This document shows positions 1-62,246 of a stretch of DNA of 62,246 nt, in pieces (positions within the stretch are counted from its first letter, which is position 1; every line of letters begins with the position of its first letter). The notes under the pieces are model-generated. The model was not told the origin of the DNA and did no database searches. It saw only the letters and a list, made by a program, of their open reading frames with translations. The position numbers and the translations under genes are program-made. The DNA is from a virus: the IMG/VR virus record IMGVR_UViG_3300024355_000391, positions 1 through 62,246 of that record; one strand, given 5' to 3'.

Positions 1-150
1 CTTTTCGGGGTCAAACCTAATATAAAAAGTTACTTTATAACCTTTTAGATTTTCCAAAGCATCATTTACCTTCTGTTGTTCCTTATGCTTTTGGATTTGA
101 AGTTCAAGTTCGTTGAGTTGTTCTTCAGTCAGTTGTGAAAGGTCAATCAT
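1..150 (-). CDS. small charged protein, 3' end cut by window
   Basis: The first 50 residues are visible from an ATG; the gene runs off the left edge in frame. The N-terminal half is rich in Glu, Gln, Lys and Leu and probably forms a helix, followed by a VTFYIRF strand. No family is recognised. A TATAAT box lies about 25 bases upstream, so it may head its own transcript. Confidence 0.6.
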   Translation of the reverse strand, partial: MIDLSQLTEEQLNELELQIQKHKEQQKVNDALENLKGYKVTFYIRFDPEK

Positions 151-172
151 CAGGTTTCTGTGTGTATGAAAG

Positions 173-180
173 TATTATAA
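173..180 (-). promoter_or_regulatory. putative early promoter -10 box
   Basis: The minus strand reads TTATAATA, a good sigma-70 -10 box, about 25 bases before the gene that starts at 150. No clear -35 is present 16-18 bases upstream. The preceding 30 bases hold GC-rich imperfect repeats (GGATGC, GGGTGCC, GGATGCC) that could fold as a weak terminator of the upstream operon. Confidence 0.4.
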
Positions 181-220
181 GGCATCCAGAGGCACCCAGA
201 GCATCCCCTGTGCCAGTTCT

Positions 221-376
221 TCAAGTGTCCTCACCAAAGTTCTTATAAATCGCATCCACCCATATCTTATCAATATATTTCCGTTCTTCATCAGTAATCA
301 TATTTGCTCTCAAATACTCTTCAAAGGTGATGTTATTATCATCCAAGTATTTTTGGAGTTCTTCAATACTATACAT
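221..376 (-). CDS. small hypothetical protein, 51 aa
   Basis: ATG start to TGA, acidic and helical (begins MYSIEELQKYLDDNN). Its first 8 bases overlap the stop of the upstream gene, as is common in this cluster. No known domain is recognised. It ends before the GC-rich repeat stretch at 181-215. Confidence 0.6.
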   Translation of the reverse strand: MYSIEELQKYLDDNNITFEEYLRANMITDEERKYIDKIWVDAIYKNFGEDT

Positions 377-650
377 CCAAATAAACCTCAAAGGTTATTT
401 TATTCATATGGTCTCCAAATTCCATATTCATACTTACCACCTGTGCCTCATCATTTTGGAGTTGTTCTGCTACTTGTTGAAAAGAAGTTTTCAAATCATC
501 AAGGTCATAAGATTTGAGTATTGGAGGTTTTGATTTCTTCAGTTCATCTGCGAATGTTTCCTCACCCTCATAATCTTCTATTCTTGGAAGTTTTGGTTTC
601 TCTTTCTTTCCGTAGATTTCATTATATTTGTCTATAAGAGGATTAGTCAT
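369..650 (-). CDS. hypothetical protein, 93 aa
   Basis: Starts MTNPLIDKYNEIYGKKEKPK and is rich in Asp, Glu and Lys. The C-terminal part (about residues 65-93) looks like alternating beta strands ending MNKITFEVYLDV. It shares a 4-base ATGA overlap with the gene upstream and an 8-base overlap with the gene downstream, so it is part of a coupled chain. No family recognised. Confidence 0.65.
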   Translation of the reverse strand: MTNPLIDKYNEIYGKKEKPKLPRIEDYEGEETFADELKKSKPPILKSYDLDDLKTSFQQVAEQLQNDEAQVVSMNMEFGDHMNKITFEVYLDV

Positions 651-832
651 TTCAATCCAATCAGTTTAGCAAAATCAGGAGTGATAGTAAGGTTTTGTTC
701 TCTTACAAGATTACGAACTTCCTTACGAAGATTTATCCACTTGTTGTAGTAATCTTGTGATGCTTTTTCTGCTCTGTTTTTAGCATCAAAGTCGCACTGG
801 TGCCCGTAAGTTCTGGTTTCGTAGTATCTCAT
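647..832 (-). CDS. hypothetical protein, 61 aa
   Basis: Begins MRYYETRTYGHQCDFDAKNR; mostly helical and basic. ATGA overlaps with both neighbours support the start and stop. No domain recognised. Confidence 0.65.
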   Translation of the reverse strand: MRYYETRTYGHQCDFDAKNRAEKASQDYYNKWINLRKEVRNLVREQNLTITPDFAKLIGLK

Positions 833-999
833 TTTTCATCCTTTCGTGGTTCTTTACCTTTACACCAAATCGTATGAAGTTCATCAACACGATTTTCCCA
901 AATCATAGTATCTACAATATAGTCATATGGGGTTTCATAAGTGTCTTCATACACTTCTCTAATGAAGATAGATTTATTTACTGATTGGGGGTATTTCAT
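829..999 (-). CDS. hypothetical protein, 56 aa
   Basis: ATG to TGA, beginning MKYPQSVNKSIFIREVYEDT. It overlaps the neighbour on each side by ATGA, which is the main support for its being a gene. It has a Trp/Asp-rich middle (TMIWENRVDELHTIW) and a basic C-terminus. No family recognised. Confidence 0.6.
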   Translation of the reverse strand: MKYPQSVNKSIFIREVYEDTYETPYDYIVDTMIWENRVDELHTIWCKGKEPRKDEK

Positions 1000-1523
1000 T
1001 TCTCACTCACCCAAATAAAAGATAGGCAATTTTTCATAAACCAACGAGTAATAGCATTCGGTTTAGTCGGCATATAATACCTGAAAGACCTACAATTACC
1101 GAATGTATAATATCCTTCGTGGTTATTTCCTTGTTTGATTACAAAACTGGAAGTAATATTACTACCAGTCGCAGTAAGTTTAGAGTAATCTAATTTTGCT
1201 GGAAAACTTCCATTCCTGCGAGCATACTCAATATCCTCAATAATCTTGGTAATCTTTTTACTAAACTGATACTCTTGACGATATTTGAGTTGTGCGAACT
1301 TATACTCTACATCCTCAATCTGTTTATCAATCTTCTCATCAAACTCTTGTGAGATTTCTTCCAGAGTTTTAGGTTTCTCTGGAATATCAAGATAAGGTTT
1401 GATTACATCAAAATACTCATAATCTTCGGTGTAATAAAAAGCACCAACAAAATAAGGAAGAATAATTTGAGGTGCTCCTTTGAGTTTGTTTGGGTTGAGT
1501 TTATATCCTATTCTTTCAGTCAT
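996..1523 (-). CDS. hypothetical protein, 175 aa
   Basis: One of the two longest proteins of the left small-gene cluster. Residues 50-110 are predicted helical and charged (KPKTLEEISQEFDEKIDKQI), probably a coiled coil, followed by an aromatic and basic C-terminal part with CRSFRYYMP. It is coupled by ATGA to the genes on both sides. No family recognised. Confidence 0.7.
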   Translation of the reverse strand: MTERIGYKLNPNKLKGAPQIILPYFVGAFYYTEDYEYFDVIKPYLDIPEKPKTLEEISQEFDEKIDKQIEDVEYKFAQLKYRQEYQFSKKITKIIEDIEYARRNGSFPAKLDYSKLTATGSNITSSFVIKQGNNHEGYYTFGNCRSFRYYMPTKPNAITRWFMKNCLSFIWVSEK

Positions 1524-1666
1524 TTTCTAATCACAGCAATTACTTTACGATTTGGATACTTCTCTACAATTATATCACGAGCATTCTCATAATCATTAGC
1601 ATCCTTTACGGTTTCATAATACACAGTTTTATCTGCGTCATCCCAAGTTTGAACTTCGTAAGTCAT
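1520..1666 (-). CDS. small hypothetical protein, 48 aa
   Basis: Begins MTYEVQTWDDADKTVYYETV and ends KVIAVIRK. The pattern of strands around one helix suggests a small alpha/beta fold. ATGA overlaps with both neighbours support it. No family recognised. Confidence 0.6.
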   Translation of the reverse strand: MTYEVQTWDDADKTVYYETVKDANDYENARDIIVEKYPNRKVIAVIRK

Positions 1667-1875
1667 AATCCTCTGCGTGATACTTCTTCATTTAATTCCC
1701 AACCAGAATCGTGCCCTACTTTGAAACCTTTAGTATAACCCTCATTATAAAGTTCTCGGGCAAACTTCAAGAAGTCATCTTCATCACATTCCCAGTAAAT
1801 GTCGTGTGTTGTTTTACTTATGTGCCTATCAAACCCATAGGTTTTAGCAAGTTCACGGATTTGTTCTTCACTCAT
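1663..1875 (-). CDS. hypothetical protein, 70 aa
   Basis: Starts MSEEQIRELAKTYGFD. The motif FLKFARELYNEGYTKG (about residues 36-51) resembles FVKFAQEIFQMGYNEG in the protein encoded at 2352-2534, so the two look like diverged paralogues. It is coupled by ATGA to both neighbours. Function unknown. Confidence 0.65.
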   Translation of the reverse strand: MSEEQIRELAKTYGFDRHISKTTHDIYWECDEDDFLKFARELYNEGYTKGFKVGHDSGWELNEEVSRRGL

Positions 1876-2006
1876 AATGCCTCCACATCACCATTAATAA
1901 TGTCTTTAATGATATTATACTTGATTTTATCAATTTCTTCGTCCACCCACTTCTTCACACCCTCATTCATACTTTTGAGTGAGGTTTCCCATTCTTCATC
2001 AGTCAT
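1872..2006 (-). CDS. small acidic hypothetical protein, 44 aa
   Basis: ATG to TGA; MTDEEWETSLKSMNEGVKKW then a helical charged tail. It sits in the chain with ATGA overlaps at both ends. No family recognised. Confidence 0.55.
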   Translation of the reverse strand: MTDEEWETSLKSMNEGVKKWVDEEIDKIKYNIIKDIINGDVEAL

Positions 2007-2170
2007 CGTTCAGAAACCACCTCAAAATCGGTCATAGAAATACTCCTCTTACTTTTAGCAAGAACTCCTTGATTTGGAAAATAAGGAACTGCTACAAGAT
2101 TATAGAATGGTCTTAACTGCTCATAGAGAGTATAAAGGTGTCCGTCTTTCTTGTATCGGTAGAGTTTCAT
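2003..2170 (-). CDS. hypothetical protein, 55 aa
   Basis: The start at 2170 (MKLYRYKKDGHLYTLYEQ) is chosen because it gives the usual ATGA overlap with the upstream gene; the frame is open further upstream but would run deep into that gene. The product is basic and beta-rich. No family recognised. Confidence 0.6.
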   Translation of the reverse strand: MKLYRYKKDGHLYTLYEQLRPFYNLVAVPYFPNQGVLAKSKRSISMTDFEVVSER

Positions 2171-2346
2171 TTTGCCCTCATCGCAGTAATCACAGCATCT
2201 CTTGCGGTTTGTCCTTTTGCGTGGTTCATAGGAAATCCAGTATTGATAAAATACCAATCACTTTCACCATTCATTTTGAGAGAATGTGCTTGGAACTGAT
2301 TGAGTAGAAACTCAAGGATTTCTGTGTCTGTTGGTTGTTCAGTCAT
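2167..2346 (-). CDS. hypothetical protein, 59 aa
   Basis: Begins MTEQPTDTEILEFLLNQFQA. The ATG at 2346 is preferred to a TTG three codons earlier. Residues 30-59 (WYFINTGFPMNHAKGQTARD) may form a small alpha/beta domain. Coupled by ATGA to the downstream gene. No family recognised. Confidence 0.6.
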   Translation of the reverse strand: MTEQPTDTEILEFLLNQFQAHSLKMNGESDWYFINTGFPMNHAKGQTARDAVITAMRAK

Positions 2347-2351
2347 CTTTT

Positions 2352-2534
2352 TCAACCGTCATAGTAGGACATATCATAACTACCTTCATTATAACCCATT
2401 TGAAAGATTTCTTGGGCAAACTTCACAAAGGCATCAAAGTTTCCAGAATACTCCCAACCATCATTTTCATCCCAATCTTCTTCAAAGTGTTCTTTTACAA
2501 GTTTGATGACTTCTTCATCTAAAATCATAGTCAT
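2352..2534 (-). CDS. hypothetical protein, 60 aa, paralogue of the 1663-1875 product
   Basis: Acidic protein with the motif FVKFAQEIFQMGYNEG, close to FLKFARELYNEGYTKG in the gene at 1663-1875. It overlaps the end of the upstream gene by 20 bases. Function unknown. Confidence 0.6.
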   Translation of the reverse strand: MTMILDEEVIKLVKEHFEEDWDENDGWEYSGNFDAFVKFAQEIFQMGYNEGSYDMSYYDG

Positions 2535-2682
2535 TTTTCTCCTGTTCTAAAACATCACGGGCACGGTCAGCAATCTGTCTCAAACTAATGCGAGGGTCAT
2601 TATAAGATGTCGGAGTCCAATTATCACACCAACTATCAAGTTCAATAATAACTCGTTCTAATGCTGATTGAGTTTTAGTCAT
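2515..2682 (-). CDS. hypothetical protein, 55 aa
   Basis: The start at 2682 (MTKTQSALERVIIELDSW) forms a TGATG junction with the gene upstream; a longer reading is possible but would overlap that gene. It contains a helical N-terminus and a region DPRISLRQIADRARDVLEQE. No family recognised. Confidence 0.6.
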   Translation of the reverse strand: MTKTQSALERVIIELDSWCDNWTPTSYNDPRISLRQIADRARDVLEQEKNDYDFR

Positions 2683-2972
2683 CACCAATCCAACTCCACA
2701 TAAATGCTCCACCCCAAATTATTAGGCAGATTATCTTTCAGGTATTCTAACATATAATCCTGAAAATCATAAGCAGTTGGAGAACATTCTTCAATCAACA
2801 CACCATACTCCAAATCCTCTTCGTGAATACTATATTTCACCCACACATCAACCACTCGTAGGTCAGCATAATTTACACCACCAAATCGTTCTGTGGAATT
2901 CTTGAGTTCTTCAAGTGCCTTTGTAGCAACCTCCTGAATGAGTGTGAGGTTCTTATTAAGTGTTTCGTTCAT
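2682..2972 (-). CDS. hypothetical protein, 96 aa
   Basis: Begins MNETLNKNLTLIQEVATKAL. A long N-terminal helix is followed by beta strands with Trp and Tyr residues. It is coupled to its neighbours by a 4-base overlap upstream and a TGATG junction downstream. No family recognised. Confidence 0.65.
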   Translation of the reverse strand: MNETLNKNLTLIQEVATKALEELKNSTERFGGVNYADLRVVDVWVKYSIHEEDLEYGVLIEECSPTAYDFQDYMLEYLKDNLPNNLGWSIYVELDW

Positions 2973-3124
2973 CGTATCCCCGCATCAAATAATTTTTTTA
3001 GTTCATGATAAACAAGTTTTAGTGTATTATCAGTTTCTAAATTTACATCTCTCAAAATCCAATAGAGTTCTTTTGCTTGTTGTTCTGTTAGTTCCAAGAC
3101 ATAAGATTTTTTGATTTCAATCAT
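2969..3124 (-). CDS. small hypothetical protein, 51 aa
   Basis: ATG to TGA, beginning MIEIKKSYVLELTEQQAKEL, predicted mainly helical. It overlaps the upstream gene by 8 bases and the downstream gene by ATGA. No family recognised. Confidence 0.6.
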   Translation of the reverse strand: MIEIKKSYVLELTEQQAKELYWILRDVNLETDNTLKLVYHELKKLFDAGIR

Positions 3125-3299
3125 TTTCAATCTCCTCTACATTTACATAAGGAGCAGTTTTCCATTCACTCCATTCCTCACAATCATAAAGGATGGGAGG
3201 ACATAAATTACCAGAAGCATCAGTAGTAAAAATATGATACCGATACTGAATGTCTGGTTTCACTCCCAGTTCATTCTCAACGATACGAAGTTCAATCAT
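3117..3299 (-). CDS. hypothetical protein, 60 aa
   Basis: Begins MIELRIVENELGVKPDIQYR, beta-rich with a Trp/Tyr-rich centre. ATGA overlap with the upstream gene. No family recognised. Confidence 0.6.
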   Translation of the reverse strand: MIELRIVENELGVKPDIQYRYHIFTTDASGNLCPPILYDCEEWSEWKTAPYVNVEEIEND

Positions 3300-3457
3300 T
3301 TTCCAAGTTCCTTTTGAATACGATACTCACACCATTCTGTATGATTTTTAAGTTCTCCGTTGATTTGTGGGTCACTTATCTTACAATAAGAACAGCAGTA
3401 ATAAGGATTACCACCACCAATAGGTTCTTTTGGATAGTCGTTATAATATTGGTTCAT
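3296..3457 (-). CDS. small possible zinc-binding protein, 53 aa
   Basis: The start at 3457 (MNQYYNDYPKEPIGGGN) gives an ATGA overlap with the upstream gene. Residues 19-42 contain two cysteines spaced C-x2-C (CSYC) followed by a later H-x3-C, a pattern able to bind one zinc ion. This is inference from spacing only; no family is recognised. Confidence 0.55.
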   Translation of the reverse strand: MNQYYNDYPKEPIGGGNPYYCCSYCKISDPQINGELKNHTEWCEYRIQKELGK

Positions 3458-3672
3458 TTCACAAAATCTCCAATCACAGGAACTTCTCCACAAATCTCAT
3501 TCACTCTTACTACTGTTTGGTCTTTGAGTGCTTGACGACACTCCAAGTTTTTATTGTATGTTTGTTGGAATAATACTCGTTGTTGTTGGGCATCATAGGT
3601 GATGATAGCACCAGCAACGATTGCAATAAAAAATACAAACAAAACTGCCCAATCAATTCCATCAAATTTCAT
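3454..3672 (-). CDS. single-span membrane protein, 72 aa
   Basis: Residues 8-26 (WAVLFVFFIAIVAGAIITY) form one clear transmembrane helix. The rest is a charged tail with two cysteines, probably on the outer face of the membrane. It overlaps its neighbours on both sides. Function unknown. Confidence 0.65.
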   Translation of the reverse strand: MKFDGIDWAVLFVFFIAIVAGAIITYDAQQQRVLFQQTYNKNLECRQALKDQTVVRVNEICGEVPVIGDFVK

Positions 3673-3961
3673 ACTTAGCCTCCACTTCTTTCACCCGTTC
3701 CATAAAACTATCTTCACCATGATCACCTGAATACAGATAATCAATATGCCTCATAATCTCTGCCATCTTTTTCATTTTTGGCAGTTGTTCTTTTAGATAT
3801 TCGATAGTTTCTGGTTCAAAAGCAGGATAATACTCTTCACCATAGTATCCACCATCTTCACGTTTCTGACCATTTTTGAGAATCTCATCTTCCAATTCAT
3901 CAGCAAACTGATAAACTTTGTAGTAATCGTAACCACAGTTACCAAAATGTCCACCACTCAT
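3662..3961 (-). CDS. conserved phage protein with MSGGHF N-terminus, 99 aa
   Basis: The N-terminus MSGGHFGNCGYDYYKVYQFA belongs to a widespread family of small phage proteins of unknown function that begin MSGGHF. The remainder is acidic and helical, with several Tyr and Glu residues. It overlaps the upstream gene by ATGA. The family name is from memory of similar phage proteins, not from a search. Confidence 0.7.
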   Translation of the reverse strand: MSGGHFGNCGYDYYKVYQFADELEDEILKNGQKREDGGYYGEEYYPAFEPETIEYLKEQLPKMKKMAEIMRHIDYLYSGDHGEDSFMERVKEVEAKYEI

Positions 3962-4116
3962 TTTCCAAGTCCTACTGGGGGTTTGATGTCGTTGAACTCA
4001 TCATACAGCATCCTGGCAAAATGGATGTTAGGTCTTGTGCCAGTTTCCAAACTGGTACTGGTTGCAACAGTCCACATTATATCAAGTTCTCTTTTGTCAG
4101 GTAGAGGTTTAGTCAT
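3958..4116 (-). CDS. small hypothetical protein, 52 aa
   Basis: ATG to TGA, MTKPLPDKRELDIMWTVATS. It overlaps the downstream gene by ATGA and the upstream gene by 8 bases. No family recognised. Confidence 0.6.
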   Translation of the reverse strand: MTKPLPDKRELDIMWTVATSTSLETGTRPNIHFARMLYDEFNDIKPPVGLGK

Positions 4117-4402
4117 CTTTCAACTTCATATAATCTTTTGCTTGATAGAACAACTCATCACGCCAGTTTCTCCCCCAGATATCAAAAGTAAATCCTAAAC
4201 GACCAAGAGAGAATAGAAAGGAAAACAGTCTACCATATCCCATAGAGATTTGAAGATAAGGCCACTCAATCCACTTACCATATTCACCAAAATCAACTGC
4301 AACTTGAAGCAGTGAATATCGTTCAGTAAGAAAGAGTGATAGGTAGAACTCTTTACCATAATCCTCTCTTACACCCCATTTTGCGACTTGAAAGATTTTC
4401 AT
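4109..4402 (-). CDS. hypothetical protein, 97 aa
   Basis: Aromatic-rich protein (MKIFQVAKWGVREDYGKEFY). The middle is amphipathic (GYGRLFSFLFSLGRLGFTFD) and could be a membrane-associated or beta-hairpin region. It is coupled by ATGA to the gene upstream. No family recognised. Confidence 0.65.
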   Translation of the reverse strand: MKIFQVAKWGVREDYGKEFYLSLFLTERYSLLQVAVDFGEYGKWIEWPYLQISMGYGRLFSFLFSLGRLGFTFDIWGRNWRDELFYQAKDYMKLKDD

Positions 4403-4596
4403 TGGTTTAGTTCCTCTGCAAGTCGAATCATATCACCTTTATCCAAAACAATTCTACCATCTTGAGCCGTAAAGAACTGCACTTTTTCTGCAGCAAGACA
4501 AAGAATAGCAGAAACTAACTTTTCTTCAGTATCAGCACCGAAATTATTTCGGTGTTCCCATACTTCATTCATAAATTCTTGTGCTCGTTCAGTCAT
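4399..4596 (-). CDS. hypothetical protein, 65 aa
   Basis: Begins MTERAQEFMNEVWEHRNNFG, predicted mainly helical. ATGA overlaps with both neighbours. No family recognised. Confidence 0.65.
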   Translation of the reverse strand: MTERAQEFMNEVWEHRNNFGADTEEKLVSAILCLAAEKVQFFTAQDGRIVLDKGDMIRLAEELNQ

Positions 4597-5147
4597 TTTA
4601 CTTTACCGTGAATAGGACAATCAGCATTAACCCACTTGCGTTCTTCAGGCATCTCTTCATTATCCATTACAGGACACTTACAACCTTTCTCAACTGCTTC
4701 AGGAGACCCAGGAACAACACCATTCCATTCTTGATGAGTCATTGCTGACATTTCCTCATCGGTATATTGAGGATTTTCGGGTTGCTGGCAGCGTGAAAGT
4801 TTTGCTTTCAGATCATAAATCTCATCTTCCAACCTACGGAGTTCTTTAGAATAATCCTCTGACATCATCAGCTCAAACTCTTCCGAAATTTTACGCATAT
4901 CTTCTTCACTACGCATATCATTAAATGCAAGCGAACAAGCACCTTTCATAATACCAATTTCATTATGTCCCATCGTGCGGGCAACAGTTCCAAAGAAACG
5001 GAAGAGTTGAATGGTGTTGATGTCTTCACAGGGAATCTCAAAAGTATAATGCTCCTCAGGAAGAGTTTCGTCGTCATACATTCCAGACGAATAACTTGGA
5101 GTCCATTCAGTATCAAAAGAAACTTTGAGTTTTGCTGTGTAGGTCAT
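4593..5147 (-). CDS. hypothetical protein, 184 aa, first gene of its operon
   Basis: The first gene after the terminator-promoter element at 5170-5202. Residues 1-75 look like a beta-rich domain; residues 85-115 are a charged helix, likely coiled coil; the C-terminal 45 residues contain KGCKCPVM and ADCPIHGK, cysteine pairs that could bind zinc. It is the start of a chain of about 22 small genes running to base 1. No family recognised. Confidence 0.7.
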   Translation of the reverse strand: MTYTAKLKVSFDTEWTPSYSSGMYDDETLPEEHYTFEIPCEDINTIQLFRFFGTVARTMGHNEIGIMKGACSLAFNDMRSEEDMRKISEEFELMMSEDYSKELRRLEDEIYDLKAKLSRCQQPENPQYTDEEMSAMTHQEWNGVVPGSPEAVEKGCKCPVMDNEEMPEERKWVNADCPIHGKVK

Positions 5148-5169
5148 TGCTTTGGATGTCTATGCACCT

Positions 5170-5202
5170 ACTATAAAACCCTTGACCGCGAAAGTCAAGG
5201 GT
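5170..5202 (-). promoter_or_regulatory. terminator hairpin with embedded early promoter
   Basis: On the minus strand a 9-bp stem (5194-5202 with 5178-5186, loop of 7) is followed by TTT, a terminator for the upstream gene. The sequence TTGACT inside the hairpin lies exactly 17 bases before TATAGT (5170-5175), giving a sigma-70 promoter whose -35 box is part of the terminator. The gene at 5147 starts about 22 bases downstream. Confidence 0.6.
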
Positions 5203-5225
5203 GAATGGACAGACTTTAAACTGGT

Positions 5226-5399
5226 CTATGTGGTCAAGAGTTTTCTACATATTCTTCTACAACTCTGCGTATCCTCATCACATTCAGTTAGACATTCAAA
5301 ATATGAATTCATAATTTCGTGCTGGTCTATAAACTCATCTAGCGTATTACCGATTTTTTTCCACCCAGCAAGTTGATTGTAAGAAATTAAATTGTGCAT
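5226..5399 (-). CDS. small cysteine-containing protein, 57 aa
   Basis: The start at 5399 (MHNLISYNQLAGWKKIGN) is chosen for the GAGG ribosome binding site just upstream. Four cysteines in the C-terminal half (FECLTECDEDTQSCRRICR) suggest disulfides or metal binding. It is the last gene before the hairpin at 5178-5202. No family recognised. Confidence 0.55.
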   Translation of the reverse strand: MHNLISYNQLAGWKKIGNTLDEFIDQHEIMNSYFECLTECDEDTQSCRRICRKLLTT

Positions 5400-5508
5400 A
5401 ATGACCTCCACGCACAAAGAATATCATAATAAAGAGTTTTCAGTTCATTTTTATGACCTTACTATTCTACCACTATCTAGGAGGTTTATGTGGATTGCTT
5501 AATACAAC

Positions 5509-5730
5509 TTAATTATAAATTGAACAAGGAACTCTGACTCGTTCTCTCCAAGTCCTTACATATCCAGGATTCCATCTATTGCCTGGCACATATTCTTCAC
5601 GATACACAACTTCTGTGCAAATTGGTTCTCTATAATAAACTCTTGGTTCAAAAGGTTCCCAAAACTCTCTCCAAGTGATAGCACTTGCGGGTAGAGTTGC
5701 AAATGGCAAAAGTAAAAGTAAATATTTCAT
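5509..5730 (-). CDS. exported protein with signal peptide, 73 aa
   Basis: Start at 5730 (TGATG junction with the upstream gene). MKYLLLLLPFATLPASA is a typical signal peptide with an ASA cleavage site. The mature part is short, Arg/Tyr/Glu-rich and holds two cysteines near residues 37 and 69. The role is unknown; location in the periplasm or envelope is inferred from the signal. Confidence 0.7.
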   Translation of the reverse strand: MKYLLLLLPFATLPASAITWREFWEPFEPRVYYREPICTEVVYREEYVPGNRWNPGYVRTWRERVRVPCSIYN

Positions 5731-6047
5731 CAGTCTCTTTGTCGCCAATCGTCTGGTTTGTCTCCTGTGAAGAAATCAATAATATCATCAGCTCCATTGA
5801 ATCCAGTGCGGTGATTTGAAGGGTCGGGATCACCCAAATCCAATGCGTTCATAAAGTCATCTAAACTTCCTTCTTGCATATCTGGATTTGCAGCACGGCG
5901 TCTTGCTTGCCTTAGAAGTGTTGCAGCGGAACGATTTGCTTTTGCCAACTTCTCTGCCCAAATCATGTCGCTTAACTCTACAGATTCGCCTTTTACAATT
6001 CGCTCACAGATTGCTTCAAGGCGAAGACGGTATTGAGTGGAGAGCAT
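5730..6047 (-). CDS. conserved helical protein, 105 aa
   Basis: Begins MLSTQYRLRLEAICERIVKG. Residues 1-55 are helical with an Arg/Ala-rich stretch (LLRQARRRAANPD), followed by an acidic C-terminus. I believe similar proteins occur in many T4-like cyanophages, without known function. An AATAAATA late-type box lies about 20 bases upstream (6069-6076). Confidence 0.65.
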   Translation of the reverse strand: MLSTQYRLRLEAICERIVKGESVELSDMIWAEKLAKANRSAATLLRQARRRAANPDMQEGSLDDFMNALDLGDPDPSNHRTGFNGADDIIDFFTGDKPDDWRQRD

Positions 6048-6067
6048 ATGTATTACTCAGATAATGT

Positions 6068-6307
6068 TTATTTATTTCTTGATTTTAACTCCTGTTGCAA
6101 TTCCTTCGCAAGTTTATATGCTCTTCTCCACATAAAATACTTTACAATTGGATTTGCTGGATTATGTAAAATCCACCACTTTGTCTTTTCATACTGTACT
6201 CTTGCTAGTTGAGTTAGCATATAAAATGCCCTCGCTACTGATTGGTCTGTAGCAATAAAATACAAAACAAAAGCAAATATAATCAACCAAAAGGTATAAG
6301 AACTCAT
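6068..6307 (-). CDS. small membrane protein, 79 aa
   Basis: Residues 4-21 (YTFWLIIFAFVLYFIATD) form a transmembrane helix; the rest is basic and amphipathic, rich in Trp and Tyr. It follows the gene starting at 6477 with an ATGA overlap. Function unknown. Confidence 0.65.
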   Translation of the reverse strand: MSSYTFWLIIFAFVLYFIATDQSVARAFYMLTQLARVQYEKTKWWILHNPANPIVKYFMWRRAYKLAKELQQELKSRNK

Positions 6308-6477
6308 TGTCTCAATGTCTTAAGATATTGTAGGACTTGTTCACGAACTGCCATAAGTTCATTAAAACACTTTTGGTTATGAGCACAGTTGCGAAGTTCA
6401 GGATCTGGTTTCAATACACTTTCCTCAAAGAGAGTCAGTCCACGATTCCACTTGTCAATTTGAGATTCTTCATTCAT
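6304..6477 (-). CDS. small hypothetical protein, 57 aa
   Basis: ATG to TGA, beginning MNEESQIDKWNRGLTLFEES. Helical, with a cysteine pair at CAHNQKC. ATGA overlap with the membrane-protein gene downstream and with the gene upstream. No family recognised. Confidence 0.6.
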   Translation of the reverse strand: MNEESQIDKWNRGLTLFEESVLKPDPELRNCAHNQKCFNELMAVREQVLQYLKTLRQ

Positions 6478-6638
6478 TGTTTTACTACTTTAACGGGACA
6501 GGAAGGAATAACTTTGCGGATTTCTTGAATAATTTCTGTTCTTTGAACTTCAGTTAATCCCACAACTTTAGAAATGCGTTGAATCACACTCAATGCGTCA
6601 GAGCAAGTAATAATGGTTGCAGTAAGAAATACAACCAT
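6474..6638 (-). CDS. small possibly exported protein, 54 aa
   Basis: Preceded by AGGAGA at 7 bases. The first 15 residues (MVVFLTATIITCSDA) are hydrophobic and might be a short signal or membrane anchor; the remainder is helical and ends with CPVKVVKQ. No family recognised. Confidence 0.6.
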   Translation of the reverse strand: MVVFLTATIITCSDALSVIQRISKVVGLTEVQRTEIIQEIRKVIPSCPVKVVKQ

Positions 6639-6682
6639 GGTTTTCTCCTATTCTACTACTATTTAAGGTAGTTTATAATTTT

Positions 6683-6856
6683 TTAAGAAATTAAGTCATG
6701 TCGAAGGCAGACCAACTTACCAATCAAAACACCATAGCGTAGCAAAACAGCACGATCTTCATGCTCTTTTGATTCTTTCTTAACCAATCGAATTAGTTCG
6801 ATAATATCGTCCAAATTCAAGTCTGTATCTTGAATGTTATGTTCAGTAACTTTCAT
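6683..6856 (-). CDS. small helical protein, 57 aa
   Basis: The start at 6856 (MKVTEHNIQDTDLNLDDIIE) makes a TGATG junction with the exported-protein gene upstream. Mainly helical. No family recognised. Confidence 0.6.
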   Translation of the reverse strand: MKVTEHNIQDTDLNLDDIIELIRLVKKESKEHEDRAVLLRYGVLIGKLVCLRHDLIS

Positions 6857-7233
6857 CAGTCCCAACTAATATTTTCAAGAAGAACACCTGGCATTACATA
6901 AGTCCAACCACTACCACCAACTTTATAATCAAACTTATATTCAAATTTGTTGTGACTATCCCAAGTCACATATCCTTTCTCTTTATCAAACCGTCCTTTG
7001 ATAGTCAAACCAAACTTATTGGAGAAAATGTTACGAGTTCTCAATGCTCCACCAGTTTCACGAGTTTCAATGACTTTACAAACATCATCATAGGTTTGAA
7101 CACCATACTCTAAAATACAGTTTGTTTCATATACAAAAGGACGATAAACTTTTACCTTAGGAACTACTGGTGCAGACTGTGCAAAAACAGGAGAACCAAA
7201 CAATAGTGCAGCAAGAACAATCAGTTTTTTCAT
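6856..7233 (-). CDS. exported protein with signal peptide, 125 aa
   Basis: Start at 7233, overlapping the rlpA-like gene by ATGA. MKKLIVLAALLFGSPVFAQS is a strong signal peptide (cleavage after AFA-like VFA). The mature protein is beta-rich with two cysteines (about residues 40 and 53). Together with the RlpA-like gene it suggests an exported envelope-acting pair. Function unknown. Confidence 0.7.
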   Translation of the reverse strand: MKKLIVLAALLFGSPVFAQSAPVVPKVKVYRPFVYETNCILEYGVQTYDDVCKVIETRETGGALRTRNIFSNKFGLTIKGRFDKEKGYVTWDSHNKFEYKFDYKVGGSGWTYVMPGVLLENISWD

Positions 7234-7541
7234 CCAACAACCCTCCAACAAACGACAGCGTTACCTTTTTTTACAGAAGAAATGTGAGCAAAAGCAGCAT
7301 AAGAAAGATCCAAATCAGCATGTGAGTATGGACCACGATCATTTACACGAACAATAACTTGTTTACCATTGTCTTGATTTGTCACCCGTATGCGTGAACC
7401 CATAGGTAGATAAGGGTGAGCTGCAGTCCAACGATAAGCGTCAAACCGCTCACCATTCGCAGTAACTTTTCCATGAAATCCGTCTCCGACTCCATAGTAT
7501 GTAGAAATTCCACAAGTCAACGCAGCAATCAATCCAATCAT
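7230..7541 (-). CDS. RlpA-like double-psi beta-barrel protein
   Basis: The 103-residue product matches the RlpA family, whose members act on peptidoglycan as lytic transglycosylases or bind it. Visible are GERFD (30-34), TAAHPYLPMGS (39-49) and VNDRGPY (66-72), which place the family's catalytic Glu, His and Asp at E31, H42 and D68. Residues 1-12 are hydrophobic and could be a short signal. It overlaps the downstream exported-protein gene by ATGA. A role in lysis or cell-wall opening is inferred; it is only the catalytic domain, without the SPOR domain of bacterial RlpA. Confidence 0.85.
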   Translation of the reverse strand: MIGLIAALTCGISTYYGVGDGFHGKVTANGERFDAYRWTAAHPYLPMGSRIRVTNQDNGKQVIVRVNDRGPYSHADLDLSYAAFAHISSVKKGNAVVCWRVVG

Positions 7542-7756
7542 TTCTCAATTTTCCAATGTTCATTACCAGACTTGGGAATCCAAGTGCAGTATTGTCGATT
7601 GATAGAAACCAAAAATAACATGTTATCAGTTTCTTGTTCCACTTCCATTGTATGAAGTGATTGCATGATATTCACAAAGCGATTCTTTGCCTTGGAACTT
7701 AGCGGTGTTACACTTACAAATTTCTTCTTGGTCTTAGGAGCTTTCATAGTGATCAT
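7538..7756 (-). CDS. hypothetical protein, 72 aa
   Basis: The ATG at 7756 has GGAGG ten bases upstream; a second ATG three codons later is less well placed. The product starts MITMKAPKTKKKFVSVTPLS, basic at the N-terminus and beta-rich at the end. It is the first gene behind the promoter at 7781-7809 and is coupled to rlpA by a 4-base overlap. Confidence 0.65.
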   Translation of the reverse strand: MITMKAPKTKKKFVSVTPLSSKAKNRFVNIMQSLHTMEVEQETDNMLFLVSINRQYCTWIPKSGNEHWKIEK

Positions 7757-7780
7757 AGTTTTTCAACCTCCACAAAGGTC

Positions 7781-7809
7781 ATTGTACAGAGTTTTCAGTG
7801 TTGTGTCAA
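7781..7809 (-). promoter_or_regulatory. early sigma-70 promoter (TTGACA-17-TACAAT)
   Basis: TTGACA (7804-7809) and TACAAT (7781-7786) are separated by exactly 17 bases on the minus strand, 24 bases before the ATG at 7756. The -35 lies in the last codons of the metalloprotease gene. It would drive the rlpA-like operon with host RNA polymerase. Confidence 0.65.
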
Positions 7810-8220
7810 GTAGTCTAAGTATTCATTGAAAAGCACTTCTTCCATTTGAAATGCTTGTTGTTCCCATGGTTGGTCTTCATAGTCCGTCTCAGAGTGGTCT
7901 ATGCCCCTCCAGTACCTCTTTCCGTGCTTATCCTTCAGAGCACCCATAACATGCTGATAAACATGCCAGAGTTCGTGTAGAAGGGTTCTGGTGTAATGGT
8001 CAGGGTCCATATGATTGTGTAGTTCAATCTCAAAGCATCTTGGTCTCCAATTACAACCAATTACTCCTACCCAACCATAAACTCCATCGCGTAACATTCC
8101 ACGATGATTGACAATGATTTCAAGTTTATATCTTGGAAGGTGTTTGGAAATGAACCAATCTACAACTTGATTGCAACGACGCTTGCTATAGTTGTATCCA
8201 CTGGTGTATAATGTAAGCAT
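7795..8220 (-). CDS. SprT-like zinc metalloprotease
   Basis: The 141-residue protein contains the zinc motif HELWHVYQH at residues 82-90 (HExxH), with downstream Glu and His residues that can complete the site. The size and layout resemble SprT-like or minimal phage metallopeptidases. The substrate is unknown; DNA-protein crosslink repair is known for SprT/Spartan proteins, but that role is not shown here. Its start forms a TGATG junction with the tiny gene upstream. Confidence 0.75.
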   Translation of the reverse strand: MLTLYTSGYNYSKRRCNQVVDWFISKHLPRYKLEIIVNHRGMLRDGVYGWVGVIGCNWRPRCFEIELHNHMDPDHYTRTLLHELWHVYQHVMGALKDKHGKRYWRGIDHSETDYEDQPWEQQAFQMEEVLFNEYLDYLTQH

Positions 8221-8324
8221 CAGAATAGTGCATTAAACACTGCTTCGGTTACTTTGGTTGCCCAATGAGCAACCCATACAAAACTGCCGACAAAAATCAG
8301 TCGGTTCAGATTTGAGTACCTCAT
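8220..8324 (-). CDS. tiny membrane-type protein, 34 aa
   Basis: ATG to TGA, MRYSNLNRLIFVGSFVWVAH; residues 9-22 are hydrophobic. The stop overlaps the ATG of the metalloprotease (TGATG), and it is the first gene behind the TATAAT at 8348-8353. Function unknown. Confidence 0.5.
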   Translation of the reverse strand: MRYSNLNRLIFVGSFVWVAHWATKVTEAVFNALF

Positions 8325-8347
8325 TCGTTTCTCAGGTGTCTTTAGAC

Positions 8348-8380
8348 ATTATAAAACCTCCCAAGTCGGTTTTGGGAGGT
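8348..8380 (-). promoter_or_regulatory. terminator hairpin abutting a TATAAT box
   Basis: A 9-bp stem (8372-8380 with 8356-8364, loop of 7) is followed on the minus strand by TTT and immediately by TATAAT (8348-8353). It would end the tail-fibre operon and start the next transcript. The layout matches 5170-5202 (9-bp stem, 7-base loop, TTT, TATA-box) but no good -35 is present here. Confidence 0.6.
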
Positions 8381-8413
8381 CAGTGGACAGTTTTATGAGT
8401 GTCTACCTCAAGT

Positions 8414-8881
8414 TCAATTTGGAATTAAATTTAGTAAAGATTCTAAATCACTTATTGAACTGAACGAATATCTGTTTTTCAGAGGAAATTCTGGAAAGAC
8501 ATATTCTTCAGGATATAAATCTTCGTTAGAAAGAAAACGAAGATTTGATCTATATTCAACTAAACTTGAATATTCCGCATCGGATAAAGATGTTTCTCCA
8601 TTAGAACTAGATTGTTCAGAATGTCTTTGAACTAACCAATCAGTTTCAGTTAAAACTAAAGAAACTTTAGTTTTTAATTCTGTTTGATAACTTTTCTTAA
8701 ATGTGTTGCGATTAAATTGTTCAACCTCAGTTTCGGAGAATGGAACTACTTCCCCATCAACAAGTTTATAAAAACTATGACCTTCATGTTCAGTTGGAAT
8801 TAAATACCAACCATCACCTTCTTGTTCAGATGATACTTGAACTGTACTAATATTTTGTTCGTTAAATTGTACGTATGCCAT
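8414..8881 (-). CDS. tail-fibre assembly chaperone-like protein
   Basis: The C-terminal half (KVSLVLTETDWLVQRHSEQ, then DAEYSSLVEYRSNLRFL) matches the phage tail assembly chaperone family whose members end in a 'D-W-...-YR..LR' motif. Residues 1-60 are a beta-rich domain typical of these proteins. It is the last gene of the fibre operon, downstream of two fibre genes, where such chaperones usually lie. Exact partner unknown. Confidence 0.7.
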   Translation of the reverse strand: MAYVQFNEQNISTVQVSSEQEGDGWYLIPTEHEGHSFYKLVDGEVVPFSETEVEQFNRNTFKKSYQTELKTKVSLVLTETDWLVQRHSEQSSSNGETSLSDAEYSSLVEYRSNLRFLSNEDLYPEEYVFPEFPLKNRYSFSSISDLESLLNLIPN

Positions 8882-8899
8882 TAGAGTACTCCTTTTATA

Positions 8900-10162
8900 T
8901 TATCTATTACCATACATGTCTGCACATGCATTATAAACTTTGTAGAATTGATACTGATTAGTTGAAGTTAGACCGTATCTATACCAATCAGCAAATTTCA
9001 TAGTATTAATCATTCTACTATCAACTTGAATATATGGATCAGAAAAAGTAGATGATAAATTATAGAATTTATTTTGGTCATACATCCAAAAAATACCACC
9101 AGTATTTGTCCAATAGTATGATGTTGCAACTTGCATGACAACATAAGTTGTTTGTGCTGGAATTGTAATGTTTGCCGACCAAGTAAGTCCGTAACTACTA
9201 TTACCAGTTCTTTGCCCAAGATTTGTCCAAGTACCAGATGTTACTCCACTATAAGTTCCGTTTTGTCCCGGAGAATATACCCACAAAGAACTTCCATCAT
9301 GTCCAGATGACCAATATGATGAATGCATTCCATAAATTGTAATTGTCTTAGAAATGTTGGAATGATTACGAATTGGCATCATTAAGATGCTTACGGGGTT
9401 GTAAGAAGTACTGTTTGGATATGCTCCTGATAGAGCTTGAGAACCTATATTATTCCCAGTCACATTCATCTGCTGTCTAGTGAGAGGATAATTTTGTCCA
9501 GTATCTCCATAATTATAAGTACTATCATTTACTCTTGGGATAAATCCTAAACCAAACCAAGACCACTGTTCGGCATCAGACTGTCCATTGGCACCATATG
9601 CACGAAGATCGCTGACCAATGGACCAGCAGCTACAGCAGGACCATTAGTTGCCCAACCATTCAGAGTATTTTGTCTTGCATTAATACTATAGATTGCCGA
9701 AATACTTTTTCTTGTTCCGCCAAAAATCTGCTCAAGAGAGTTATAATCGGCAGATGTGACTGGTTGCCAAGTTTGATCACCTCTTAAGAAAGTTCCTGAG
9801 TTAGCAGTACCTGATGCTAATCTTGCAGTTGGTATTGTACCAGAACTAAGATTTCCTGCATTAAAAAATATCGAACTATCATATCCATCAAGTAAATCTG
9901 CATTCAGATTGTTTACTTTAGTTGTAGATGAAACTGTAAATGGCGCGGTGCCTGAAGCAGTATTTGATGTAAAAGTAGGTGCAGTAATAGTACCACTAGA
10001 AACGGTAAATCCCGAGGGGAAATTGGCTGAAGAAAGAGTTGTAATTCCAGTTACATTCAGATTTCCTTGAACAGTAATGCTACCCGTAGATGTCAAAGCA
10101 GGAACAGTAGGTCCACCTGTCCCTAATCTATTTGCAATATTATCAACATTTAGTTGAGACAT
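8900..10162 (-). CDS. tail-fibre-like structural protein, 420 aa
   Basis: The N-terminus (MSQLNVDNIANRLGTGGPTV) and the run DLLDGYDSS, FNAGNLSSGTIPTARL and FLRGDQTWQPV are typical phage fibre segments. The C-terminal 250 residues are rich in Tyr, Trp, Ser and Gly and may be the receptor-binding part. A perfect late promoter (TATAAATA) lies about 22 bases upstream. Host adsorption is inferred. Confidence 0.75.
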   Translation of the reverse strand: MSQLNVDNIANRLGTGGPTVPALTSTGSITVQGNLNVTGITTLSSANFPSGFTVSSGTITAPTFTSNTASGTAPFTVSSTTKVNNLNADLLDGYDSSIFFNAGNLSSGTIPTARLASGTANSGTFLRGDQTWQPVTSADYNSLEQIFGGTRKSISAIYSINARQNTLNGWATNGPAVAAGPLVSDLRAYGANGQSDAEQWSWFGLGFIPRVNDSTYNYGDTGQNYPLTRQQMNVTGNNIGSQALSGAYPNSTSYNPVSILMMPIRNHSNISKTITIYGMHSSYWSSGHDGSSLWVYSPGQNGTYSGVTSGTWTNLGQRTGNSSYGLTWSANITIPAQTTYVVMQVATSYYWTNTGGIFWMYDQNKFYNLSSTFSDPYIQVDSRMINTMKFADWYRYGLTSTNQYQFYKVYNACADMYGNR

Positions 10163-10183
10163 ATCCCTAATTTGTTTTTTAGT

Positions 10184-10191
10184 TATTTATA
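10184..10191 (-). promoter_or_regulatory. T4-type late promoter TATAAATA
   Basis: Exact match to the T4 late promoter box on the minus strand, about 22 bases upstream of the fibre gene starting at 10162. Confidence 0.75.
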
Positions 10192-10193
10192 GT

Positions 10194-11447
10194 CTATTTA
10201 TTTAATCCCAGTGGATTTATAACTACAACCTTATTGGAATCAATGTTTAAAGTTCCGTTAAAATCTATCACTAACTTTGCAAAATTTCCTACAACATAAC
10301 TTGACGAGACTCCTGTATTTTGATTTCCAATTGTGATTGTTTCATTCGCTAATATTCTTTTTTCAAAAGGTAGATGCCCAAACATATCTTTTGCATCTTC
10401 AACATATGATCCAAGAATACCTTCATCTCTCATTGCAACTTCAATTCGTGAAGTTGAGTTATTGACCCTAACGCTTACTCCAGTTCCAACAAAGTCTAAT
10501 GTCGTAAGACCTGCACCAACATATATTCCATTAGAGTTTATACCAACGATTGCACCTGCTGTGATATTTAATAATCTTCGGTTGAAATCAATAACTGGTA
10601 CATTGCCTGCTCTGTATTGTCCTGTTATATTAAAGTTTGCTGATGTTGTGACTCCGGATATGAAAGAATCGCCATCAACATAAAGAGCTGATGTTGGAGC
10701 AGCAAAATTAATACCCAAAGATCCGTTAAAATATGCACCGCCAGCAACTTGAAGTCTTTGGTTTGCCGTTCCAGTTGGGGTATCTGCGCCAATTAATAGA
10801 GCACTTGAAGCGTGTCTCCATCTAAATCTATTTGTAGAGTTAGTCTGGAATATAATATCTTGAGAATCATTATGATTAATGATTAATCCACCTGTAGTTG
10901 ATGTTATCAGAGTTCTATTCCCAGTACCACCAACTTCAGATAATCCTAAAGTTCCGGCAATAGAAACTTGAGTTGTTGGCGTAACTGTAAGAGCAATTCC
11001 AAGTCTTGATGATATATATGCGTTGCCAGTTACTTGAAGTGATTGTGATGGAGTGCCAGTTGAAGTGGCAGATCCAATTATAACTGGATTTCCTCTAAAA
11101 AGCGTAGTATTTGTAAATGTGGAAATTCCAGTAAAAAGAGAAGTGTCAGTTACATGAAATTTTGATGTTGGAGTTGAAATTCCGATACCAACATTATCAG
11201 TACCTGTATCATAAAAAAAGTTATTTGCACCCGCAGGATATCCACCATTATTCAATTGAATTGATTTTGCTGGACCCGTTGGAACAAATGATGCGACAAT
11301 ATTAGTTAAATATCTACCATCTCCATGATAATAATTGGCAGTAACAACACCAGAAACATTTATATCTGTTAATATTCCTATTCTTTTAGCCGCATCATTT
11401 ACACCCAAATAAGATGCAAACTGCGATAGTTCTCTGTTGTATGCCAT
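10194..11447 (-). CDS. tail-fibre-like structural protein, 417 aa
   Basis: Contains DNVGIGISTPTSKFHV and repeated 'T..Q.LQV.G.AY....LGI' units (about residues 135-260), the pattern of trimeric fibre stalks common in cyanophage virion proteins. The C-terminal 150 residues are beta-rich. Start ATG at 11447. The 9-base gap to the late promoter of the next gene indicates separate late transcription is possible. Confidence 0.75.
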   Translation of the reverse strand: MAYNRELSQFASYLGVNDAAKRIGILTDINVSGVVTANYYHGDGRYLTNIVASFVPTGPAKSIQLNNGGYPAGANNFFYDTGTDNVGIGISTPTSKFHVTDTSLFTGISTFTNTTLFRGNPVIIGSATSTGTPSQSLQVTGNAYISSRLGIALTVTPTTQVSIAGTLGLSEVGGTGNRTLITSTTGGLIINHNDSQDIIFQTNSTNRFRWRHASSALLIGADTPTGTANQRLQVAGGAYFNGSLGINFAAPTSALYVDGDSFISGVTTSANFNITGQYRAGNVPVIDFNRRLLNITAGAIVGINSNGIYVGAGLTTLDFVGTGVSVRVNNSTSRIEVAMRDEGILGSYVEDAKDMFGHLPFEKRILANETITIGNQNTGVSSSYVVGNFAKLVIDFNGTLNIDSNKVVVINPLGLNK

Positions 11448-11468
11448 TCTTGTAGATCTCCTATGTCT

Positions 11469-11476
11469 TATTTAGA
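11469..11476 (-). promoter_or_regulatory. late promoter variant TCTAAATA
   Basis: One mismatch to TATAAATA, about 22 bases upstream of the fibre gene at 11447. The same variant recurs at 43471 and 22386. Confidence 0.6.
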
Positions 11477-11491
11477 ATTGGAGCGAAATAA

Positions 11492-14413
11492 TTAAGCAAT
11501 ATTTCCAATTGAGTCTGAATTTCCTAAGCACCTAATTTTTAGATAACTATCCTTAAGCGGCGTAATTGTACCAGCACTGACAAATGCTTTTAAAGTCACT
11601 CTGCAGTCTGCAGATGGTATAGCAAGTCCTTTAACCTGAATCAATCCTCCTGCACCATTAATAATAGATGCTGATGGAGACATTGTGACTGTTTGACCAG
11701 TTCCTGCAAGTACTCTTCCACCAACAATGTCAATATTACCAGTAACATTACCAGTTGCAGTTAATGATGCAAATCCAGACCCGGAAGAAGAACTGAAGAG
11801 CAATGTGCAAGTTCCTGCTGTCGTTTTCGTGAAGAAGAGATTATAGTCAATTTCATAATAATGTCCAGAGAGAAGTGAAACTCCTACATTGTTTCCAAAC
11901 CAAGAAACTGAGGTTTCTGCCGTTGTTGCACTAATATCACTACCGTTTGCATTTAATCTATAAAATTGCGTTGAGTCAATAAATGCTCTCTTAGTTCCAT
12001 TTGTAATATCATTTTGTGTTACGAATAGATTCACTCCATCATATTCAATTGCATTTGATTCTGGCGTTGTTAATAAAGATCCTGCATTAACTTTGATTGG
12101 AGCTCCATTAGGAGTTGTTCTACCAGCACCAATATGCAAATTGCTACTGATTGTTGTTGTTCCAATTCCAACACCGGGAATAGATGTGTCAAAAACAAAT
12201 GGTTTTGACGAATCTGAACTTGAAATTTGAGTAGTAACTCCTGCGGAGGATGATGTTAGAACAACATTAAATGAACCAGAAGACCCAACATTCAATAATA
12301 CACCATCTTGTCCAGCAAGTCCCTGAGTACCTTGAACACCTTGTGGACCTGTATTGCCGAGAGGACCTAGAGTTCCTTGTGAACCTTCAGTTCCTTGCGC
12401 TCCCTGACCAGCAAAGGCTCCCTCTCTTCCTTGAACACTGGTGCCTTGAGTGCCTTGTGTTCCATTAGAACCTTGAAGACCTTGAACACCTTGATTTGAT
12501 CTACCTTGAATTCCTTGAACACCTTGAGAACCTTGGGAACCATCTTGACCAACATAACCTTCATTTCCCTGAATTCCCATGAGACCTTGAATACCATCAA
12601 GTCCCTGAATTCCTTGAGCACCTTGGATTCCTAATGTTGAACTATTAATCCAAGAAACATTAGAACCATCACTTCCTAAGACATAACCCAAAGAACCAAA
12701 ATTTCCATCTTTATCTAAGATATTTCCCGTTACTTTAAGATCTCCTTGTACATGCAAGTCAGTATCTGCTTTTGTTGTACCTATACCAACTCTACTTTGT
12801 CGGTAAATTGTTGTTCCTGCTCCAGTAGTCCAACGCGAAGCGACAAAAAGACTGCCATTTTGATATAATGAACCACCAAAGTTAATATCAGAATTTACAT
12901 CTAAAGAATATGCTGATTTTGCCGTTGTTCCTATGCCGACATTAGATAATGTATGAATTCCAACTGATGTTTTATTCCAATATTGGGTGCTACCAACACT
13001 TACGCCAAGTAAATATTGTCCATCACCATAGTATGTTATAATACCAGATGATGCAGTAACAATACCCGCAGATATTGATACATTTCCTACAGAAAGACCG
13101 GAAGAATTTACAAATCTTTGTACCAATACAGAACTTGCAGAACTAATTCCGGTTGATATTGTGCTGGATGCTCCAATTTGAACTACATCTTTTTGAGTAA
13201 CTCTACTTGAGAATCCTACTGGAGAATTAATCGGGATTACAGTGGTTTTTGCAAATCCGGGACTGATTAAAACCGCATTAACATAACCACTTTGAACTAA
13301 AATTGTTGAGAATCCAACAACTGGAACATCTGTAAAAATACCAACGATACTGATAGAACTTCCAACAGATACTCCAATTGTACTTGCAACACCAATTGCT
13401 GTTGAACCTATTCCAGTGTTAATTGCTGTTGAAGTATTTAAAAATGTTCTATTATATGGAGTAACTGCAGTTGTAGTTATTGCAACAACAGGTGCTGAAG
13501 TTAGCACTCCAACTACAGTAATTCTATCTCCAACTATAATATCGGAACTACTGTCTAAAATTATTTCTGTTGATCCAATAGAAACTGGATTATCTACTGT
13601 CTTTGTAAAATTTAAACTTGAATATTGTTGTCCAGTTACATTTAATTCGTCAGTTGTGATAGTTCCAGTATCAATTTTATTTTGTGGACCATTTATAGTT
13701 ACACTTGAAGAACCTACAGTCAATATTCCAGTGATTCTTGCATCACCATCGATATAGTTTATGTCAGTTGGTGTAATGAATACTGTAACTCCTGCACCCG
13801 TGCCAGCAGCAACTACATCACCGCCAACAAAGTTAATTGATGTAACTAAATCAACTGTACCTACAGGTGTTCCTTCATCAAGAACTGTAATACCATTAAT
13901 AGTTGATCCGCCAGTATATGCGCCGAGCACACCATAACCAACAAGTTCTACAATATCACCCTGATTTGTTGAAGAAACTAAAGTTACATCGACACTGCTA
14001 TCATAGTATTCTGAACTTGATAATTTTACACCATTGACAAAAACATCAAGTTCATTTGGTGTATGAGTAAATGGAAACTCAAATTGTCCATCAAAAGCAG
14101 TATAAGTTTGTACCGTTCTAAAATTAGGAAAACTTGACCACTCAACTCCACTATAAGTTGTTCTTAGATACTGTCCAGTTGATCCTAAACTTGTTAGACT
14201 TCCTGCAGCTACTGGTCCTTCAAGTACAAGAGTTTGGAAAGTTGCAATTCCGGTTAAATTTATATGAGTTGCGGCAATACCACCACGAACATCTAAAGTT
14301 GCTCTTGTTACGGTAGTACCAATACCAACTTTATCGTTTGTAGCGTCGGCAAAGATAAGATTATTGTTTACTTCTAAACCGTTTTTGACAACAAAATTCT
14401 TATTTATTCCCAT
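11492..14413 (-). CDS. collagen-like tail-fibre protein, 973 aa
   Basis: N-terminal fibre-type domain (MGINKNFVVKNGLEVNNNLI, DKVGIGTT), a long Ser/Val/Ile-rich beta region with VGIGTT repeats, and about residues 594-704 made of Gly-X-Y triplets, mostly G-x-Q (GIQGAQGIQGLDGIQG). The last 250 residues form a globular tip. Collagen-like stalks trimerise in phage fibres; host recognition by the tip is inferred. Late promoter boxes lie at 14440-14447. Confidence 0.8.
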   Translation of the reverse strand: MGINKNFVVKNGLEVNNNLIFADATNDKVGIGTTVTRATLDVRGGIAATHINLTGIATFQTLVLEGPVAAGSLTSLGSTGQYLRTTYSGVEWSSFPNFRTVQTYTAFDGQFEFPFTHTPNELDVFVNGVKLSSSEYYDSSVDVTLVSSTNQGDIVELVGYGVLGAYTGGSTINGITVLDEGTPVGTVDLVTSINFVGGDVVAAGTGAGVTVFITPTDINYIDGDARITGILTVGSSSVTINGPQNKIDTGTITTDELNVTGQQYSSLNFTKTVDNPVSIGSTEIILDSSSDIIVGDRITVVGVLTSAPVVAITTTAVTPYNRTFLNTSTAINTGIGSTAIGVASTIGVSVGSSISIVGIFTDVPVVGFSTILVQSGYVNAVLISPGFAKTTVIPINSPVGFSSRVTQKDVVQIGASSTISTGISSASSVLVQRFVNSSGLSVGNVSISAGIVTASSGIITYYGDGQYLLGVSVGSTQYWNKTSVGIHTLSNVGIGTTAKSAYSLDVNSDINFGGSLYQNGSLFVASRWTTGAGTTIYRQSRVGIGTTKADTDLHVQGDLKVTGNILDKDGNFGSLGYVLGSDGSNVSWINSSTLGIQGAQGIQGLDGIQGLMGIQGNEGYVGQDGSQGSQGVQGIQGRSNQGVQGLQGSNGTQGTQGTSVQGREGAFAGQGAQGTEGSQGTLGPLGNTGPQGVQGTQGLAGQDGVLLNVGSSGSFNVVLTSSSAGVTTQISSSDSSKPFVFDTSIPGVGIGTTTISSNLHIGAGRTTPNGAPIKVNAGSLLTTPESNAIEYDGVNLFVTQNDITNGTKRAFIDSTQFYRLNANGSDISATTAETSVSWFGNNVGVSLLSGHYYEIDYNLFFTKTTAGTCTLLFSSSSGSGFASLTATGNVTGNIDIVGGRVLAGTGQTVTMSPSASIINGAGGLIQVKGLAIPSADCRVTLKAFVSAGTITPLKDSYLKIRCLGNSDSIGNIA

Positions 14414-14439
14414 TGGAGGAGAGCGCCTACCTTTTTACT

Positions 14440-14451
14440 TATTTATAAATA
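14440..14451. promoter_or_regulatory. palindromic bidirectional late promoter
   Basis: TATTTATAAATA reads as TATAAATA on both strands: 14444-14451 on plus and 14440-14447 on minus. It sits between the divergent genes starting at 14413 (minus) and 14476 (plus), about 25 bases from each start, so one element could serve both. Confidence 0.7.
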
Positions 14452-14475
14452 TTATAAAAGTATTTCAGAATTAAT

Positions 14476-14739
14476 ATGGCTTCTCAAGTTTTAAGTGGAA
14501 GTACTAATGCAACATATACCAATAGCACCGGTCAAAATGTAAGATTAGTGATAAACTTCATGGCAAATTGTACTTTGATGAATTGGGGTGGAATATCCCT
14601 TACTGGAGGTTCAACAAGTATAGCAAAAGGTCGTGAGCCTCTTGTTTTTCCTAATGAAATTGTTCTCTCCGCAAATCAATCATTTAGTGCAACATGCGGT
14701 GCTTACAATATTATTGTAATCAAAGAAGACGGAACCTAA
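14476..14739 (+). CDS. small virion structural protein, 87 aa
   Basis: MASQVLSGSTNATYTNSTGQ starts a beta-rich, Ser/Thr/Gly/Asn-rich protein with two cysteines (CTLMNW, ATCGAY). It resembles small structural proteins seen in T4-like cyanophages. It is alone on the plus strand amid minus-strand fibre genes, and its TAA abuts the stop of the convergent gene with no base between. Confidence 0.65.
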   Translation: MASQVLSGSTNATYTNSTGQNVRLVINFMANCTLMNWGGISLTGGSTSIAKGREPLVFPNEIVLSANQSFSATCGAYNIIVIKEDGT

Positions 14740-14946
14740 TCAAATAGGATTAGAAAATCCATTTGTTGTAAATGGAGTCTTAAAAGAAACATCAGCAGCA
14801 AGTTTATCTTTTGTGATAGTTGCGGCAGCAATTTTTGCTGCCGTAACATTCCCGTCAGCAATTTTTGCAGTTGTGACTGCAGAATTGGCAATATCTGCAG
14901 TCCCCACTGCTCCATCTAAAATTAAATCTACTTGTGTTTGAGACAT
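14740..14946 (-). CDS. small fibre-type protein with ADIA/AKIA repeats
   Basis: 68 residues: GTADIANSAVTTAKIADGNV followed by TAAKIAAATITKDKLAADVS, repeats of about 10-11 residues typical of trimeric phage fibre stalks. It has the GGAGG site TTAGGAGG upstream, overlapping no other gene, and follows the 2002-residue protein by 17 bases, so it is probably co-transcribed with it. Confidence 0.7.
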   Translation of the reverse strand: MSQTQVDLILDGAVGTADIANSAVTTAKIADGNVTAAKIAAATITKDKLAADVSFKTPFTTNGFSNPI

Positions 14947-14963
14947 TTTAGTAACCTCCTAAT

Positions 14964-17900
14964 TTAGAATAATCGCCAACCAATGGTGCTATTTACAAAC
15001 ATGAGATTCAGCGAAACATAACCGACATCCATTATCATGTCTTCCGCAAGTCCCATGAGTAAACTACCATTTCTTGCGATGGTAATATTTTGGAAATTGC
15101 CTGTGTTGTTTATTGTAACAAACCACCCAGCCACTGGATTTGTTGGCAAAGTTATTGTGGTATTATTTTGAGTTACGGAACAAAATTCCTTGTTAACTAA
15201 CACTTTGTTTGCTGTAGTCGATGTTGTTGAATATAGATTTTTCCAAGTTATGCCAGCACCTACAGTTGAATCAATTGTTAACATAGTACCTTCAGGTCCA
15301 GGTCCAACAATTATTGCACTGTTGTTTGCAGATCCAACAACAAGTTCACCTTTGTTCTTCCAAGAGTTATCAGATAATAATGCACCCTGAGCACCTAATG
15401 CAACTATGAAGTGAGATTTTCCTGCCTGTGGTGGGGTTAAAAAGCGAATTGTATTTGTGTTATCCCCAGCAGTTTGTAGAACTGTATAGTCAGTTCCTGG
15501 TTTCTGAATAACTCCCCCAATAGAAACTATAAGGTTTGCCGCATTACCTGATGGTATATAGTTAGTACCATTAATCTTCATGGAGAAATCAGTTCTTGAA
15601 CCATTGAAAGGTCCACCATTAATTGCCTGATCAATACTATCAACAACAGCTGAGTTTCCTAATGGATATGCACCAGTAAGAGAGGAACTGTTGGTGGGAA
15701 CAAATCCAAGAGCTGTGGTAACTTCGGAATATGATAATGGGGCATCTGCACCATTTGCCTTTAAGAAATTAGTTGGCGTTGCGTTCAATTTAATAAACTG
15801 ATTTGCTCTATAAATTGAAGTTTCACCAAGTCCAATAATATTGACTGTAGAAATGCCAGTTGTTGTATTGTATTGAGTATCTACACGAAGATTTGTGCCT
15901 ACAAACTTAATTTGAGTTGTTAATCCAACATATGAGGTACTATTAGCGAGACCAATAGCAATATTGTCGGAAGAAACTGTAATGGTTGCGATACCTATCG
16001 CAGATCCAAAAGAACCATTAATCTTAATCGGACCAGATCCTCTTATGTCTATGTTGGATGCAACACCAACAAAGTTTCCATTTGCAGATAGTCCAACAGC
16101 ATTTTCCGAATATGGGAAGATTCTTCCAAACTTTTCCCATCTATTATTATTAGTATAAACCCAACCAATATAATCACCCGTAGATGGAATAGCGTTATAA
16201 TGAACATCACCCGGGTTACCAGCAAGTGCTGGAGTAGAAATTCCTACAGTATGCTTTCTTGAGACTGCTGCATCTCCTTGTAAGAAGAGAGAAACTACTT
16301 CAATACCTTTAGATGAATTTGAAGTTATCTTCTCATTGAAAACTACTGGTCCATTGAACTCAGAAATTGCTCTTCCGTTTGCCCCACCTTCAACACGGAT
16401 AGAACGATTAAAAGTCCCTTCAATAGCAGTCAAAACATTAAGAGACGGTTCATTTCCAATATCTTCACCAGTTACGGTTAAGATTGGAGTATCAAATACT
16501 TCTTCCTGTCCAGTAACTGTGCTTAATTTCTTATTACCCGCATATGAAATTCCTTTATCATTCATACCGGTGTAGAAATTAACACCACCTTCTCTTCTTG
16601 TAGATTGTGCTAATAATTCTTCTTCTGTGGAAGTTTGTCTATCTTGCTTATCGGGGAAAGCAGTTGAATAGTTACCTGGTCCAAATCCAACATATTCGAA
16701 GGTATGACCAGATGCACGAATAATTGAATTTCTTCTTAACTCAACTGGATTTACACTTATTCTTCTTACTGTAGAGTTAATTTTGTGACTTACTGCTTTA
16801 GTACCAAGAGCACCTCTAAATACAAAAATTGGATCTCCACTAACAATTGTTGATGGTACAGTTGTTTTAACTCTTACAACTTCTCCGTCTATTTGCAAGT
16901 AATCTCCAATTTTAATATCCAAATTATCAATTCCTCGGATGGTCACATTATCCGTGGTTGCATCGGTAATACCAAAAAGCAAAGTAGTAGTGATTCCAGC
17001 ATAATTATAATTCACTCTTCCAGAAATATTTTCATTATCGGGACTTATATCTCCATAATTTGAAGTTACTCCTTCTGGATAAACATGACCAAAACTTGTA
17101 CTGTTTTGAGCTGTGGTAGCAATTCCAACATTTACTACAAAGGACGTTAACCCAACATTATTAATAATAGAGAATCTTCCATTATGAATTGGAAGTTGAT
17201 TTCCACTCAGTCTAACAGTATTGTCTATACTAAAACCATGATTTTCTAATGTTACAATCGTAGCAATTCCAGTTGTATGGGTATATCTAATCGTTGAAAT
17301 TCCAATAGATCTTCCAGTTAAATAAACAAAGGAATTTTCTGAGAATGTTCTTCCAACCCCAGTTGAACTTCGATTAGGCACGGGATTTGCTGAAACTGCC
17401 ACAAAGCTCTTTGCAGCGCCAACCTTAACATCGGTAATTCTATATAAATCATTATATTCCAAATAGGAGACTGAAGAAATTCCAGAAACCCTCACTACAT
17501 CTCCAACATTATTATAAATTTTCGAAACAGTAACAACTCCGTGAGTGTGTCCAGTTGTTGTTGCTATACCGACTACAGCAAGTGTATTTCCGATTCCATA
17601 TGCACTACCACCATGCATAATTTGAACTTGGGAAAGACTTCCGTAAGAGTCAATTACAACTTTTGCAGTTGCATCTTGACCTGCAGCAGACCCAACAAAT
17701 CCGACTAATTTTGCATTATAATATGTGCCGGGAACATATTTTGCTCCAGTATTTGCAATACTTACTTTAGTGACTCGATTTAGACCATGTTCTATTGATG
17801 TATAAAAGTCATGATTTGTTTGAGATGATGATTTGATGTCAGTAATACCAACTCCAACATCATTATCTTTAAGAAAATCATTAATAGTTTCTTTAGTAAT

Positions 17901-20900
17901 ACTATTTTGTACATCATCAACAACAACTTGTCCAATTAAAGATGGAGTTGCAAATGAATTTGCTGCATCTGGATCAGATTCTGGATTGTCTCTGTTTAGT
18001 TGTGGGTAAAGATCTTTTATTGATTGTGAATATTTTTCTTCTGTAAATGGAGTAACTGTGGGTGCGTTTGAGGAATTTAATATAGTTAAGTAATATATAC
18101 CATCTTGTTTTTCTGGTATGTATTTTTGAACCTCTTTGTTTTGTTGAATATAATAAACTGAAGTATATTTCTTTCTCTTGAAGTATGGAAGATCTATATC
18201 TCTTTCTGTGGTATCATTTAAATATTCGCCGGGATTTGTATTTAATCCAACCGAAAATTGTCTGGAGCTTGAAATGCCAGAAACTGTAAATACTCTATTA
18301 AATCCTGTTTGGGATACGCCAATTGGATTATATTCGCTCTTAATGTTGACAAGTTCAACTTGAGAACCAACTGATAAATTATGTGGCAATTCTGTTAAAA
18401 TATTCGCAACATTTCCACTCCAATTTGCATCAGCAATAAATTTGAAGTTTCTTTGTTGATTAATATTTGATAAAGTTCCTGTACCAAAATATGTTTGTAT
18501 TTCTCCAGTGGTTGACCCAATAGAAGCATTTGATTCTTGAATAACAAAACCATCACTTGGTGGTCTTGCATATAATCTACCAGTTTGTGCAGGAATTACA
18601 TATCTTAATCTATAAATTCTATCCGATAAAATTCTATTATCTTTTTTACGAGTTATATAAGTTCTTGGAGTTGCATTTCCTAATGCAGAAACACCAAGAG
18701 TCTTTATAATAGAATTAATTGTATTTTCACTTGATGCAGTTGCTACCTTTATATACCATTGTTGCTGAATATTATCATATTGAACAGGGTGTCCAATATC
18801 TCCAGGATTCTTATCAGAAACTCTACTGACTATTCTTAAAATTCCACCATTTGAGTTAATTGTGATCTGATTTCCATTAATTGCATCATTTAAATTTTTT
18901 GCAAGTTTAAGAGTTGTATTTGTAGTCAATCCACTTAATGGATTTGCATTCGTTATTGCATAGTAAATATTATTTGGAATTAACCCATCGGGCAAATGTC
19001 CATTTCTACTTAAAATGCGAACTGTTTCTCCATTTTCGAAATTATGAGCTGTTGGAAAAGAAATGATGCTTGATGTATCGATGCTATTAATTCCAACAAT
19101 GCTTCTACCAACATAAAAACTCTTTTCAGAACTCGTTTGAGAATTCTGCATCACAATACGAGAGCGATATTCTTTTACTGTCTCATTAACCGATAGTGTA
19201 AGATTTAGATAGTCGTTCTCTTTTGCACCAACTCTATATCCTTCTTTTATGGTTTCTGGAAGAACATCTGGGTCAGTCTGACCGTATAAGTATAACCTTT
19301 CGTTTGTTGTAGTAACCCCTACAACTTTTTGAACATCTATAGAGTCAAATTCAATTGCATATTCTGTTGGGGAAACATCCTTTGGTGGAATAATATGACT
19401 GATATAACCAAAATCATCTTGGGGGAAAGCATTTCTTCTGAATCCACTTGAAACTAATGACTTCGCACCAAAGTTAGAGTTGGAGTTTGTGATTGATTGG
19501 TCTCCACCAGTATCAACAGAAAAATGCTCTGCATAACCAATTGCAAAAACAGAGACATTCTGAATGAATGCATCGTTAACACATTTGATGTGGTAGTTTT
19601 TATATGCTGGTTTAAAGAGTGCTTTTGAATTGGAACTTATATTTTCATTACCAGTTATTGTATTGTCTTCATAAAGTCCCGTGTCAGAGTTATAAACAAC
19701 AAATGCATTATCATCTTTCTGTAGTCCAATTCCAGTAAATTGGGCAACAACCATGGATTTAAATCCACTTGCCTTATCCCCATCTGCAAGAAGTCCACAC
19801 ATTCCGTATACAGAACGCAATGAACAGTTGAAGATGTATGGAGAAGCAGAGTTAACGGTATCGGATGCTAAAGCGAGTGTAGATCCAGTTGGTGATGGTA
19901 AAGCTACTTGTGGTGCATTTTGAACTCTATAGACAAATGTGGTATCATTTAATTTTTCCGATATTACATATTGTCCATTATATCCAGGAACTTCTATTCC
20001 GTTAATTTTGATTGGAGTATCTGGTTCTAAACCAGGAACATTATCTACAGTGGTTACTGTAATTTTATTTGTTGGGGTGATTCCATTACCAGCTTTAATA
20101 CTGCTTATTCCTACTGATAGACCAGTTGATCCAACAATTCTGTATTCATCAATTTTTGGTTCAATATCTAAACTTGCTGAAGGATAATCTGGTTCAATTG
20201 CACGACCAGATGATGCTCCATAAGCAAGACCAATCTTTTCATAATACATGTCAAGATCAGTACGATCATATTCTAAAGCAGAGGGATAAAATGCGTCTTG
20301 AATTCTGACACCATTTACACCATCCGCATATTCAAAAACTGTTAACTTATGGTGAGAAAAATTAGGGACAAATAGATTATCTGTATAATCTGTGTAGCAT
20401 ATTCCATTTGGATCTGCATCAAAAACAGTGAACTGCCAGAAATAGCATCCACCAGTTACTCTAAAAATAGCAGTTCTCTCAATGTTATCATTAGTTGGGT
20501 TCGGAACATATAGGGGACGAATCTTTGTTTTACGAAGATCCATTCCAACGATAGATGTTCCACGAGGGATAATAACACCACCATAAACACTATTAAGTTT
20601 GTATAGAGAGTTATTTCTGTCGGTTAAATCAAAGCTTGTTGTGGAATCAAATGGTGGGAAATCATTTGAAGTTAGTCCATTTCTCAGTCTATAATTATTC
20701 TCTCCATCTGGAATATATCCGGGTCTGTTATCTACTAAGTGATCTCCCGGATACAATAGAATCGTAGTTTTTCCGAATCTATCGTTGTTTAATCCTCTTT
20801 GATACGAAAATCTTGCAGATTCAATTAATGCTCTCTGAATCGTTTTAAATGGACGAGTTAGAGAGTTTCCTTGATTTTCAACACTATCCGTAGAATCTAA

Positions 20901-20972
20901 ACTATTGGGATCTACGTATATAATTGTACCACGAACTGATTTCAGAAAATTATCTAATCTGGAGAGACCCAT
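14964..20972 (-). CDS. giant beta-helix-like structural protein, 2002 aa
   Basis: The largest gene of the window. Residues 1-500 include RPFKTIQRALIESARF and following short strands, the layout of pectate-lyase-like right-handed beta helices. The central 1000 residues are repetitive beta segments (IGISTI, VGIATT). The C-terminal 350 residues contain GFVPTNSSSLTGAYPLGNSA and other fibre-type sequence. Probably a tail fibre or tailspike subunit; enzymatic activity on polysaccharide is possible but no catalytic residues were assigned. A late-type box AATAAATA lies at 21004-21011. Confidence 0.7.
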   Translation of the reverse strand: MGLSRLDNFLKSVRGTIIYVDPNSLDSTDSVENQGNSLTRPFKTIQRALIESARFSYQRGLNNDRFGKTTILLYPGDHLVDNRPGYIPDGENNYRLRNGLTSNDFPPFDSTTSFDLTDRNNSLYKLNSVYGGVIIPRGTSIVGMDLRKTKIRPLYVPNPTNDNIERTAIFRVTGGCYFWQFTVFDADPNGICYTDYTDNLFVPNFSHHKLTVFEYADGVNGVRIQDAFYPSALEYDRTDLDMYYEKIGLAYGASSGRAIEPDYPSASLDIEPKIDEYRIVGSTGLSVGISSIKAGNGITPTNKITVTTVDNVPGLEPDTPIKINGIEVPGYNGQYVISEKLNDTTFVYRVQNAPQVALPSPTGSTLALASDTVNSASPYIFNCSLRSVYGMCGLLADGDKASGFKSMVVAQFTGIGLQKDDNAFVVYNSDTGLYEDNTITGNENISSNSKALFKPAYKNYHIKCVNDAFIQNVSVFAIGYAEHFSVDTGGDQSITNSNSNFGAKSLVSSGFRRNAFPQDDFGYISHIIPPKDVSPTEYAIEFDSIDVQKVVGVTTTNERLYLYGQTDPDVLPETIKEGYRVGAKENDYLNLTLSVNETVKEYRSRIVMQNSQTSSEKSFYVGRSIVGINSIDTSSIISFPTAHNFENGETVRILSRNGHLPDGLIPNNIYYAITNANPLSGLTTNTTLKLAKNLNDAINGNQITINSNGGILRIVSRVSDKNPGDIGHPVQYDNIQQQWYIKVATASSENTINSIIKTLGVSALGNATPRTYITRKKDNRILSDRIYRLRYVIPAQTGRLYARPPSDGFVIQESNASIGSTTGEIQTYFGTGTLSNINQQRNFKFIADANWSGNVANILTELPHNLSVGSQVELVNIKSEYNPIGVSQTGFNRVFTVSGISSSRQFSVGLNTNPGEYLNDTTERDIDLPYFKRKKYTSVYYIQQNKEVQKYIPEKQDGIYYLTILNSSNAPTVTPFTEEKYSQSIKDLYPQLNRDNPESDPDAANSFATPSLIGQVVVDDVQNSITKETINDFLKDNDVGVGITDIKSSSQTNHDFYTSIEHGLNRVTKVSIANTGAKYVPGTYYNAKLVGFVGSAAGQDATAKVVIDSYGSLSQVQIMHGGSAYGIGNTLAVVGIATTTGHTHGVVTVSKIYNNVGDVVRVSGISSVSYLEYNDLYRITDVKVGAAKSFVAVSANPVPNRSSTGVGRTFSENSFVYLTGRSIGISTIRYTHTTGIATIVTLENHGFSIDNTVRLSGNQLPIHNGRFSIINNVGLTSFVVNVGIATTAQNSTSFGHVYPEGVTSNYGDISPDNENISGRVNYNYAGITTTLLFGITDATTDNVTIRGIDNLDIKIGDYLQIDGEVVRVKTTVPSTIVSGDPIFVFRGALGTKAVSHKINSTVRRISVNPVELRRNSIIRASGHTFEYVGFGPGNYSTAFPDKQDRQTSTEEELLAQSTRREGGVNFYTGMNDKGISYAGNKKLSTVTGQEEVFDTPILTVTGEDIGNEPSLNVLTAIEGTFNRSIRVEGGANGRAISEFNGPVVFNEKITSNSSKGIEVVSLFLQGDAAVSRKHTVGISTPALAGNPGDVHYNAIPSTGDYIGWVYTNNNRWEKFGRIFPYSENAVGLSANGNFVGVASNIDIRGSGPIKINGSFGSAIGIATITVSSDNIAIGLANSTSYVGLTTQIKFVGTNLRVDTQYNTTTGISTVNIIGLGETSIYRANQFIKLNATPTNFLKANGADAPLSYSEVTTALGFVPTNSSSLTGAYPLGNSAVVDSIDQAINGGPFNGSRTDFSMKINGTNYIPSGNAANLIVSIGGVIQKPGTDYTVLQTAGDNTNTIRFLTPPQAGKSHFIVALGAQGALLSDNSWKNKGELVVGSANNSAIIVGPGPEGTMLTIDSTVGAGITWKNLYSTTSTTANKVLVNKEFCSVTQNNTTITLPTNPVAGWFVTINNTGNFQNITIARNGSLLMGLAEDMIMDVGYVSLNLMFVNSTIGWRLF

Positions 20973-21003
20973 CTTATTAATACTTATAGTTTCCGTTATA
21001 AGT

Positions 21004-21011
21004 TATTTATT
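21004..21011 (-). promoter_or_regulatory. late promoter variant AATAAATA
   Basis: One mismatch to TATAAATA on the minus strand, about 32 bases upstream of the giant fibre gene and just after the terminator at 21017-21050. Confidence 0.55.
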
Positions 21012-21016
21012 AAACG

Positions 21017-21050
21017 AAAAAAGAGACTAGGATTACTCCCAGTCTCTTTT
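21017..21050 (-). terminator. rho-independent terminator, both directions
   Basis: Stem of GAGACT with AGTCTC plus an inner 3 bp after one mismatch, loop TTAC, flanked by A-run and T-run on the two sides. On the minus strand it ends in six T and would stop transcription from the Mom-like gene. Confidence 0.75.
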
Positions 21051-21060
21051 CGCACTTCCT

Positions 21061-21684
21061 TCACACCTCAATATTATACCATGACTCTTCTTTCCAAGTC
21101 AAGCGTTTTTGAAGTTGTTTATCAAATACCATTAAATATCTGTGCTTTCTACTTCGTTCTTTCCACTCACCTTCATAACCTTTTACTTTTCCACGAGAGT
21201 GTTTAGTTCCGTCTGAATAGTAGAAATCTTTTTTTCTATCCGTGAGACCGTAATATTTAAAATTGCAAGCCCGATAGATTGTACCAGAATGGTAATCGTT
21301 ATCAGCATAAGAGAGGATTGCTTTAACTTCAGTATCTCTCCGAAGTTGTCTAATCGCTTTTGAAACAAACCAAGAAGTGATGTTATATTCACTAGATTGT
21401 GTATCAGGTCTGATGCATAATCTGGAGAGTTCGAAGAGTCCTTGTTGTTCGTGTCTTTCAAGTCCAAATGCTCCTTTCGCTACTTCAGGTACTGGCAGTC
21501 CAGTGAATATACAAACTCCTTGAAGACCACCTATATTCAAAGGAGAGAACTCATTATTTTTAAAGAGTCCGTAATTATATCCAGACTTGAATCCTTTTGA
21601 TATATCTTTAAGATAATGGTATTTTAGTAAAAGTTCTTCTGATTGTTTTTTTGTTACTTTATCAATATAGAAGTCAGACTTCAT
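21061..21684 (-). CDS. Mom-like DNA modification protein (GNAT fold)
   Basis: 207 residues. The arrangement GVCIFTG (57-62), FELSRLCIRPD (84-94), AILSYADNDYHSGTIYRACN (122-141) and a basic C-terminus (KERSRKHRYLMVF) matches the family of phage Mu Mom, an acetyltransferase-fold protein that modifies adenine and protects DNA from restriction. The similarity is from pattern recognition. In this family SYAD and G-x-IYRA segments are conserved. It overlaps the downstream side of a small gene by ATGA and is followed by a terminator. The actual modification made here is not known. Confidence 0.7.
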   Translation of the reverse strand: MKSDFYIDKVTKKQSEELLLKYHYLKDISKGFKSGYNYGLFKNNEFSPLNIGGLQGVCIFTGLPVPEVAKGAFGLERHEQQGLFELSRLCIRPDTQSSEYNITSWFVSKAIRQLRRDTEVKAILSYADNDYHSGTIYRACNFKYYGLTDRKKDFYYSDGTKHSRGKVKGYEGEWKERSRKHRYLMVFDKQLQKRLTWKEESWYNIEV

Positions 21685-21854
21685 TCAGGTTGCTTACATT
21701 CCATCATATATTCTACAGTGTTTGCTACATCATTCATAGCATCACGGAGAAATGGTTGTTGACCAGATTCTTGTTTAATGATTGGTCTTGAATCATCAGT
21801 GAGAATCCAACGCCACTGCTTCATGGACTCACAATACCATAGATTAATTTTCAT
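21681..21854 (-). CDS. small hypothetical protein, 57 aa
   Basis: The start at 21854 (MKINLWYCESMKQWRWILTD) is chosen because the longer reading would overlap another small gene by over 100 bases. The product has Trp/Cys-rich N-terminal strands and a helical C-terminus. ATGA overlap with the Mom-like gene. Confidence 0.6.
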   Translation of the reverse strand: MKINLWYCESMKQWRWILTDDSRPIIKQESGQQPFLRDAMNDVANTVEYMMECKQPE

Positions 21855-22002
21855 GTTTGAAGTGCTCCAGTTCGACCCAGTTAAGGAGTGTTTGGAATGC
21901 ACTGATAGAGGCAGGAGTGCAGTTATCTTCCTTAAGTTTTTGAACATAATATTCAAGTGCTTCAATGACCATTTGACGGTCTTGTTGTGAAATAAGTGAC
22001 AT
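21844..22002 (-). CDS. small helical protein, 52 aa
   Basis: ATG to TAA, MSLISQQDRQMVIEALEYYV, mostly helical. It overlaps the next gene by 11 bases and begins 18 bases after the tRNA-Thr gene. No family recognised. Confidence 0.6.
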   Translation of the reverse strand: MSLISQQDRQMVIEALEYYVQKLKEDNCTPASISAFQTLLNWVELEHFKHEN

Positions 22003-22020
22003 TGGAGTTATAGAACTCAG

Positions 22021-22092
22021 AGCCCCCGACTGGATTTGAACCAGCGACCAACGGTTTACAAAACCGTTGCTCTACCACTGAGCTACAAGGGC
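22021..22092 (-). tRNA. tRNA-Thr (anticodon TGT)
   Basis: The minus strand folds as a cloverleaf: acceptor GCCCTTG with CGGGGGC, D-arm AGCTCAGTGGTAGAGC, anticodon arm ACGGT-TTTGTAA-ACCGT and T-arm with GGTTCAAATCC. The anticodon is TGT (threonine ACA codons). The CCA end is not encoded. Confidence 0.9.
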
Positions 22093-22093
22093 A

Positions 22094-22363
22094 TTAATCA
22101 ACAGGTAACATTTCTGGATTTTCCAGTTCAAGTTCAAACATAAGAGGATGACATTCTTCAAGCATTAAGTAATATGATGCTTGATAAAGGTCCTCTGGTT
22201 CAAATCTTCTTTCGTTATCTGCTAATTTGATAAGTTCCAAATCGAATATTGATTCGTCTGGAAGGTCGTCAAAAGTAAAAGGAATTTGATTTATGAAATA
22301 CATCAGAACAATTTGTGTTCCGCGATTGTACCAAACATATCTGGCATCTATTCTGTATTTCAT
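22094..22363 (-). CDS. hypothetical protein, 89 aa
   Basis: Begins MKYRIDARYVWYNRGTQIVL; a beta-rich N-terminus then an acidic helical part ending NPEMLPVD. It lies between the two tRNA genes with a late-type box TCTAAATA about 25 bases upstream. No family recognised. Confidence 0.65.
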   Translation of the reverse strand: MKYRIDARYVWYNRGTQIVLMYFINQIPFTFDDLPDESIFDLELIKLADNERRFEPEDLYQASYYLMLEECHPLMFELELENPEMLPVD

Positions 22364-22385
22364 AGAATAGTCCCTTACTTTTGTT

Positions 22386-22393
22386 TATTTAGA
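22386..22393 (-). promoter_or_regulatory. late promoter variant TCTAAATA
   Basis: Lies between tRNA-Leu and the gene starting at 22363, with the same sequence as the boxes at 11469 and 43471. Confidence 0.45.
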
Positions 22394-22405
22394 GGTATAA
22401 CCTCA

Positions 22406-22489
22406 TAGGGCGAGGGAGACTTGAACTCCCACGGGCATAAGCCCAACAGATTTTAAGTCTGGTGTGTCTACCGATTCCACCACCGCCCC
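22406..22489 (-). tRNA. tRNA-Leu (anticodon TAA)
   Basis: 84-base class II tRNA on the minus strand with a long variable arm. D-arm TGGTGGAATCGGTAGACAC, anticodon loop CTTAAAA (TAA, leucine TTA codons), T-arm GGGAG-TTCAAGT-CTCCC, acceptor GGGGCGG with TCGCCCT. CCA is not encoded. Confidence 0.9.
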
Positions 22490-22496
22490 AAAAAAC

Positions 22497-22703
22497 TTAC
22501 GCTTTGTAAGTAGTAGGATTATACTTGATGTACTCCCAGAATGTCAACTTCATTTCTTTTTGTGACATTCCGCAGTGCTTTGCTGCTTGAGGGAGATTCC
22601 ACTTTGCTGAAAAGAGTGCTTCATTTGCCTCTTTTACATTCTCTGGAGTGGTCTTGATTGGTTCCTCTTTGAGGTCTTTATATGAAATTTTATATGGACT
22701 CAT
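22497..22703 (-). CDS. conserved small protein, possible helix-turn-helix
   Basis: 68 residues. The C-terminal part AAKHCGMSQKEMKLTFWEYI has the spacing of a helix-turn-helix, and the N-terminus is KISYKDLKEEPIKTTPENV. Similar small proteins occur in T4-like cyanophages as far as I recall, without a function. It ends just before tRNA-Leu and is coupled by ATGA to the gene upstream. Confidence 0.65.
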   Translation of the reverse strand: MSPYKISYKDLKEEPIKTTPENVKEANEALFSAKWNLPQAAKHCGMSQKEMKLTFWEYIKYNPTTYKA

Positions 22704-22882
22704 AGGGGACTTGCGTAAGAGAGAGTTTCTTCATCCACTGTAGCACGAACGAACTCTAGCACATTCATAAATTCATCTACCGTATCACAGGTCACTTGCT
22801 TTTCTGAACCTTCACTGGAATACAGGTACACTGTACGCTTGATAGGGTCCACAACACAGCGTGAGAGGTACTCGTCTTGCAT
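22700..22882 (-). CDS. conserved small protein, 60 aa, first gene of the tRNA operon
   Basis: Begins MQDEYLSRCVVDPIKRTVYL; alternating strands and a helix (VDEFMNVLEFVRATVD). It is the first gene behind a consensus early promoter at 22908-22936. No known function. Confidence 0.65.
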   Translation of the reverse strand: MQDEYLSRCVVDPIKRTVYLYSSEGSEKQVTCDTVDEFMNVLEFVRATVDEETLSYASPL

Positions 22883-22907
22883 TCGGTCGTCCGTTGATTA
22901 CCCATGT

Positions 22908-22936
22908 ATCATAGCACGGTCAGGGGTCGGTGTCAA
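22908..22936 (-). promoter_or_regulatory. early sigma-70 promoter (TTGACA-17-TATGAT)
   Basis: TTGACA (22931-22936) and TATGAT (22908-22913) are separated by 17 bases on the minus strand, about 25 bases before the ATG at 22882. It would read through the small genes and both tRNAs. The same two hexamers with the same spacer length are found before psbA. Confidence 0.75.
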
Positions 22937-22940
22937 GGGT

Positions 22941-23618
22941 TTAGAGTTCCAACCATTGAGAGGGGTGCGTCGAACTCTGGTGATAGTTAAAATGTTCTTC
23001 TTTCAAAGTAACACGAATATCACCAGGAATTACAATACGCTCTTCTTTTCTCTCCGTAAACTTTTGCGTAAAATGACCAACATTACTCGGAAAGATAACA
23101 ACTGTCCCTTCTTTTGGAGTAATCGTATAGTAATTGCAATTATACTTATTGTAATTACTGATTAAATTGTTTTGAGAGGATGTTTCAAATATTCCACCAA
23201 CACATTCATTTTTATTTTTATCCTGAACAATACACAATCTATCAGAAGTTTCGTCAGTCTTTAGATAATAAACATAACTTAAATTAGATTCATTGTGCGT
23301 ATGTGGTTTTAATGGTGGTTCTTCATCACTAAAATGGCATCCAACCCACGATTTGATGTTGTGATAACTCAGTTTACTATAATCTACATTGAGAATTTTG
23401 AAGTAATTGTCTATGTGAGTACGAAGTTCTTTAAAAAAAGACTTATATTCTTCTTTTGAATGGACAAATATTTTTCCAGAGTACTCAGGACTTTCGTTCT
23501 CATATCCATTAAACCAATAATCACGAAGACGATCTAAATTATTTTTTTTAAATTCTTCATGACATTGGACATCACCTTGATAAATTATCAAAGGAAATAA
23601 TTCGTGTATTTTACTCAA
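22941..23618 (-). CDS. 2OG-Fe(II) oxygenase family protein
   Basis: 225 residues. PHTHNESNLSYVYYLK (105-120), GTVVIFPSNVGHFTQKF (171-187) and R194 fit the double-stranded beta-helix dioxygenases: iron ligands near H106/H108 and H182, 2-oxoglutarate bound by the Arg. Such genes are frequent in cyanophages. Target unknown. Start is TTG at 23618, chosen because TTGA overlaps the TGA stop of the upstream structural gene; no ATG is nearby. Confidence 0.8.
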   Translation of the reverse strand: MSKIHELFPLIIYQGDVQCHEEFKKNNLDRLRDYWFNGYENESPEYSGKIFVHSKEEYKSFFKELRTHIDNYFKILNVDYSKLSYHNIKSWVGCHFSDEEPPLKPHTHNESNLSYVYYLKTDETSDRLCIVQDKNKNECVGGIFETSSQNNLISNYNKYNCNYYTITPKEGTVVIFPSNVGHFTQKFTERKEERIVIPGDIRVTLKEEHFNYHQSSTHPSQWLEL

Positions 23619-24388
23619 GTATATCTTTTTCCATTAATAACATACTCTCTATTATCTCCTGGATAGTCTTCAGGTGTCAAGCCTTCATATTCTGGTATAT
23701 TTTTAGTTGTATCTTTTCTTTCAGCAAAGACAGTGTAATCGCAATTGATTGTGGCACCAGAATTATTTTTTACAATAATCTTTGTACCCCATTCAATTTT
23801 ATCAACAAACAATTCTTGATAATGTCCAACAGGAGTTAATGTTACTCCAAGTGTTTCAAAATCTACAAGATTTCTCCAGTATTCTGGAAGTTCAATTGTA
23901 TTTGAATCTTTAAGTTTTCCCCTCAAATAAACTTCTGCAGATGGACCTTCTACGCAAATATATCTTAGCCTGTGGTCTTGTTTTGTTGGATGGGGAATAT
24001 CAAATCCTTTTTTTCCATCCCAGCTACTAGCTGCAGAATTTAATGATCTTCCTCCCCATATTAAATTCTCTGCTGTTAGAGTTTTTTGTACTTCAAGATT
24101 GCGATCAATATAAACATCTTTACTAAAGTTAGTTAGATCTGCCTCAATGTTAAAAGTTGGAATAGGACCACTGTTTCTCTCTAGAGTTACATTGGAAGTA
24201 CTACTTCCATCCAAATGCAGAGTAACATAATCTGATGGAGATGCTGTAGTGTTAACCAAAAGCATTGAAACATCGCTTAGGTTAAAGTAACCATCAAATG
24301 GGTCTAATGAAAAATCGTCATTATCTCTAAATTCAACATTTGTTCCGGGACCAGTAAAGGTCCCATATTTTTCAAAAGTATATGCCAT
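23615..24388 (-). CDS. structural protein with LEGP/ELPEYW domain, 257 aa
   Basis: Residues 130-235 contain HPTKQDHRLRYICVEGP, YLRGKL, IELPEYWRNLVD and VTLTPVGHYQELFV, a C-terminal domain found in phage fibre and baseplate-associated proteins. The same domain occurs in the product of 25776-26438. The N-terminal 110 residues are beta-rich. It is coupled to the oxygenase gene downstream. Confidence 0.7.
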   Translation of the reverse strand: MAYTFEKYGTFTGPGTNVEFRDNDDFSLDPFDGYFNLSDVSMLLVNTTASPSDYVTLHLDGSSTSNVTLERNSGPIPTFNIEADLTNFSKDVYIDRNLEVQKTLTAENLIWGGRSLNSAASSWDGKKGFDIPHPTKQDHRLRYICVEGPSAEVYLRGKLKDSNTIELPEYWRNLVDFETLGVTLTPVGHYQELFVDKIEWGTKIIVKNNSGATINCDYTVFAERKDTTKNIPEYEGLTPEDYPGDNREYVINGKRYT

Positions 24389-24774
24389 TATTGACTAATC
24401 TCCACCTTCTTCCATTCTTGATTTTGCTCATCCCAGTTATAGATTGCTGGATTTTCTGGATCTCGCTCTGGCATGGGCACTGGAGATTCCCATAAACAAG
24501 TTGCCTCATTTAATCTCCAACTTTCATAAGGTTTTGGTGGAATAAAAGCATTTCTCATATCATCATAAGTGTATCCAACTGATGGATAATTTTTCCTTAG
24601 ACTGCCATTATAGCTTGCTTGTCTCCAGTTTGTATAATCTCCAAAGAGAGACTTGCAAAATGCAATTCCTACTTCTTCAGATTCTTGACCATATTGGTCT
24701 CTACAATCATCGTTTCCGACAACGACTACACGAAGAACTTGATTTTCGTGATTAATTTCTGCAAAATGTGCCAT
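24388..24774 (-). CDS. conserved cyanophage protein, 128 aa
   Basis: MAHFAEINHENQVLRVVVVG then ESEEVGIAFCKSLFG, NGSLRKNYPSVGYTYD and IPPKPYESWRLNE. This belongs to a family common in T4-like cyanophages, probably virion-associated; function unknown. Stop and start of neighbours touch (one-base overlap at 24388). Confidence 0.65.
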   Translation of the reverse strand: MAHFAEINHENQVLRVVVVGNDDCRDQYGQESEEVGIAFCKSLFGDYTNWRQASYNGSLRKNYPSVGYTYDDMRNAFIPPKPYESWRLNEATCLWESPVPMPERDPENPAIYNWDEQNQEWKKVEISQ

Positions 24775-24788
24775 ATTTTTCTCCTTAA

Positions 24789-25709
24789 TTAATTAAAACG
24801 AATAGAACCAGAAGTTGTAAATCTATAAACCCTATATCCGGAACGAGTTGGATTGGTTACAGTTCCACTTACTACAGTGGCAGCTGGATAACTGTCTTTG
24901 TATGCAATAATTACAATGCCAGATCCACCATTACCAGCAGGTTCTCCATTACTATATCTATCATTTCCTCCACCACCACCTCCGGTGTTAACAGTTCCAT
25001 TACCGCCAGCAACAGTATACCAATTACCATTACCACCACCACCTAATCCACCAGAAGTTTGTGATTGGTATGGATGATATGCTCCACCACCTCCTCCACC
25101 ACCATAATAAGTTTGTGTTCCTGTAATTGAATATTGGAGTCCATTTCCACCACTTCCACCATAGGTTTGACTTCCTCCATCAGCGCCAGCTCCGCCACCA
25201 CCACCACCGCCACTATTTCCTTGTCCTCCATTATTTCCAGAACTAATTAAGAAAGCCGCAGTGTCTACAGAAGAAACGAAATTATAACTTGCAATTGATT
25301 GGTAAAGAGTTCCTCCAACACTACTAGAATTATTATTAGAAGCACCTCCTCCAGATCCGCCCGATTTCCCACCAGTAGTTATGGATGCTCCACCGGAACC
25401 ACTACCACCTCCACCACCACCTTGAGCTATTAATTTGGAAAAATATGAATCCGATCCAGTAAGTCCATCATATCGAGAACCAGACCAATTTCCTCCAGCT
25501 CCACCTGCACCAATAACTACTGAATAATCTGTTGCAGGAATAACCAAAGTATCTGAGGTATAGACAACTCTACCTGCACCACCACCACCACCTAATGATA
25601 CTCCACCCCCACCTCCACCACCTACTACCAAAATTTCAACAGGAATGGCTCTAGGATCTACTTTAAATGGTATTGTTCCCCCAAATCCAAATTGACTTAA
25701 TCTACTCAT
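24789..25709 (-). CDS. glycine-rich adhesin-like structural protein, 306 aa
   Basis: About residues 28-260 are dominated by Gly runs (VGGGGGGGVSLGGGGGAGRV and similar), separated by short hydrophobic strands, with YRVYRFTTSGSIRFN at the C-terminus. Such polyglycine II-type proteins are used as fibre-tip adhesins in T-even phages (gp38), and glycine-rich virion proteins are common in cyanophages. Host recognition is inferred. Late-type box ACTAAATA at 25741. Confidence 0.65.
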   Translation of the reverse strand: MSRLSQFGFGGTIPFKVDPRAIPVEILVVGGGGGGGVSLGGGGGAGRVVYTSDTLVIPATDYSVVIGAGGAGGNWSGSRYDGLTGSDSYFSKLIAQGGGGGGSGSGGASITTGGKSGGSGGGASNNNSSSVGGTLYQSIASYNFVSSVDTAAFLISSGNNGGQGNSGGGGGGGAGADGGSQTYGGSGGNGLQYSITGTQTYYGGGGGGGAYHPYQSQTSGGLGGGGNGNWYTVAGGNGTVNTGGGGGGNDRYSNGEPAGNGGSGIVIIAYKDSYPAATVVSGTVTNPTRSGYRVYRFTTSGSIRFN

Positions 25710-25740
25710 TTTATTTTTACTTTTATGCTGATTTAGTAGT

Positions 25741-25748
25741 TATTTAGT
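25741..25748 (-). promoter_or_regulatory. late promoter variant ACTAAATA
   Basis: Two mismatches to TATAAATA but contains the CTAAATA core seen at other late genes here; about 32 bases upstream of the glycine-rich gene. Confidence 0.4.
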
Positions 25749-25775
25749 ATTAAAATCCAAATCAAATTTTCACAA

Positions 25776-26438
25776 TCAAGAATCAATTTCCACTATCAAT
25801 CTTGGAACATCCTTTCTTGTAGCAAAAACATGATAAAAACAATTTATAGGAATTCCTGCTTTTGCTTGAAGATAAATTTTGTTGTCTTGTATTCTTTTTA
25901 CTATAATATCCTGATGTGATCCAACGGGAGTTAATGATACTGTAATTGTATCACTATCTACAAGTTCTGTCCAGTATTCTGGCAACTCAATTACTGTTTG
26001 ATTTAATGCTCTACCACGAACATAAACACCATTTTCTGGTCCTTCAAGGCAAGTATGAACTAATTTTTTACCTGCTTTAGATGGGTGGTCAATTACAAAG
26101 TTTTTAATTGATGCTTGAAGAACTTTTGTCCTTACAACTTCAGCTTCAACATATTTTGCTTTTAAGAGTAAATCAACTCTTACAAAGCTTTGAAATCTTG
26201 AATATAATCTTGACCACAATGAATAAAGTGGTTGCGTTTTTGCGTCGGGATTTTTTAATTGCCCAATCATTAAAGATGCCTTTGCTGTGCTATGTTCTCC
26301 TGCTGCACCAACTTGAAATGGTCCTTCACAAAATCCAGACCCTCTTATTTTTTCATCAGCAACCCCAAGTGCTTTGGGGAAACCTGACCCAACCATCAAT
26401 TGTCCACCAACTGCATTATCATCCATTAAAAATGCCAT
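25776..26438 (-). CDS. structural protein with LEGP/ELPEYW domain, 220 aa
   Basis: Start at 26438 (MAFLMDDNAVGGQLMVGSGF), with AAGGAGAAAA just upstream; the longer reading would run into the preceding gene. Residues 112-215 (HPSKAGKKLVHTCLEGP, VYVRGRAL, IELPEYWTELVD, VSLTPVGSHQDIIV) are a paralogue of the C-terminal domain at 23615-24388. The N-terminal part differs. Probably a baseplate or fibre component. Confidence 0.7.
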   Translation of the reverse strand: MAFLMDDNAVGGQLMVGSGFPKALGVADEKIRGSGFCEGPFQVGAAGEHSTAKASLMIGQLKNPDAKTQPLYSLWSRLYSRFQSFVRVDLLLKAKYVEAEVVRTKVLQASIKNFVIDHPSKAGKKLVHTCLEGPENGVYVRGRALNQTVIELPEYWTELVDSDTITVSLTPVGSHQDIIVKRIQDNKIYLQAKAGIPINCFYHVFATRKDVPRLIVEIDS

Positions 26439-26448
26439 AATTTTCTCC

Positions 26449-27114
26449 TTATTTGTTGTTTCTTGATTGTACAGATCTTCCGCCAACTTTAGAATCTTTG
26501 TTGGCAACAGAATCGCTTACCCCTCTAATTATTGGAGCATAAATTTCCATGACAGTATTTGCAACAATTTCTGCTGTTCCCGGTGTCGCCAATTTATATA
26601 AAGATTTGGCATTAACTAAAACTTTTTTCGCATCTAATTCGATATTTTCGCTTGCATTGATGCGAATGTTTCCTTTGCTACCACCTTCACCAACAGCGAC
26701 TAATTCGATATCAGTTCCTTGAAGTCTGAGTTTTCCGTTAGAAGCAATGATAGCAATACTACCATTCCAAGAATGAATAAAAAGAGTCTCTTCAGATTCT
26801 GTTAAATCTTGTCCAGACTCAATAACAACTCTTCCTGGTGCCGTAATTTGACTACAACCTTTTCTTGGACCATCATTATCCAAAATGACAGAATGTCTGG
26901 CATCAAATGCCTGAACCATAACACCGGCAGTTACATCAGCATTTTTGTGAATGTGACCGAAACTAATCGACCCATGATCATTACCATACCTCATTGCAGT
27001 ATAATTCTGCTTAGCAGTATTATTTCTTGAGATATTATCTGCAAGAAGTTCCTCTCTACCTGCTCTAGGCGGTGTTGCAACCTTTGTATTAAAAGTATTT
27101 TGGGCTGTTGCCAT
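26449..27114 (-). CDS. spike/needle-like baseplate protein, 221 aa
   Basis: Residues 90-190 consist of short beta repeats (IAIIASNGKLRLQG, ELVAVG, NIRINASENIELDAKKVLVN) like the beta-helical C-terminal needle of T4 gp5 and VgrG proteins. It starts MATAQNTFNTKVATPP. The gp5-type gene at 30789 lacks such a needle, so this protein may supply it; this is inference. Confidence 0.55.
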   Translation of the reverse strand: MATAQNTFNTKVATPPRAGREELLADNISRNNTAKQNYTAMRYGNDHGSISFGHIHKNADVTAGVMVQAFDARHSVILDNDGPRKGCSQITAPGRVVIESGQDLTESEETLFIHSWNGSIAIIASNGKLRLQGTDIELVAVGEGGSKGNIRINASENIELDAKKVLVNAKSLYKLATPGTAEIVANTVMEIYAPIIRGVSDSVANKDSKVGGRSVQSRNNK

Positions 27115-27154
27115 TAGTAGTAAAAATTCAATATACTATTATTTAATAGGGTTA

Positions 27155-30100
27155 TTATTGCTCCGTTGTCGATTGCGGAGTTCCTGGAATATTGAGTCTT
27201 GGATTGTTACTATTAATATCAGTACCAGATCTCTGAATTGCGCTTGGAGCTGTAGTAACCTGAGCAGTAATGCTTTCTTGTAGAGTGTTGTAAACTCTGA
27301 CTTGAGTTCCAACAGTCTTATAGAATCCAGCATATGGAATGCCATTATCGTAGTAAACGGCACCATAGTATGCTCTTCCATCTACATATCCAGTTTGCTT
27401 GAGACCAACCAAATCTGTAACTTGAATTAATTTTTCTGGAATTTGTTGGACTTCTAATATTGGATCTCTAACAACACGAAACACTGGTCTAAATGTGGCA
27501 TTAACACCAGTTTCTGACTCAATAGTAATTTCTGGATATACATCAAATCCAATTCCCGGAGTAACAACTGAAACTCCAACAATTCTACCAAAAGAATCGC
27601 AATTATAATCAAGCACTGCACCATTGCTCGGAGTAATTTTTATCTGATCAACCCCACAGTTATAATTAATTCCCGAATTCTCTACAATAATTCTATCTAA
27701 AACAAGTAGAACTGTATATTCTCCACCTTGTGGTGGTGGAGGAGTATATCCATTTCCTGGATCTAAAATTTCTACTCTTTCAATAACTCCTCTACCACTT
27801 ATTTTTTTCGCACATGGTGGTGGAATCAGAATTGCAGAAACTGCCATAGGATTGTCTGTCCAAGCAATTGTATCTGAAGAAGAACTTTGAATATCTTTAC
27901 TGATGTATAGTGCAACTCCCATCGGATTCTTTTCAAAAATAAACTCATCGCGAATTTTTGCCTCAGACTTAGTATTCTGCAATATTATCTCAATAGTATG
28001 GTTTCCAGCTGTTGCATTAAATGTATATTGAACTTTTTGCCCAACAAAATCGGATGTGCTATAAACTTCTACACCATCAACTTTAAATATGGCAGCATTA
28101 TCTGCTTGAAAATTGAATTTATAAACTCCACCCTGAGGGAAATTAACATTAGTCCATTTTAATGTAAAATCTCCAATAATTGCTTCATCTTCTTGACTTA
28201 TAGATTTAAAAACTTTTGGAGAAATAGAGAAGTCGTTCATGTATGTACTCCAACGACTATCCTGATATTTAAAAAGTGTTGGACCGCTGTAGGTTACTCC
28301 ATTTTTTGTAGTAGAACCTCCTGCTGGAGCTCCCGCTTCAACTCTAAAAATAAGATCATAAGTATTTCTTCCCAAAGGAGTTCTTCTTCTATTTGAAGAT
28401 TTAAAAATACCCGATGAAGCTGTAATTTGAATGTCGTCATTATCATTGTTGGTTGCAATGTAGTCTGCAAAAATTTTATTACTTTCACCTTCACCGGCTT
28501 CTTTTGCCTTAGTTCCGTTTTTAATTAATCCTTGCTCAACACTTTTAAATTTTGCAGAATTTTCTTTTGCAACTACTCTATAATTAATACCAGGTCTTAC
28601 TTTTATTTTTTCCGTTCTTGTTTCTTTAACCTTTTGGGCACCCAAGATGGTAAATGAATCTTTACCGTCTTCAGATGTAAATGAAAAGGATAAATCTCTT
28701 ATTGCCCCTTCTCCATATACATTGAAAGAGACTTCTGTGCTCTGAGCGGCAGTTGGTGGAGATGCCCAATCTTGTGTACTAAAAACTTTAGTATCTACAT
28801 ATTTTTTTATTTCTTGTGGTTTATTGTTAACCTCAACTGTAATTGTATGTCTACCTTTAGTTAGATATTTCTTTGCTAATTTTGGATTGGTTACATTAAA
28901 TCCATCTAAAGTCGATACTTCTTGCCCATCGATTAATAATCTTCCAGTATTATCTCTGGTTCCTTTAACACCATAAAATCCAGCATAAGGAAGATCAACT
29001 TCCCAAGAATTACTGAAAGTAACTCCTGCAGTATCGCTTCCCGGAGTATTGAGAGGAAGAACCGGAGATATTGCATATCTATTCATGAATGGACTCCAAG
29101 CATTTCCTCTGGTAAATCTCACTGGATACCATTTTTGAGAAGAACCCGGAAATCTGGTAGACCAAATTGGATTAGGTGGACATCTTCCAGTTTGTATTGG
29201 TGGTTGCTCTTGAGGGATGTTTGGCATTGGAGCAACCATAGATAAAGAAACTCCCATTGGATTTTCATTCCAAGATTTTGGAGAAATTGTAGTTTCTGTC
29301 TGGGAAGTTACTGCGGATCCTGGAACTTCAAAGGTAAGATCATAAGTGTTTCTTCCGTAAGGTGTCTTTCTTCTATTCGAAGATGTAAAAGTTCCTAAAG
29401 AAGTGGTAACCTGAATATCATCATTGTCATTTCTAGTTGAAGTATAATCCGCAAAAATTTTGTTACCATTACCCGCAGGAAGTTCCTTACTTTTTACCCC
29501 ATTTCTAACTAATCCCTGCTCAACTCCTTTAAATTTTGTAGAGTCCTCTTTTGCCTTTACTTTGTATTTTACTCCAGGTCTTACCTTTATCTTCTCTATT
29601 CTTGTTTGTCTGTTGCTCTGAGCCCCTAAGATAGTAAATGAATCTTTGCCGTCTTCGGATGTGAATGAAAAAGATAAATCTCTAAAGGCACCCTGACCAT
29701 ATACTGTGAAATCTACCTCAACAAAATTTGGTTTAGTGGTAGTTGTAGATTCATATATTTCCTGATTACGCAATTCAACTCTTATTATATGACTTCCTTC
29801 TTGAACTGTTTTTTGGATTGGTTTTGGATTTTCTGCAAATCCATTTAACTTGCCAACTTGATTATCGTCAATAAAAAGAGTTGCAATATTATCACAATTG
29901 CCTCTAAAGATATATTCTCCAGTAATCGGAAAATACTCTTCCCATTCTAAATTAAAAACAAGACCACTATAATCACTTCCCTTTAAATCGGATGGAGGAA
30001 CTGGAGAAACTGCATATTTGTTCATATGCTCTCCCCATCTCGGGAAGGTAACTTGATTTACTTCGTAAATTTCTCCATTAGAGTCTGTAATTGACCTTGG

Positions 30101-30784
30101 ATTAGTTTGTCTCGAAGTCCAGTAAGGATTTTTTAATACGCTTTGGTATAAATCAATCTCTCTTCTAATGGGGTCTTCGGTTATTGATGTGTATCCAGAT
30201 GGATCCCATCTACCAAGATTTTCGCCATTTACTCCAAAAGATTCTCCATATCCAACATCAGTATCTTCGCATAATTCATATTCCTCAAAATCTTCTTCTC
30301 CCTCAAATACTTCTATTTGGTCTGGAGTTTCTCCAAGAATAGATCTTAAAACAGTTCCGTTGCCAAATAAACAATCATCCTTTGCAATAGTGATTGGTGG
30401 ATACTTATATCCATGACCACCTCTAACAACATCAACAGCAAGTAAAGAACCGTCTCTACCAATAATAGGATTTGCTGCAGCACCTACACCATCTCCACCA
30501 AAAAATATAATTTTTGGGGGTCCACACTCACGGTAAGATTGAATTCCGTCACATTCTCCAGTTGCATTGAGTAAGTCGTTAGGAGTTAAATCATTAACTT
30601 CATTGATATTCAGATATCTAATGTTATTATTGCCATCAGTAAAAATAAAAGTTGTTCCTGGATTATCTTTAGCGTAATTATTTGCTTCACAAATAGTTAT
30701 TTCCGTAATATATCCAAAGTTTGGGTCTACATATCCGACTTTAATATCATCTTTTGTTGGATTAGAAAATAAATTAAAAGTCAT
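27155..30784 (-). CDS. large repeat-containing virion protein, 1209 aa
   Basis: Contains a domain duplicated at about residues 366-494 and 694-818 (RDLSFSFTSEDGKDSFTILG, then KIKVRPG, VEQGL, NKIFADY, RNTYDL), each preceded by a PA14-like unit (MNKYAVSPVPP, NLEWEEYFP, RVELRNQ); a third PA14-like unit is at about 848-950. The C-terminus has DPGNGYTPPPP-type repeats found in T4-like cyanophage virion proteins. PA14 units bind carbohydrate in other proteins. It lies directly downstream of the gp5-type gene. Role in baseplate or fibre is inferred. Confidence 0.65.
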   Translation of the reverse strand: MTFNLFSNPTKDDIKVGYVDPNFGYITEITICEANNYAKDNPGTTFIFTDGNNNIRYLNINEVNDLTPNDLLNATGECDGIQSYRECGPPKIIFFGGDGVGAAANPIIGRDGSLLAVDVVRGGHGYKYPPITIAKDDCLFGNGTVLRSILGETPDQIEVFEGEEDFEEYELCEDTDVGYGESFGVNGENLGRWDPSGYTSITEDPIRREIDLYQSVLKNPYWTSRQTNPRSITDSNGEIYEVNQVTFPRWGEHMNKYAVSPVPPSDLKGSDYSGLVFNLEWEEYFPITGEYIFRGNCDNIATLFIDDNQVGKLNGFAENPKPIQKTVQEGSHIIRVELRNQEIYESTTTTKPNFVEVDFTVYGQGAFRDLSFSFTSEDGKDSFTILGAQSNRQTRIEKIKVRPGVKYKVKAKEDSTKFKGVEQGLVRNGVKSKELPAGNGNKIFADYTSTRNDNDDIQVTTSLGTFTSSNRRKTPYGRNTYDLTFEVPGSAVTSQTETTISPKSWNENPMGVSLSMVAPMPNIPQEQPPIQTGRCPPNPIWSTRFPGSSQKWYPVRFTRGNAWSPFMNRYAISPVLPLNTPGSDTAGVTFSNSWEVDLPYAGFYGVKGTRDNTGRLLIDGQEVSTLDGFNVTNPKLAKKYLTKGRHTITVEVNNKPQEIKKYVDTKVFSTQDWASPPTAAQSTEVSFNVYGEGAIRDLSFSFTSEDGKDSFTILGAQKVKETRTEKIKVRPGINYRVVAKENSAKFKSVEQGLIKNGTKAKEAGEGESNKIFADYIATNNDNDDIQITASSGIFKSSNRRRTPLGRNTYDLIFRVEAGAPAGGSTTKNGVTYSGPTLFKYQDSRWSTYMNDFSISPKVFKSISQEDEAIIGDFTLKWTNVNFPQGGVYKFNFQADNAAIFKVDGVEVYSTSDFVGQKVQYTFNATAGNHTIEIILQNTKSEAKIRDEFIFEKNPMGVALYISKDIQSSSSDTIAWTDNPMAVSAILIPPPCAKKISGRGVIERVEILDPGNGYTPPPPQGGEYTVLLVLDRIIVENSGINYNCGVDQIKITPSNGAVLDYNCDSFGRIVGVSVVTPGIGFDVYPEITIESETGVNATFRPVFRVVRDPILEVQQIPEKLIQVTDLVGLKQTGYVDGRAYYGAVYYDNGIPYAGFYKTVGTQVRVYNTLQESITAQVTTAPSAIQRSGTDINSNNPRLNIPGTPQSTTEQ

Positions 30785-30788
30785 TATT

Positions 30789-32519
30789 CTATGAATCCGA
30801 TTTTAAATCTTCTTGATTTTGTCCAGGAGAAGCAAATGGTTTAGCTGGTTCTGGAGTTATTTTTGTGGTTGGGTTTTGTGCCTTAGAGTCAACTTCACCA
30901 ACTCTTGGTTGTTGAGAGTTTGCTGCTGCACCACTTCCATTTTGGATGATAAAATAATCTGATGCAGGACAACTTGGAGTTAACTCACATCCAAAAATAT
31001 TTAAAGATATATTTCTGAAACTTAAAGCTGAAGTAATACTTCCAGTTACATCTCCTATTAAATTTTTCTTATCTTTTACAAACTTGGTAATTTCTCCAAT
31101 TCCAGACAATATATCATAAAGAAAATTATTCACATTGTCTAATATTTTAGTAACTGTCTTATTTATTTCTGGCATCTGTCCGGATATTATATTTCCAGTT
31201 AATCCTTCTACGGAGCAAATTGGAGTTGTTGGGGTCGATGGTTTTGTTTTTATCGGCAATTCTTTTTTTAATTGACCGTTCAAAAATCCTCTTATTTGAT
31301 CACACAAATTATTGGTTATTTTACTGAATAAACAAGTAATTAATTCGGTTATTCTTTTTTTTACATCAAAATACTTATTCCTTTGATTTGGTGGTATCAA
31401 ATTTACAGTTTTTGCTAAAGATTTATTAATCTGTTTCATTATATATTCCATAATCTTATCAAAGATTATTTTCATGTATTTTGCAATTTCACATGCAAAA
31501 TTGTTAATCAATTCTTGTATCTGGCTAAAAATTAAAGAAACTGCATCAACATAACTTTGGACAGCATTCAAAATCTTATCAATATCCTTCGTTAGGTTTT
31601 CTAAAGCAACTTGAATTGCTTTTAATGCAGATTTGACTTTATCGCATGGTGAAAGAATAGCAGTCTTTCTGTGATAATAGTCATTTCTAACAATATCCGC
31701 TTTTGACTGCTCATGAACAGCATCTACATTTTCCTTTGTTGCTCCAGGTTTTGTGGGAGATGTTGGAGAATTTGCTGCTTCACATCTTGCCTTAATTCCA
31801 TTTTGAACTGCTGTTTTTACAAAATTAATAAACTCTGGAGTTCCGCGAGTTAGATTTCTTGCCTCTGCTTCAGCAGAAGCACTTTGAATATCTCTTAATT
31901 GGAAAGAAGTTGGTTGCCTATCTCTTCTTAATCCATATTGGTCTACTTGAACTCCCGGTGGAATATCAGCACATTCTTGAGATGTATCTTGGTCTTTTGG
32001 TTTGGTAATTACAAGACCTTCATCCGGAACTTTAATATATGGATCTTTATTACCATCAGCAGGATTTGCATATCCGCTTACAGCAAGACTTCCTGGTTGA
32101 GTGTTTGTTACCTTGCTACCGCCAATTGATGTTGCAAGTTGCGTTTGTGCATTATTACCAAGAACTCCCATGATAACAGGAACTTGCTGATCCTGTCCAT
32201 CAAGGAAAAATCCAAAAACAAACATCCCCTGCCTTAATGCAGAGGTTGCTCCTGCATTTGCTTGTCCTCCACCACCAGTCACGGGATACATTACCTGTGC
32301 CCAAGGAAGGTCTTGAGAACTTATTTCTTCTTCACCTTGATCATGAAGACCTATAATTCTAACTTTATATCTGCGAGATTGTCCAGATATTTGCTCTTTA
32401 GACTCAAATTTGCTTGAGAGCATATTATCTCTCCAAGTGGAATCGCTGGCAATTTGCCCTATCCACCAATTGAAATGTGCTCCAAGAAATCCTGGATTAA
32501 ATAAGGTTCCTTCAGACAT
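30789..32519 (-). CDS. baseplate hub protein, gp5-type OB-fold
   Basis: 576 residues. The N-terminal 130 residues (FNWWIGQIASDSTWRDN, YKVRIIGLH, DLPWAQVMYPVTG, GMFVFGFFLDG, VPVIMGVLG) match the OB-fold of T4 gp5, which sits at the base of the central spike. The T4 lysozyme domain and the beta-helical needle are absent; instead residues 280-480 are helical with several cysteines. Start ATG at 32519 (a TTG precedes it) makes a TGATG junction with the CP12-like gene. Confidence 0.75.
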   Translation of the reverse strand: MSEGTLFNPGFLGAHFNWWIGQIASDSTWRDNMLSSKFESKEQISGQSRRYKVRIIGLHDQGEEEISSQDLPWAQVMYPVTGGGGQANAGATSALRQGMFVFGFFLDGQDQQVPVIMGVLGNNAQTQLATSIGGSKVTNTQPGSLAVSGYANPADGNKDPYIKVPDEGLVITKPKDQDTSQECADIPPGVQVDQYGLRRDRQPTSFQLRDIQSASAEAEARNLTRGTPEFINFVKTAVQNGIKARCEAANSPTSPTKPGATKENVDAVHEQSKADIVRNDYYHRKTAILSPCDKVKSALKAIQVALENLTKDIDKILNAVQSYVDAVSLIFSQIQELINNFACEIAKYMKIIFDKIMEYIMKQINKSLAKTVNLIPPNQRNKYFDVKKRITELITCLFSKITNNLCDQIRGFLNGQLKKELPIKTKPSTPTTPICSVEGLTGNIISGQMPEINKTVTKILDNVNNFLYDILSGIGEITKFVKDKKNLIGDVTGSITSALSFRNISLNIFGCELTPSCPASDYFIIQNGSGAAANSQQPRVGEVDSKAQNPTTKITPEPAKPFASPGQNQEDLKSDS

Positions 32520-32731
32520 CAATCCTCGTAAATTCTACATTCCAGAGCATTTGGGTTATCATTACAATAAAGTTCTAACCCAGTAGGGTCATGATCATCA
32601 TCTGGATGGTTTTTAACCCATCTTTCTAAAGATTCTAATTCATCTTGAGCATGTCTTCTTGATTGCGAAGACACTGTTGGGTCGTCAAGAATTTTTCTGT
32701 CATGCTTAATGTGTTGTTCTACATTATCCAT
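32519..32731 (-). CDS. small protein with CP12-like C-terminus, 70 aa
   Basis: The C-terminus GLELYCNDNPNALECRIYED matches the end of CP12, the Calvin-cycle regulator that binds GAPDH and phosphoribulokinase through a Cys pair and ECR-Y-(E/D)D. Upstream, AQDELESLERWV recalls the CP12 WD-x-VEEL helix, but the N-terminal Cys pair is missing. Cyanophages are known to carry cp12 genes. Here it lies between hub genes and is coupled to gp5, so a virion role is equally possible. Confidence 0.5.
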   Translation of the reverse strand: MDNVEQHIKHDRKILDDPTVSSQSRRHAQDELESLERWVKNHPDDDHDPTGLELYCNDNPNALECRIYED

Positions 32732-32767
32732 AGTAGAATTTTTTTATGCTATTACTATTTAACAACT

Positions 32768-34159
32768 TTATATTGCATTATAAGATGGACTTCCCCTTTT
32801 TCCTAAAGAATCTCTAACTAAAGTTAACTTAGTATAACCACCATCCTTTAAACTTAAATAATGGCATAGTTCAGCAATAACATAAAACCCGCCAAATTGT
32901 TTATTAAGTTCTTGAGTATCCTTGCTTGATAGTTCTGGAGAGTCAATGAAAATTAAATCGCCCGCATGTAAACTAAAATCTGCACTAATTGTTATTGTAA
33001 CCTTAGTTGAAAAAAACTGATTATATCTCATCACAGATTGATTCAAAATATTTTTTGGATCAAAATTTGGATCTCTTGATTTATTAATTTGCTCAGAAAC
33101 TGGACCAGTTGGCAATGTTCCCCTGTCAATTAGCATGTACTGTGTTCTTGTAAAATCTTTATTTTTTCCATCTCTAAAAAATTCACTATTATACTTTGGA
33201 AATTCTTTACCAGCTTTTTGCAAATTTGATTCTGAACCAGGAGTTCCACTTGAATTCGCATTTGCATTTATGACTTGATAGTAACAATTAAATGGATCGA
33301 ATAAAATTGTCCTCGTTGAGTAAGATCCTATCTCAAATTTGGACTGAACATTTCCTGTAGCGGTGTCAATATTATGTTCTAATATCTTTCCATCATATCC
33401 TGAAGGAACATTTGCTCCCCTACTATCAGGTGTTTGATTAAATATTAAACTTTTATAATTTTTTTTAGAACCAGAAGGAGTATTCTCCGACAAGAGATTT
33501 TCTATTGATTTGAATTTAAATCCATCTGAGGTCTCATAGAAAAAGAAACCTGCACTATTTCCTATTGCCGTTTGTAGTTTTGGAATTGATTTTTTAGCAA
33601 GCCAAAGTAAAACATAAAAAGGTCTGCGATTATTTCCTATAAAATTATAATTATTCTCGGTTTCTTCTATATCTACATTTTTTTGAGTTCCAAGATATTT
33701 TGATTCCGTTAATATTTTCCTAACATGGTCAGATATTTTGCCATCAAACCGAGAGTTAACTACTGTTTTATAGTTAAAAATAGATTCCTTAGAAACAAGA
33801 TTTAAAGAAACTACAGTTCTTTGAGTATCTTGACCAATTGGTTTTATATTGTCAATATACAAGTCTAATTTTAATTCAACATCATTTGGATCAGTCATCT
33901 TAATTGTTGCTTTTTCAGTTCCAACTAAAGGCATACCCTCAATCAAAGTCTTATACGCATTTTCTGATTCTACAGTCTTACCACTTTCAACATACATCAA
34001 ATCCAATTTGATAGCTGGATTTAAAATACTTTCATAATAATATAAGTCAGTAATTATTTTTGAGATATCCTTTTTCTTAGACTTATTATTAGATTCAATA
34101 AGAAACTGTTTAATATTATAATCTCTGGATTGTGCAACAGTAATTGGTGTATTTGCCAT
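32768..34159 (-). CDS. baseplate hub protein, gp27-like
   Basis: 463 residues; SDHVRKILTESKYLG, the central beta domain (NRRPFYVLLWLAKKSIPKLQ) and a late HAGDLIFIDSPELSS strand resemble the tail hub family of T4 gp27 / gpD. It lies two genes from the gp5-type hub gene, the partner expected for gp27. Sequence similarity to T4 gp27 itself is weak, so the assignment rests on fold features and position. Confidence 0.6.
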   Translation of the reverse strand: MANTPITVAQSRDYNIKQFLIESNNKSKKKDISKIITDLYYYESILNPAIKLDLMYVESGKTVESENAYKTLIEGMPLVGTEKATIKMTDPNDVELKLDLYIDNIKPIGQDTQRTVVSLNLVSKESIFNYKTVVNSRFDGKISDHVRKILTESKYLGTQKNVDIEETENNYNFIGNNRRPFYVLLWLAKKSIPKLQTAIGNSAGFFFYETSDGFKFKSIENLLSENTPSGSKKNYKSLIFNQTPDSRGANVPSGYDGKILEHNIDTATGNVQSKFEIGSYSTRTILFDPFNCYYQVINANANSSGTPGSESNLQKAGKEFPKYNSEFFRDGKNKDFTRTQYMLIDRGTLPTGPVSEQINKSRDPNFDPKNILNQSVMRYNQFFSTKVTITISADFSLHAGDLIFIDSPELSSKDTQELNKQFGGFYVIAELCHYLSLKDGGYTKLTLVRDSLGKRGSPSYNAI

Positions 34160-34187
34160 GCTTCTGTATGTTCTATATTAGTATTTA

Positions 34188-37076
34188 CTACATGAAAAGT
34201 ATGTCTTTAGATGGATCTTCACTTCCACTAATATAAGAGGAATTTTTTGGTGGTGAAGGCAATACTCTTGGCGGAACAACGGCAGTTATTGGTTGTTCTG
34301 GAACATGATACATATAATCTTCCTCAGTTTCTGGAAATCCATCTTCGGTATATTGACTCAACATGGATATTAAACTTTCTGATGCTCTTTTTCTTTGAGA
34401 AACAGTTTCTGTCTTATTAATCAAATCATAAAATGGAATTCCAAATAGTTTAACGGAATCAGCATCAACAACATATTCTCCTGGGTGCGTGACTGCATAA
34501 TCGGTTTTTCTAATTAAACCACCATGTTCATAAGCAACATGCACATGATCACTGTGTTCAGATGGTTCATTTCTTGCATGTAGTAGTTGAACTGGTTTAA
34601 CACCTTTCATTTTATTAAACTCTGCGATAGCAGCAAGAATCGGACCTTGTTCATAAGCATACGCACCTAAATCAATTGCTCTACCTTGATAATGGTAAGA
34701 GTTTGCAGCGTGTCTACCAAGAACTCCACCAAATTCTGGATGCTCATGAATACTTCCCGGAACAACACCCAATTTCTGAACATATCTTCCAAGTTCTCCT
34801 GCAATCTTACTACCAAGACTTCCATATCCTTTTCCGAGGTCTAAACCACCCATACCTTCAGCACCAGAAGTTGGTGCGGTATCGACTTCTCTTTTTTGTT
34901 TTAATTTAGAATAATCTTCCGCTGTTCCATGTATTTGGTCTTTTCCACCTCTAAATCCACCATAAAAGTAAAATCCATACTTTCTAACCAATTCATTTAA
35001 CTTTTCATTAATACCACCATTTTTCTGACTGAATGTATCAGAAACTCCAAGAACTCTAACTTTTGCTCCTATAGATTTTAAATATGAAAGTTGAGATTCA
35101 ACAGAAGAAAAGTCATCCTTAGAATTTGCAATGCCAGTTGAAAGGTCAATCAATTTCCCCTGAAGGGCATCGCCTTTTGCTTTTAAAATCTTTAAAACAT
35201 TTGCCGCACTCCTGCCAACTTGAGTGTCGTCACTATCAGTTCCCTTTCCACTCCTACCGGCAAATCCATGTGCTATACTATCACCAATAACAAATTGTGC
35301 TTGTCCACCAAATTGTGCGAGTGGATTTTCTTGGGTGTCCCCTACTTTTTGTGCGGAAGGACTTACTGCCCCACCTTGTGTGCTATTTGCCTTCAGTGTT
35401 AATTGATTTGATAAATTAGATATAATTGAATTAATTGGATCAGTAATAGCATCTTTTACTATAGAACTAATCCAATTTGATATATCAATAGGTCCTGTCT
35501 TATCACTGATTACTCCACCTTTAACATCTGGAGATTTTGCAGTATCTAAAATATCATTCAGAAGATTATTAAGACCTACACCAACTGCTTTAAAATCACT
35601 CTCTGGTGGTTTGTCTCCCATTAAAGTTTTAACACTCATTTCAAGCAAAGGATGTACAAATTTTGTAGTGCCAACAATATCATAAGATTTTTCTAAGTAT
35701 TCGTATGGATTTGTTATACTGACATCAGAAAAATTCTGATAGAAAGTTGATATTTTTGTATTAGTTGAATTTTGATATGGAGATAAACCTCCAACATCAA
35801 CACCAGGCTGTAGCGGAGAAGTTGAAATAACCTCAGTTCTTCTTGCCTTAACTCCTTTACCTGCTGTTCTTGTGACTGCCCCCATATACATTCCGCCTCT
35901 GGTAACCTCTCCTCCTTCAGCGTATCCCATTGCTTCTGTGGCACCTTTACCATATAAACTTCCAAAAGAACCTTTCTTTTTAGCAAGAAGTCCAAAACTA
36001 AGAACATTAACCATTTGTCTTAGTTGCTCTCTAATTCTGGCATCAAGTTTTCCAAGATTCTCTCTTTGGGTTCTTATTCCTTTACTATCCCCCATTAAGG
36101 ACATCACCGCAAAATTTATTAACTCAACTGCATATCTAAAGGGAGCACCAATAATATCAAGCAATGTTCCTATACCGGTAGAAAGAAAATTATAAAATCT
36201 GAGTCCGGGAATAGCAAATGTATTGTAAAAAGCAAGTTTGGCTGACCTCGTAATGAGATTTGGATCTTTTTGTGCTTCCTCCACTTTCTTGTAAGCATCT
36301 GATTCAAGTTTTGTAGTAAATTTTCTCTGTTGAAAAAGTAATTCACCAACAAGAGATGATGCAAGTCCAACGAGACCAACAACTCCGACAGTGGAGCTTG
36401 CTATTCTTTGAGCAATAGCTTGCATAGAAGCTCTAAATCCTTGCCTTTTAACAACCTCTTGAGTAACTTTTTCTTGAATAGTATCAACTGCTTGCCTTTG
36501 AACACCTGACTGAGAATCGATTTCAATCAGATCGGAAAAAAGCATTCCAGCAATAAGCATGGAATTCATTACATTTTTTGCGGTCCCTAATGCTTTCTCA
36601 TAATTTTGTAGACCTTTATCGCCACCTAATAATTTTGCTTGTTTTTTACCAAAATCAACTATCTGATAAACTTTATCGACAAATGTGACAAATGAATTTA
36701 GTAATGCACCAGAAAACTGAAGAATGAAATCACTAAACTTCATTGCACCCACCAAAACACCTTTTAGTTTTGGTGCATGGGGTAAAAGTTTAATTGCAAA
36801 TGCCCCTAAAAGAACTTTGAATAGGAAATTTTTTACAACATCAAGAAATCCAAGTTTTTTGACAGGCATCTTAGTGGATACTTGTCTTTCAGAACTATCC
36901 GTTGTATCCTCTAATTTTCTTTCCTTTTCTTCAAATCTCTTTCTTTCGTTCAGTAAATTTTGACGCTTGAACGCAATATCCTTAAATTTGTTTTTTTGTC
37001 CAACAAGTTTTTCGACTCGAACTACTTGCTTTTTAAGTATGAAAGTTGTTGGATTCTTGAGTGTAATGTATGCCAT
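34188..37076 (-). CDS. tape-measure/hub protein with SGNH and M15-like domains
   Basis: 962 residues. Residues 60-160 are hydrophobic helices (LGFLDVVKNFLFKVLLGAFA) shared with the next gene. VIGDSIAHG near residue 597 starts an SGNH hydrolase-like domain. About residues 790-850 contain GRHAANSYHYQGRAIDLGAY and SDHVHVAY, the His/Asp pattern of M15-type D,D-peptidases. Near 865 is THPGEYVVDADSVKLFG, a motif common to all three big proteins. It probably acts in tail assembly and in opening the cell envelope at infection. Confidence 0.65.
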   Translation of the reverse strand: MAYITLKNPTTFILKKQVVRVEKLVGQKNKFKDIAFKRQNLLNERKRFEEKERKLEDTTDSSERQVSTKMPVKKLGFLDVVKNFLFKVLLGAFAIKLLPHAPKLKGVLVGAMKFSDFILQFSGALLNSFVTFVDKVYQIVDFGKKQAKLLGGDKGLQNYEKALGTAKNVMNSMLIAGMLFSDLIEIDSQSGVQRQAVDTIQEKVTQEVVKRQGFRASMQAIAQRIASSTVGVVGLVGLASSLVGELLFQQRKFTTKLESDAYKKVEEAQKDPNLITRSAKLAFYNTFAIPGLRFYNFLSTGIGTLLDIIGAPFRYAVELINFAVMSLMGDSKGIRTQRENLGKLDARIREQLRQMVNVLSFGLLAKKKGSFGSLYGKGATEAMGYAEGGEVTRGGMYMGAVTRTAGKGVKARRTEVISTSPLQPGVDVGGLSPYQNSTNTKISTFYQNFSDVSITNPYEYLEKSYDIVGTTKFVHPLLEMSVKTLMGDKPPESDFKAVGVGLNNLLNDILDTAKSPDVKGGVISDKTGPIDISNWISSIVKDAITDPINSIISNLSNQLTLKANSTQGGAVSPSAQKVGDTQENPLAQFGGQAQFVIGDSIAHGFAGRSGKGTDSDDTQVGRSAANVLKILKAKGDALQGKLIDLSTGIANSKDDFSSVESQLSYLKSIGAKVRVLGVSDTFSQKNGGINEKLNELVRKYGFYFYGGFRGGKDQIHGTAEDYSKLKQKREVDTAPTSGAEGMGGLDLGKGYGSLGSKIAGELGRYVQKLGVVPGSIHEHPEFGGVLGRHAANSYHYQGRAIDLGAYAYEQGPILAAIAEFNKMKGVKPVQLLHARNEPSEHSDHVHVAYEHGGLIRKTDYAVTHPGEYVVDADSVKLFGIPFYDLINKTETVSQRKRASESLISMLSQYTEDGFPETEEDYMYHVPEQPITAVVPPRVLPSPPKNSSYISGSEDPSKDILFM

Positions 37077-37080
37077 TTAC

Positions 37081-40000
37081 TTATCCTCTCATACTTAGTA
37101 TGTCTTGTTCCCAATTAATTTCTTCATCAATAATTGTAGTAGAGGACTGAGGTTTGGTCAGAATCGAAGGAGACATTATAAAGTCCACTTCACTATTATC
37201 AACGATTATTTCTGGTCTTTGGTCTATTTTTCTACCGGTATATTTACTCAAATGCTTTATCAGTTGAGATGATTTTTCATTTCTTTGTTTTTCATTCTCA
37301 ATGCCATTGATCATACTGAAGAATTGGACTCCACCAAACAAATCAACAGAATCTTTATCAATCACATATTCACCTTCGTGCAATAGTCTAATACCACCAG
37401 ATAAAGTAGGTCCACCACTCTGACGAGAAGAACTTAACATAGATTTAACTTCAAGATAATTCAAGAATGAAGTTTGATTTCTGTCGCCCACATAACCAAC
37501 ATGAACATGAGGAACTTTATTTGCTACACCAGATAATCCAAGCGGAGTTCCTGCATTTATTTTGATTCCCGATTTATTCTTAACAGCACTCGATAGTTCA
37601 TACAAGTGAGTTGCATAAAAGAAATTAACTGTTTTGCCTTTGTGTGAAAAAGGTTTATCCAATTTTATTCTTACACTATGCTGATCTTGTTGACCGGGCA
37701 TATTTGGATTTGCATCTTGACCCATTTGAGCAACATGTCCACGCTCTGCATACTCTAAAATTCCACTAACAGATGCAACAACTTTTGAACCTATAGGCGT
37801 TAAAATATCAAGACCAGTATCAGCAGCATATCCTCCTTTATTTGAAGCAATATTCTGAGAAGGAACTGGGTTTACAACACCAGAAATTGAAGTAGAGACA
37901 CTCTCTGCACCCATATTTAATCCACTACCATCAGGAGTTTCTGGGTCACAAATGCAAGGATCTACATTTGCGGCAGGGGAACCTGGTGCTATTTTTGCAG
38001 TTGACGGACCTGCACCTTTTTTTATTTGTGCCAATCGTGCCATAAAATTAGATCTTGACATACCAGCCCTATTTCCACCAGCGTGTCTGTCAGGATATGT
38101 TCCACCACTACTATGGGGAAGACCTCTCCAAGTCGCAGAAAGACGATTACCAAACTCTTCATCACTCATCTGACCACTTCTCCACCTTGAAAATCCATGT
38201 CCAGAATATAACATTTTTAATGCTGTTCTATCTTGCAATTCTGGCGTAAACTTATCACTTCCTTTACCACCAGCTGCAACTACACGCTCTAAAAGATATT
38301 CTGGCATTTGTTGATATCTACCAACAGCACCATTTGCATTTGATGCCAACCAAGAAACACTCATTTGAGTTGGTTTTCCTGCAGTTGCACCGCGAGAAAC
38401 ATTAAATGCATCATATTCTTTAGGTCCAGATTCGACTGAAGCAATCAAATCTAAAATTGCTTTATCAATTGCATCTCCAGCAACAGCAAACCCGCTACCA
38501 GTATCGCAAGCAGCAGCACAAGCATCCGCACTTGTTTCTTCAGCAACACCCGGTGGAGGAAGAAGACCTAATTGAATTCTAAGTTGATTTTGTATCTGAG
38601 AAAATTTGTCCTGCAAACTTTTTGAGATTTCTTGTTCGATAATATTCTTAAATTCATCAGTTCCTAAAGATGTGTATATTTGATTATACGCTTGCCTATT
38701 TTCTTCATAAACTCCGGATAATAATAAAGAGGACAATGAACCACTTGCATTAGAATAATCTCTATTCGTAATTCTATCTCCAAGAATGGATTTTACAGTT
38801 AACCCCATTAAAGGTCCAATTGAACCACCATCATATAAACTTTCATAAGAAGAAATCATATAGTTATATTGATTCATTCTATCATTTTCTTTTGGATATG
38901 GAAAAATCTGTGTCATCATTCCAGTTCCGCCTATTGCAGATCCAGGTTGCAATGAACTCGATTGTGGATTGAATGTTCTTGGTATTTCTACTTTTTTACC
39001 TTTATTATTTTGAGTATATCCACCCCCAGCAAATTTTTTAACTACTAACCCACCACTATAATATCCCATATCTTTAACTGCTTTCTGCCCATACAAACTT
39101 CCAAATGACCCAGGAGTTTGTAGTTTATTGGCAACGCTATCCATTTTGAAGAATGAGAAAAGAGGAGCAAATACAGATAGACCCTCTCTTATATTGTCTC
39201 GCACTCTTGCATCAAACTTTCCCAAATTTTTATTTTGTTCTTCAAGTCCTCTTTTATCATTATTAATTTTCATTGCTGCAGCACGAATCAACTCAACACC
39301 GTATCTAAAAGGAGCACCAATAATATCCAGAAGAGTTCCAACACTACTTAAGAATGCTATCGGAACTTTAAACATTGCGGAGAGAACACCGAATTGGTTC
39401 AATCCTTTGGAATATTTTTTAATTTGATATATTCCTTCACCTAAAGCCGAGGATAATAGACCTGCGCCAAGAACTATTCCAGCAGCACCCAAAGGTCCAA
39501 TTGCTGCTCGTGCTGCTACCTTTGATCCTTCTTCTGCCGCTTTTGCTGCTGCTTCTCCTTTTATCTTTTGTTGAATAATATCGGTGCCAGATTCTATTGC
39601 TTGACTTGCTGCAGGTATTCCACTACCAACTCCACCAAAATCACTGAATATCATTCCGGCAATCATGATAGAATTCATTAAAGAATTCGCTTGATTGTTC
39701 AATCCATCCAAAGAATCAACTGCTTTTTGTCCGCCAATAGTCTTTACTAATTTTCTTGCATGTTCGGCTGCTTGATATCCTTTATCTACAAATGTGACTA
39801 ATCCATTTAATAATTTGCCACTCATATCAAGAATAAAATCACTGACCTTAAACATTGTGGTCAATAATCCCATCATTTGTGGAAGATATTTTAACAGACG
39901 AACTGCTACAAATCCTAATAAAACATTAACAATAAATTGTTTTAAGGAATCTAAGAAACCAAGTTTTTTTCCTATCTTCTTTATTGGTTTTCCTATAAAC

Positions 40001-40179
40001 TTTAATGTTTTTTCAAGTCTTGATTCATAATCAATAAATCTTTCTCTTTCAGAATTTTTTCTCTTATCATCAATACTTTTTTTCTGAGTAATTAATGATG
40101 ACTTAATAAGTTTTTCCTTTGCAACAAATTGTCCCTTTACGGATTTAAGAGTTGTTGTGAATGGAGAAACTATTTTCAT
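37081..40179 (-). CDS. tape-measure/hub protein with muramidase and M23-like domains
   Basis: 1032 residues. The N-terminal hydrophobic region (LGFLDSLKQFIVNVLLGFVA) is paralogous to the preceding gene product. About residues 573-680 (LIASVESGPKEYDAFNVSRG, AVGRYQQMPEYLL) look like a phage muramidase or lytic transglycosylase; 788-895 (TGLDILTPIGSKVVASVSG, ATHLYEL, VPHVHVGY) match an M23 endopeptidase-like domain. The end carries HEGEYVIDKDSVDLFG. Likely tail-associated murein hydrolase; catalytic activity not proven. Confidence 0.7.
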   Translation of the reverse strand: MKIVSPFTTTLKSVKGQFVAKEKLIKSSLITQKKSIDDKRKNSERERFIDYESRLEKTLKFIGKPIKKIGKKLGFLDSLKQFIVNVLLGFVAVRLLKYLPQMMGLLTTMFKVSDFILDMSGKLLNGLVTFVDKGYQAAEHARKLVKTIGGQKAVDSLDGLNNQANSLMNSIMIAGMIFSDFGGVGSGIPAASQAIESGTDIIQQKIKGEAAAKAAEEGSKVAARAAIGPLGAAGIVLGAGLLSSALGEGIYQIKKYSKGLNQFGVLSAMFKVPIAFLSSVGTLLDIIGAPFRYGVELIRAAAMKINNDKRGLEEQNKNLGKFDARVRDNIREGLSVFAPLFSFFKMDSVANKLQTPGSFGSLYGQKAVKDMGYYSGGLVVKKFAGGGYTQNNKGKKVEIPRTFNPQSSSLQPGSAIGGTGMMTQIFPYPKENDRMNQYNYMISSYESLYDGGSIGPLMGLTVKSILGDRITNRDYSNASGSLSSLLLSGVYEENRQAYNQIYTSLGTDEFKNIIEQEISKSLQDKFSQIQNQLRIQLGLLPPPGVAEETSADACAAACDTGSGFAVAGDAIDKAILDLIASVESGPKEYDAFNVSRGATAGKPTQMSVSWLASNANGAVGRYQQMPEYLLERVVAAGGKGSDKFTPELQDRTALKMLYSGHGFSRWRSGQMSDEEFGNRLSATWRGLPHSSGGTYPDRHAGGNRAGMSRSNFMARLAQIKKGAGPSTAKIAPGSPAANVDPCICDPETPDGSGLNMGAESVSTSISGVVNPVPSQNIASNKGGYAADTGLDILTPIGSKVVASVSGILEYAERGHVAQMGQDANPNMPGQQDQHSVRIKLDKPFSHKGKTVNFFYATHLYELSSAVKNKSGIKINAGTPLGLSGVANKVPHVHVGYVGDRNQTSFLNYLEVKSMLSSSRQSGGPTLSGGIRLLHEGEYVIDKDSVDLFGGVQFFSMINGIENEKQRNEKSSQLIKHLSKYTGRKIDQRPEIIVDNSEVDFIMSPSILTKPQSSTTIIDEEINWEQDILSMRG

Positions 40180-40181
40180 TT

Positions 40182-42530
40182 TTATCTAATACCTAAGATA
40201 TTAGCATTTCTTCTATTTGAACTTGACGAAGCACTGAAGGATGGAACTGATGGATTTGAACCACTTCCTCTTCCTCCTCCCATTCCACCTCCAGCAACTT
40301 TTGGCTTAGATGAAACAACTTTAGGTGCTGGTTTTGGTGTTGGGGTGATTGGTCTTGAGTTTGGAGATGTTTTACCTATCTTTGCCATTCTCAAGTCTCT
40401 TGCTCTCTTCGCCTCAGCATAACTTCCATAATATTTTCCATCCGAAGATGAATAGTATTTACCCATTGCCGCAGCACCAGATTGCTTTATTCTTGCCTCA
40501 GATGCTTTGTCGGCAGCATTTGCTTTATCTATTTGGTCATATGTACCAAACATTCTGGTTAATCCACGACCAACTCCACCAAGAAGTCCACCCCTATTCA
40601 TAAATTCTTGATTTGCAGTTCTTACCTTAGCATTAGTTTCTCTTTCTCTTTGCTGTGGGGTAATTGAAATTGATAACTTTTTCTTTGCATTTGAATCATT
40701 TACTGCTCTTGAATATCCATTAGGTCCAAGGCGTTCATTCATCATTTTTTTAATATTTTCTTCTTTCATTCCACGCCTTCTCATATCTTCCAAATCACTA
40801 ATAGCAGTGAGACGCATTTTTCTTGCGTTTAAAGTCTCCTCTCTGCCAGTAGAACCTTTTGGATCAAAGAAGTCTGCAATAGACTCCAACATTCCTTTGT
40901 TTCTTTCAGTTGCTCTTTGATAAGTTGGTTCTCCTCCTTTAAAAGACAAGTAAGCAACAAAAGGTCCATCAGGTCCCATCATAATTTTAGTTTTTGGTAG
41001 GTTCTTTTTATCTACATTTCCAAGACCACTACTCATCAAACCACCACCTTTACCACTATATCCTTTATTTCTGGCACCATACTTATCAACTTGTCCAGAA
41101 AGACCCTTTGCAAAATTAGAGGAGTATATAATATCCTTTCCTCTTTTTTGAGCAAAATATCTCATTCCACCGACATTAATTTCATTAATAGGAATACTAT
41201 CGGCACCCGTTCCTGCACCAAGGGTTTTTACTCCACCTTTAACAAGGATTGATTGTCTACCACCATAAGTTGTTCCATAACCAGCACCAAGAGGTGTTTT
41301 TACTCCTTTTCCGGATGAAAGTGCTCTTTGAACTCCTACTTGGTCTTCTATTCTCTTTAATCTTTGGTCTAAAGATAATCTTTTATTATCTTCAAGAACA
41401 GGATCTCTATAATTAGGATCTTCTCCAATCAATCCACCACCTACAGCATGAACTGCATGTCTTACAATTTTGGGGCGATTAGTTCCACCACCAGCAGAGT
41501 TCATTGCTTCAAGTGTGCTCACACCAAACTTCTGAACTGCTCCACGAGACATAACAAATTCACCGTCAGTAAGCATTGCTGGGACTTTATCAATTCCCTT
41601 TGGACCAGAAATGCTTCCACCAAGTCCTTGAGTTATATTAGCAAGACCACCAGAAGCTAAAAATGCTGTAAATGGATTGAGTTGGGAAGATACTTCTGCT
41701 CCAGTTGACTTTAAAATACCTTTTAAGTCGGCAAGACCACCACCAGCAGCTTCCATTGTGGGAACTGACTGAGGTTCAGGAACTGCTATTTGTGGTGCTT
41801 CTCCATCACCCATGAATTTATTGATTGCAAGACCAGTTCCAACAGCAGCTGCACCGGCAACTCCAAGTTGAAGAAGACCACCGCGCAATCCACCAATTTT
41901 TCCACCACCAGCAAATACGGAGGCAATCCCCTTTCTTTTTAGTATTTGTCCAGTGGCAATTGCTTTTGCTAATCTTGCTGCAATTACAATAAGTCTGGTT
42001 GTTAACCCAACGGCAACTCCAGCAACTTTTCTTACAACTCTACCAAACCCAGTACCAAATAAAATATAACCAGCAACCAGAGATGGCCACCAATCACTCA
42101 AAAATCTCATTATGGAGCGAATTTTGCTCCTATTTTTTTCGTCCGCAAACCAATTTAATAATAATATAAGTGCTCTACCAAGAAATACGGTAACAAAAAA
42201 TTGTATTATCTGGTCTAATATACTTTTAACTGGAGCAACAACAGATTGTGCTACATTCTTTACGGTTGCAAAAGATCTTTCCAGACCAAGTTCTATACCC
42301 TGTCTTCTACTTCTTTCCTGACTTTTTCTTGTTTCATCAACATCTCTCTTTGTCTGAACATTTTGTTGAGAGAGAAGTTGAATGATATTTGTTAATGATT
42401 TAGATATGTCCTGCAGGATGGCAGTGTCTGCAGGGGATGATATTAATTGTTGTTGAGGTTGAGCAGCAAAAGCAGAAGAACGAACCGTTGTCGTTCTACC
42501 CATCATTTTTTGTGCATTTACTGTTGCCAT
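40182..42530 (-). CDS. tail tape-measure-like protein, 782 aa
   Basis: Hydrophobic helical segments at about residues 100-200 (IIQFFVTVFLGRALILLLNW), Gly/Ala-rich regions, then KVPAMLTDGEFVMSRGAVQKFG near residue 322, a motif typical of phage tape-measure proteins. It follows gp51-like and precedes the two enzyme-bearing paralogues, the place of gp29 in T4 order. Which of the three sets tail length cannot be told from sequence. Confidence 0.6.
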   Translation of the reverse strand: MATVNAQKMMGRTTTVRSSAFAAQPQQQLISSPADTAILQDISKSLTNIIQLLSQQNVQTKRDVDETRKSQERSRRQGIELGLERSFATVKNVAQSVVAPVKSILDQIIQFFVTVFLGRALILLLNWFADEKNRSKIRSIMRFLSDWWPSLVAGYILFGTGFGRVVRKVAGVAVGLTTRLIVIAARLAKAIATGQILKRKGIASVFAGGGKIGGLRGGLLQLGVAGAAAVGTGLAINKFMGDGEAPQIAVPEPQSVPTMEAAGGGLADLKGILKSTGAEVSSQLNPFTAFLASGGLANITQGLGGSISGPKGIDKVPAMLTDGEFVMSRGAVQKFGVSTLEAMNSAGGGTNRPKIVRHAVHAVGGGLIGEDPNYRDPVLEDNKRLSLDQRLKRIEDQVGVQRALSSGKGVKTPLGAGYGTTYGGRQSILVKGGVKTLGAGTGADSIPINEINVGGMRYFAQKRGKDIIYSSNFAKGLSGQVDKYGARNKGYSGKGGGLMSSGLGNVDKKNLPKTKIMMGPDGPFVAYLSFKGGEPTYQRATERNKGMLESIADFFDPKGSTGREETLNARKMRLTAISDLEDMRRRGMKEENIKKMMNERLGPNGYSRAVNDSNAKKKLSISITPQQRERETNAKVRTANQEFMNRGGLLGGVGRGLTRMFGTYDQIDKANAADKASEARIKQSGAAAMGKYYSSSDGKYYGSYAEAKRARDLRMAKIGKTSPNSRPITPTPKPAPKVVSSKPKVAGGGMGGGRGSGSNPSVPSFSASSSSNRRNANILGIR

Positions 42531-42536
42531 GATGCC

Positions 42537-42719
42537 TTACAGTTGTGAGCTTTGCTGTTGTTGCTTCATCCTCTCTTCTTCAAGATGTTGCTCCAAAAGA
42601 CCAACATAAACATCTCTTTCCCACGGGATCATATTTTCAATCTCCCATAAAGAATATTTATGGTACTGTACTAAGGCAAAATTAAGTCGGAAGTAGTTTT
42701 CGAGGTCCATATGGACCAT
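42537..42719 (-). CDS. gp51-like hub assembly protein, 60 aa
   Basis: The sequence FALVQYHKYSLWEIENMIPWERDVYVGLLEQ is short and helical. It lies directly after gp26, where T4 has gp51, the baseplate hub assembly catalyst; it also resembles small tape-measure chaperones. Starts at ATG 42719; an in-frame ATG at 42710 is an alternative. Confidence 0.6.
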   Translation of the reverse strand: MVHMDLENYFRLNFALVQYHKYSLWEIENMIPWERDVYVGLLEQHLEEERMKQQQQSSQL

Positions 42720-42721
42720 GG

Positions 42722-43441
42722 CTACGCGAAAAAAGACGCTAACCCTTCAAGAACTACTTCACTTTCAACACCAGTAGTTGGGTTCTTGACAGTGATTTTA
42801 TGAGAAAGTTTTGGCATTGTTTCAAAGAACTTTTCAATTTCTTTGAACTGTGAGGAATTCATTTGATCTAAAAATTCAGTAACCTCTTTTTTAGTTACAT
42901 CTGCCGTAGACCATACTTCTTCTTCAGTATAGATTTTATCAATGCAAGATGCAATCAAATCAAAAGATTGTTCCATTGCATTTTCATTTTTAAAATCGAA
43001 GTTAGTTTTGATGAATTGGTCAAGTGATGGATATTTCATTTCCATCATAATACTACTATCTACCTTAATTTTATTGGTATGTTCTGGATTTTTTTGTACT
43101 TTAATATCATCCAAGTTAATACTCACAGAAACATTAGTTTCATTATCATCAGGGCAGATAATATTAACCTCAACATCTTCTCCGACAGATTTGCCGCGAA
43201 TATTGAGAAATAAAAACTCAATGTCAAAAGTTGGTAAATTTTCTACTTTAATGTCTTTAGTCAAAATACAACTTTTGATGACATTCTTAATTGCATTAGT
43301 AATTTGCTTATTGTCTTCGCTTTCTAAAGCAATTACTAATAACTTTTCTTCCTTAACAAGAAATGGTCGGTAAAGAATTGTTTTTCCACTTGAAGGCAAT
43401 TCAAGTTCATAAGTCGGTGTAGAAATCTTAGGTAATGGCAT
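42722..43441 (-). CDS. 26: baseplate hub protein gp26
   Basis: 239 residues with MPLPKISTPTYELELPSSGK, LYRPFLVKEEKLLVIA, FEIEYLF-like (FDIEFLFLNIRGKSVGE) and MKYPSLDQF, matching T4 gp26 segment by segment. gp26 acts in assembly of the baseplate hub. Followed three bases later by the gp51-like gene. A late promoter variant TCTAAATA lies at 43471-43478. Confidence 0.85.
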   Translation of the reverse strand: MPLPKISTPTYELELPSSGKTILYRPFLVKEEKLLVIALESEDNKQITNAIKNVIKSCILTKDIKVENLPTFDIEFLFLNIRGKSVGEDVEVNIICPDDNETNVSVSINLDDIKVQKNPEHTNKIKVDSSIMMEMKYPSLDQFIKTNFDFKNENAMEQSFDLIASCIDKIYTEEEVWSTADVTKKEVTEFLDQMNSSQFKEIEKFFETMPKLSHKITVKNPTTGVESEVVLEGLASFFA

Positions 43442-43470
43442 AATGACCTATAGAGAAAATCAGATGTGAT

Positions 43471-43478
43471 TATTTAGA
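43471..43478 (-). promoter_or_regulatory. late promoter variant TCTAAATA
   Basis: One mismatch to TATAAATA on the minus strand, about 30 bases upstream of gp26. Confidence 0.6.
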
Positions 43479-43481
43479 TGC

Positions 43482-44393
43482 TTATGCTCTGACTGAATTT
43501 CCAGAAGAATTTGCTGCTTGTTGAGATACTCCACCAACTGTAAAGGATGATGGAGAAGAAGTTGCCAAAGCTCCAGCACCATCAAGACCAGGAAGTGCCA
43601 TATCACCAATGCTAAATTGTGCATTATTGTATATTGCTTGAGTTTCTGGGTCCACAAAATCGCCAAAAGAAGATTGGGCGTCCGAATGAAGAGGTTCTTT
43701 ACTTCCAGTTGGGTAAAGAACATACCTAACATAAGAAAAAGACACGGTACATTTTAGTAGAGATGAAGTATCATAAGAAACTGGCATTGAAGATATAGAA
43801 ATAGGAAATGCGTTAACAAATTGATAACTCAATGTTCCTCCAGAATAAAAATCTTTAGAACCAGTTCTTTCGAATTTTGTGATAGATAATCCCGATTTAG
43901 AAACATAATTGGTTGGATAATTTATTCTATAAAAATAATTTGTAGCTAAAGAACCAGGTCTGCGTACACCTTCAGTTTTCTCTGGACCTTGAGCTACACT
44001 TTCTCCAACGATATATTTCATCCATACTTCAAAAAATCTAATTGGAAGATATTCGCCAGCGTTGACATAAAATGTCATATCAATTCTATCATCATAAATT
44101 CTTCTTGAAGCGTGTCTATGAGTAGTTCCGTGATAATCGCTGTTAATATCAATGGTCGCAATATTAGATCCAGGAAGCACTGTTTCGCAACAAAGCAAAT
44201 TCAAAGTATCTTGCTTAATTCCCTCAAATTGATATATTCCATTCGCTTCGAAATACTTTCTGCCATTAGTCCCAGAGAGTCCAGGGGGAATGGGAATTGA
44301 TACCTCAAAATGAGATGTTAGTGCTGGGTTCAGTAGTTTGGACTTAATGTCCGACACTGACCTTACTGTTCTTCTAACTGGGTCGAATACCAT
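43482..44393 (-). CDS. gp54-like baseplate tail-tube initiator, 303 aa
   Basis: Tail-tube fold: SHFEVSIPIPPGL, LCCETVLPGSNIATIDINSD, DRIDMTFYVNAGEYLPIRFF and NAFPISISSMPVSYD followed by paired strands LLKCTVSFSYVRYVL. Length agrees with T4 gp54 (about 320). gp54 caps the baseplate and starts tail-tube polymerisation. The gene lies beside the gp4-gp48-gp53 block on the other strand. Confidence 0.7.
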   Translation of the reverse strand: MVFDPVRRTVRSVSDIKSKLLNPALTSHFEVSIPIPPGLSGTNGRKYFEANGIYQFEGIKQDTLNLLCCETVLPGSNIATIDINSDYHGTTHRHASRRIYDDRIDMTFYVNAGEYLPIRFFEVWMKYIVGESVAQGPEKTEGVRRPGSLATNYFYRINYPTNYVSKSGLSITKFERTGSKDFYSGGTLSYQFVNAFPISISSMPVSYDTSSLLKCTVSFSYVRYVLYPTGSKEPLHSDAQSSFGDFVDPETQAIYNNAQFSIGDMALPGLDGAGALATSSPSSFTVGGVSQQAANSSGNSVRA

Positions 44394-44394
44394 T

Positions 44395-44402
44395 TATAAA
44401 TA
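44395..44402 (+). promoter_or_regulatory. T4-type late promoter TATAAATA
   Basis: Exact match on the plus strand, about 34 bases upstream of gp4 (44436). On the minus strand the same palindrome reads TATAAATG and overlaps the ATG of the gp54-like gene, so it cannot drive that gene. Confidence 0.7.
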
Positions 44403-44435
44403 TTTTTTGACCGTATATATTATGTAGTAAGGATA

Positions 44436-44879
44436 ATGGCAGAAAGTATTAAGAGTAAATATAAACCATCATATCCAAAAAAGTACATAGGAGACCCAAA
44501 TAACATTATTTGTAGAAGTAGTTGGGAAAGAAAATTCTGCCGTTGGTGTGATTTAAATGAAAATATAATTGCTTGGGGCTCAGAAGAAATTCGCATCAAG
44601 TATTATGACCCAGTGAAGCAAAAAGTAAGAAATTATTTTCCAGATTTTATTATTAAGGTAAGAGAACAGTCTGGAGAAATTAAGAAGTATATTGTAGAGA
44701 TTAAACCGAAAAAACAAACAGTTCCTCCACAGCAGAAATCCAGAGTAACAAAATCATATATCTACGAAGCCTATACTTATGCTACAAACCAAGCAAAATG
44801 GAAAGCAGCAGAAGAATTCTGTAAGGATAATATGATTGGATTCAAGATCATCACAGAAAACGAACTGGGTATAGGGTAA
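44436..44879 (+). CDS. 4: head completion protein gp4
   Basis: 147 residues, matching T4 gp4 (150 residues): KYIGDPNNIICRSSWERKFC, IAWGSEEIRIKYYDP, YFPDFIIKV, YIVEIKPKKQT, NQAKWKAAEEFCKDN, FKIITE. The PDF...EIKPKKQ arrangement is a PD-(D/E)XK-type nuclease core. gp4 completes the head after packaging. It overlaps the next gene by one base (TAATG). Confidence 0.85.
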   Translation: MAESIKSKYKPSYPKKYIGDPNNIICRSSWERKFCRWCDLNENIIAWGSEEIRIKYYDPVKQKVRNYFPDFIIKVREQSGEIKKYIVEIKPKKQTVPPQQKSRVTKSYIYEAYTYATNQAKWKAAEEFCKDNMIGFKIITENELGIG

Positions 44880-45265
44880 TGGCAGAAGGTTTCGGGCAAT
44901 ATGCAAGTGTTCCCCCAAGAATGAGAGAGCTCAAAAAGAAAATTGCTGAGGCTGGAACTAATGACCCAGAAGATTTGATGTTAATTATTATGGATTCTTT
45001 AAAAGAAGAAGTATTATATCCAGAGCCAGGAAAATTTTATACTTTTATATACAACCCCAAAACACCGGAAATTGAATATGACCAACATCCATTGATTGCT
45101 TGTACTTCATTAGAGAGATGGGGATTCAAAGCAATCAATTTTCATTGGAGAGAAGGTAGGCAATATACTTGGGAAGAAGTTGCTGGCAAACTTCATGTAA
45201 TAAAGTATGATGAACTTGATGAAATGTTATCTATACCTTATGCAAAATTCCGTCTAAATAAATAA
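44879..45265 (+). CDS. conserved structural-operon protein, 128 aa
   Basis: FYTFIYNPKTPEIEYDQHPL and TSLERWGFKAINFHW are conserved in T4-like cyanophages, where the gene lies between gp4 and gp48 as it does here. Function unknown. The last codons contain TCTAAATA and AATAAATA (45253-45264), which could be a late promoter for gp48. Confidence 0.65.
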   Translation: MAEGFGQYASVPPRMRELKKKIAEAGTNDPEDLMLIIMDSLKEEVLYPEPGKFYTFIYNPKTPEIEYDQHPLIACTSLERWGFKAINFHWREGRQYTWEEVAGKLHVIKYDELDEMLSIPYAKFRLNK

Positions 45266-45329
45266 AACCCACAATTTACGAAGTAAAAATATATTTGATT
45301 AGAGAAATTCCACCCTCAAAAGTAAAGTA

Positions 45330-46676
45330 GTGGCAAATACAAAAACAAGCAAACCAAGTTTAGTAACTGTAGGAAATCAACAAGTAGCAGTAAAAACTGT
45401 TGTCACTGACAATGGAAATAATAATTTTTCCATACAAGTTGTAAGAAATAGCGCAACTAACCCAAGTGCAACTGGAACTGTTATTGCGGCAACAGATTCC
45501 TCAGGAAAGTTAAAGCCAACAGCAAATGCATCATCTCAAGAAAAATTAGACATTAGCAATACAAATAGTCAATTAATAAAAGAAGTAAGAAATCAAAAAA
45601 GTGGACTTGAAGCACCTTTGGGAGTCACTGATCCAACAGCAAAAGCAGCATATAATAAGGCAGGTGGTCTTGGATCTGGAAATCAAGCAATAAATCCAGA
45701 GCAGAATAAATCCCCAGAATCTCTTCCGAGTGATGAAGCAAAGGAAGCACTATTTGGAGAATCCGAAAGTTTCAGAGAGAAGACAAGATTAAATTATGGA
45801 GATGCTAGATATCCATTAGATTTATCAATAGAATTTCAGGATTGTATAAAGTTTACAATTTTAAATTATAGACCATCTTTAGCTGGGGGAAAAGGTGGAC
45901 AAGGAAGCACCGGAGAAGTTAGTAGAATTGTCACGATTGATAAAGGAAATCCAACCATAGGTAAAGAAAGACTTGGAACCATAACTCTACCAATTCCGGC
46001 AGGAATTTCTGATAGTAATTCGGTGAGTTGGCAAGAAGATCCTATTAATAACTTTCAAGAAGCTCTCGGCAATATCACTCAAAAATATATCATAGGTGGT
46101 ACGGAAGCTGCAACACCGGCAGTAGGATCTGCGACAGACACACTGAAATCTTCAGTAGATTCTGGAGATTTGCAAAGATCCCTCTCTGCCACATTAGCGG
46201 GATATGCAGCCCAAACAGATAAGCTGCAGCAGAGAGTATATGGAACTATGTTCAATAATAACCTAGAACTGCTGTTTAATGGGCCCGGTCTTAGAACTTT
46301 TTCTTTTGGATTTAAATTATCCCCAAGAAGTCCATCAGAAGCAAAAGAAGTAATGAAAATTATTCGTTACTTTAAGCAAGCAATGTCTGTAAAAAGAAGC
46401 AAATCTTCTATTTTACTTAAAACACCAAGAACATTTGCAATATCATATATGTCATCTAATCAACAACATCCATACTTAAATAAATTTAAGGAGTGTGCAT
46501 TGACATCAATGAATGTTGATTATACGCCAGATGGTCAATACATGACATATATGAGCTCAAATATAAATGAAAGATCAATGATATCATATAATCTAACATT
46601 ATCTTTCCAAGAACTTGAGCCAGTATTTGATGATGAATATGGTAATGAGCAAGTAATTACAAACATAGGTTACTAA
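45330..46676 (+). CDS. 48: baseplate tail-tube cap gp48
   Basis: 448 residues. The C-terminal half (NLELLFNGPGLRTFSFGFKL, SEAKEVMKIIRYFKQAMS, LKTPRTFAISYM, HPYLNKFKECALTSMNVDYT, SYNLTLSFQELEPVFDDEY) matches T4-like gp48, which caps the baseplate under the tail tube. The start codon is GTG at 45330, no better ATG being available; the N-terminal 130 residues are Ser/Asn/Gly-rich and less conserved. Confidence 0.8.
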   Translation: MANTKTSKPSLVTVGNQQVAVKTVVTDNGNNNFSIQVVRNSATNPSATGTVIAATDSSGKLKPTANASSQEKLDISNTNSQLIKEVRNQKSGLEAPLGVTDPTAKAAYNKAGGLGSGNQAINPEQNKSPESLPSDEAKEALFGESESFREKTRLNYGDARYPLDLSIEFQDCIKFTILNYRPSLAGGKGGQGSTGEVSRIVTIDKGNPTIGKERLGTITLPIPAGISDSNSVSWQEDPINNFQEALGNITQKYIIGGTEAATPAVGSATDTLKSSVDSGDLQRSLSATLAGYAAQTDKLQQRVYGTMFNNNLELLFNGPGLRTFSFGFKLSPRSPSEAKEVMKIIRYFKQAMSVKRSKSSILLKTPRTFAISYMSSNQQHPYLNKFKECALTSMNVDYTPDGQYMTYMSSNINERSMISYNLTLSFQELEPVFDDEYGNEQVITNIGY

Positions 46677-46677
46677 A

Positions 46678-47382
46678 ATGTCTTCATATTTCAGCAAACT
46701 ACCAAACTTTGAATATGTTAGCAGACTACCAAATGCTGGTATATCTGACTACTCTTTAGTTAAAAATTTATTTAAGAGAGGAGTAATACGAAGTGATATT
46801 TTAGACAATTTAACTTTTTTCGAAAAATATAAAATAATTGGTGATGACCGCCCAGATAATGTAGCATTTAAAGTTTATGAAGACTCAAGTTTAGATTGGA
46901 TAATTCTTCTTTCAAATAATATTACCAACATACAAACAGAATGGCCATTACCTCAAGATGTTTTTGATTCCCATTTAAGACAAAAATATGGATTTGATGC
47001 TGGTTTAAGTTCGGAAGAAGATATTTACAACAACATCTATAATGGAGTACATCACTACGAAACTATAGAAATTAAAAATAGTCAAGGAGTTGTAATTATT
47101 CCCGCCGGTCTTGAAGTTCCATTTAACTATGCATTAGGTATGCAATATTATGAAGAAACTACGGATACTATAGAAACAATTTATGAGGCAGTGAGAGTGG
47201 TAACAAATTATGAGTATGAAGAAAAAATTGAAAATGAAAAAAGAAATATTTTTGTCCTAAAACCAGAATATATTAGTGTTGTAATCAATGATATGGAAGA
47301 TATGATGGAATATAAAAAAGGTGCCACTCAGTATGTGAGCGACACCTTGAAGAGAGCTGATAATATCAGACTATATCAATAA
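46678..47382 (+). CDS. 53: baseplate wedge protein gp53
   Basis: 234 residues; DNLTFFEKYKIIGDDRPDNV, AFKVYEDSSLDWIILLSNNI and ITNIQTEWPLPQDVFDSHLR follow the T4 gp53 pattern of a small wedge protein. It begins one base after gp48 stops and ends convergently one base before gp32, with no terminator visible between. Confidence 0.8.
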   Translation: MSSYFSKLPNFEYVSRLPNAGISDYSLVKNLFKRGVIRSDILDNLTFFEKYKIIGDDRPDNVAFKVYEDSSLDWIILLSNNITNIQTEWPLPQDVFDSHLRQKYGFDAGLSSEEDIYNNIYNGVHHYETIEIKNSQGVVIIPAGLEVPFNYALGMQYYEETTDTIETIYEAVRVVTNYEYEEKIENEKRNIFVLKPEYISVVINDMEDMMEYKKGATQYVSDTLKRADNIRLYQ

Positions 47383-48327
47383 TCAATCTTCAGCAAGACG
47401 CTGGAAATAAGAAAGAGCATCATCTTCATCATCATCTTGAGAGATTTGAGGAAGTGAAGGAGACTTAGAACGAGCATAAGACTGTTCTAGTTCTTCTACT
47501 ACACGCTCTTGAGCAGTAGGAGTTTGAGTGAACTCTTGGAGTTCATCTTCTTGCTCAACCACTGCACGGGAACGAGCAGGAGAAGAGTTCTTGAGACCCA
47601 GTACCATATTCATACGACGCTCAAGTTCTTCATAAGACTTGAACTGGTCTGGGGCAGTGATGGCAGTAAGAGAATACTCTTTCTTCCAGAGTGCTTCGAG
47701 AGCATCATCATCATCCAGCAGAGGTTCAACCGAACCAAACTCAGACTTATCATAGTTCCAGTAACCATCTTTCTTCACAATCTTCAGTTTGAAGTTTGCA
47801 CCTTGCCAGAAGTCAAAAGGATTGATAGGAGTTTCATCCTCAAACTCAGGTTGCATTGCTTCCATAAGTTTATCAAAGATCTTCTTACCATACTTAAAGA
47901 GAAAGACCTTACCTTCGTTTGCAGGATTTGCAGGATCTTTTACAACATAGATGTTGCTGTAGTAAGACAGTTTACGCTTTTGTTTGCGAACAGTTTCTTT
48001 GTTAGACTCAATACCACTATTCCACAGTTCGCGGTTATATTCTCCCAGAGGATCTTTCTGACCAATAGTAGTCAGAGAGTTTTCAATATACCATCCACCA
48101 TTACCTTGGAAGGCATGTGAATACATTTTTGCCCAAGGAAGTTCTTCACCTTCGGGGGCAGGAAGGAAACGGATAACTGCAAAACCGTTACCTGCTTTAT
48201 CAACTTCGGGTTTCCAGAGACGCTCATCTGCACCACCTGAAGTTGTACTCATTTTCTCAACTTCTTTTACCAGTTTAGAAGTAAGAGAACCAAGTTTGGA
48301 TTGCTTTTTAAGATCAGAAAAAGACAT
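47383..48327 (-). CDS. 32: single-stranded DNA-binding protein gp32
   Basis: 314 residues. N-terminal basic region (SDLKKQSKLGSLTSKLVKEV), the core with DERLWKPEVDKAGNGFAVIR, FLPAPEGEELPWAKMYSHAF and NPFDFWQGANFKLKIVKKDG, and an acidic C-terminal tail (QDDDEDDALSYFQRLAED). In T4, gp32 coats ssDNA and recruits gp59 and the polymerase; the acidic tail is its interaction site. The zinc-binding cysteines of T4 gp32 are not seen. Promoter at 48373-48401. Confidence 0.9.
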   Translation of the reverse strand: MSFSDLKKQSKLGSLTSKLVKEVEKMSTTSGGADERLWKPEVDKAGNGFAVIRFLPAPEGEELPWAKMYSHAFQGNGGWYIENSLTTIGQKDPLGEYNRELWNSGIESNKETVRKQKRKLSYYSNIYVVKDPANPANEGKVFLFKYGKKIFDKLMEAMQPEFEDETPINPFDFWQGANFKLKIVKKDGYWNYDKSEFGSVEPLLDDDDALEALWKKEYSLTAITAPDQFKSYEELERRMNMVLGLKNSSPARSRAVVEQEDELQEFTQTPTAQERVVEELEQSYARSKSPSLPQISQDDDEDDALSYFQRLAED

Positions 48328-48372
48328 TAGATTTCTCCGTATTAGTAGGATTTGGCTTTTGTGTACTTCGTT

Positions 48373-48401
48373 ATTCTACAGGTCAGAACCTGTTTTGTCA
48401 A
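48373..48401 (-). promoter_or_regulatory. gp32 early promoter (TTGACA-17-TAGAAT) with spacer inverted repeat
   Basis: TTGACA (48396-48401) and TAGAAT (48373-48378) are 17 bases apart on the minus strand and overlap the last codons and stop of the preceding gene. The spacer holds the inverted repeat ACAGGT-TCTG-ACCTGT, which could be an operator or a hairpin at the 5' side of the gp32 transcript. Confidence 0.55.
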
Positions 48402-48720
48402 TCTGCTGCTTCATGATATCAAGCATTTTGGACATATTATTGAGAATGATATTCATGTCCGTTCCCGGAGGCATTCCCATCATAATTGCAGAATTAACAA
48501 TTTTTTCTTTCATTTCGACTGCTTCGGGATCATCGGATAAACTCATTCTTGTATAAAGAACTTTTTGTTTATCTAATAGAGTTTCAAGAACTTCAACATG
48601 TTCAAGTTTTTCTTCTTTACTCATCGTAGGAAATTTAAAAATATTTCCATAGATTTGTTCTTGAAGTTCTGCAATTTCAGTCATCTCTGAGCGGACGACT
48701 TCGGAGTTAAAGAAACTCAT
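48376..48720 (-). CDS. conserved protein between gp32 and gp59, 114 aa
   Basis: Helical, acidic protein (TEIAELQEQIYGNIFKFP, LEVLETLLDKQ-like region). It overlaps gp59 upstream by ATGA. T4 has no gene here, but cyanophages I recall have a similar one. Function unknown. Confidence 0.65.
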   Translation of the reverse strand: MSFFNSEVVRSEMTEIAELQEQIYGNIFKFPTMSKEEKLEHVEVLETLLDKQKVLYTRMSLSDDPEAVEMKEKIVNSAIMMGMPPGTDMNIILNNMSKMLDIMKQQIDKTGSDL

Positions 48721-49313
48721 TGACCCTCCAAAATAATTTCTTTTAAAATTCGCCTAAAACGAAATACATCAATATTTAGAAATGGATTATATTTTTTAAT
48801 CCGACGACTGACGGTTTCCCACACTGGGTCTTGAAGTTTCTTATCAAACTTGTTCCCGAACAGGAATATTTTGTCATAGATCACCATAGTTTCTATACTA
48901 ATCTTCCCGCTCAGGAACTTTTTTAGAAGAGGTGGATGTCCCTTTGAGCACTTAAAAACATCTTCAAAGTTATTATCTTCAAACAAAGATTGACTCTCTT
49001 CTCTAAAAACATAAGAAAGAGACTGAATTTTCTTTTGCCAATTTTGATATCTTCCTTCACCCTCTTTCATCATTTCACCAATCCACAAAGTTTCTGGATC
49101 TGGACAAGAGACAAAGTTTGCAACAAAAAAGTCTATAACTTCTTGATCAGATTTTTGCCTTGATATTTTTTCAAACCACATTCTGTCCTTCCGTTTATAA
49201 AAAGACTGAACTGTCGCTCTACTTTTACCACAGTACTTAAAATAATCATAACTGTCTTTGGTAAAATGATTTTTCAACGACAAATAGCACTTATAGGCAT
49301 CAAAAGGCATCAT
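48717..49313 (-). CDS. 59: helicase loader gp59
   Basis: 198 residues (T4: 217), starting MMPFDAYKCYLSLKNHF. The two-helical-domain pattern, basic surface (YFKYCGKSRATVQSFYKRKD) and the position next to gp32 and gp33 fit gp59, which loads gp41 helicase onto gp32-coated DNA at forks. Sequence identity is low, as usual for this protein. T-rich repeats at 49330-49359 lie just upstream. Confidence 0.8.
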   Translation of the reverse strand: MMPFDAYKCYLSLKNHFTKDSYDYFKYCGKSRATVQSFYKRKDRMWFEKISRQKSDQEVIDFFVANFVSCPDPETLWIGEMMKEGEGRYQNWQKKIQSLSYVFREESQSLFEDNNFEDVFKCSKGHPPLLKKFLSGKISIETMVIYDKIFLFGNKFDKKLQDPVWETVSRRIKKYNPFLNIDVFRFRRILKEIILEGQ

Positions 49314-49329
49314 TCAAAAAAGTAATATA

Positions 49330-49359
49330 GGGATTTTTTTGCCGGGATTTTTTCCGCCC
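49330..49359. repeat. short direct repeat of GGGATTTTTT in the gp59 leader
   Basis: On the plus strand GGGATTTTTTT-GCC is followed at once by GGGATTTTTT-CCGCC. The minus-strand gp59 leader would carry two A-tract/CCC repeats. No function assigned; may be a translational control or slippage site. Confidence 0.4.
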
Positions 49360-49368
49360 AAAAATGGA

Positions 49369-49626
49369 TTAAAAAACCAATTTTGCACGGGAAGTTTTTT
49401 TAAGAAAGTTTAGTTCCATTGCTTCATACTTAATCTTTTCCTTCAAAGGTTTTGAAATGAGTTTAGGAACTGATTCTAAATCAATATTGTTTTGCTCACA
49501 GAAATGAACAATAGCATCAATATAATTCATTTCAACATTAACTTGCACAAGATTTTCAATTTCTTGTGCAAATCGTGATGGACAAAAGAACTTGTTTTCT
49601 AATGCTTTTTCTAATTCATTCTCCAT
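49369..49626 (-). CDS. 33: late transcription coactivator gp33
   Basis: 85 residues: PSRFAQEIENLVQVNVEMNY, IDAIVHFCEQNNIDLESVPK, LISKPLKEKIKYEAMELNFL. This is the cyanophage gp33, which links gp55-RNA polymerase to the sliding clamp for late transcription. The start at 49626 (MENELEKALENKFFC) is chosen by 11-base overlap with the exonuclease gene. It supports reading the TATAAATA sites as late promoters. Confidence 0.8.
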   Translation of the reverse strand: MENELEKALENKFFCPSRFAQEIENLVQVNVEMNYIDAIVHFCEQNNIDLESVPKLISKPLKEKIKYEAMELNFLKKTSRAKLVF

Positions 49627-50296
49627 CTGACCCAGTATTGTGATGTACAAATTCTTTAATATAACGAACTAATAGTTTAATATAATCCCCTTTGTTTCTT
49701 TTGTCAAATACTTTGACTTCACCGCCAGGAGTAACCATTAAAGTAATAAGTTTTTTGACAACCTTACCAGTAAGTTCGTAGTATGCTGCAGCGTAGAATG
49801 TTTCTTGAACAAAATAGTTTTCAATCCATTCTTCTGGTTTAATTTTTTCTGAAGTCTTAAAGTCAATAACTGCTAACTCTCCTTCATATTCAGCAATACA
49901 GTCAACTCGTCCAGCAAGTCCAAGGTATTCTGAATAAAGAGTTCTCTCAATTGCATGAATATTATTTATCTTATCAAGATAAGGTTTCGCATGATGAAAC
50001 ATATGCTTTGTCAGGAGTTGATAATCATCCCAGACAAGTGATTTATTTTCAAGGTAATCCTGACAGACTTGGTGAAAGTCAGTTCCTCTTGCTGTTGCCT
50101 TTTTAGTAATACGATTTGCCTCTTCAAGTCCTACACGCTTTCGCCAATCAATAAAGATTTGACGATTATAGAATGAAGTAACTGAAGTAATTGAAGGCAC
50201 CCACTGACCATCAGGAAGATTGTACAGACGGATGCCATTTGTTTCTTTCTTTTCTAATTCCAAATCACCTAGGTAATTACAATGAACAAAACTCAT
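49616..50296 (-). CDS. PD-(D/E)XK exonuclease
   Basis: 226 residues; GRVDCIAEYEGELAVIDFKT (about 128-147) carries the PD-(D/E)XK core (D131, then D...K), preceded by ATARGTDFHQVCQDYL and followed by YAAAYYELTGK. Such RecB-like exonucleases occur in cyanophages beside gp33 and phoH. A role in host DNA breakdown or recombination is likely. Overlaps phoH by ATGA. Confidence 0.8.
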   Translation of the reverse strand: MSFVHCNYLGDLELEKKETNGIRLYNLPDGQWVPSITSVTSFYNRQIFIDWRKRVGLEEANRITKKATARGTDFHQVCQDYLENKSLVWDDYQLLTKHMFHHAKPYLDKINNIHAIERTLYSEYLGLAGRVDCIAEYEGELAVIDFKTSEKIKPEEWIENYFVQETFYAAAYYELTGKVVKKLITLMVTPGGEVKVFDKRNKGDYIKLLVRYIKEFVHHNTGSDGE

Positions 50297-51045
50297 ACAC
50301 CAACTTCCATTTTAGCAAGAATATATTCCTTCACAAATCCAGAGCGAACAATATCATCAACTCCAAATTCAATAATATCAATTGAAGGCATCACACGAAG
50401 AACTTTCATGAAGTCAATGATTCCATTCTTCTCATTCGTCTTAATAAGATCAGATTGAGTAGCATCGCCACAGAACATAATCTTACTGTTTTCACCTACA
50501 CGAGTAATTATACTATCAAGTTCATGAAAATTCAAGTTTTGGAATTCATCAACAATCACAATGGCATTATCTAAAGTGGTTCCGCGAATAAAAGAGGTGC
50601 TCCAAAAACTGATCGTTCCCTGAGTTTTAAGATTGCCATAAAGCATCTCAAATGATGCGTCGTCTGGCATTTGGAACATATACTTTACCATATTCTTATA
50701 TGGAATCTGATAAAGACTTGACTTGTCTTCATGGTCTCCGGGAAGAAAACCAATCTCACGAGTAGCAACAAGAGACCTTACAATATAAATTTTTTCGTAA
50801 GGACTTCTTTCATCGAGAACATCTTGAAGTGCATTGTAAAGAGTGATAAAAGTTTTACCAGTTCCTGCACATCCATAAGCAACAATATTTTGTCCCTTCT
50901 CATATGCTCCATATAAAAGTTTTTGATTATCAGTAAGAGGTTCAATATCTCTCATCAAATCAAGACCAATTGGTTTCTTGCGTTTCATTTGTTTTGCAGT
51001 CATCCCAACACCAATTGGTTGATCCTCTCTTCTTCTTCTTGCCAT
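50293..51045 (-). CDS. phoH: PhoH-like ATPase
   Basis: 250 residues with Walker A GCAGTGKT (58-65) and Walker B IVIVDEFQNL. The PhoH family is a very common T4-like cyanophage gene, long used as a marker, of unknown molecular role. RXD-like arrangement of basic residues at the N-terminus (MARRRREDQPIGVG). Confidence 0.9.
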   Translation of the reverse strand: MARRRREDQPIGVGMTAKQMKRKKPIGLDLMRDIEPLTDNQKLLYGAYEKGQNIVAYGCAGTGKTFITLYNALQDVLDERSPYEKIYIVRSLVATREIGFLPGDHEDKSSLYQIPYKNMVKYMFQMPDDASFEMLYGNLKTQGTISFWSTSFIRGTTLDNAIVIVDEFQNLNFHELDSIITRVGENSKIMFCGDATQSDLIKTNEKNGIIDFMKVLRVMPSIDIIEFGVDDIVRSGFVKEYILAKMEVGV

Positions 51046-51058
51046 AAGATTTTAAGAT

Positions 51059-51307
51059 TTAAACGGGTTTTACTTTAGAGCCTGGAACTTGTGATGCTTT
51101 TTTAAGAACATCATTCCATCCGGGATGAGATTTTTTAAGTCTATCATACACTTCCCCAATATCACCAGATGATGGGCAAGTACTTGGGTCAGACCAATCT
51201 CTATCCCACTCGGGATTATCTTTTTTCCATTGATCCCAATCATGAACACTGAGAACAACTTCTTTTTGTTCACCAGTTTGTTTATTAATCACTGGATATG
51301 TTGCCAA
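51059..51307 (-). CDS. conserved small protein, 82 aa, TTG start
   Basis: MATYPVINKQTGEQKEVVLS, WDQWKKDNPEWDRDWSDPST and SHPGWNDVLKK. The family is common in cyanophages and resembles FmdB-type small proteins but lacks the cysteine ribbon. The start is TTG at 51307 with an ideal GGAGGTG site; no ATG lies nearby. AATAAATA at 51334 may drive it late. Confidence 0.7.
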   Translation of the reverse strand: MATYPVINKQTGEQKEVVLSVHDWDQWKKDNPEWDRDWSDPSTCPSSGDIGEVYDRLKKSHPGWNDVLKKASQVPGSKVKPV

Positions 51308-51333
51308 TGTTACACCTCCATTGTATGTAAGGA

Positions 51334-51341
51334 TATTTATT
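51334..51341 (-). promoter_or_regulatory. late promoter variant AATAAATA
   Basis: One mismatch to the late box, inside the last codons of thyX, about 27 bases before the gene starting at 51307. Confidence 0.45.
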
Positions 51342-52047
51342 CAATAGTGATGGAAGGTGCATCAACACACTCAGAACACCCTTCACGAGACCAACCAAGT
51401 GCTTCAGACACTGCAGGAAACTGGCAAGTAAAGATGCAACGAACAAGTTCTGCAATTTCCATGTGTTCCTTCTGTGTACCATGAGCAGAACGAAGATCAA
51501 TATAATGAATCCATGACCTTACAGAACCGGTCATATAGAGTCTTGTAGGCGTCGCTAAGGGCAGTACAAACCTTGCACACTCCTTTGCCACACCCTTCTC
51601 TAAAAGGCGGTTATAAAGGCGTAGAGACTGCTCAAAATGAACGCGGATATCTTCTGTCAGTGTCAGTTTCAGATAGTCGGGAATATCATCAATAGAGTTC
51701 TGACGGTTCTTTGTATCTTGGCGGCGCAGTTCAGGCAGAGGAATAGTGCTATTCAGAAGATTTGTATCAGCATATCGTTGCGAAAATTCTTGATATGTAA
51801 ATGAACGATGGCGAAGAATCTGAGCTGCTAGTCCACGAGTAGTATTGATTTCAACAGTCATTGAAGCTTGTTCAAAGATACTCCAGTGTTGATGTTGGAT
51901 GCAATACTTGAGAAGACCAGAAAACTTATCATTATCCTGATTAGCAGGATTACTTACCCGAGCACAATATGCCATATGCTTTTCTGCATCGGGAGTAACA
52001 CTAATGAGTTTTACTTCTGGTTTCATAAACTCAAAATCATCGTACAT
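51337..52047 (-). CDS. thyX: flavin-dependent thymidylate synthase ThyX
   Basis: 236 residues from the ATG at 52047, which overlaps the small gene upstream by 11 bases and has GAGGA about 11 bases before it; an ATG at 52026 is an alternative. The ThyX motif RHRSFTYQEFSQRY and SGLLKYCIQHQHWSIFEQAS mark the family, which makes dTMP from dUMP with FAD and methylenetetrahydrofolate. It supplies thymidylate for phage DNA synthesis. Confidence 0.9.
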   Translation of the reverse strand: MYDDFEFMKPEVKLISVTPDAEKHMAYCARVSNPANQDNDKFSGLLKYCIQHQHWSIFEQASMTVEINTTRGLAAQILRHRSFTYQEFSQRYADTNLLNSTIPLPELRRQDTKNRQNSIDDIPDYLKLTLTEDIRVHFEQSLRLYNRLLEKGVAKECARFVLPLATPTRLYMTGSVRSWIHYIDLRSAHGTQKEHMEIAELVRCIFTCQFPAVSEALGWSREGCSECVDAPSITIE

Positions 52048-52216
52048 CGTATTCATCTTCCTCGTCATAAAATACTTCGTCGTAGTCACTTAAAAAATTT
52101 TTAATTTCTTCATAGACAGGATCTTTAACCTCAGTCTCAGGTTCAATCTCTGCTTTTAAACAATCTACCAGAGACTCAAGGTTTCTGACAATAAGTTTAA
52201 GTTTTTCTCTATCCAT
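52037..52216 (-). CDS. small acidic protein, 59 aa
   Basis: ATG to TGA; MDREKLKLIVRNLESLVDCL then a very acidic C-terminus (DYDEVFYDEEDEYDVR). It lies behind a TATAAT (52240) and overlaps thyX by 11 bases. No family recognised. Confidence 0.6.
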   Translation of the reverse strand: MDREKLKLIVRNLESLVDCLKAEIEPETEVKDPVYEEIKNFLSDYDEVFYDEEDEYDVR

Positions 52217-52239
52217 TTTTTATAAACCTCGACAAAGGT

Positions 52240-52279
52240 ATTATAGACAAAAAAAGAGGTGGAGTCAAGTCCACCTCTT
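52240..52279 (-). promoter_or_regulatory. terminator hairpin with embedded early promoter
   Basis: A 10-bp stem (52270-52279 with 52254-52263) is followed by seven T on the minus strand, a strong terminator. TTGACT in its loop lies exactly 17 bases before TATAAT (52240-52245), about 25 bases before the gene at 52216. Same design as 5170-5202. Confidence 0.7.
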
Positions 52280-52282
52280 AAG

Positions 52283-52381
52283 TCATTTTGCTGCTACCAG
52301 AGTAGCAAGAGATGCTTTTTGACGCCTCTCTTCTTTTTGTTTTTGTTCTTTAATGAGTTGAAGAAAGTTTAGTTTTTTCAT
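52283..52381 (-). CDS. tiny basic protein, 32 aa
   Basis: MKKLNFLQLIKEQKQKEERR followed by QKASLATLVAAK. TGATG junction with the upstream gene and stop just before the terminator at 52254. Possibly a coupled small protein; no family known. Confidence 0.5.
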   Translation of the reverse strand: MKKLNFLQLIKEQKQKEERRQKASLATLVAAK

Positions 52382-52518
52382 CACTTATGCCCCTCCTTTA
52401 CAAACTTAACACCACGATAGTTTTCGTTATACTGTTGGGGTTGTTGCATCATTTGCTGTTGATACTCAAGACGCTTTTGCTTGTCGTATTCAACACCGCG
52501 ATAAACTACTTTTGACAT
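52381..52518 (-). CDS. DUF4278-like YRGV protein, 45 aa
   Basis: SKVVYRGVEYD (residues 2-12) and NYRGVKFVKEGHK (33-45) contain the two YRG(V) repeats of the small DUF4278-type proteins common in cyanobacteria and cyanophages. Function unknown. It is coupled to the next gene by TGATG. Confidence 0.6.
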   Translation of the reverse strand: MSKVVYRGVEYDKQKRLEYQQQMMQQPQQYNENYRGVKFVKEGHK

Positions 52519-52550
52519 TAGGTTTTCTCCTTAGTTTTTAGGTTAAAGAG

Positions 52551-52620
52551 CGTTCCTTCAGTCGGCGTTTCCGTTCGCTATTTGCGAATAGCGAATGAAC
52601 GAATTGCGTTCCGCGTCGGC
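52551..52620. repeat. GC-richer inverted and direct repeats, no gene
   Basis: Between the genes starting at 52518 and ending at 52642. The hairpin TTCGCTATT-TGCG-AATAGCGAA (52574-52595) sits between near copies of GCGTTCC..(C)GTCGGC at 52552-52567 and 52606-52620. No T-run follows, so it is not an ordinary terminator. Could be a structured RNA, a regulatory element or a recombination remnant. Confidence 0.5.
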
Positions 52621-52641
52621 TTACTTCCGTCCTATTAGGTT

Positions 52642-52845
52642 TTAGCACTTTACTATGAAATCCTTTCGGAGTTCTAATAACAATCGGTCCTCTATCTTTT
52701 GAATTACTACATCGTCGTTTTTAACGATGTCCATTAGTTCCATCGCGGTGTCGCAAGAAACTGCAACCTGTTGGATGCTAGATGCTTGTGGCGCTGAAAC
52801 GAAGAGGAAAGGAACCCATGCTAAAAGCAAGAGTGCTTTAGTCAT
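52642..52845 (-). CDS. exported protein with signal peptide, 67 aa
   Basis: MTKALLLLAWVPFLFVSAPQASS is a signal peptide; the mature part is 45 residues with two cysteines (SCDTAMELMDIV and KC at the end) that may form a disulfide. TATAAT lies at 52866-52871. Role unknown. Confidence 0.65.
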   Translation of the reverse strand: MTKALLLLAWVPFLFVSAPQASSIQQVAVSCDTAMELMDIVKNDDVVIQKIEDRLLLELRKDFIVKC

Positions 52846-52865
52846 AGGATGAACGGTAGAGGATT

Positions 52866-52871
52866 ATTATA
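52866..52871 (-). promoter_or_regulatory. putative early promoter -10 box TATAAT
   Basis: Perfect -10 hexamer on the minus strand, 20 bases before the gene at 52845. No good -35 at 17 bases, so confidence is limited. Confidence 0.4.
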
Positions 52872-52923
52872 CCTCTATTCAACTTATATAGGAAGTTTTG
52901 TGTGTATTTCCTGATACAGTTTT

Positions 52924-53250
52924 CTATCTCTCAATATAACTTAATGTATGATTGGTAGCATAAAGTTGTTGGATAATAATATCACATCCAATCTTTGGAT
53001 TACAATCACCACAAGTATAAACATCAACTGCTGCCTTACCTTCTTCTGGCCATGTATGAATGCTGATGTGACTTTCGGACAACAAGCATATTACAGTAAC
53101 TCCTTGTGGTTCAAACTTTTTTGAAATTGTTTGAACCACAGTAGCGCCGCTCGCTGCTGCCGCGTTTTCCAATAAGTCTATAAGACAACGCTCGTCGTCC
53201 AAAAGGACAAACGAGCATCCATACAAATTAAGTAGGTAATGCTTCCCCAT
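52924..53250 (-). CDS. speD: S-adenosylmethionine decarboxylase-like proenzyme
   Basis: 108 residues. LSESHISIHTWPEEGKAAVD contains the self-cleavage site E59-S60 that yields the pyruvoyl cofactor, and DVYTCGD supplies the catalytic Cys83-type residue of the prokaryotic class 1B enzyme. SpeD makes decarboxylated AdoMet for spermidine synthesis and is common in T4-like cyanophages. It starts at the stop of the gene upstream (one-base overlap). Confidence 0.85.
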   Translation of the reverse strand: MGKHYLLNLYGCSFVLLDDERCLIDLLENAAAASGATVVQTISKKFEPQGVTVICLLSESHISIHTWPEEGKAAVDVYTCGDCNPKIGCDIIIQQLYATNHTLSYIER

Positions 53251-53462
53251 TACAACGGATTCTCCTCTGCTTCTTTAATTAATGAACTCACAATATCTTC
53301 TGTGCCATCCATTGTTTTGATAGCATACAGAGATGATTTCTTATATTTTTTAATTTTCTTATATTGTTTTAAAACTATGTCTATATTATCTAAGTCAATA
53401 GTAATTTTGGCATCTTTACCAATTCTATTTTCTTTTCCTTGACCACCAAATCCTGCGCTCAT
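53250..53462 (-). CDS. hypothetical protein, 70 aa
   Basis: MSAGFGGQGKENRIGKDAKI, then a Lys/Tyr-rich stretch (IDIVLKQYKKIKKYKKSS). ATGA overlap with the gene upstream. No family recognised. Confidence 0.6.
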   Translation of the reverse strand: MSAGFGGQGKENRIGKDAKITIDLDNIDIVLKQYKKIKKYKKSSLYAIKTMDGTEDIVSSLIKEAEENPL

Positions 53463-53797
53463 TTTTTCTTCTTTTTCTCAGGTTGTTTGTATCCCCAAAG
53501 TTTTGGATTGGTTCTACCATATCCAAAATCAATCTTTTTAACAGCACCTGGACCATACTTGTCATAGTACATATCAAAAAGATTTACTCGTTTAGGGCAA
53601 CGAGTCAAATCAATATATTCTTCACCATCAACAAGATACCAAATTAAATATGCATCATTGGGTAGAGAAGAATCTTTTGCTTTTTCTACAGTAGTTTTTT
53701 CTAAAATAATTTCGCATCCATATTCATATGGCAGAACTTTATTAATCTTAGTCTTATTTTCTGCCATTTTACTTTTTTCTCCTACCGCTGTACTCAT
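53459..53797 (-). CDS. hypothetical protein, 112 aa
   Basis: The start at 53797 (MSTAVGEKSKMAENKTKINK) gives the ATGA overlap; an inner ATG at 53767 is possible. KVLPYEYGCEIILEK and LIWYLVDGEEYIDLTRCPKR are followed by a Gly/Lys-rich basic tail, a pattern seen in T4-like cyanophage proteins. Function unknown. Confidence 0.6.
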   Translation of the reverse strand: MSTAVGEKSKMAENKTKINKVLPYEYGCEIILEKTTVEKAKDSSLPNDAYLIWYLVDGEEYIDLTRCPKRVNLFDMYYDKYGPGAVKKIDFGYGRTNPKLWGYKQPEKKKKK

Positions 53798-54369
53798 GAA
53801 CGACCCCCCCATTGAATATCGGAGTAGGCTTCGGAAACAATTTCTTTAGTTATTTTATATTTAGTTTCAAGTCTTTTATCTTTTGTTAGAACTAAAACTT
53901 CCGCTTCTTTAGGATGAAGTCCCTCCAAAATATTAATGAACATGGTTTCTCTACGAAGAGAACTTAGTGTATCATTGCCACCTTTTACAAAGTTATAGAA
54001 CATATGATACTCTCTTCGGATAGAAGACTTCCCTTGGTCCATAGATCCAAGAGAATTGGAGTCTAACTCATCCATTTTAGAAACTGCATCATTAATTTTT
54101 CCACTTAGAGTTCCACTGTAAGAGGTTTGTTCTCCAGTGCTTGCATATGGAACATCACCTTCAGGAAGCAGTGAAATCACAGTATCATCAAAATTCCAAA
54201 TAAAAATTGCTTTTAGGGAATCATGTTCATAAGTTTTAAGAACTTCCACTTTCTTTGCATTACTTCTTTGCTTTGATGTAAGCTCTAAAATCTCAAATAT
54301 AAAAGGATTTGTGGGAAGAGTTTCAATCGGTTTTTCAGTCGTCGCTTTCTTCGTCTTCGTCGTAGTCAT
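53794..54369 (-). CDS. DUF6433-type conserved protein, 191 aa
   Basis: ELTSKQRSNAKKVEVLKTYE, LKAIFIWNFDDTVISLLPEG, GGNDTLSSLRRETMFINILE and GLHPKEAEVLVLTKDK are the hallmarks of the DUF6433 family conserved in T4-like phages of cyanobacteria. No known function. Start MTTTKTKK at 54369; a longer start at 54387 cannot be excluded. Confidence 0.75.
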   Translation of the reverse strand: MTTTKTKKATTEKPIETLPTNPFIFEILELTSKQRSNAKKVEVLKTYEHDSLKAIFIWNFDDTVISLLPEGDVPYASTGEQTSYSGTLSGKINDAVSKMDELDSNSLGSMDQGKSSIRREYHMFYNFVKGGNDTLSSLRRETMFINILEGLHPKEAEVLVLTKDKRLETKYKITKEIVSEAYSDIQWGGRS

Positions 54370-54568
54370 AATCGTAATCGTTTTCAAATCGTACAGATAC
54401 TATTTCGTCAGGAATCACCTGCCCATTTTCATCAAAGAACTCTGGATGTAAATATGGAGGTTTTGACTCCAACAAATGCCTATAAGTTAACCAACCTATT
54501 ATACCTCCTACCATAAAAAAGAGCAATGTGAACATTGTAACGAATGTTATTACATATGCTGTTTCCAT
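54335..54568 (-). CDS. membrane protein, 77 aa
   Basis: Residues 4-29 (AYVITFVTMFTLLFFMVGGI) form one transmembrane helix, followed by YRHLLESKPPYLHPEFFDEN and an extremely acidic tail. It overlaps the DUF6433-type gene by 35 bases. Likely inner membrane; role unknown. Confidence 0.7.
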   Translation of the reverse strand: METAYVITFVTMFTLLFFMVGGIIGWLTYRHLLESKPPYLHPEFFDENGQVIPDEIVSVRFENDYDYDYDEDEESDD

Positions 54569-54586
54569 TTTTCTTCTCCAGAGAGT

Positions 54587-54793
54587 TTATTTTTTCCTAA
54601 TATCAAAATGAAATTCTATAAAGAAATGAAACTCTCTACGGAAGAGAGAAATCATTTTACCAAACTTCACTTGAAAAGTCTTTGGCGTTGATGATTTTCT
54701 CCTCCTATTGCGTAGTAATAATTCAACACCCCTATTAATTTGAGGTTCTGACTTATTTAGTTTGCTTCTTTCTCCTTCCTGGTCTTTTGTCAT
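54587..54793 (-). CDS. small basic protein, 68 aa
   Basis: MTKDQEGERSKLNKSEPQIN, then RGVELLLRNRRRKSSTPKTF and FRREFHFFIEFHFDIRKK. Strongly basic, probably DNA- or RNA-binding. Overlaps the upstream gene by 41 bases at this start. No family recognised. Confidence 0.6.
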   Translation of the reverse strand: MTKDQEGERSKLNKSEPQINRGVELLLRNRRRKSSTPKTFQVKFGKMISLFRREFHFFIEFHFDIRKK

Positions 54794-55112
54794 GATTATA
54801 TCTCCAGGCATCTTCAAGAATACCGTAAAGGTAATTTCTTATTTTTCTTGCTTGTGGTTTTGGAATATGTCCATATCCTTCACGAAGTTGTTTATGAATC
54901 TCATCTGATCCACCCTCAAGATAATCATCCAAATCCATTACAAGATTACTCAGCTCGTGTGCTGTATTACTTTCAATAAATTGTTCAACCTCTACTTTTT
55001 TAGTTCCACGAACTTTTAGATAATCATAAAAACTCAAAACAAATTGACCATTGAAAGCATAATCAATTGCTTTTTCTACATCGTTACAAACTTCGTGAAT
55101 GGTGTTTTCCAT
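54753..55112 (-). CDS. hypothetical protein, 119 aa
   Basis: The start at 55112 (MENTIHEVCNDVEKAIDYAF) gives a TAATG junction with glutaredoxin. Helical in the middle (ESNTAHELSNLVMDLDDYLE) with a basic C-terminus (KPQARKIRNYLYG, DKRPGRRKKQTK). No family recognised. Confidence 0.65.
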   Translation of the reverse strand: MENTIHEVCNDVEKAIDYAFNGQFVLSFYDYLKVRGTKKVEVEQFIESNTAHELSNLVMDLDDYLEGGSDEIHKQLREGYGHIPKPQARKIRNYLYGILEDAWRYNHDKRPGRRKKQTK

Positions 55113-55348
55113 TAAACTAGATTTTGCTCCTTTAGATATTGAACAGTATCGGTGCATCCACCAATGTGTTGGTCATTTACAATCACTTGAGGAAAGGTAG
55201 ATCCCTCTCCGAATTCTGAATAAAATTCTTCTCTACTAAAATCACTATTCAATTTGTAGACTACATGTTGCAGTTGTGCCAACTCTAGCACCTGTTGAAC
55301 TTTTGTGCAATATGGGCAACCATCTTTTGAATAAACTGTGAACTTCAT
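55112..55348 (-). CDS. grx: glutaredoxin
   Basis: 78 residues. CPYC active site (about residues 11-14), TFPQVIVN cis-proline region and GGCTD. Glutaredoxins reduce ribonucleotide reductase and other disulfides; they are common in T4-like cyanophages. The start at 55348 shares ATGA with the small gene upstream. A perfect late box TATAAATA lies at 55371-55378, inside that gene. Confidence 0.9.
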   Translation of the reverse strand: MKFTVYSKDGCPYCTKVQQVLELAQLQHVVYKLNSDFSREEFYSEFGEGSTFPQVIVNDQHIGGCTDTVQYLKEQNLV

Positions 55349-55476
55349 TTTTTTCTGCAATTTTGTGGAATATTTATAGAAGATTTATTATAAGTCTTTA
55401 CTGGTGGTCTGTAAAGTCCAGGCCATGTATCACGAATAATTTCTGCGAGTTTGTATGGTGTTGTAGAAGTTATCAT
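55345..55476 (-). CDS. small protein, 43 aa
   Basis: ATG to TGA: MITSTTPYKLAEIIRDTWPG, LYRPPVKTYNKSSINIPQNC. ATGA overlaps with glutaredoxin downstream and with the tiny hydrophobic frame upstream argue that it is translated. It may be the remnant of a longer gene broken by the endonuclease gene upstream. Confidence 0.5.
   Translation of the reverse strand: MITSTTPYKLAEIIRDTWPGLYRPPVKTYNKSSINIPQNCRKK
55371..55378 (-). promoter_or_regulatory. T4-type late promoter TATAAATA
   Basis: Perfect match on the minus strand, 22 bases before the glutaredoxin start; it overlaps coding sequence of the 43-residue protein. Confidence 0.5.
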
Positions 55477-55547
55477 AAGTCCTGCATAACAGATAATATA
55501 AACATTAGGATTCCAAAAAGTTGGAAGAGAACTAAGATGAGAAGCAT
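55473..55547 (-). CDS. tiny hydrophobic peptide, 24 aa
   Basis: MLLILVLFQLFGILMFILSV then MQDL; one transmembrane helix. It is linked by ATGA to the 43-residue gene and overlaps the 3' end of the HNH gene by 16 bases. Support is only the coupling, so it may be a chance frame. Confidence 0.3.
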   Translation of the reverse strand: MLLILVLFQLFGILMFILSVMQDL

Positions 55548-56101
55548 TTGAGGTTTTCTACTAGGAGTTCTAATTCTTGTAGGGATGCGTCCCATTTTAG
55601 GGCATTCGCTCTTGAAGATATAACCCAAATATTATCGGGGGTATATCCTTTACCAGGAACCTTTTGATCTAAACTAGGATTTCTTGGATCTCTTTTATCA
55701 TTAGTAGATACAAGAGGTATTCCAAGTAAAGGACAAGTTTCTGGAATAATAATATCATCTATAGTTATACTAAATGGAATACCCTTTCTTTTTGCCCTAT
55801 GTTGAGCATTATGAAACATACTATATCTTCTATCGTCTTTTTTTAATTCACCTTCTGGTTTCTTTTTAGTTTTATTAAAAGCAATAGTAGTTTCTCTCCT
55901 AACACACCCACAACTAGTAGTTGAACCATTCATAAGACCATATCTCTCGCAAGTTTTTTCTCCACCACATTCACATTTACAAGTTGAATAAACTCTATTC
56001 TTCCCACTCTTAAAGACTACTTCTTCTTTCAGGACAGTAAGTTTTCCAAATTTTTTACCAATCAAAGCACCACAAGGTTTTGATTTATTATTTAAGGGCA
56101 T
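55532..56101 (-). CDS. HNH-type homing endonuclease
   Basis: 189 residues. The N-terminal GKKFGKLTVL, CKCECG and SCGC form the zinc ribbon found in AP2/HNH-type phage homing endonucleases, and the C-terminus SLDQKVPGKGYTPDNIWVIS with RANALKWDAS is the HNH core. It is placed just downstream of psbD behind its own perfect late promoter (56127-56134). Free-standing homing genes usually cut near their insertion site. Confidence 0.8.
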   Translation of the reverse strand: MPLNNKSKPCGALIGKKFGKLTVLKEEVVFKSGKNRVYSTCKCECGGEKTCERYGLMNGSTTSCGCVRRETTIAFNKTKKKPEGELKKDDRRYSMFHNAQHRAKRKGIPFSITIDDIIIPETCPLLGIPLVSTNDKRDPRNPSLDQKVPGKGYTPDNIWVISSRANALKWDASLQELELLVENLKCFSS

Positions 56102-56126
56102 TATCCTAACTTTGAATATCTATTAT

Positions 56127-56134
56127 TATTTATA
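56127..56134 (-). promoter_or_regulatory. T4-type late promoter TATAAATA
   Basis: Exact match on the minus strand, about 26 bases upstream of the HNH endonuclease gene. Confidence 0.65.
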
Positions 56135-56163
56135 TTTTATCATACTTTGGGTCTTATGTAAAT

Positions 56164-56190
56164 AAAAAAGACCCCAACAATGAGGTCTTT
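56164..56190 (-). terminator. psbD rho-independent terminator
   Basis: Stem AAAGACC with GGTCTTT, loop CAACAATGAG-like 10 bases, followed by T-rich sequence on the minus strand, directly downstream of psbD. Confidence 0.7.
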
Positions 56191-56194
56191 AAAA

Positions 56195-57256
56195 TCAAAG
56201 TGCGTTGCCCCGAGGCAAAACTTCCTCTGGAAAAACAAAATTTTCATGTGGTTGGTCTACGGGAGCCATCCAAGCACGAAGCCCTTCGTTAAGAAGTATA
56301 TTCTTCGTGTAGAAAGTTTCGTATTCCGGATTGACGGCTGCTTCAATCTCCTGACTAACAAAGTCGTAAGCACGAAGATTGAGAGCAAGACCGATAATCC
56401 CGATAGAAGATGTCCAGAGACCCATGACGGGAACAAAGAGCATAAAGAAATGTAACCAACGCTTGTTACTAAAAGCAATTCCAAAGATTTGCGACCAGAA
56501 ACGGTTAGCAGTAACCATTGAATAGGTTTCTTCCTCTTGTGTTGGTTCGAATGCCTTGAATGTATTTGCTTGATCACTATCTTCAAATAGTGTGTTTTCT
56601 ACAGTTGCTCCGTGAATAGCACAGAGCAGTGCTCCACCCAGTATACCAGCAACACCCATCATATGAAATGGGTTAAGAGTCCAGTTGTGAAAACCCTGAA
56701 GGAACAGAAGGAACCTGAAGATAGCAGCAACACCAAAGGAAGGTGCAAAGAACCAACTGGATTGACCCAGAGGGTACATCAGGAAGACGCTCACAAACAC
56801 TGCGATGGGACCAGAGAATGCAATTGCGTTGTAAGGACGGATGCCTACCAGTCGTGAGATCTCAAACTGGCGAAGCATAAATCCGATCAGACTAAAGGCC
56901 CCGTGGAGCGCCACAAAAGTCCATAGTCCCCCAAGTTGGAACCACCTGACGATATCCCCTTGAGCCTCAGGACCCCAGAGCAGAAGAAGAGAATGACCCA
57001 TAGAATCTGCTGGAGTACTAACTGCTGCAGTAAGAAAGTTTGCACCCTCAAGATAGGAACTCGCAAGCCCGTGAGTATACCAACTCGTGACGAAAGTTGT
57101 CCCAGTAATCCAACCACCAAGAGCAAGATAAGCAGTGGGAAAAAGAAGAAGTCCAGACCAGCCAACAAAAACGAAACGGTCTCTTTTAAGCCAGTCATCG
57201 AGTACATCAAACCATCCTCGTTGTTGAATAGGTTGTGAAAGTGTAGAAGAAGTCAT
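56195..57256 (-). CDS. psbD: photosystem II D2 protein
   Basis: 353 residues, all hallmark D2 features: YD-type Tyr161, His198 (P680 ligand), His215 and His269 (non-heme iron), helix sequences [30 protein letters not shown] and [13 protein letters not shown], and the C-terminus [10 protein letters not shown]. In the host it pairs with D1 in the PSII reaction centre; phage copies keep PSII going during infection. A strong AAGGAGG site is 4 bases before the ATG, and the promoter at 57278-57311 has an early -35/-10 fused to a late box. Confidence 0.97.
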
Positions 57257-57277
57257 AACCTCCTTAGTTATTTCTCA

Positions 57278-57311
57278 TATTTATCTTAACATTCCTTAAC
57301 AAAGTAGTCAA
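57278..57311 (-). promoter_or_regulatory. psbD promoter: TTGACT-17-TAAGAT fused to late box GATAAATA
   Basis: TTGACT (57306-57311), 17-base spacer, TAAGAT (57283-57288) and, overlapping it, GATAAATA (57278-57285), one mismatch to TATAAATA. The early -10 and the late box share three bases, as in the psbA promoter. The psbD ATG is about 22 bases downstream. Confidence 0.7.
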
Positions 57312-57324
57312 TGAGTGTTTGTGC

Positions 57325-57447
57325 TTATCCCCAATACATCTGACCGAGAGTGAATAAGACAAATACAAGAACTGTAAATACCATCATACCTACACCTGCC
57401 CAGATGATCCAGGGTTCCATAGGATGATGTTGATTATTATGAGACAT
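57325..57447 (-). CDS. small membrane protein, 40 aa
   Basis: ATG to TAA: MSHNNQHHPMEPWIIWAGVG, MMVFTVLVFVLFTLGQMYWG. His-rich N-terminus and one transmembrane helix. It lies between psbD and the psbA relic and right behind the relic's terminator. Size and topology recall small photosystem or high-light proteins, but the sequence does not match hli or a Psb subunit I know. Confidence 0.6.
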   Translation of the reverse strand: MSHNNQHHPMEPWIIWAGVGMMVFTVLVFVLFTLGQMYWG

Positions 57448-57474
57448 AAAAAAAGAGGGTTGTTACACCCTCTA
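57448..57474 (-). terminator. terminator duplicated from psbA
   Basis: Stem AGAGGGT with ACCCTCT, loop 6 bases (GTAACA on the minus strand), then TTTTTTTAT. Its layout parallels the psbA terminator at 59034-59061 (AGAGACC stem, TTTACA loop, seven T). It follows the psbA 3' relic. Confidence 0.7.
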
Positions 57475-57498
57475 ATTATATCAGTTATTCAGTTGTTA

Positions 57499-57537
57499 TC
57501 AACCAATTGAAGGTGCAGTGAGAGCAACAGGAGTTGC
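57499..57537 (-). pseudogene. relic of the psbA 3' end
   Basis: On the minus strand these bases read [12 protein letters not shown]-stop, equal to the D1 C-terminus ([12 protein letters not shown]-stop) with one change of the last four, and the DNA is about 85% identical over 40 bases. The motif AACTGAATAA downstream is also shared with psbA. It is a duplicated 3' fragment without the rest of the gene. Confidence 0.8.
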
Positions 57538-57570
57538 TTCAGAAAACTGAGGATAGGTTTTTATTATTAC

Positions 57571-57598
57571 TTGACTTTTTGATAATTTATGATATAGT
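57571..57598 (+). promoter_or_regulatory. early promoter TTGACT-16-TATAGT
   Basis: Plus-strand -35 TTGACT (57571-57576) and -10 TATAGT (57593-57598), 43 bases before the gene at 57641. Confidence 0.55.
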
Positions 57599-57640
57599 TT
57601 CTTAGTGGAAACACACATCACACACATTAGGAGAATATCT

Positions 57641-57844
57641 ATGACACCTTATGAACTTCGATTTGAAATCTTTAAGCAAGCATATAATATGCTTAATGAC
57701 CAGTTTAGCATGGAATATGATACTGCTGTTCGTTGGAATGAAGATGAGAACAAAAAAGTAGCAATGGATTATCCAGAGTTTCCAACACTTAATCAAGTTC
57801 TAGAACAAGCAGAAATCATTAATGATTTTGTAAGTTCCAAATAA
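57641..57844 (+). CDS. conserved cyanophage protein, 67 aa
   Basis: Start at 57641 with TTAGGAGA about 7 bases upstream. MTPYELRFEIFKQAYNMLND, QFSMEYDTAVRWNEDENKKV and NQVLEQAEIINDFVSSK. Similar helical proteins of this size occur near photosynthesis genes of cyanophages; function unknown. It has its own promoter and terminator. Confidence 0.7.
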   Translation: MTPYELRFEIFKQAYNMLNDQFSMEYDTAVRWNEDENKKVAMDYPEFPTLNQVLEQAEIINDFVSSK

Positions 57845-57848
57845 AGTT

Positions 57849-57875
57849 AAAGGAGGGTTTTATCCCTCCTTTTTT
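57849..57875 (+). terminator. rho-independent terminator
   Basis: Stem AAAGGAGGG with CCCTCCTTT, loop TTTTAT, then a T-run on the plus strand, just after the 67-residue gene. It also ends the convergent gene at 57877 on the other strand, weakly. Confidence 0.75.
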
Positions 57876-57876
57876 A

Positions 57877-58611
57877 TTATCTTTTGTTTCTATTATAAGT
57901 TGCTCTTACAGCATCAAAAGATACTCTATCCTTTTCCTTTTCATCATCGGGAAGATTTGAATATGATGTATTAGCAAGTTTTGCTCTTCTTTGTTTCTTT
58001 TCTGGTGTTTGGTCTGTACTTGTTTTAGCAGTTCTTGCCCAACCCTGATGAACTGCATCAGCACCTGCTTCTCTTGAAGTTCCACTACCACTTCTTTCAC
58101 CTCTTCTAATAGCACGAAGGGCAGCGGCAGCAGATGAACGATTTGCTGCTCTACCGAAAGAACGCTTATCACCAGATGCTCTACCATATCCATATCTTTT
58201 ATCTAATGCAGCATCAGATGCTTTCTCATAAGGACTATCCTCTCTTTCTATAATATTGTCTCTCCACTCTTCACTCATATTCACCATAATTGCTTCTGCT
58301 GCTTGTTGAGTATCAGCATATCCTTCATCAAGTAAGTGTGAAAGAATTAGATCGTAAACATCTACTTCTTCTTTTGCTAAATCAGAATCGACACGAACAT
58401 TTGAACCTGTTCTTACATTTCTTCTTGCTGCTGCCTGATGAGCGCGGCGTCTTGCCATCCAAGCACCACTTATACCACCACTATCTACATCTTGTGCATC
58501 TCTCTTTCTTAACATTCCTTTGACTTTTCTATCAGAGATTTCATCCAGTTGCTGATTTTCAACAACTTCCATATATGCTTCTTGAAGATTGCGAAGTTCT
58601 TGTGCGTCCAT
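57877..58611 (-). CDS. conserved protein with DEGYADTQQAAEAIMVNMSE motif, 244 aa
   Basis: MDAQELRNLQEAYMEVVENQ at the start and YDLILSHLLDEGYADTQQAA, EAIMVNMSEEWRDNII at 84-120 are repeated signatures in several T4-like cyanophage proteins, thought structural. Basic Arg/Ala/Ser-rich C-terminal half (SGDKRSFGRAANRSSAAAAL). Late box CCTAAATA at 58632-58639. Confidence 0.65.
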   Translation of the reverse strand: MDAQELRNLQEAYMEVVENQQLDEISDRKVKGMLRKRDAQDVDSGGISGAWMARRRAHQAAARRNVRTGSNVRVDSDLAKEEVDVYDLILSHLLDEGYADTQQAAEAIMVNMSEEWRDNIIEREDSPYEKASDAALDKRYGYGRASGDKRSFGRAANRSSAAAALRAIRRGERSGSGTSREAGADAVHQGWARTAKTSTDQTPEKKQRRAKLANTSYSNLPDDEKEKDRVSFDAVRATYNRNKR

Positions 58612-58626
58612 TTTTATGAATACTTT

Positions 58627-58989
58627 TTAGTTATTTAGGTATTCTATCATCTTTTGAAGAGTGCTGATGTTGTCTCCTACAAGACCTAATGCAGTGTTGC
58701 AGTTGTTACAGAGAACACCACGAACCTTATTTGTAGAGTGGCAGTGGTCTATACACTTCTTGGTTAGTTCCACATCACATATTTGGCAGTTCTCATTCTT
58801 CATTAGGTCATTATATTGGTCTTCTGTAAGTTTAAATCTGCGTCTAGCATATTCGTGAGTCTTATAATATTGCCTACGAACTTCCCGTTCACAATCCTTA
58901 CACTTTGATTGAACCCCAGAAGGTCTACTACTTCTTTTAGAGAAACTATCAAGTTCTTTTGTTTCTCCACATCTACTACAAGTTTTCAT
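58627..58989 (-). CDS. EndoVII-family endonuclease
   Basis: 120 residues from the start at 58989 (MKTCSRCGETKELDSFSKRS). CIDHCHSTNKVRGVLCNNCN with TALG is the recombination-endonuclease VII core; CSRCG and CKDC give zinc sites. Free-standing genes of this type act as homing endonucleases in phages. It lies just downstream of psbA, where S-PM2-type cyanophages have F-CphI, which cuts intron-less psbA; family relation to F-CphI is not established. Confidence 0.75.
   Translation of the reverse strand: MKTCSRCGETKELDSFSKRSSRPSGVQSKCKDCEREVRRQYYKTHEYARRRFKLTEDQYNDLMKNENCQICDVELTKKCIDHCHSTNKVRGVLCNNCNTALGLVGDNISTLQKMIEYLNN
58632..58639 (-). promoter_or_regulatory. late promoter variant CCTAAATA
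   Basis: Minus strand, about 20 bases before the gene at 58611, inside the last codons of the EndoVII-like gene. Confidence 0.45.
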
Positions 58990-59015
58990 TATGGTATGGA
59001 AGTTTGGTATGGAAC

Positions 59016-59023
59016 TATTTATG
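59016..59023 (-). promoter_or_regulatory. late promoter variant CATAAATA
   Basis: One mismatch to the late box, about 27 bases before the EndoVII-like gene. Confidence 0.5.
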
Positions 59024-59033
59024 AATAATACCA

Positions 59034-59061
59034 TAAAAAAAGAGACCTGTAAAGGTCTCTT
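59034..59061 (-). terminator. psbA rho-independent terminator
   Basis: Stem AGAGACC with GGTCTCT, loop TTTACA on the minus strand, then seven T. It sits about 25 bases after psbA and is parallel to the terminator at 57448. Confidence 0.75.
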
Positions 59062-59086
59062 CATTCTTATTCAGTTTTTATAAAAC

Positions 59087-60166
59087 TCAACCGATTGCGG
59101 GTGCAGTAAGGGCAACAGGAGTGTTGCTAGCAGCAGCAAGATCCAGAGGGAAATTGTGTGCATTCCTTTCGTGCATCACCTCGAGCCCGAGTCCAGCACG
59201 GTTCAGAACATCTGCCCAAGTGTTGAGGACACGACCCTGTGAATCAATGATGGACTGGTTAAAGTTGAAACCGTTGAGGTTGAATGCCATGGTGCTAACA
59301 CCAAGAGCAGTGAACCAGATACCAACTACAGGCCATGCAGCAAGGAAGAAGTGCAGCGAACGTGAGTTATTAAAGGAAGCATATTGGAAAATAAGGCGTC
59401 CGAAATAACCGTGAGCAGCAACGATGTTATAGGTCTCTTCTTCTTGACCAAACTTGTAACCATAGTTCTGTGACTCGTTCTCAGTGGTTTCACGAACCAG
59501 TGAGGAAGTAACCAGAGAACCGTGCATAGCACTGAACAGAGAACCTCCAAAGACACCAGCCACACCAAGCATGTGGAAGGGGTGCATCAGGATGTTGTGC
59601 TCTGCCTGGAACACAAGCATATAGTTGAACGTACCAGAGATACCCAGAGGCATCGCATCAGAGAAAGAACCTTGACCGAAAGGATACACCAGGAACACAG
59701 CAGAAGCAGCAGCCACAGGTGCAGAGTAAGCAACACAGATCCAAGGACGCATACCAAGACGGTATGAAAGTTCCCATTCACGACCCATGTAAGCGTAGAT
59801 ACCGATAAGGAAGTGGAACACTACAAGTTGGAAAGGACCACCGTTGTAAAGCCACTCATCAAGCGAAGCAGCTTCCCAGATGGGATAAAAGTGCAGTCCA
59901 ATCGCGTTGGACGAAGGAATAACAGCACCAGAGATGATGTTGTTTCCGTACATGAGTGAACCAGCAACGGGTTCACGGATACCATCAATGTCCACTGGGG
60001 GAGCACCGATGAATGCGATGATGAAACAAGTCGTAGCAGCAAGCAGGCAAGGAATCATGAGGACTCCGAACCAACCGACATAAAGACGATTATCGGTTGA
60101 TGTGACCCAGTTGCAGAATTGTTCCCAAGTATTCGATTGTCGTTGACGTGAAATTGTAGCAGTCAT
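59087..60166 (-). CDS. psbA: photosystem II D1 protein
   Basis: 359 residues, intact, no intron. Ligands of the Mn cluster and cofactors are all present: D170, H190 with Y161 (YZ), H198, H215, H272, H332, E333, D342 and A344 at the processing site. Residue 130 is Glu ([13 protein letters not shown]), the high-light (D1:2) type. QB residues S264-F265 and H252 are present. Phage D1 replaces photodamaged D1 during infection. No Shine-Dalgarno sequence is visible; the leader of about 160 bases carries three hairpins and the promoter at 60330-60363. Confidence 0.98.
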
Positions 60167-60216
60167 TGTTTTAAGCAGTTAGTAAGACCATCAGGGAAAT
60201 GGTGGAGATACTATGC

Positions 60217-60319
60217 TCCCCGCACCCTTAGCGGGGATATGAGAGACGTAATTTATACACCCATAGGTCTCGGTTATCGGGTGTCTAACAATGTTAAGGG
60301 AACGTTGCGTTCCGTAACA
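60217..60319 (-). promoter_or_regulatory. structured psbA 5' leader (three stem-loops)
   Basis: The leader between the promoter and ATG contains three inverted repeats on the minus strand: 60292-60319 (TGTTA..GGAACG/CGTTCC..TAACA), 60257-60284 (ACACCC-ATA/TAT-GGGTGT) and 60217-60237 (TCCCCGC/GCGGGGA). No T-runs follow, so they are not terminators; they may influence stability or translation of psbA mRNA. Confidence 0.55.
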
Positions 60320-60329
60320 TTTGTTTACC

Positions 60330-60363
60330 TATTTATCATACTACGGTTTGCCGCCTGTGTCAA
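60330..60363 (-). promoter_or_regulatory. psbA promoter: TTGACA-17-TATGAT fused to late box GATAAATA
   Basis: TTGACA (60358-60363), 17-base spacer and TATGAT (60335-60340) match the sigma-70 consensus; GATAAATA (60330-60337) overlaps the -10. The fused element TATGATAAATA is nearly the same as TAAGATAAATA in front of psbD. Confidence 0.75.
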
Positions 60364-60389
60364 CCCCCCTCCCCAAATGGGGACACTCT

Positions 60390-60397
60390 CCTAAATA
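60390..60397 (+). promoter_or_regulatory. late promoter variant CCTAAATA
   Basis: Plus strand, about 30 bases before the exported-protein operon starting at 60427; divergent to the psbA promoter. Confidence 0.45.
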
Positions 60398-60426
60398 CTC
60401 ATAGTGTTTATCACAACAATAAGAAA

Positions 60427-60888
60427 ATGAAAAGACTTCTATTAGCCTTTTCGTTATTCTTCGCAATCCCAGTTAATGCTGCTGAAATTACATCAAAAAT
60501 CACTGATTCCGTTCAATTGAAAGTTGATGGTGCCGCAGTTCAATCAACTCGAATTGGTGCTTCCTATTCGGCGTCAGGAACCAATATCCAAGCAACATCC
60601 TTTGGAGGTGTTGGTGGTGCTGGAACCTATGACATTAATACTCCAGGTCAAGCATTTACTTTCTCTGAAAGTTTCAATGCTGCTGATACTCCAGTTAATA
60701 CTCAAACAGTTACTAACGGTGTTATTGGAACACCAAATCTCTACGGAGATAGTGTAACTCAAGTTGGTGGTGAGAAAGGAACTCTTGCAGGTACTCTTTC
60801 ACCAACTGGTGTTCCTACTGTTACTGCTGGTGGTGCTGGAACAAGTGCTACTGCTCAAAGGTCCATTGAACTGAGTGTATTCAAATGA
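60427..60888 (+). CDS. exported protein, 153 aa
   Basis: MKRLLLAFSLFFAIPVNAAE is a signal peptide (cleavage after NAA). The mature part is Gly/Thr/Ser/Val-rich with GTNIQ, YDINTPGQAFTFSESF and alternating beta strands. It is paralogous to the next gene. Role unknown; periplasmic or outer-membrane location inferred. Confidence 0.75.
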   Translation: MKRLLLAFSLFFAIPVNAAEITSKITDSVQLKVDGAAVQSTRIGASYSASGTNIQATSFGGVGGAGTYDINTPGQAFTFSESFNAADTPVNTQTVTNGVIGTPNLYGDSVTQVGGEKGTLAGTLSPTGVPTVTAGGAGTSATAQRSIELSVFK

Positions 60889-61250
60889 GACATTTAACTC
60901 CCGTTTTGCTTTTAGCAACGGGAGTCATTTGTACTCCCGTTTATGCTGAGAGCGTTGTGCCTAATTTTACTAGAGGCACAATCAATGCAACAACAGAATC
61001 TACAACAAGAATTGTAGAAGCAATCCGCCAAGTTGAATATACAACTGGTGAATCTTATACTGTAACTGGTACGAACATCAACATTCCTGGAAATCCTACT
61101 AAGGATACAAATTATAGTATTACAACTCCTGGTGCTCCATTCCAGTTCAGTGAAACCTATCTCGGACCTGGAGTGGCAAAAGAAACATGGATAGATCGCA
61201 CCACAGAAACTCAATCAACTACTACATCAATCTCTGTCTTTACGCAATAA
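60885..61250 (+). CDS. exported protein, 121 aa, paralogue of the preceding gene
   Basis: MRHLTPVLLLATGVICTPVYAES is a signal peptide. YTVTGTNINIPGNPTKDTNY and SITTPGAPFQFSETY align with the motifs of the preceding protein, so the two come from a duplication. ATGA overlap between the genes. Function unknown. Confidence 0.75.
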   Translation: MRHLTPVLLLATGVICTPVYAESVVPNFTRGTINATTESTTRIVEAIRQVEYTTGESYTVTGTNINIPGNPTKDTNYSITTPGAPFQFSETYLGPGVAKETWIDRTTETQSTTTSISVFTQ

Positions 61251-61765
61251 TTTCAACAGGGACTGCATTTGCTCAGCAAGCTCCATCAAATACAAACATC
61301 GCAGGACCTTCAGCATCTGCTACTGGTAATGTAACAAACCAGGCAGTTCAAGTGCTTCAGGGCCCTTATGCTATGAATACATTTGGTGCTGGTGTTTCTT
61401 GTCAAGGACCAACATTTTCCCTGGCACCATTTATTATTGGTAATGGTAATGCTAGTCAAGATCCAGAACAGTTTTCATCTTATTCTGGAAATGCTGGATT
61501 ATCTATGGGATTTAATATTCCCTTAGATGGTTCTTTACAAGAACTCTGCAAATCAAGAGCAAGAGTTGAAATCTCAAGACAACAAGCCGAAGCTGATAAA
61601 GCAAGATTAGATTTTGAACTTGTAAGATTATTAAAATGTGGTGAAGCATACAAAGCAGGAATTATGTTCCATCCTGATAGTCCTTACTACAAAGTTTGTG
61701 AAGATATTGTTGTGAAGTACCCAAGAGTTGAGGATGTGGTCAATGGAACCAATACAACCTATTGA
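61187..61765 (+). CDS. exported protein, 192 aa
   Basis: The start at 61187 overlaps the previous gene by 64 bases and gives a basic N-terminus (MDRSHHRNSINYYINLC) followed by a hydrophobic signal (LYAIISTGTAFAQQ). The mature part has cysteines (CQGPTF, LCKSRARVEISRQQAEADKA), a helical coiled region and a Gly/Ser/Asn-rich front. Start choice is uncertain. Confidence 0.6.
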   Translation: MDRSHHRNSINYYINLCLYAIISTGTAFAQQAPSNTNIAGPSASATGNVTNQAVQVLQGPYAMNTFGAGVSCQGPTFSLAPFIIGNGNASQDPEQFSSYSGNAGLSMGFNIPLDGSLQELCKSRARVEISRQQAEADKARLDFELVRLLKCGEAYKAGIMFHPDSPYYKVCEDIVVKYPRVEDVVNGTNTTY

Positions 61766-62246
61766 TAATCCAAACTTAAGGCAAATAATCGGAAATAATC
61801 CGATTAACATACCGAGTGCAAGTATCAACAGAATATCTGGTCCATCTATAATCTCAACTATAGATAGACCAAATGTTCGTTCTGTAGAAGCACCTGTTGT
61901 TCGTGGTCTTGAAGTTCCTGTTATTGATGCCCCAAATACTACGATTAAATATCCAGTTATTAATGTTCCAACTCAAGCAGAGTTTGATGCTGCTGTAAAA
62001 GCAGAGCGTGAAAAACAAGCAACAGAACAACAAGAAAAAACAAGGGGGTTGCCTGATACTACCCCCCCACCTCAACTGCCTCAGGTTGCTCAAACCCCCC
62101 CTACTCAAACTCCTGTTGTTACTCCAGTTGCAGAAGTTCCAGCAGATAAACCACAACCAACATTTTCTGTTTATGGTGTCGATATTAATTTACCTGACCC
62201 TTCTCTTGTTGCTACGGCTGGTGCTGTCGCAGTAGTCACAACTGCT
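61743..62246 (+). CDS. proline-rich protein, cut by window edge
   Basis: From ATG at 61743 at least 168 residues are open to the window end. It starts MEPIQPIDNPNLRQIIGNNP with GPSIISTIDRPNVRSVEAPV, then a Glu/Gln/Lys-rich segment, a Pro/Thr/Val-rich stretch (TPPPQLPQVAQTPPTQTPV) and a hydrophobic end (PSLVATAGAVAVVTTA), perhaps a membrane anchor. Possible virion or envelope protein; not recognised further. Confidence 0.65.
   Translation, partial: MEPIQPIDNPNLRQIIGNNPINIPSASINRISGPSIISTIDRPNVRSVEAPVVRGLEVPVIDAPNTTIKYPVINVPTQAEFDAAVKAEREKQATEQQEKTRGLPDTTPPPQLPQVAQTPPTQTPVVTPVAEVPADKPQPTFSVYGVDINLPDPSLVATAGAVAVVTTA

Follow-up and report, generated by a model that had tools for sequence, protein, structure and literature searches.

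The psbA (D1) and psbD (D2) genes of the viral contig analyzed here probably each lie under a single compact promoter accessible to two holoenzymes, the host RNA polymerase in the early or middle phase of infection and the gp55 RNA polymerase later. A two-holoenzyme promoter is the best explanation of the data because the fused design is conserved and each of its halves has been retained although it would be dispensable for the sigma factor that reads the other half. The window (the whole stretch analyzed, 62,246 nucleotides of IMG/VR record IMGVR_UViG_3300024355_000391) looks, from its sequence, like part of a T4-like cyanomyovirus. With 19 query proteins, Syn9 gp33, gp59, gp32, td, and phoH were matched in the window, and gp55, gp45, gp18, gp20, gp23, and the remaining queries gave no match. 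This confirmed the preliminary description, which had reported gp33 as present and gp55 as absent from the window. The best-ranked annotated record for the region was Synechococcus phage DSL-LC03 (86% identity over 52% of the query, in a ranking from which very near records were possibly left out), a phage from a lake in China.

Architecture of the psbA and psbD Promoters

Both promoters were located on the minus strand (Table 1) and agreed letter for letter with the preliminary description, with TTGACA and 17 bases before psbA and TTGACT and 17 bases before psbD. The -35 and -10 elements matched the sigma-70 consensus at 11 of 12 positions for psbA and at 9 of 12 for psbD, each with a spacer of 17. 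Sigma-70 and late boxes overlap upstream of both genes, the -10 hexamer and GATAAATA having the three bases GAT in common as previously described. Start sites were predicted by placing the host -10 hexamer at its conventional positions of -12 to -7, and by placing the late box at -13 to -6 as given in the available part of PMC1524935. The late box had been called a one-mismatch version, which required correction since GATAAATA is a full match to the late consensus of S-PM2, NATAAATA (PMC2984593, available part). The psbD box and the psbD ATG are separated by 21 bases. The psbA promoter is followed by a predicted leader of 162 nt (fold z -3.44) that includes a PhotoRC-II element scoring above the Rfam gathering threshold between the fused promoter and psbA.

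Table 1. Positions of the promoter elements and neighboring features in the window.
Feature	Position	Strand	Basis or remark
psbA fused promoter, TTGACA-17-TATGATAAATA	60363-60330	minus	
psbA -35 hexamer TTGACA	60358..60363	minus	sequence reading
psbA fused box TATGATAAATA	60330..60340	minus	17 bases 3' of -35
psbA -10 hexamer TATGAT	60340-60335	minus	inside TATGATAAATA
psbA late box GATAAATA	60337-60330	minus	inside TATGATAAATA
predicted psbA start sites	60324..60328	minus	arithmetic from box positions; ~60328 (host hexamer) and ~60324 (late box), 4 bases apart
PhotoRC-II (RF01717), structured psbA leader	60203..60296	minus	84.1 bits, gathering 39, E 3.3e-14
psbA (D1, 359 aa)	59087..60166	minus	ORF; D1 in phage records
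terminator-like hairpin 3' of psbA, between psbA and psbD	59039..59062	minus	consensus match only
40-aa hydrophobic ORF	57325..57447	minus	stop just upstream of psbD -35
psbD fused promoter, TTGACT-17-TAAGATAAATA	57311-57278	minus	
psbD -35 hexamer TTGACT	57306..57311	minus	sequence reading
psbD fused box TAAGATAAATA	57278..57288	minus	17 bases 3' of -35
psbD -10 hexamer TAAGAT	57288-57283	minus	TG directly 5'; inside TAAGATAAATA
psbD late box GATAAATA	57285-57278	minus	inside TAAGATAAATA
predicted psbD start sites		minus	57276 (host hexamer), 57272 (late box)
psbD (D2, 353 aa)	56195..57256	minus	ORF; D2 in phage records
terminator-like hairpin 3' of psbD	56167..56190	minus	consensus match only
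gp33 homologue (late transcription co-activator)	49378..49614	minus	46% identity to Syn9 gp33, 80 aa, E 2e-23

Occurrence of the Fused Pattern in the Window

The strict pattern TTGAC-N18-TANN-ATAAATA had two matches in the window, and 100 dinucleotide shuffles yielded none. As the pattern was taken from these two sites, the independent evidence is conservation rather than the shuffle count. The late box alone was not rare (GATAAATA was found 3 times in the window vs 5.2 expected) and sigma-70-like sites alone showed no clear excess (25 observed against a mean of 21.1 and sd of 3.8 in shuffles of positions 54000-62246). Among the 29 [AC]TAAATA boxes in the window, only those of psbA and psbD had a -35 match of at least 5/6 at 17 bp, the remaining 27 scoring 0-3. 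A coincidence of two common motifs was rejected on the shuffles, the -35 scores of the 29 boxes, and the spacing histogram described below. The earlier argument that the same composite design at two genes speaks against chance was upheld by the combination (2 vs 0 in 100 shuffles) and by its conservation in relatives.

Conservation at psbA in Phages and Hosts

The psbA set comprised 121 viral loci including the window, 116 with enough upstream sequence, and was searched with TTGA[CT]-N17..19-T[AT]NN-[AC]TAAATA. The fused promoter was identified in 76 of 77 T4-like loci (61 of 62 with near-duplicates removed), in 18 of 24 unclassified loci (the other 6 being without it), and in none of the 15 T7-like loci. 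T7-like phages do not use the T4 late apparatus and therefore constitute a natural control. All 76 fused T4-like sites carried TTGAC, with a spacer of 17 in 73, 18 in two, and 16 in one. The exceptional T4-like locus (L076) maintained TTGAC and TATAGT at 17 bp and the late box was absent. Conservation of the late-box bases in related phages had been named beforehand as the point on which the proposal could fail, and in the psbA upstream regions these bases proved to be conserved.

Two choices affect these counts. The T7-like call in the final classification required two podovirus markers; a looser first classification gave 24 podoviral loci, of which 22 had usable psbA upstream sequence and 7 of the 22 were fused, together with 70 of 71 T4-like loci. 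Each of the 7 had been called podoviral on one weak 110-aa match and was moved by the stricter classification to the unclassified loci, not to the T4-like, while nine others previously unclassified became T4-like. The late box was widened to [AC]TAAATA after CTAAATA was seen in loci first scored as lacking the fusion, and restricting the box to ATAAATA lowered the non-redundant T4-like count from 61 to 55 of 62. CTAAATA is the late motif of phage Aeh1 (PMC1524935, available part), and the variant TATACTAAATA retains both the sigma-70 and the late reading.

No fused promoter was identified in 120 unique cyanobacterial host psbA upstreams, drawn from a set of 129 upstreams and 138 loci in which 80 were the best 80 matches of a scan, the rest came from genomes, and no Prochlorococcus was identified; a lone [AC]TAAATA within 350 nt was present in 15 of the 120. 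Inheritance of the promoter with the gene from a host was not supported by this count.

Spacing and Separate Conservation of the Two Halves

Spacing was analyzed in a pool of 89 non-redundant T4-like sequences (1,358,398 bases, 1.36 Mb) enriched for the psbA-psbD region. Between TTGAC and TANN-[AC]TAAATA, a spacing of 17 bp occurred 110 times and 18 bp four times, with no sites at 10-16 or 19-25 bp, and dropping the TANN requirement gave 0 to 2 sites at each other spacing. The 114 sites preceded psbA (63), psbD (40), and other genes (11). In 40 whole IMG/VR records chosen for psbA or psbD, the ATAAATA form was found 60 times in 35 records and the reversed pattern was not found.

T4 late promoters show no conservation at -35 according to the available part of PMC2988020; a -35 conserved at 17 bp sets the promoters of psbA and psbD apart from plain late ones. 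In the complete Syn9 genome, one of 38 ATAAATA sites had a -35 match of at least 5/6 at 17 bp and that site was psbA. Several of the other sites were situated immediately 5' of annotated structural genes, such as those at 113915 (portal gene, 113953) and 110912 (tail sheath gene, 110958). The late half was likewise conserved: in psbA upstreams anchored only on TTGAC-N18-TA (n = 92, duplicates included) the successive AAATA bases were kept in 92, 90, 89, 91, and 91. Only one of 22 plus-strand TTGACA-16..18-TANNNT sites in Syn9, again psbA, was followed by AAATA, and 228 of 338 TTGAC-17-TANNNT sites in the pool were not fused. The conserved part of the psbA sites held 1.77 bits compared to 0.40 bits in the spacer, a contrast partly set by the pattern because sites found by a pattern have high values at its fixed letters; anchoring on TTGAC-N18-TA avoids this on the 3' side. 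As judged from sequence, the two halves show a double dissociation, each being conserved without being required by the sigma factor of the other half.

psbD and Operon Layout

The fused promoter was identified before psbD in 52 of 86 T4-like and 14 of 24 unclassified loci. In 95 partly redundant loci with both genes, psbD had its own fused promoter in 0 of 22 with a gap to psbA of 200 nt or less, 9 of 24 with a gap of 201-400 nt, and 43 of 49 with a gap above 400 nt, such that psbD apart from psbA mostly carries its own fused promoter. The named cyanomyovirus psbD genes were fused in one of ten (S-PM2) and unfused in nine, including that of S-SM2, an exception with a psbA-psbD gap of 608 nt.

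Fused Sites in Named Genomes and Before Other Genes

All 14 complete named cyanomyoviruses examined carried one to three fused sites (24 in total) and none was found in the podovirus P-SSP7; the reversed pattern occurred twice in these 15 records. The 24 sites preceded psbA (11), Phage_OMP (8), a 58-aa ORF (2), psbD (1), talC (1), and an ORF pair (1) whose second ORF is plastocyanin-like, and no recognized structural gene was the first gene downstream of any of them. The beta-barrel protein Phage_OMP (Pfam) had a fused site before 8 of 17 located genes, an eighteenth not being located. PhotoRC-II was identified 3' of the promoter in 10 of the 11 fused psbA loci, and psbA was without the fusion in P-SSM4, P-SSM7, and S-SSM7.

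An untargeted scan of viral contigs displayed at least 85 sites in at least 80 loci, and among the matches listed 14 preceded psbA, 3 psbD, and 68 other genes, showing that the pattern is not exclusive to psbA and psbD. Pfam analysis of seven of these 68 genes, picked by eye as promising, assigned four to gp32 and one each to Hsp20, OprB, and Phage_OMP. In 2.9 million contigs, chance matches are expected.

With considerable reservation, it can be suggested that the sites represent a distinct promoter class sparsely used by cyanomyoviruses (one to three sites in each of the 14 genomes), with a single 11-base box that the host and gp55 polymerases would read in turn. This class would act at genes of host origin and of the cell envelope (psbA, psbD, talC, a petE unit, Phage_OMP, and OprB-type porins) and not at virion genes, and it would be gained and lost with operon layout, a psbD separated from psbA mostly having a promoter of its own and one that follows psbA closely having none.

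Proposed Mechanism and Alternative Explanations

In the proposed mechanism, host RNA polymerase with its main sigma factor would read TTGACN-17-TANNAT in the early or middle phase and, after gp55, gp33, and the gp45 clamp have been produced, the gp55 polymerase would read NATAAATA over the same bases and start approximately 4 bases downstream of the host start. Transcription of psbA and psbD would continue when the phage switches to its late mode, and the PhotoRC-II leader would form part of the psbA transcript. From the sequence we infer binding by both holoenzymes, its timing, and a benefit for D1/D2 supply, the "constant supply" of the preliminary description. The two-phase promoter postulated there was retained in its fused design, which is real and strongly conserved; its label "early" became doubtful because the AMGs of P-HM2, including psbA and psbD, belong to the middle expression cluster (PMC5082946, available part). 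"Early" may be "middle", and "host-like, middle, then late" is perhaps a better label. Doron et al. in 2016 reportedly assigned host-like promoters to middle genes. An RT-qPCR study traced the psbA isoforms of S-PM2d into late infection (PMC5931967, available part).

Several observations count against the two-holoenzyme reading, including the unfused psbA of P-SSM4, P-SSM7, S-SSM7, and L076, the nine of ten named psbD genes and six of 24 unclassified psbA loci without fusion, the S-SM2 gap, and the absence of a gp55 match in the contig, as well as a few S-PM2 genes that are middle in T4 and had no middle profile by Q-PCR (PMC2984593, available part). Some of these would suit a promoter for the host sigma factor only, with AAATA as a discriminator or start-region aid to host polymerase instead of a gp55 site: P-SSM4 has TTGACA-18-TATAAT at 170462-170491, ending approximately 127 bases before the inferred psbA start and with no TAAATA behind it, and the -35 and -10 of L076 stand without a late box. 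Such an aid is unlikely given that 21 of the 22 sigma-70-like plus-strand sites in Syn9 and the 228 unfused pool sites do without it, that 0 of 120 host and 0 of 15 T7-like psbA upstreams are fused, and that the letters under conservation coincide with the late consensus.

We consider it very unlikely that the sites are middle-mode promoters, at which host polymerase would act with a phage activator bound over the -10 and its 3' side and the likeness to the late box would be secondary; no such activator is known to us. This explanation draws on the genes concerned, which are AMGs and, in other viral contigs, gp32, and on the lack of MotA and AsiA homologues in cyanomyoviruses (PMC2984593, available part), in which a middle class is yet seen. 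It is opposed by the identity of the box with the late consensus and by the plain late boxes, without a -35, that closely precede structural genes in Syn9. A late promoter for gp55 whose -35 is vestigial or due to chance would fit the intact late box of every fused site, a property that follows from the search definition, but it is highly improbable, being contradicted by the spacing histogram and by a -35 and 17-bp spacing that are conserved where the psbA spacer is not (1.77 vs 0.40 bits, partly pattern-set).

The control of early and middle transcription in cyanomyoviruses, which lack MotA and AsiA homologues, has been described as unclear (PMC2984593, available part). If the two-holoenzyme promoter is correct, a single -10 region serving two sigma factors would explain how photosystem repair genes stay on across the switch. 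Sequence suffices to find such a promoter (TTGAC, 18 bases, TANN, [AC]TAAATA), and with psbD and the few other genes added, time-course RNA-seq data that already exist can be used to test the idea.

Comparison With Known Systems

For psbA, the main point had already been published, as the available parts of PMC5931967 and PMC2984593 show. Puxty et al. (2018; PMC5931967) described motifs upstream of cyanomyovirus psbA as a sigma-70 -35 and -10, the -10 motif containing a gp55 site as in the promoters studied here, and inferred for S-PM2d that these motifs serve coordinated expression in early and late infection. The S-PM2 psbA carries TTGACGGATTCTGGGGCACCTGCTATAATAAATA. The psbD gene has no occurrence in the available part of that article, and the constraint to 17 bp, the comparisons with podoviruses and hosts, and the sites at other genes stem from the present analysis. 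A literature search, largely restricted to papers available without subscription, brought up no comparable description of the psbD promoter. The present analysis adds psbD, the exact spacing, the controls in podoviruses and hosts, and other genes with the fusion (Phage_OMP, talC, porins, and gp32).

Overlapping early and late promoters have also been proposed for RB49 and S-PM2, and both S-PM2 and Syn9 have genes with the two kinds upstream (PMC2984593, available part). The likeness lies in early and late promoters acting together as a substitute for MotA-driven middle transcription; they are stated there for S-PM2 homologues of T4 genes controlled by MotA, whereas the genes here are host-derived. 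PhotoRC-II (RF01717) is the same leader as found upstream of psbA in cyanophages (PMC9602691 and PMC2864571, available parts), and is a leader and not a promoter. The T4-type late promoter (TATAAATA, or NATAAATA in S-PM2) is alike in the identity of the box and in its place at -10, but ordinary late promoters have no conserved -35 in the available part of PMC2988020, and those of psbA and psbD do.

Sequence elements around the psbD promoter

The fused promoter of psbD, in which the sigma-70 -10 element overlaps a T4-type late box, carried an extra TTAA in its spacer, ten bases 5' of the TTAA at the -10. Among distinct fused sites, 28 of the 45 at psbD and none of the 74 at psbA showed this TTAA-N6-TTAA arrangement. 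The spacer was conserved at psbD (1.12 bits) and not at psbA (0.40 bits). A simple-motif search revealed small ORFs similar to the one preceding the psbD -35 in 32/67 psbD loci with a fused promoter versus 1/47 non-fused loci.

Features of the psbA-psbD region
Feature	Position	Strand
TTAA pair of the psbD promoter (spacer copy and copy at the -10)	57286-57299	minus
40-aa membrane-like ORF, 3' end just ahead of the psbD -35	57325-57447	minus
ORF(s) in the psbA-psbD gap	57605-57844	plus
ORF(s) in the psbA-psbD gap	57877-59064	minus
145-aa ORF within the minus-strand stretch of the preceding row	58627-59064	
PhotoRC-II structured leader of psbA	60203-60296	minus

The psbA-psbD gap contained one ORF opposite in strand to its neighbors, and the 145-aa ORF may encode an HNH-type endonuclease, judging by eye.

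Fused promoters at other genes and the psbA leader

In four viral contigs (L265, L284, L301, and L305), a fused promoter also lay ahead of gp32, which codes for a single-strand DNA-binding protein, and at nine further loci phage-encoded porin-like proteins followed fused promoters. Of these nine, L038 and L283 were run through Pfam, which gave OprB plus SLH, and L017, L048, L062, L100, L102, L113, and L139 were called porin-like from resemblance of their first residues.

The PhotoRC-II leader was present at 12 of the 14 psbA loci scanned in named cyanomyoviruses, including those of P-SSM7 and S-SSM7, in both of which psbA lacks the fused promoter.
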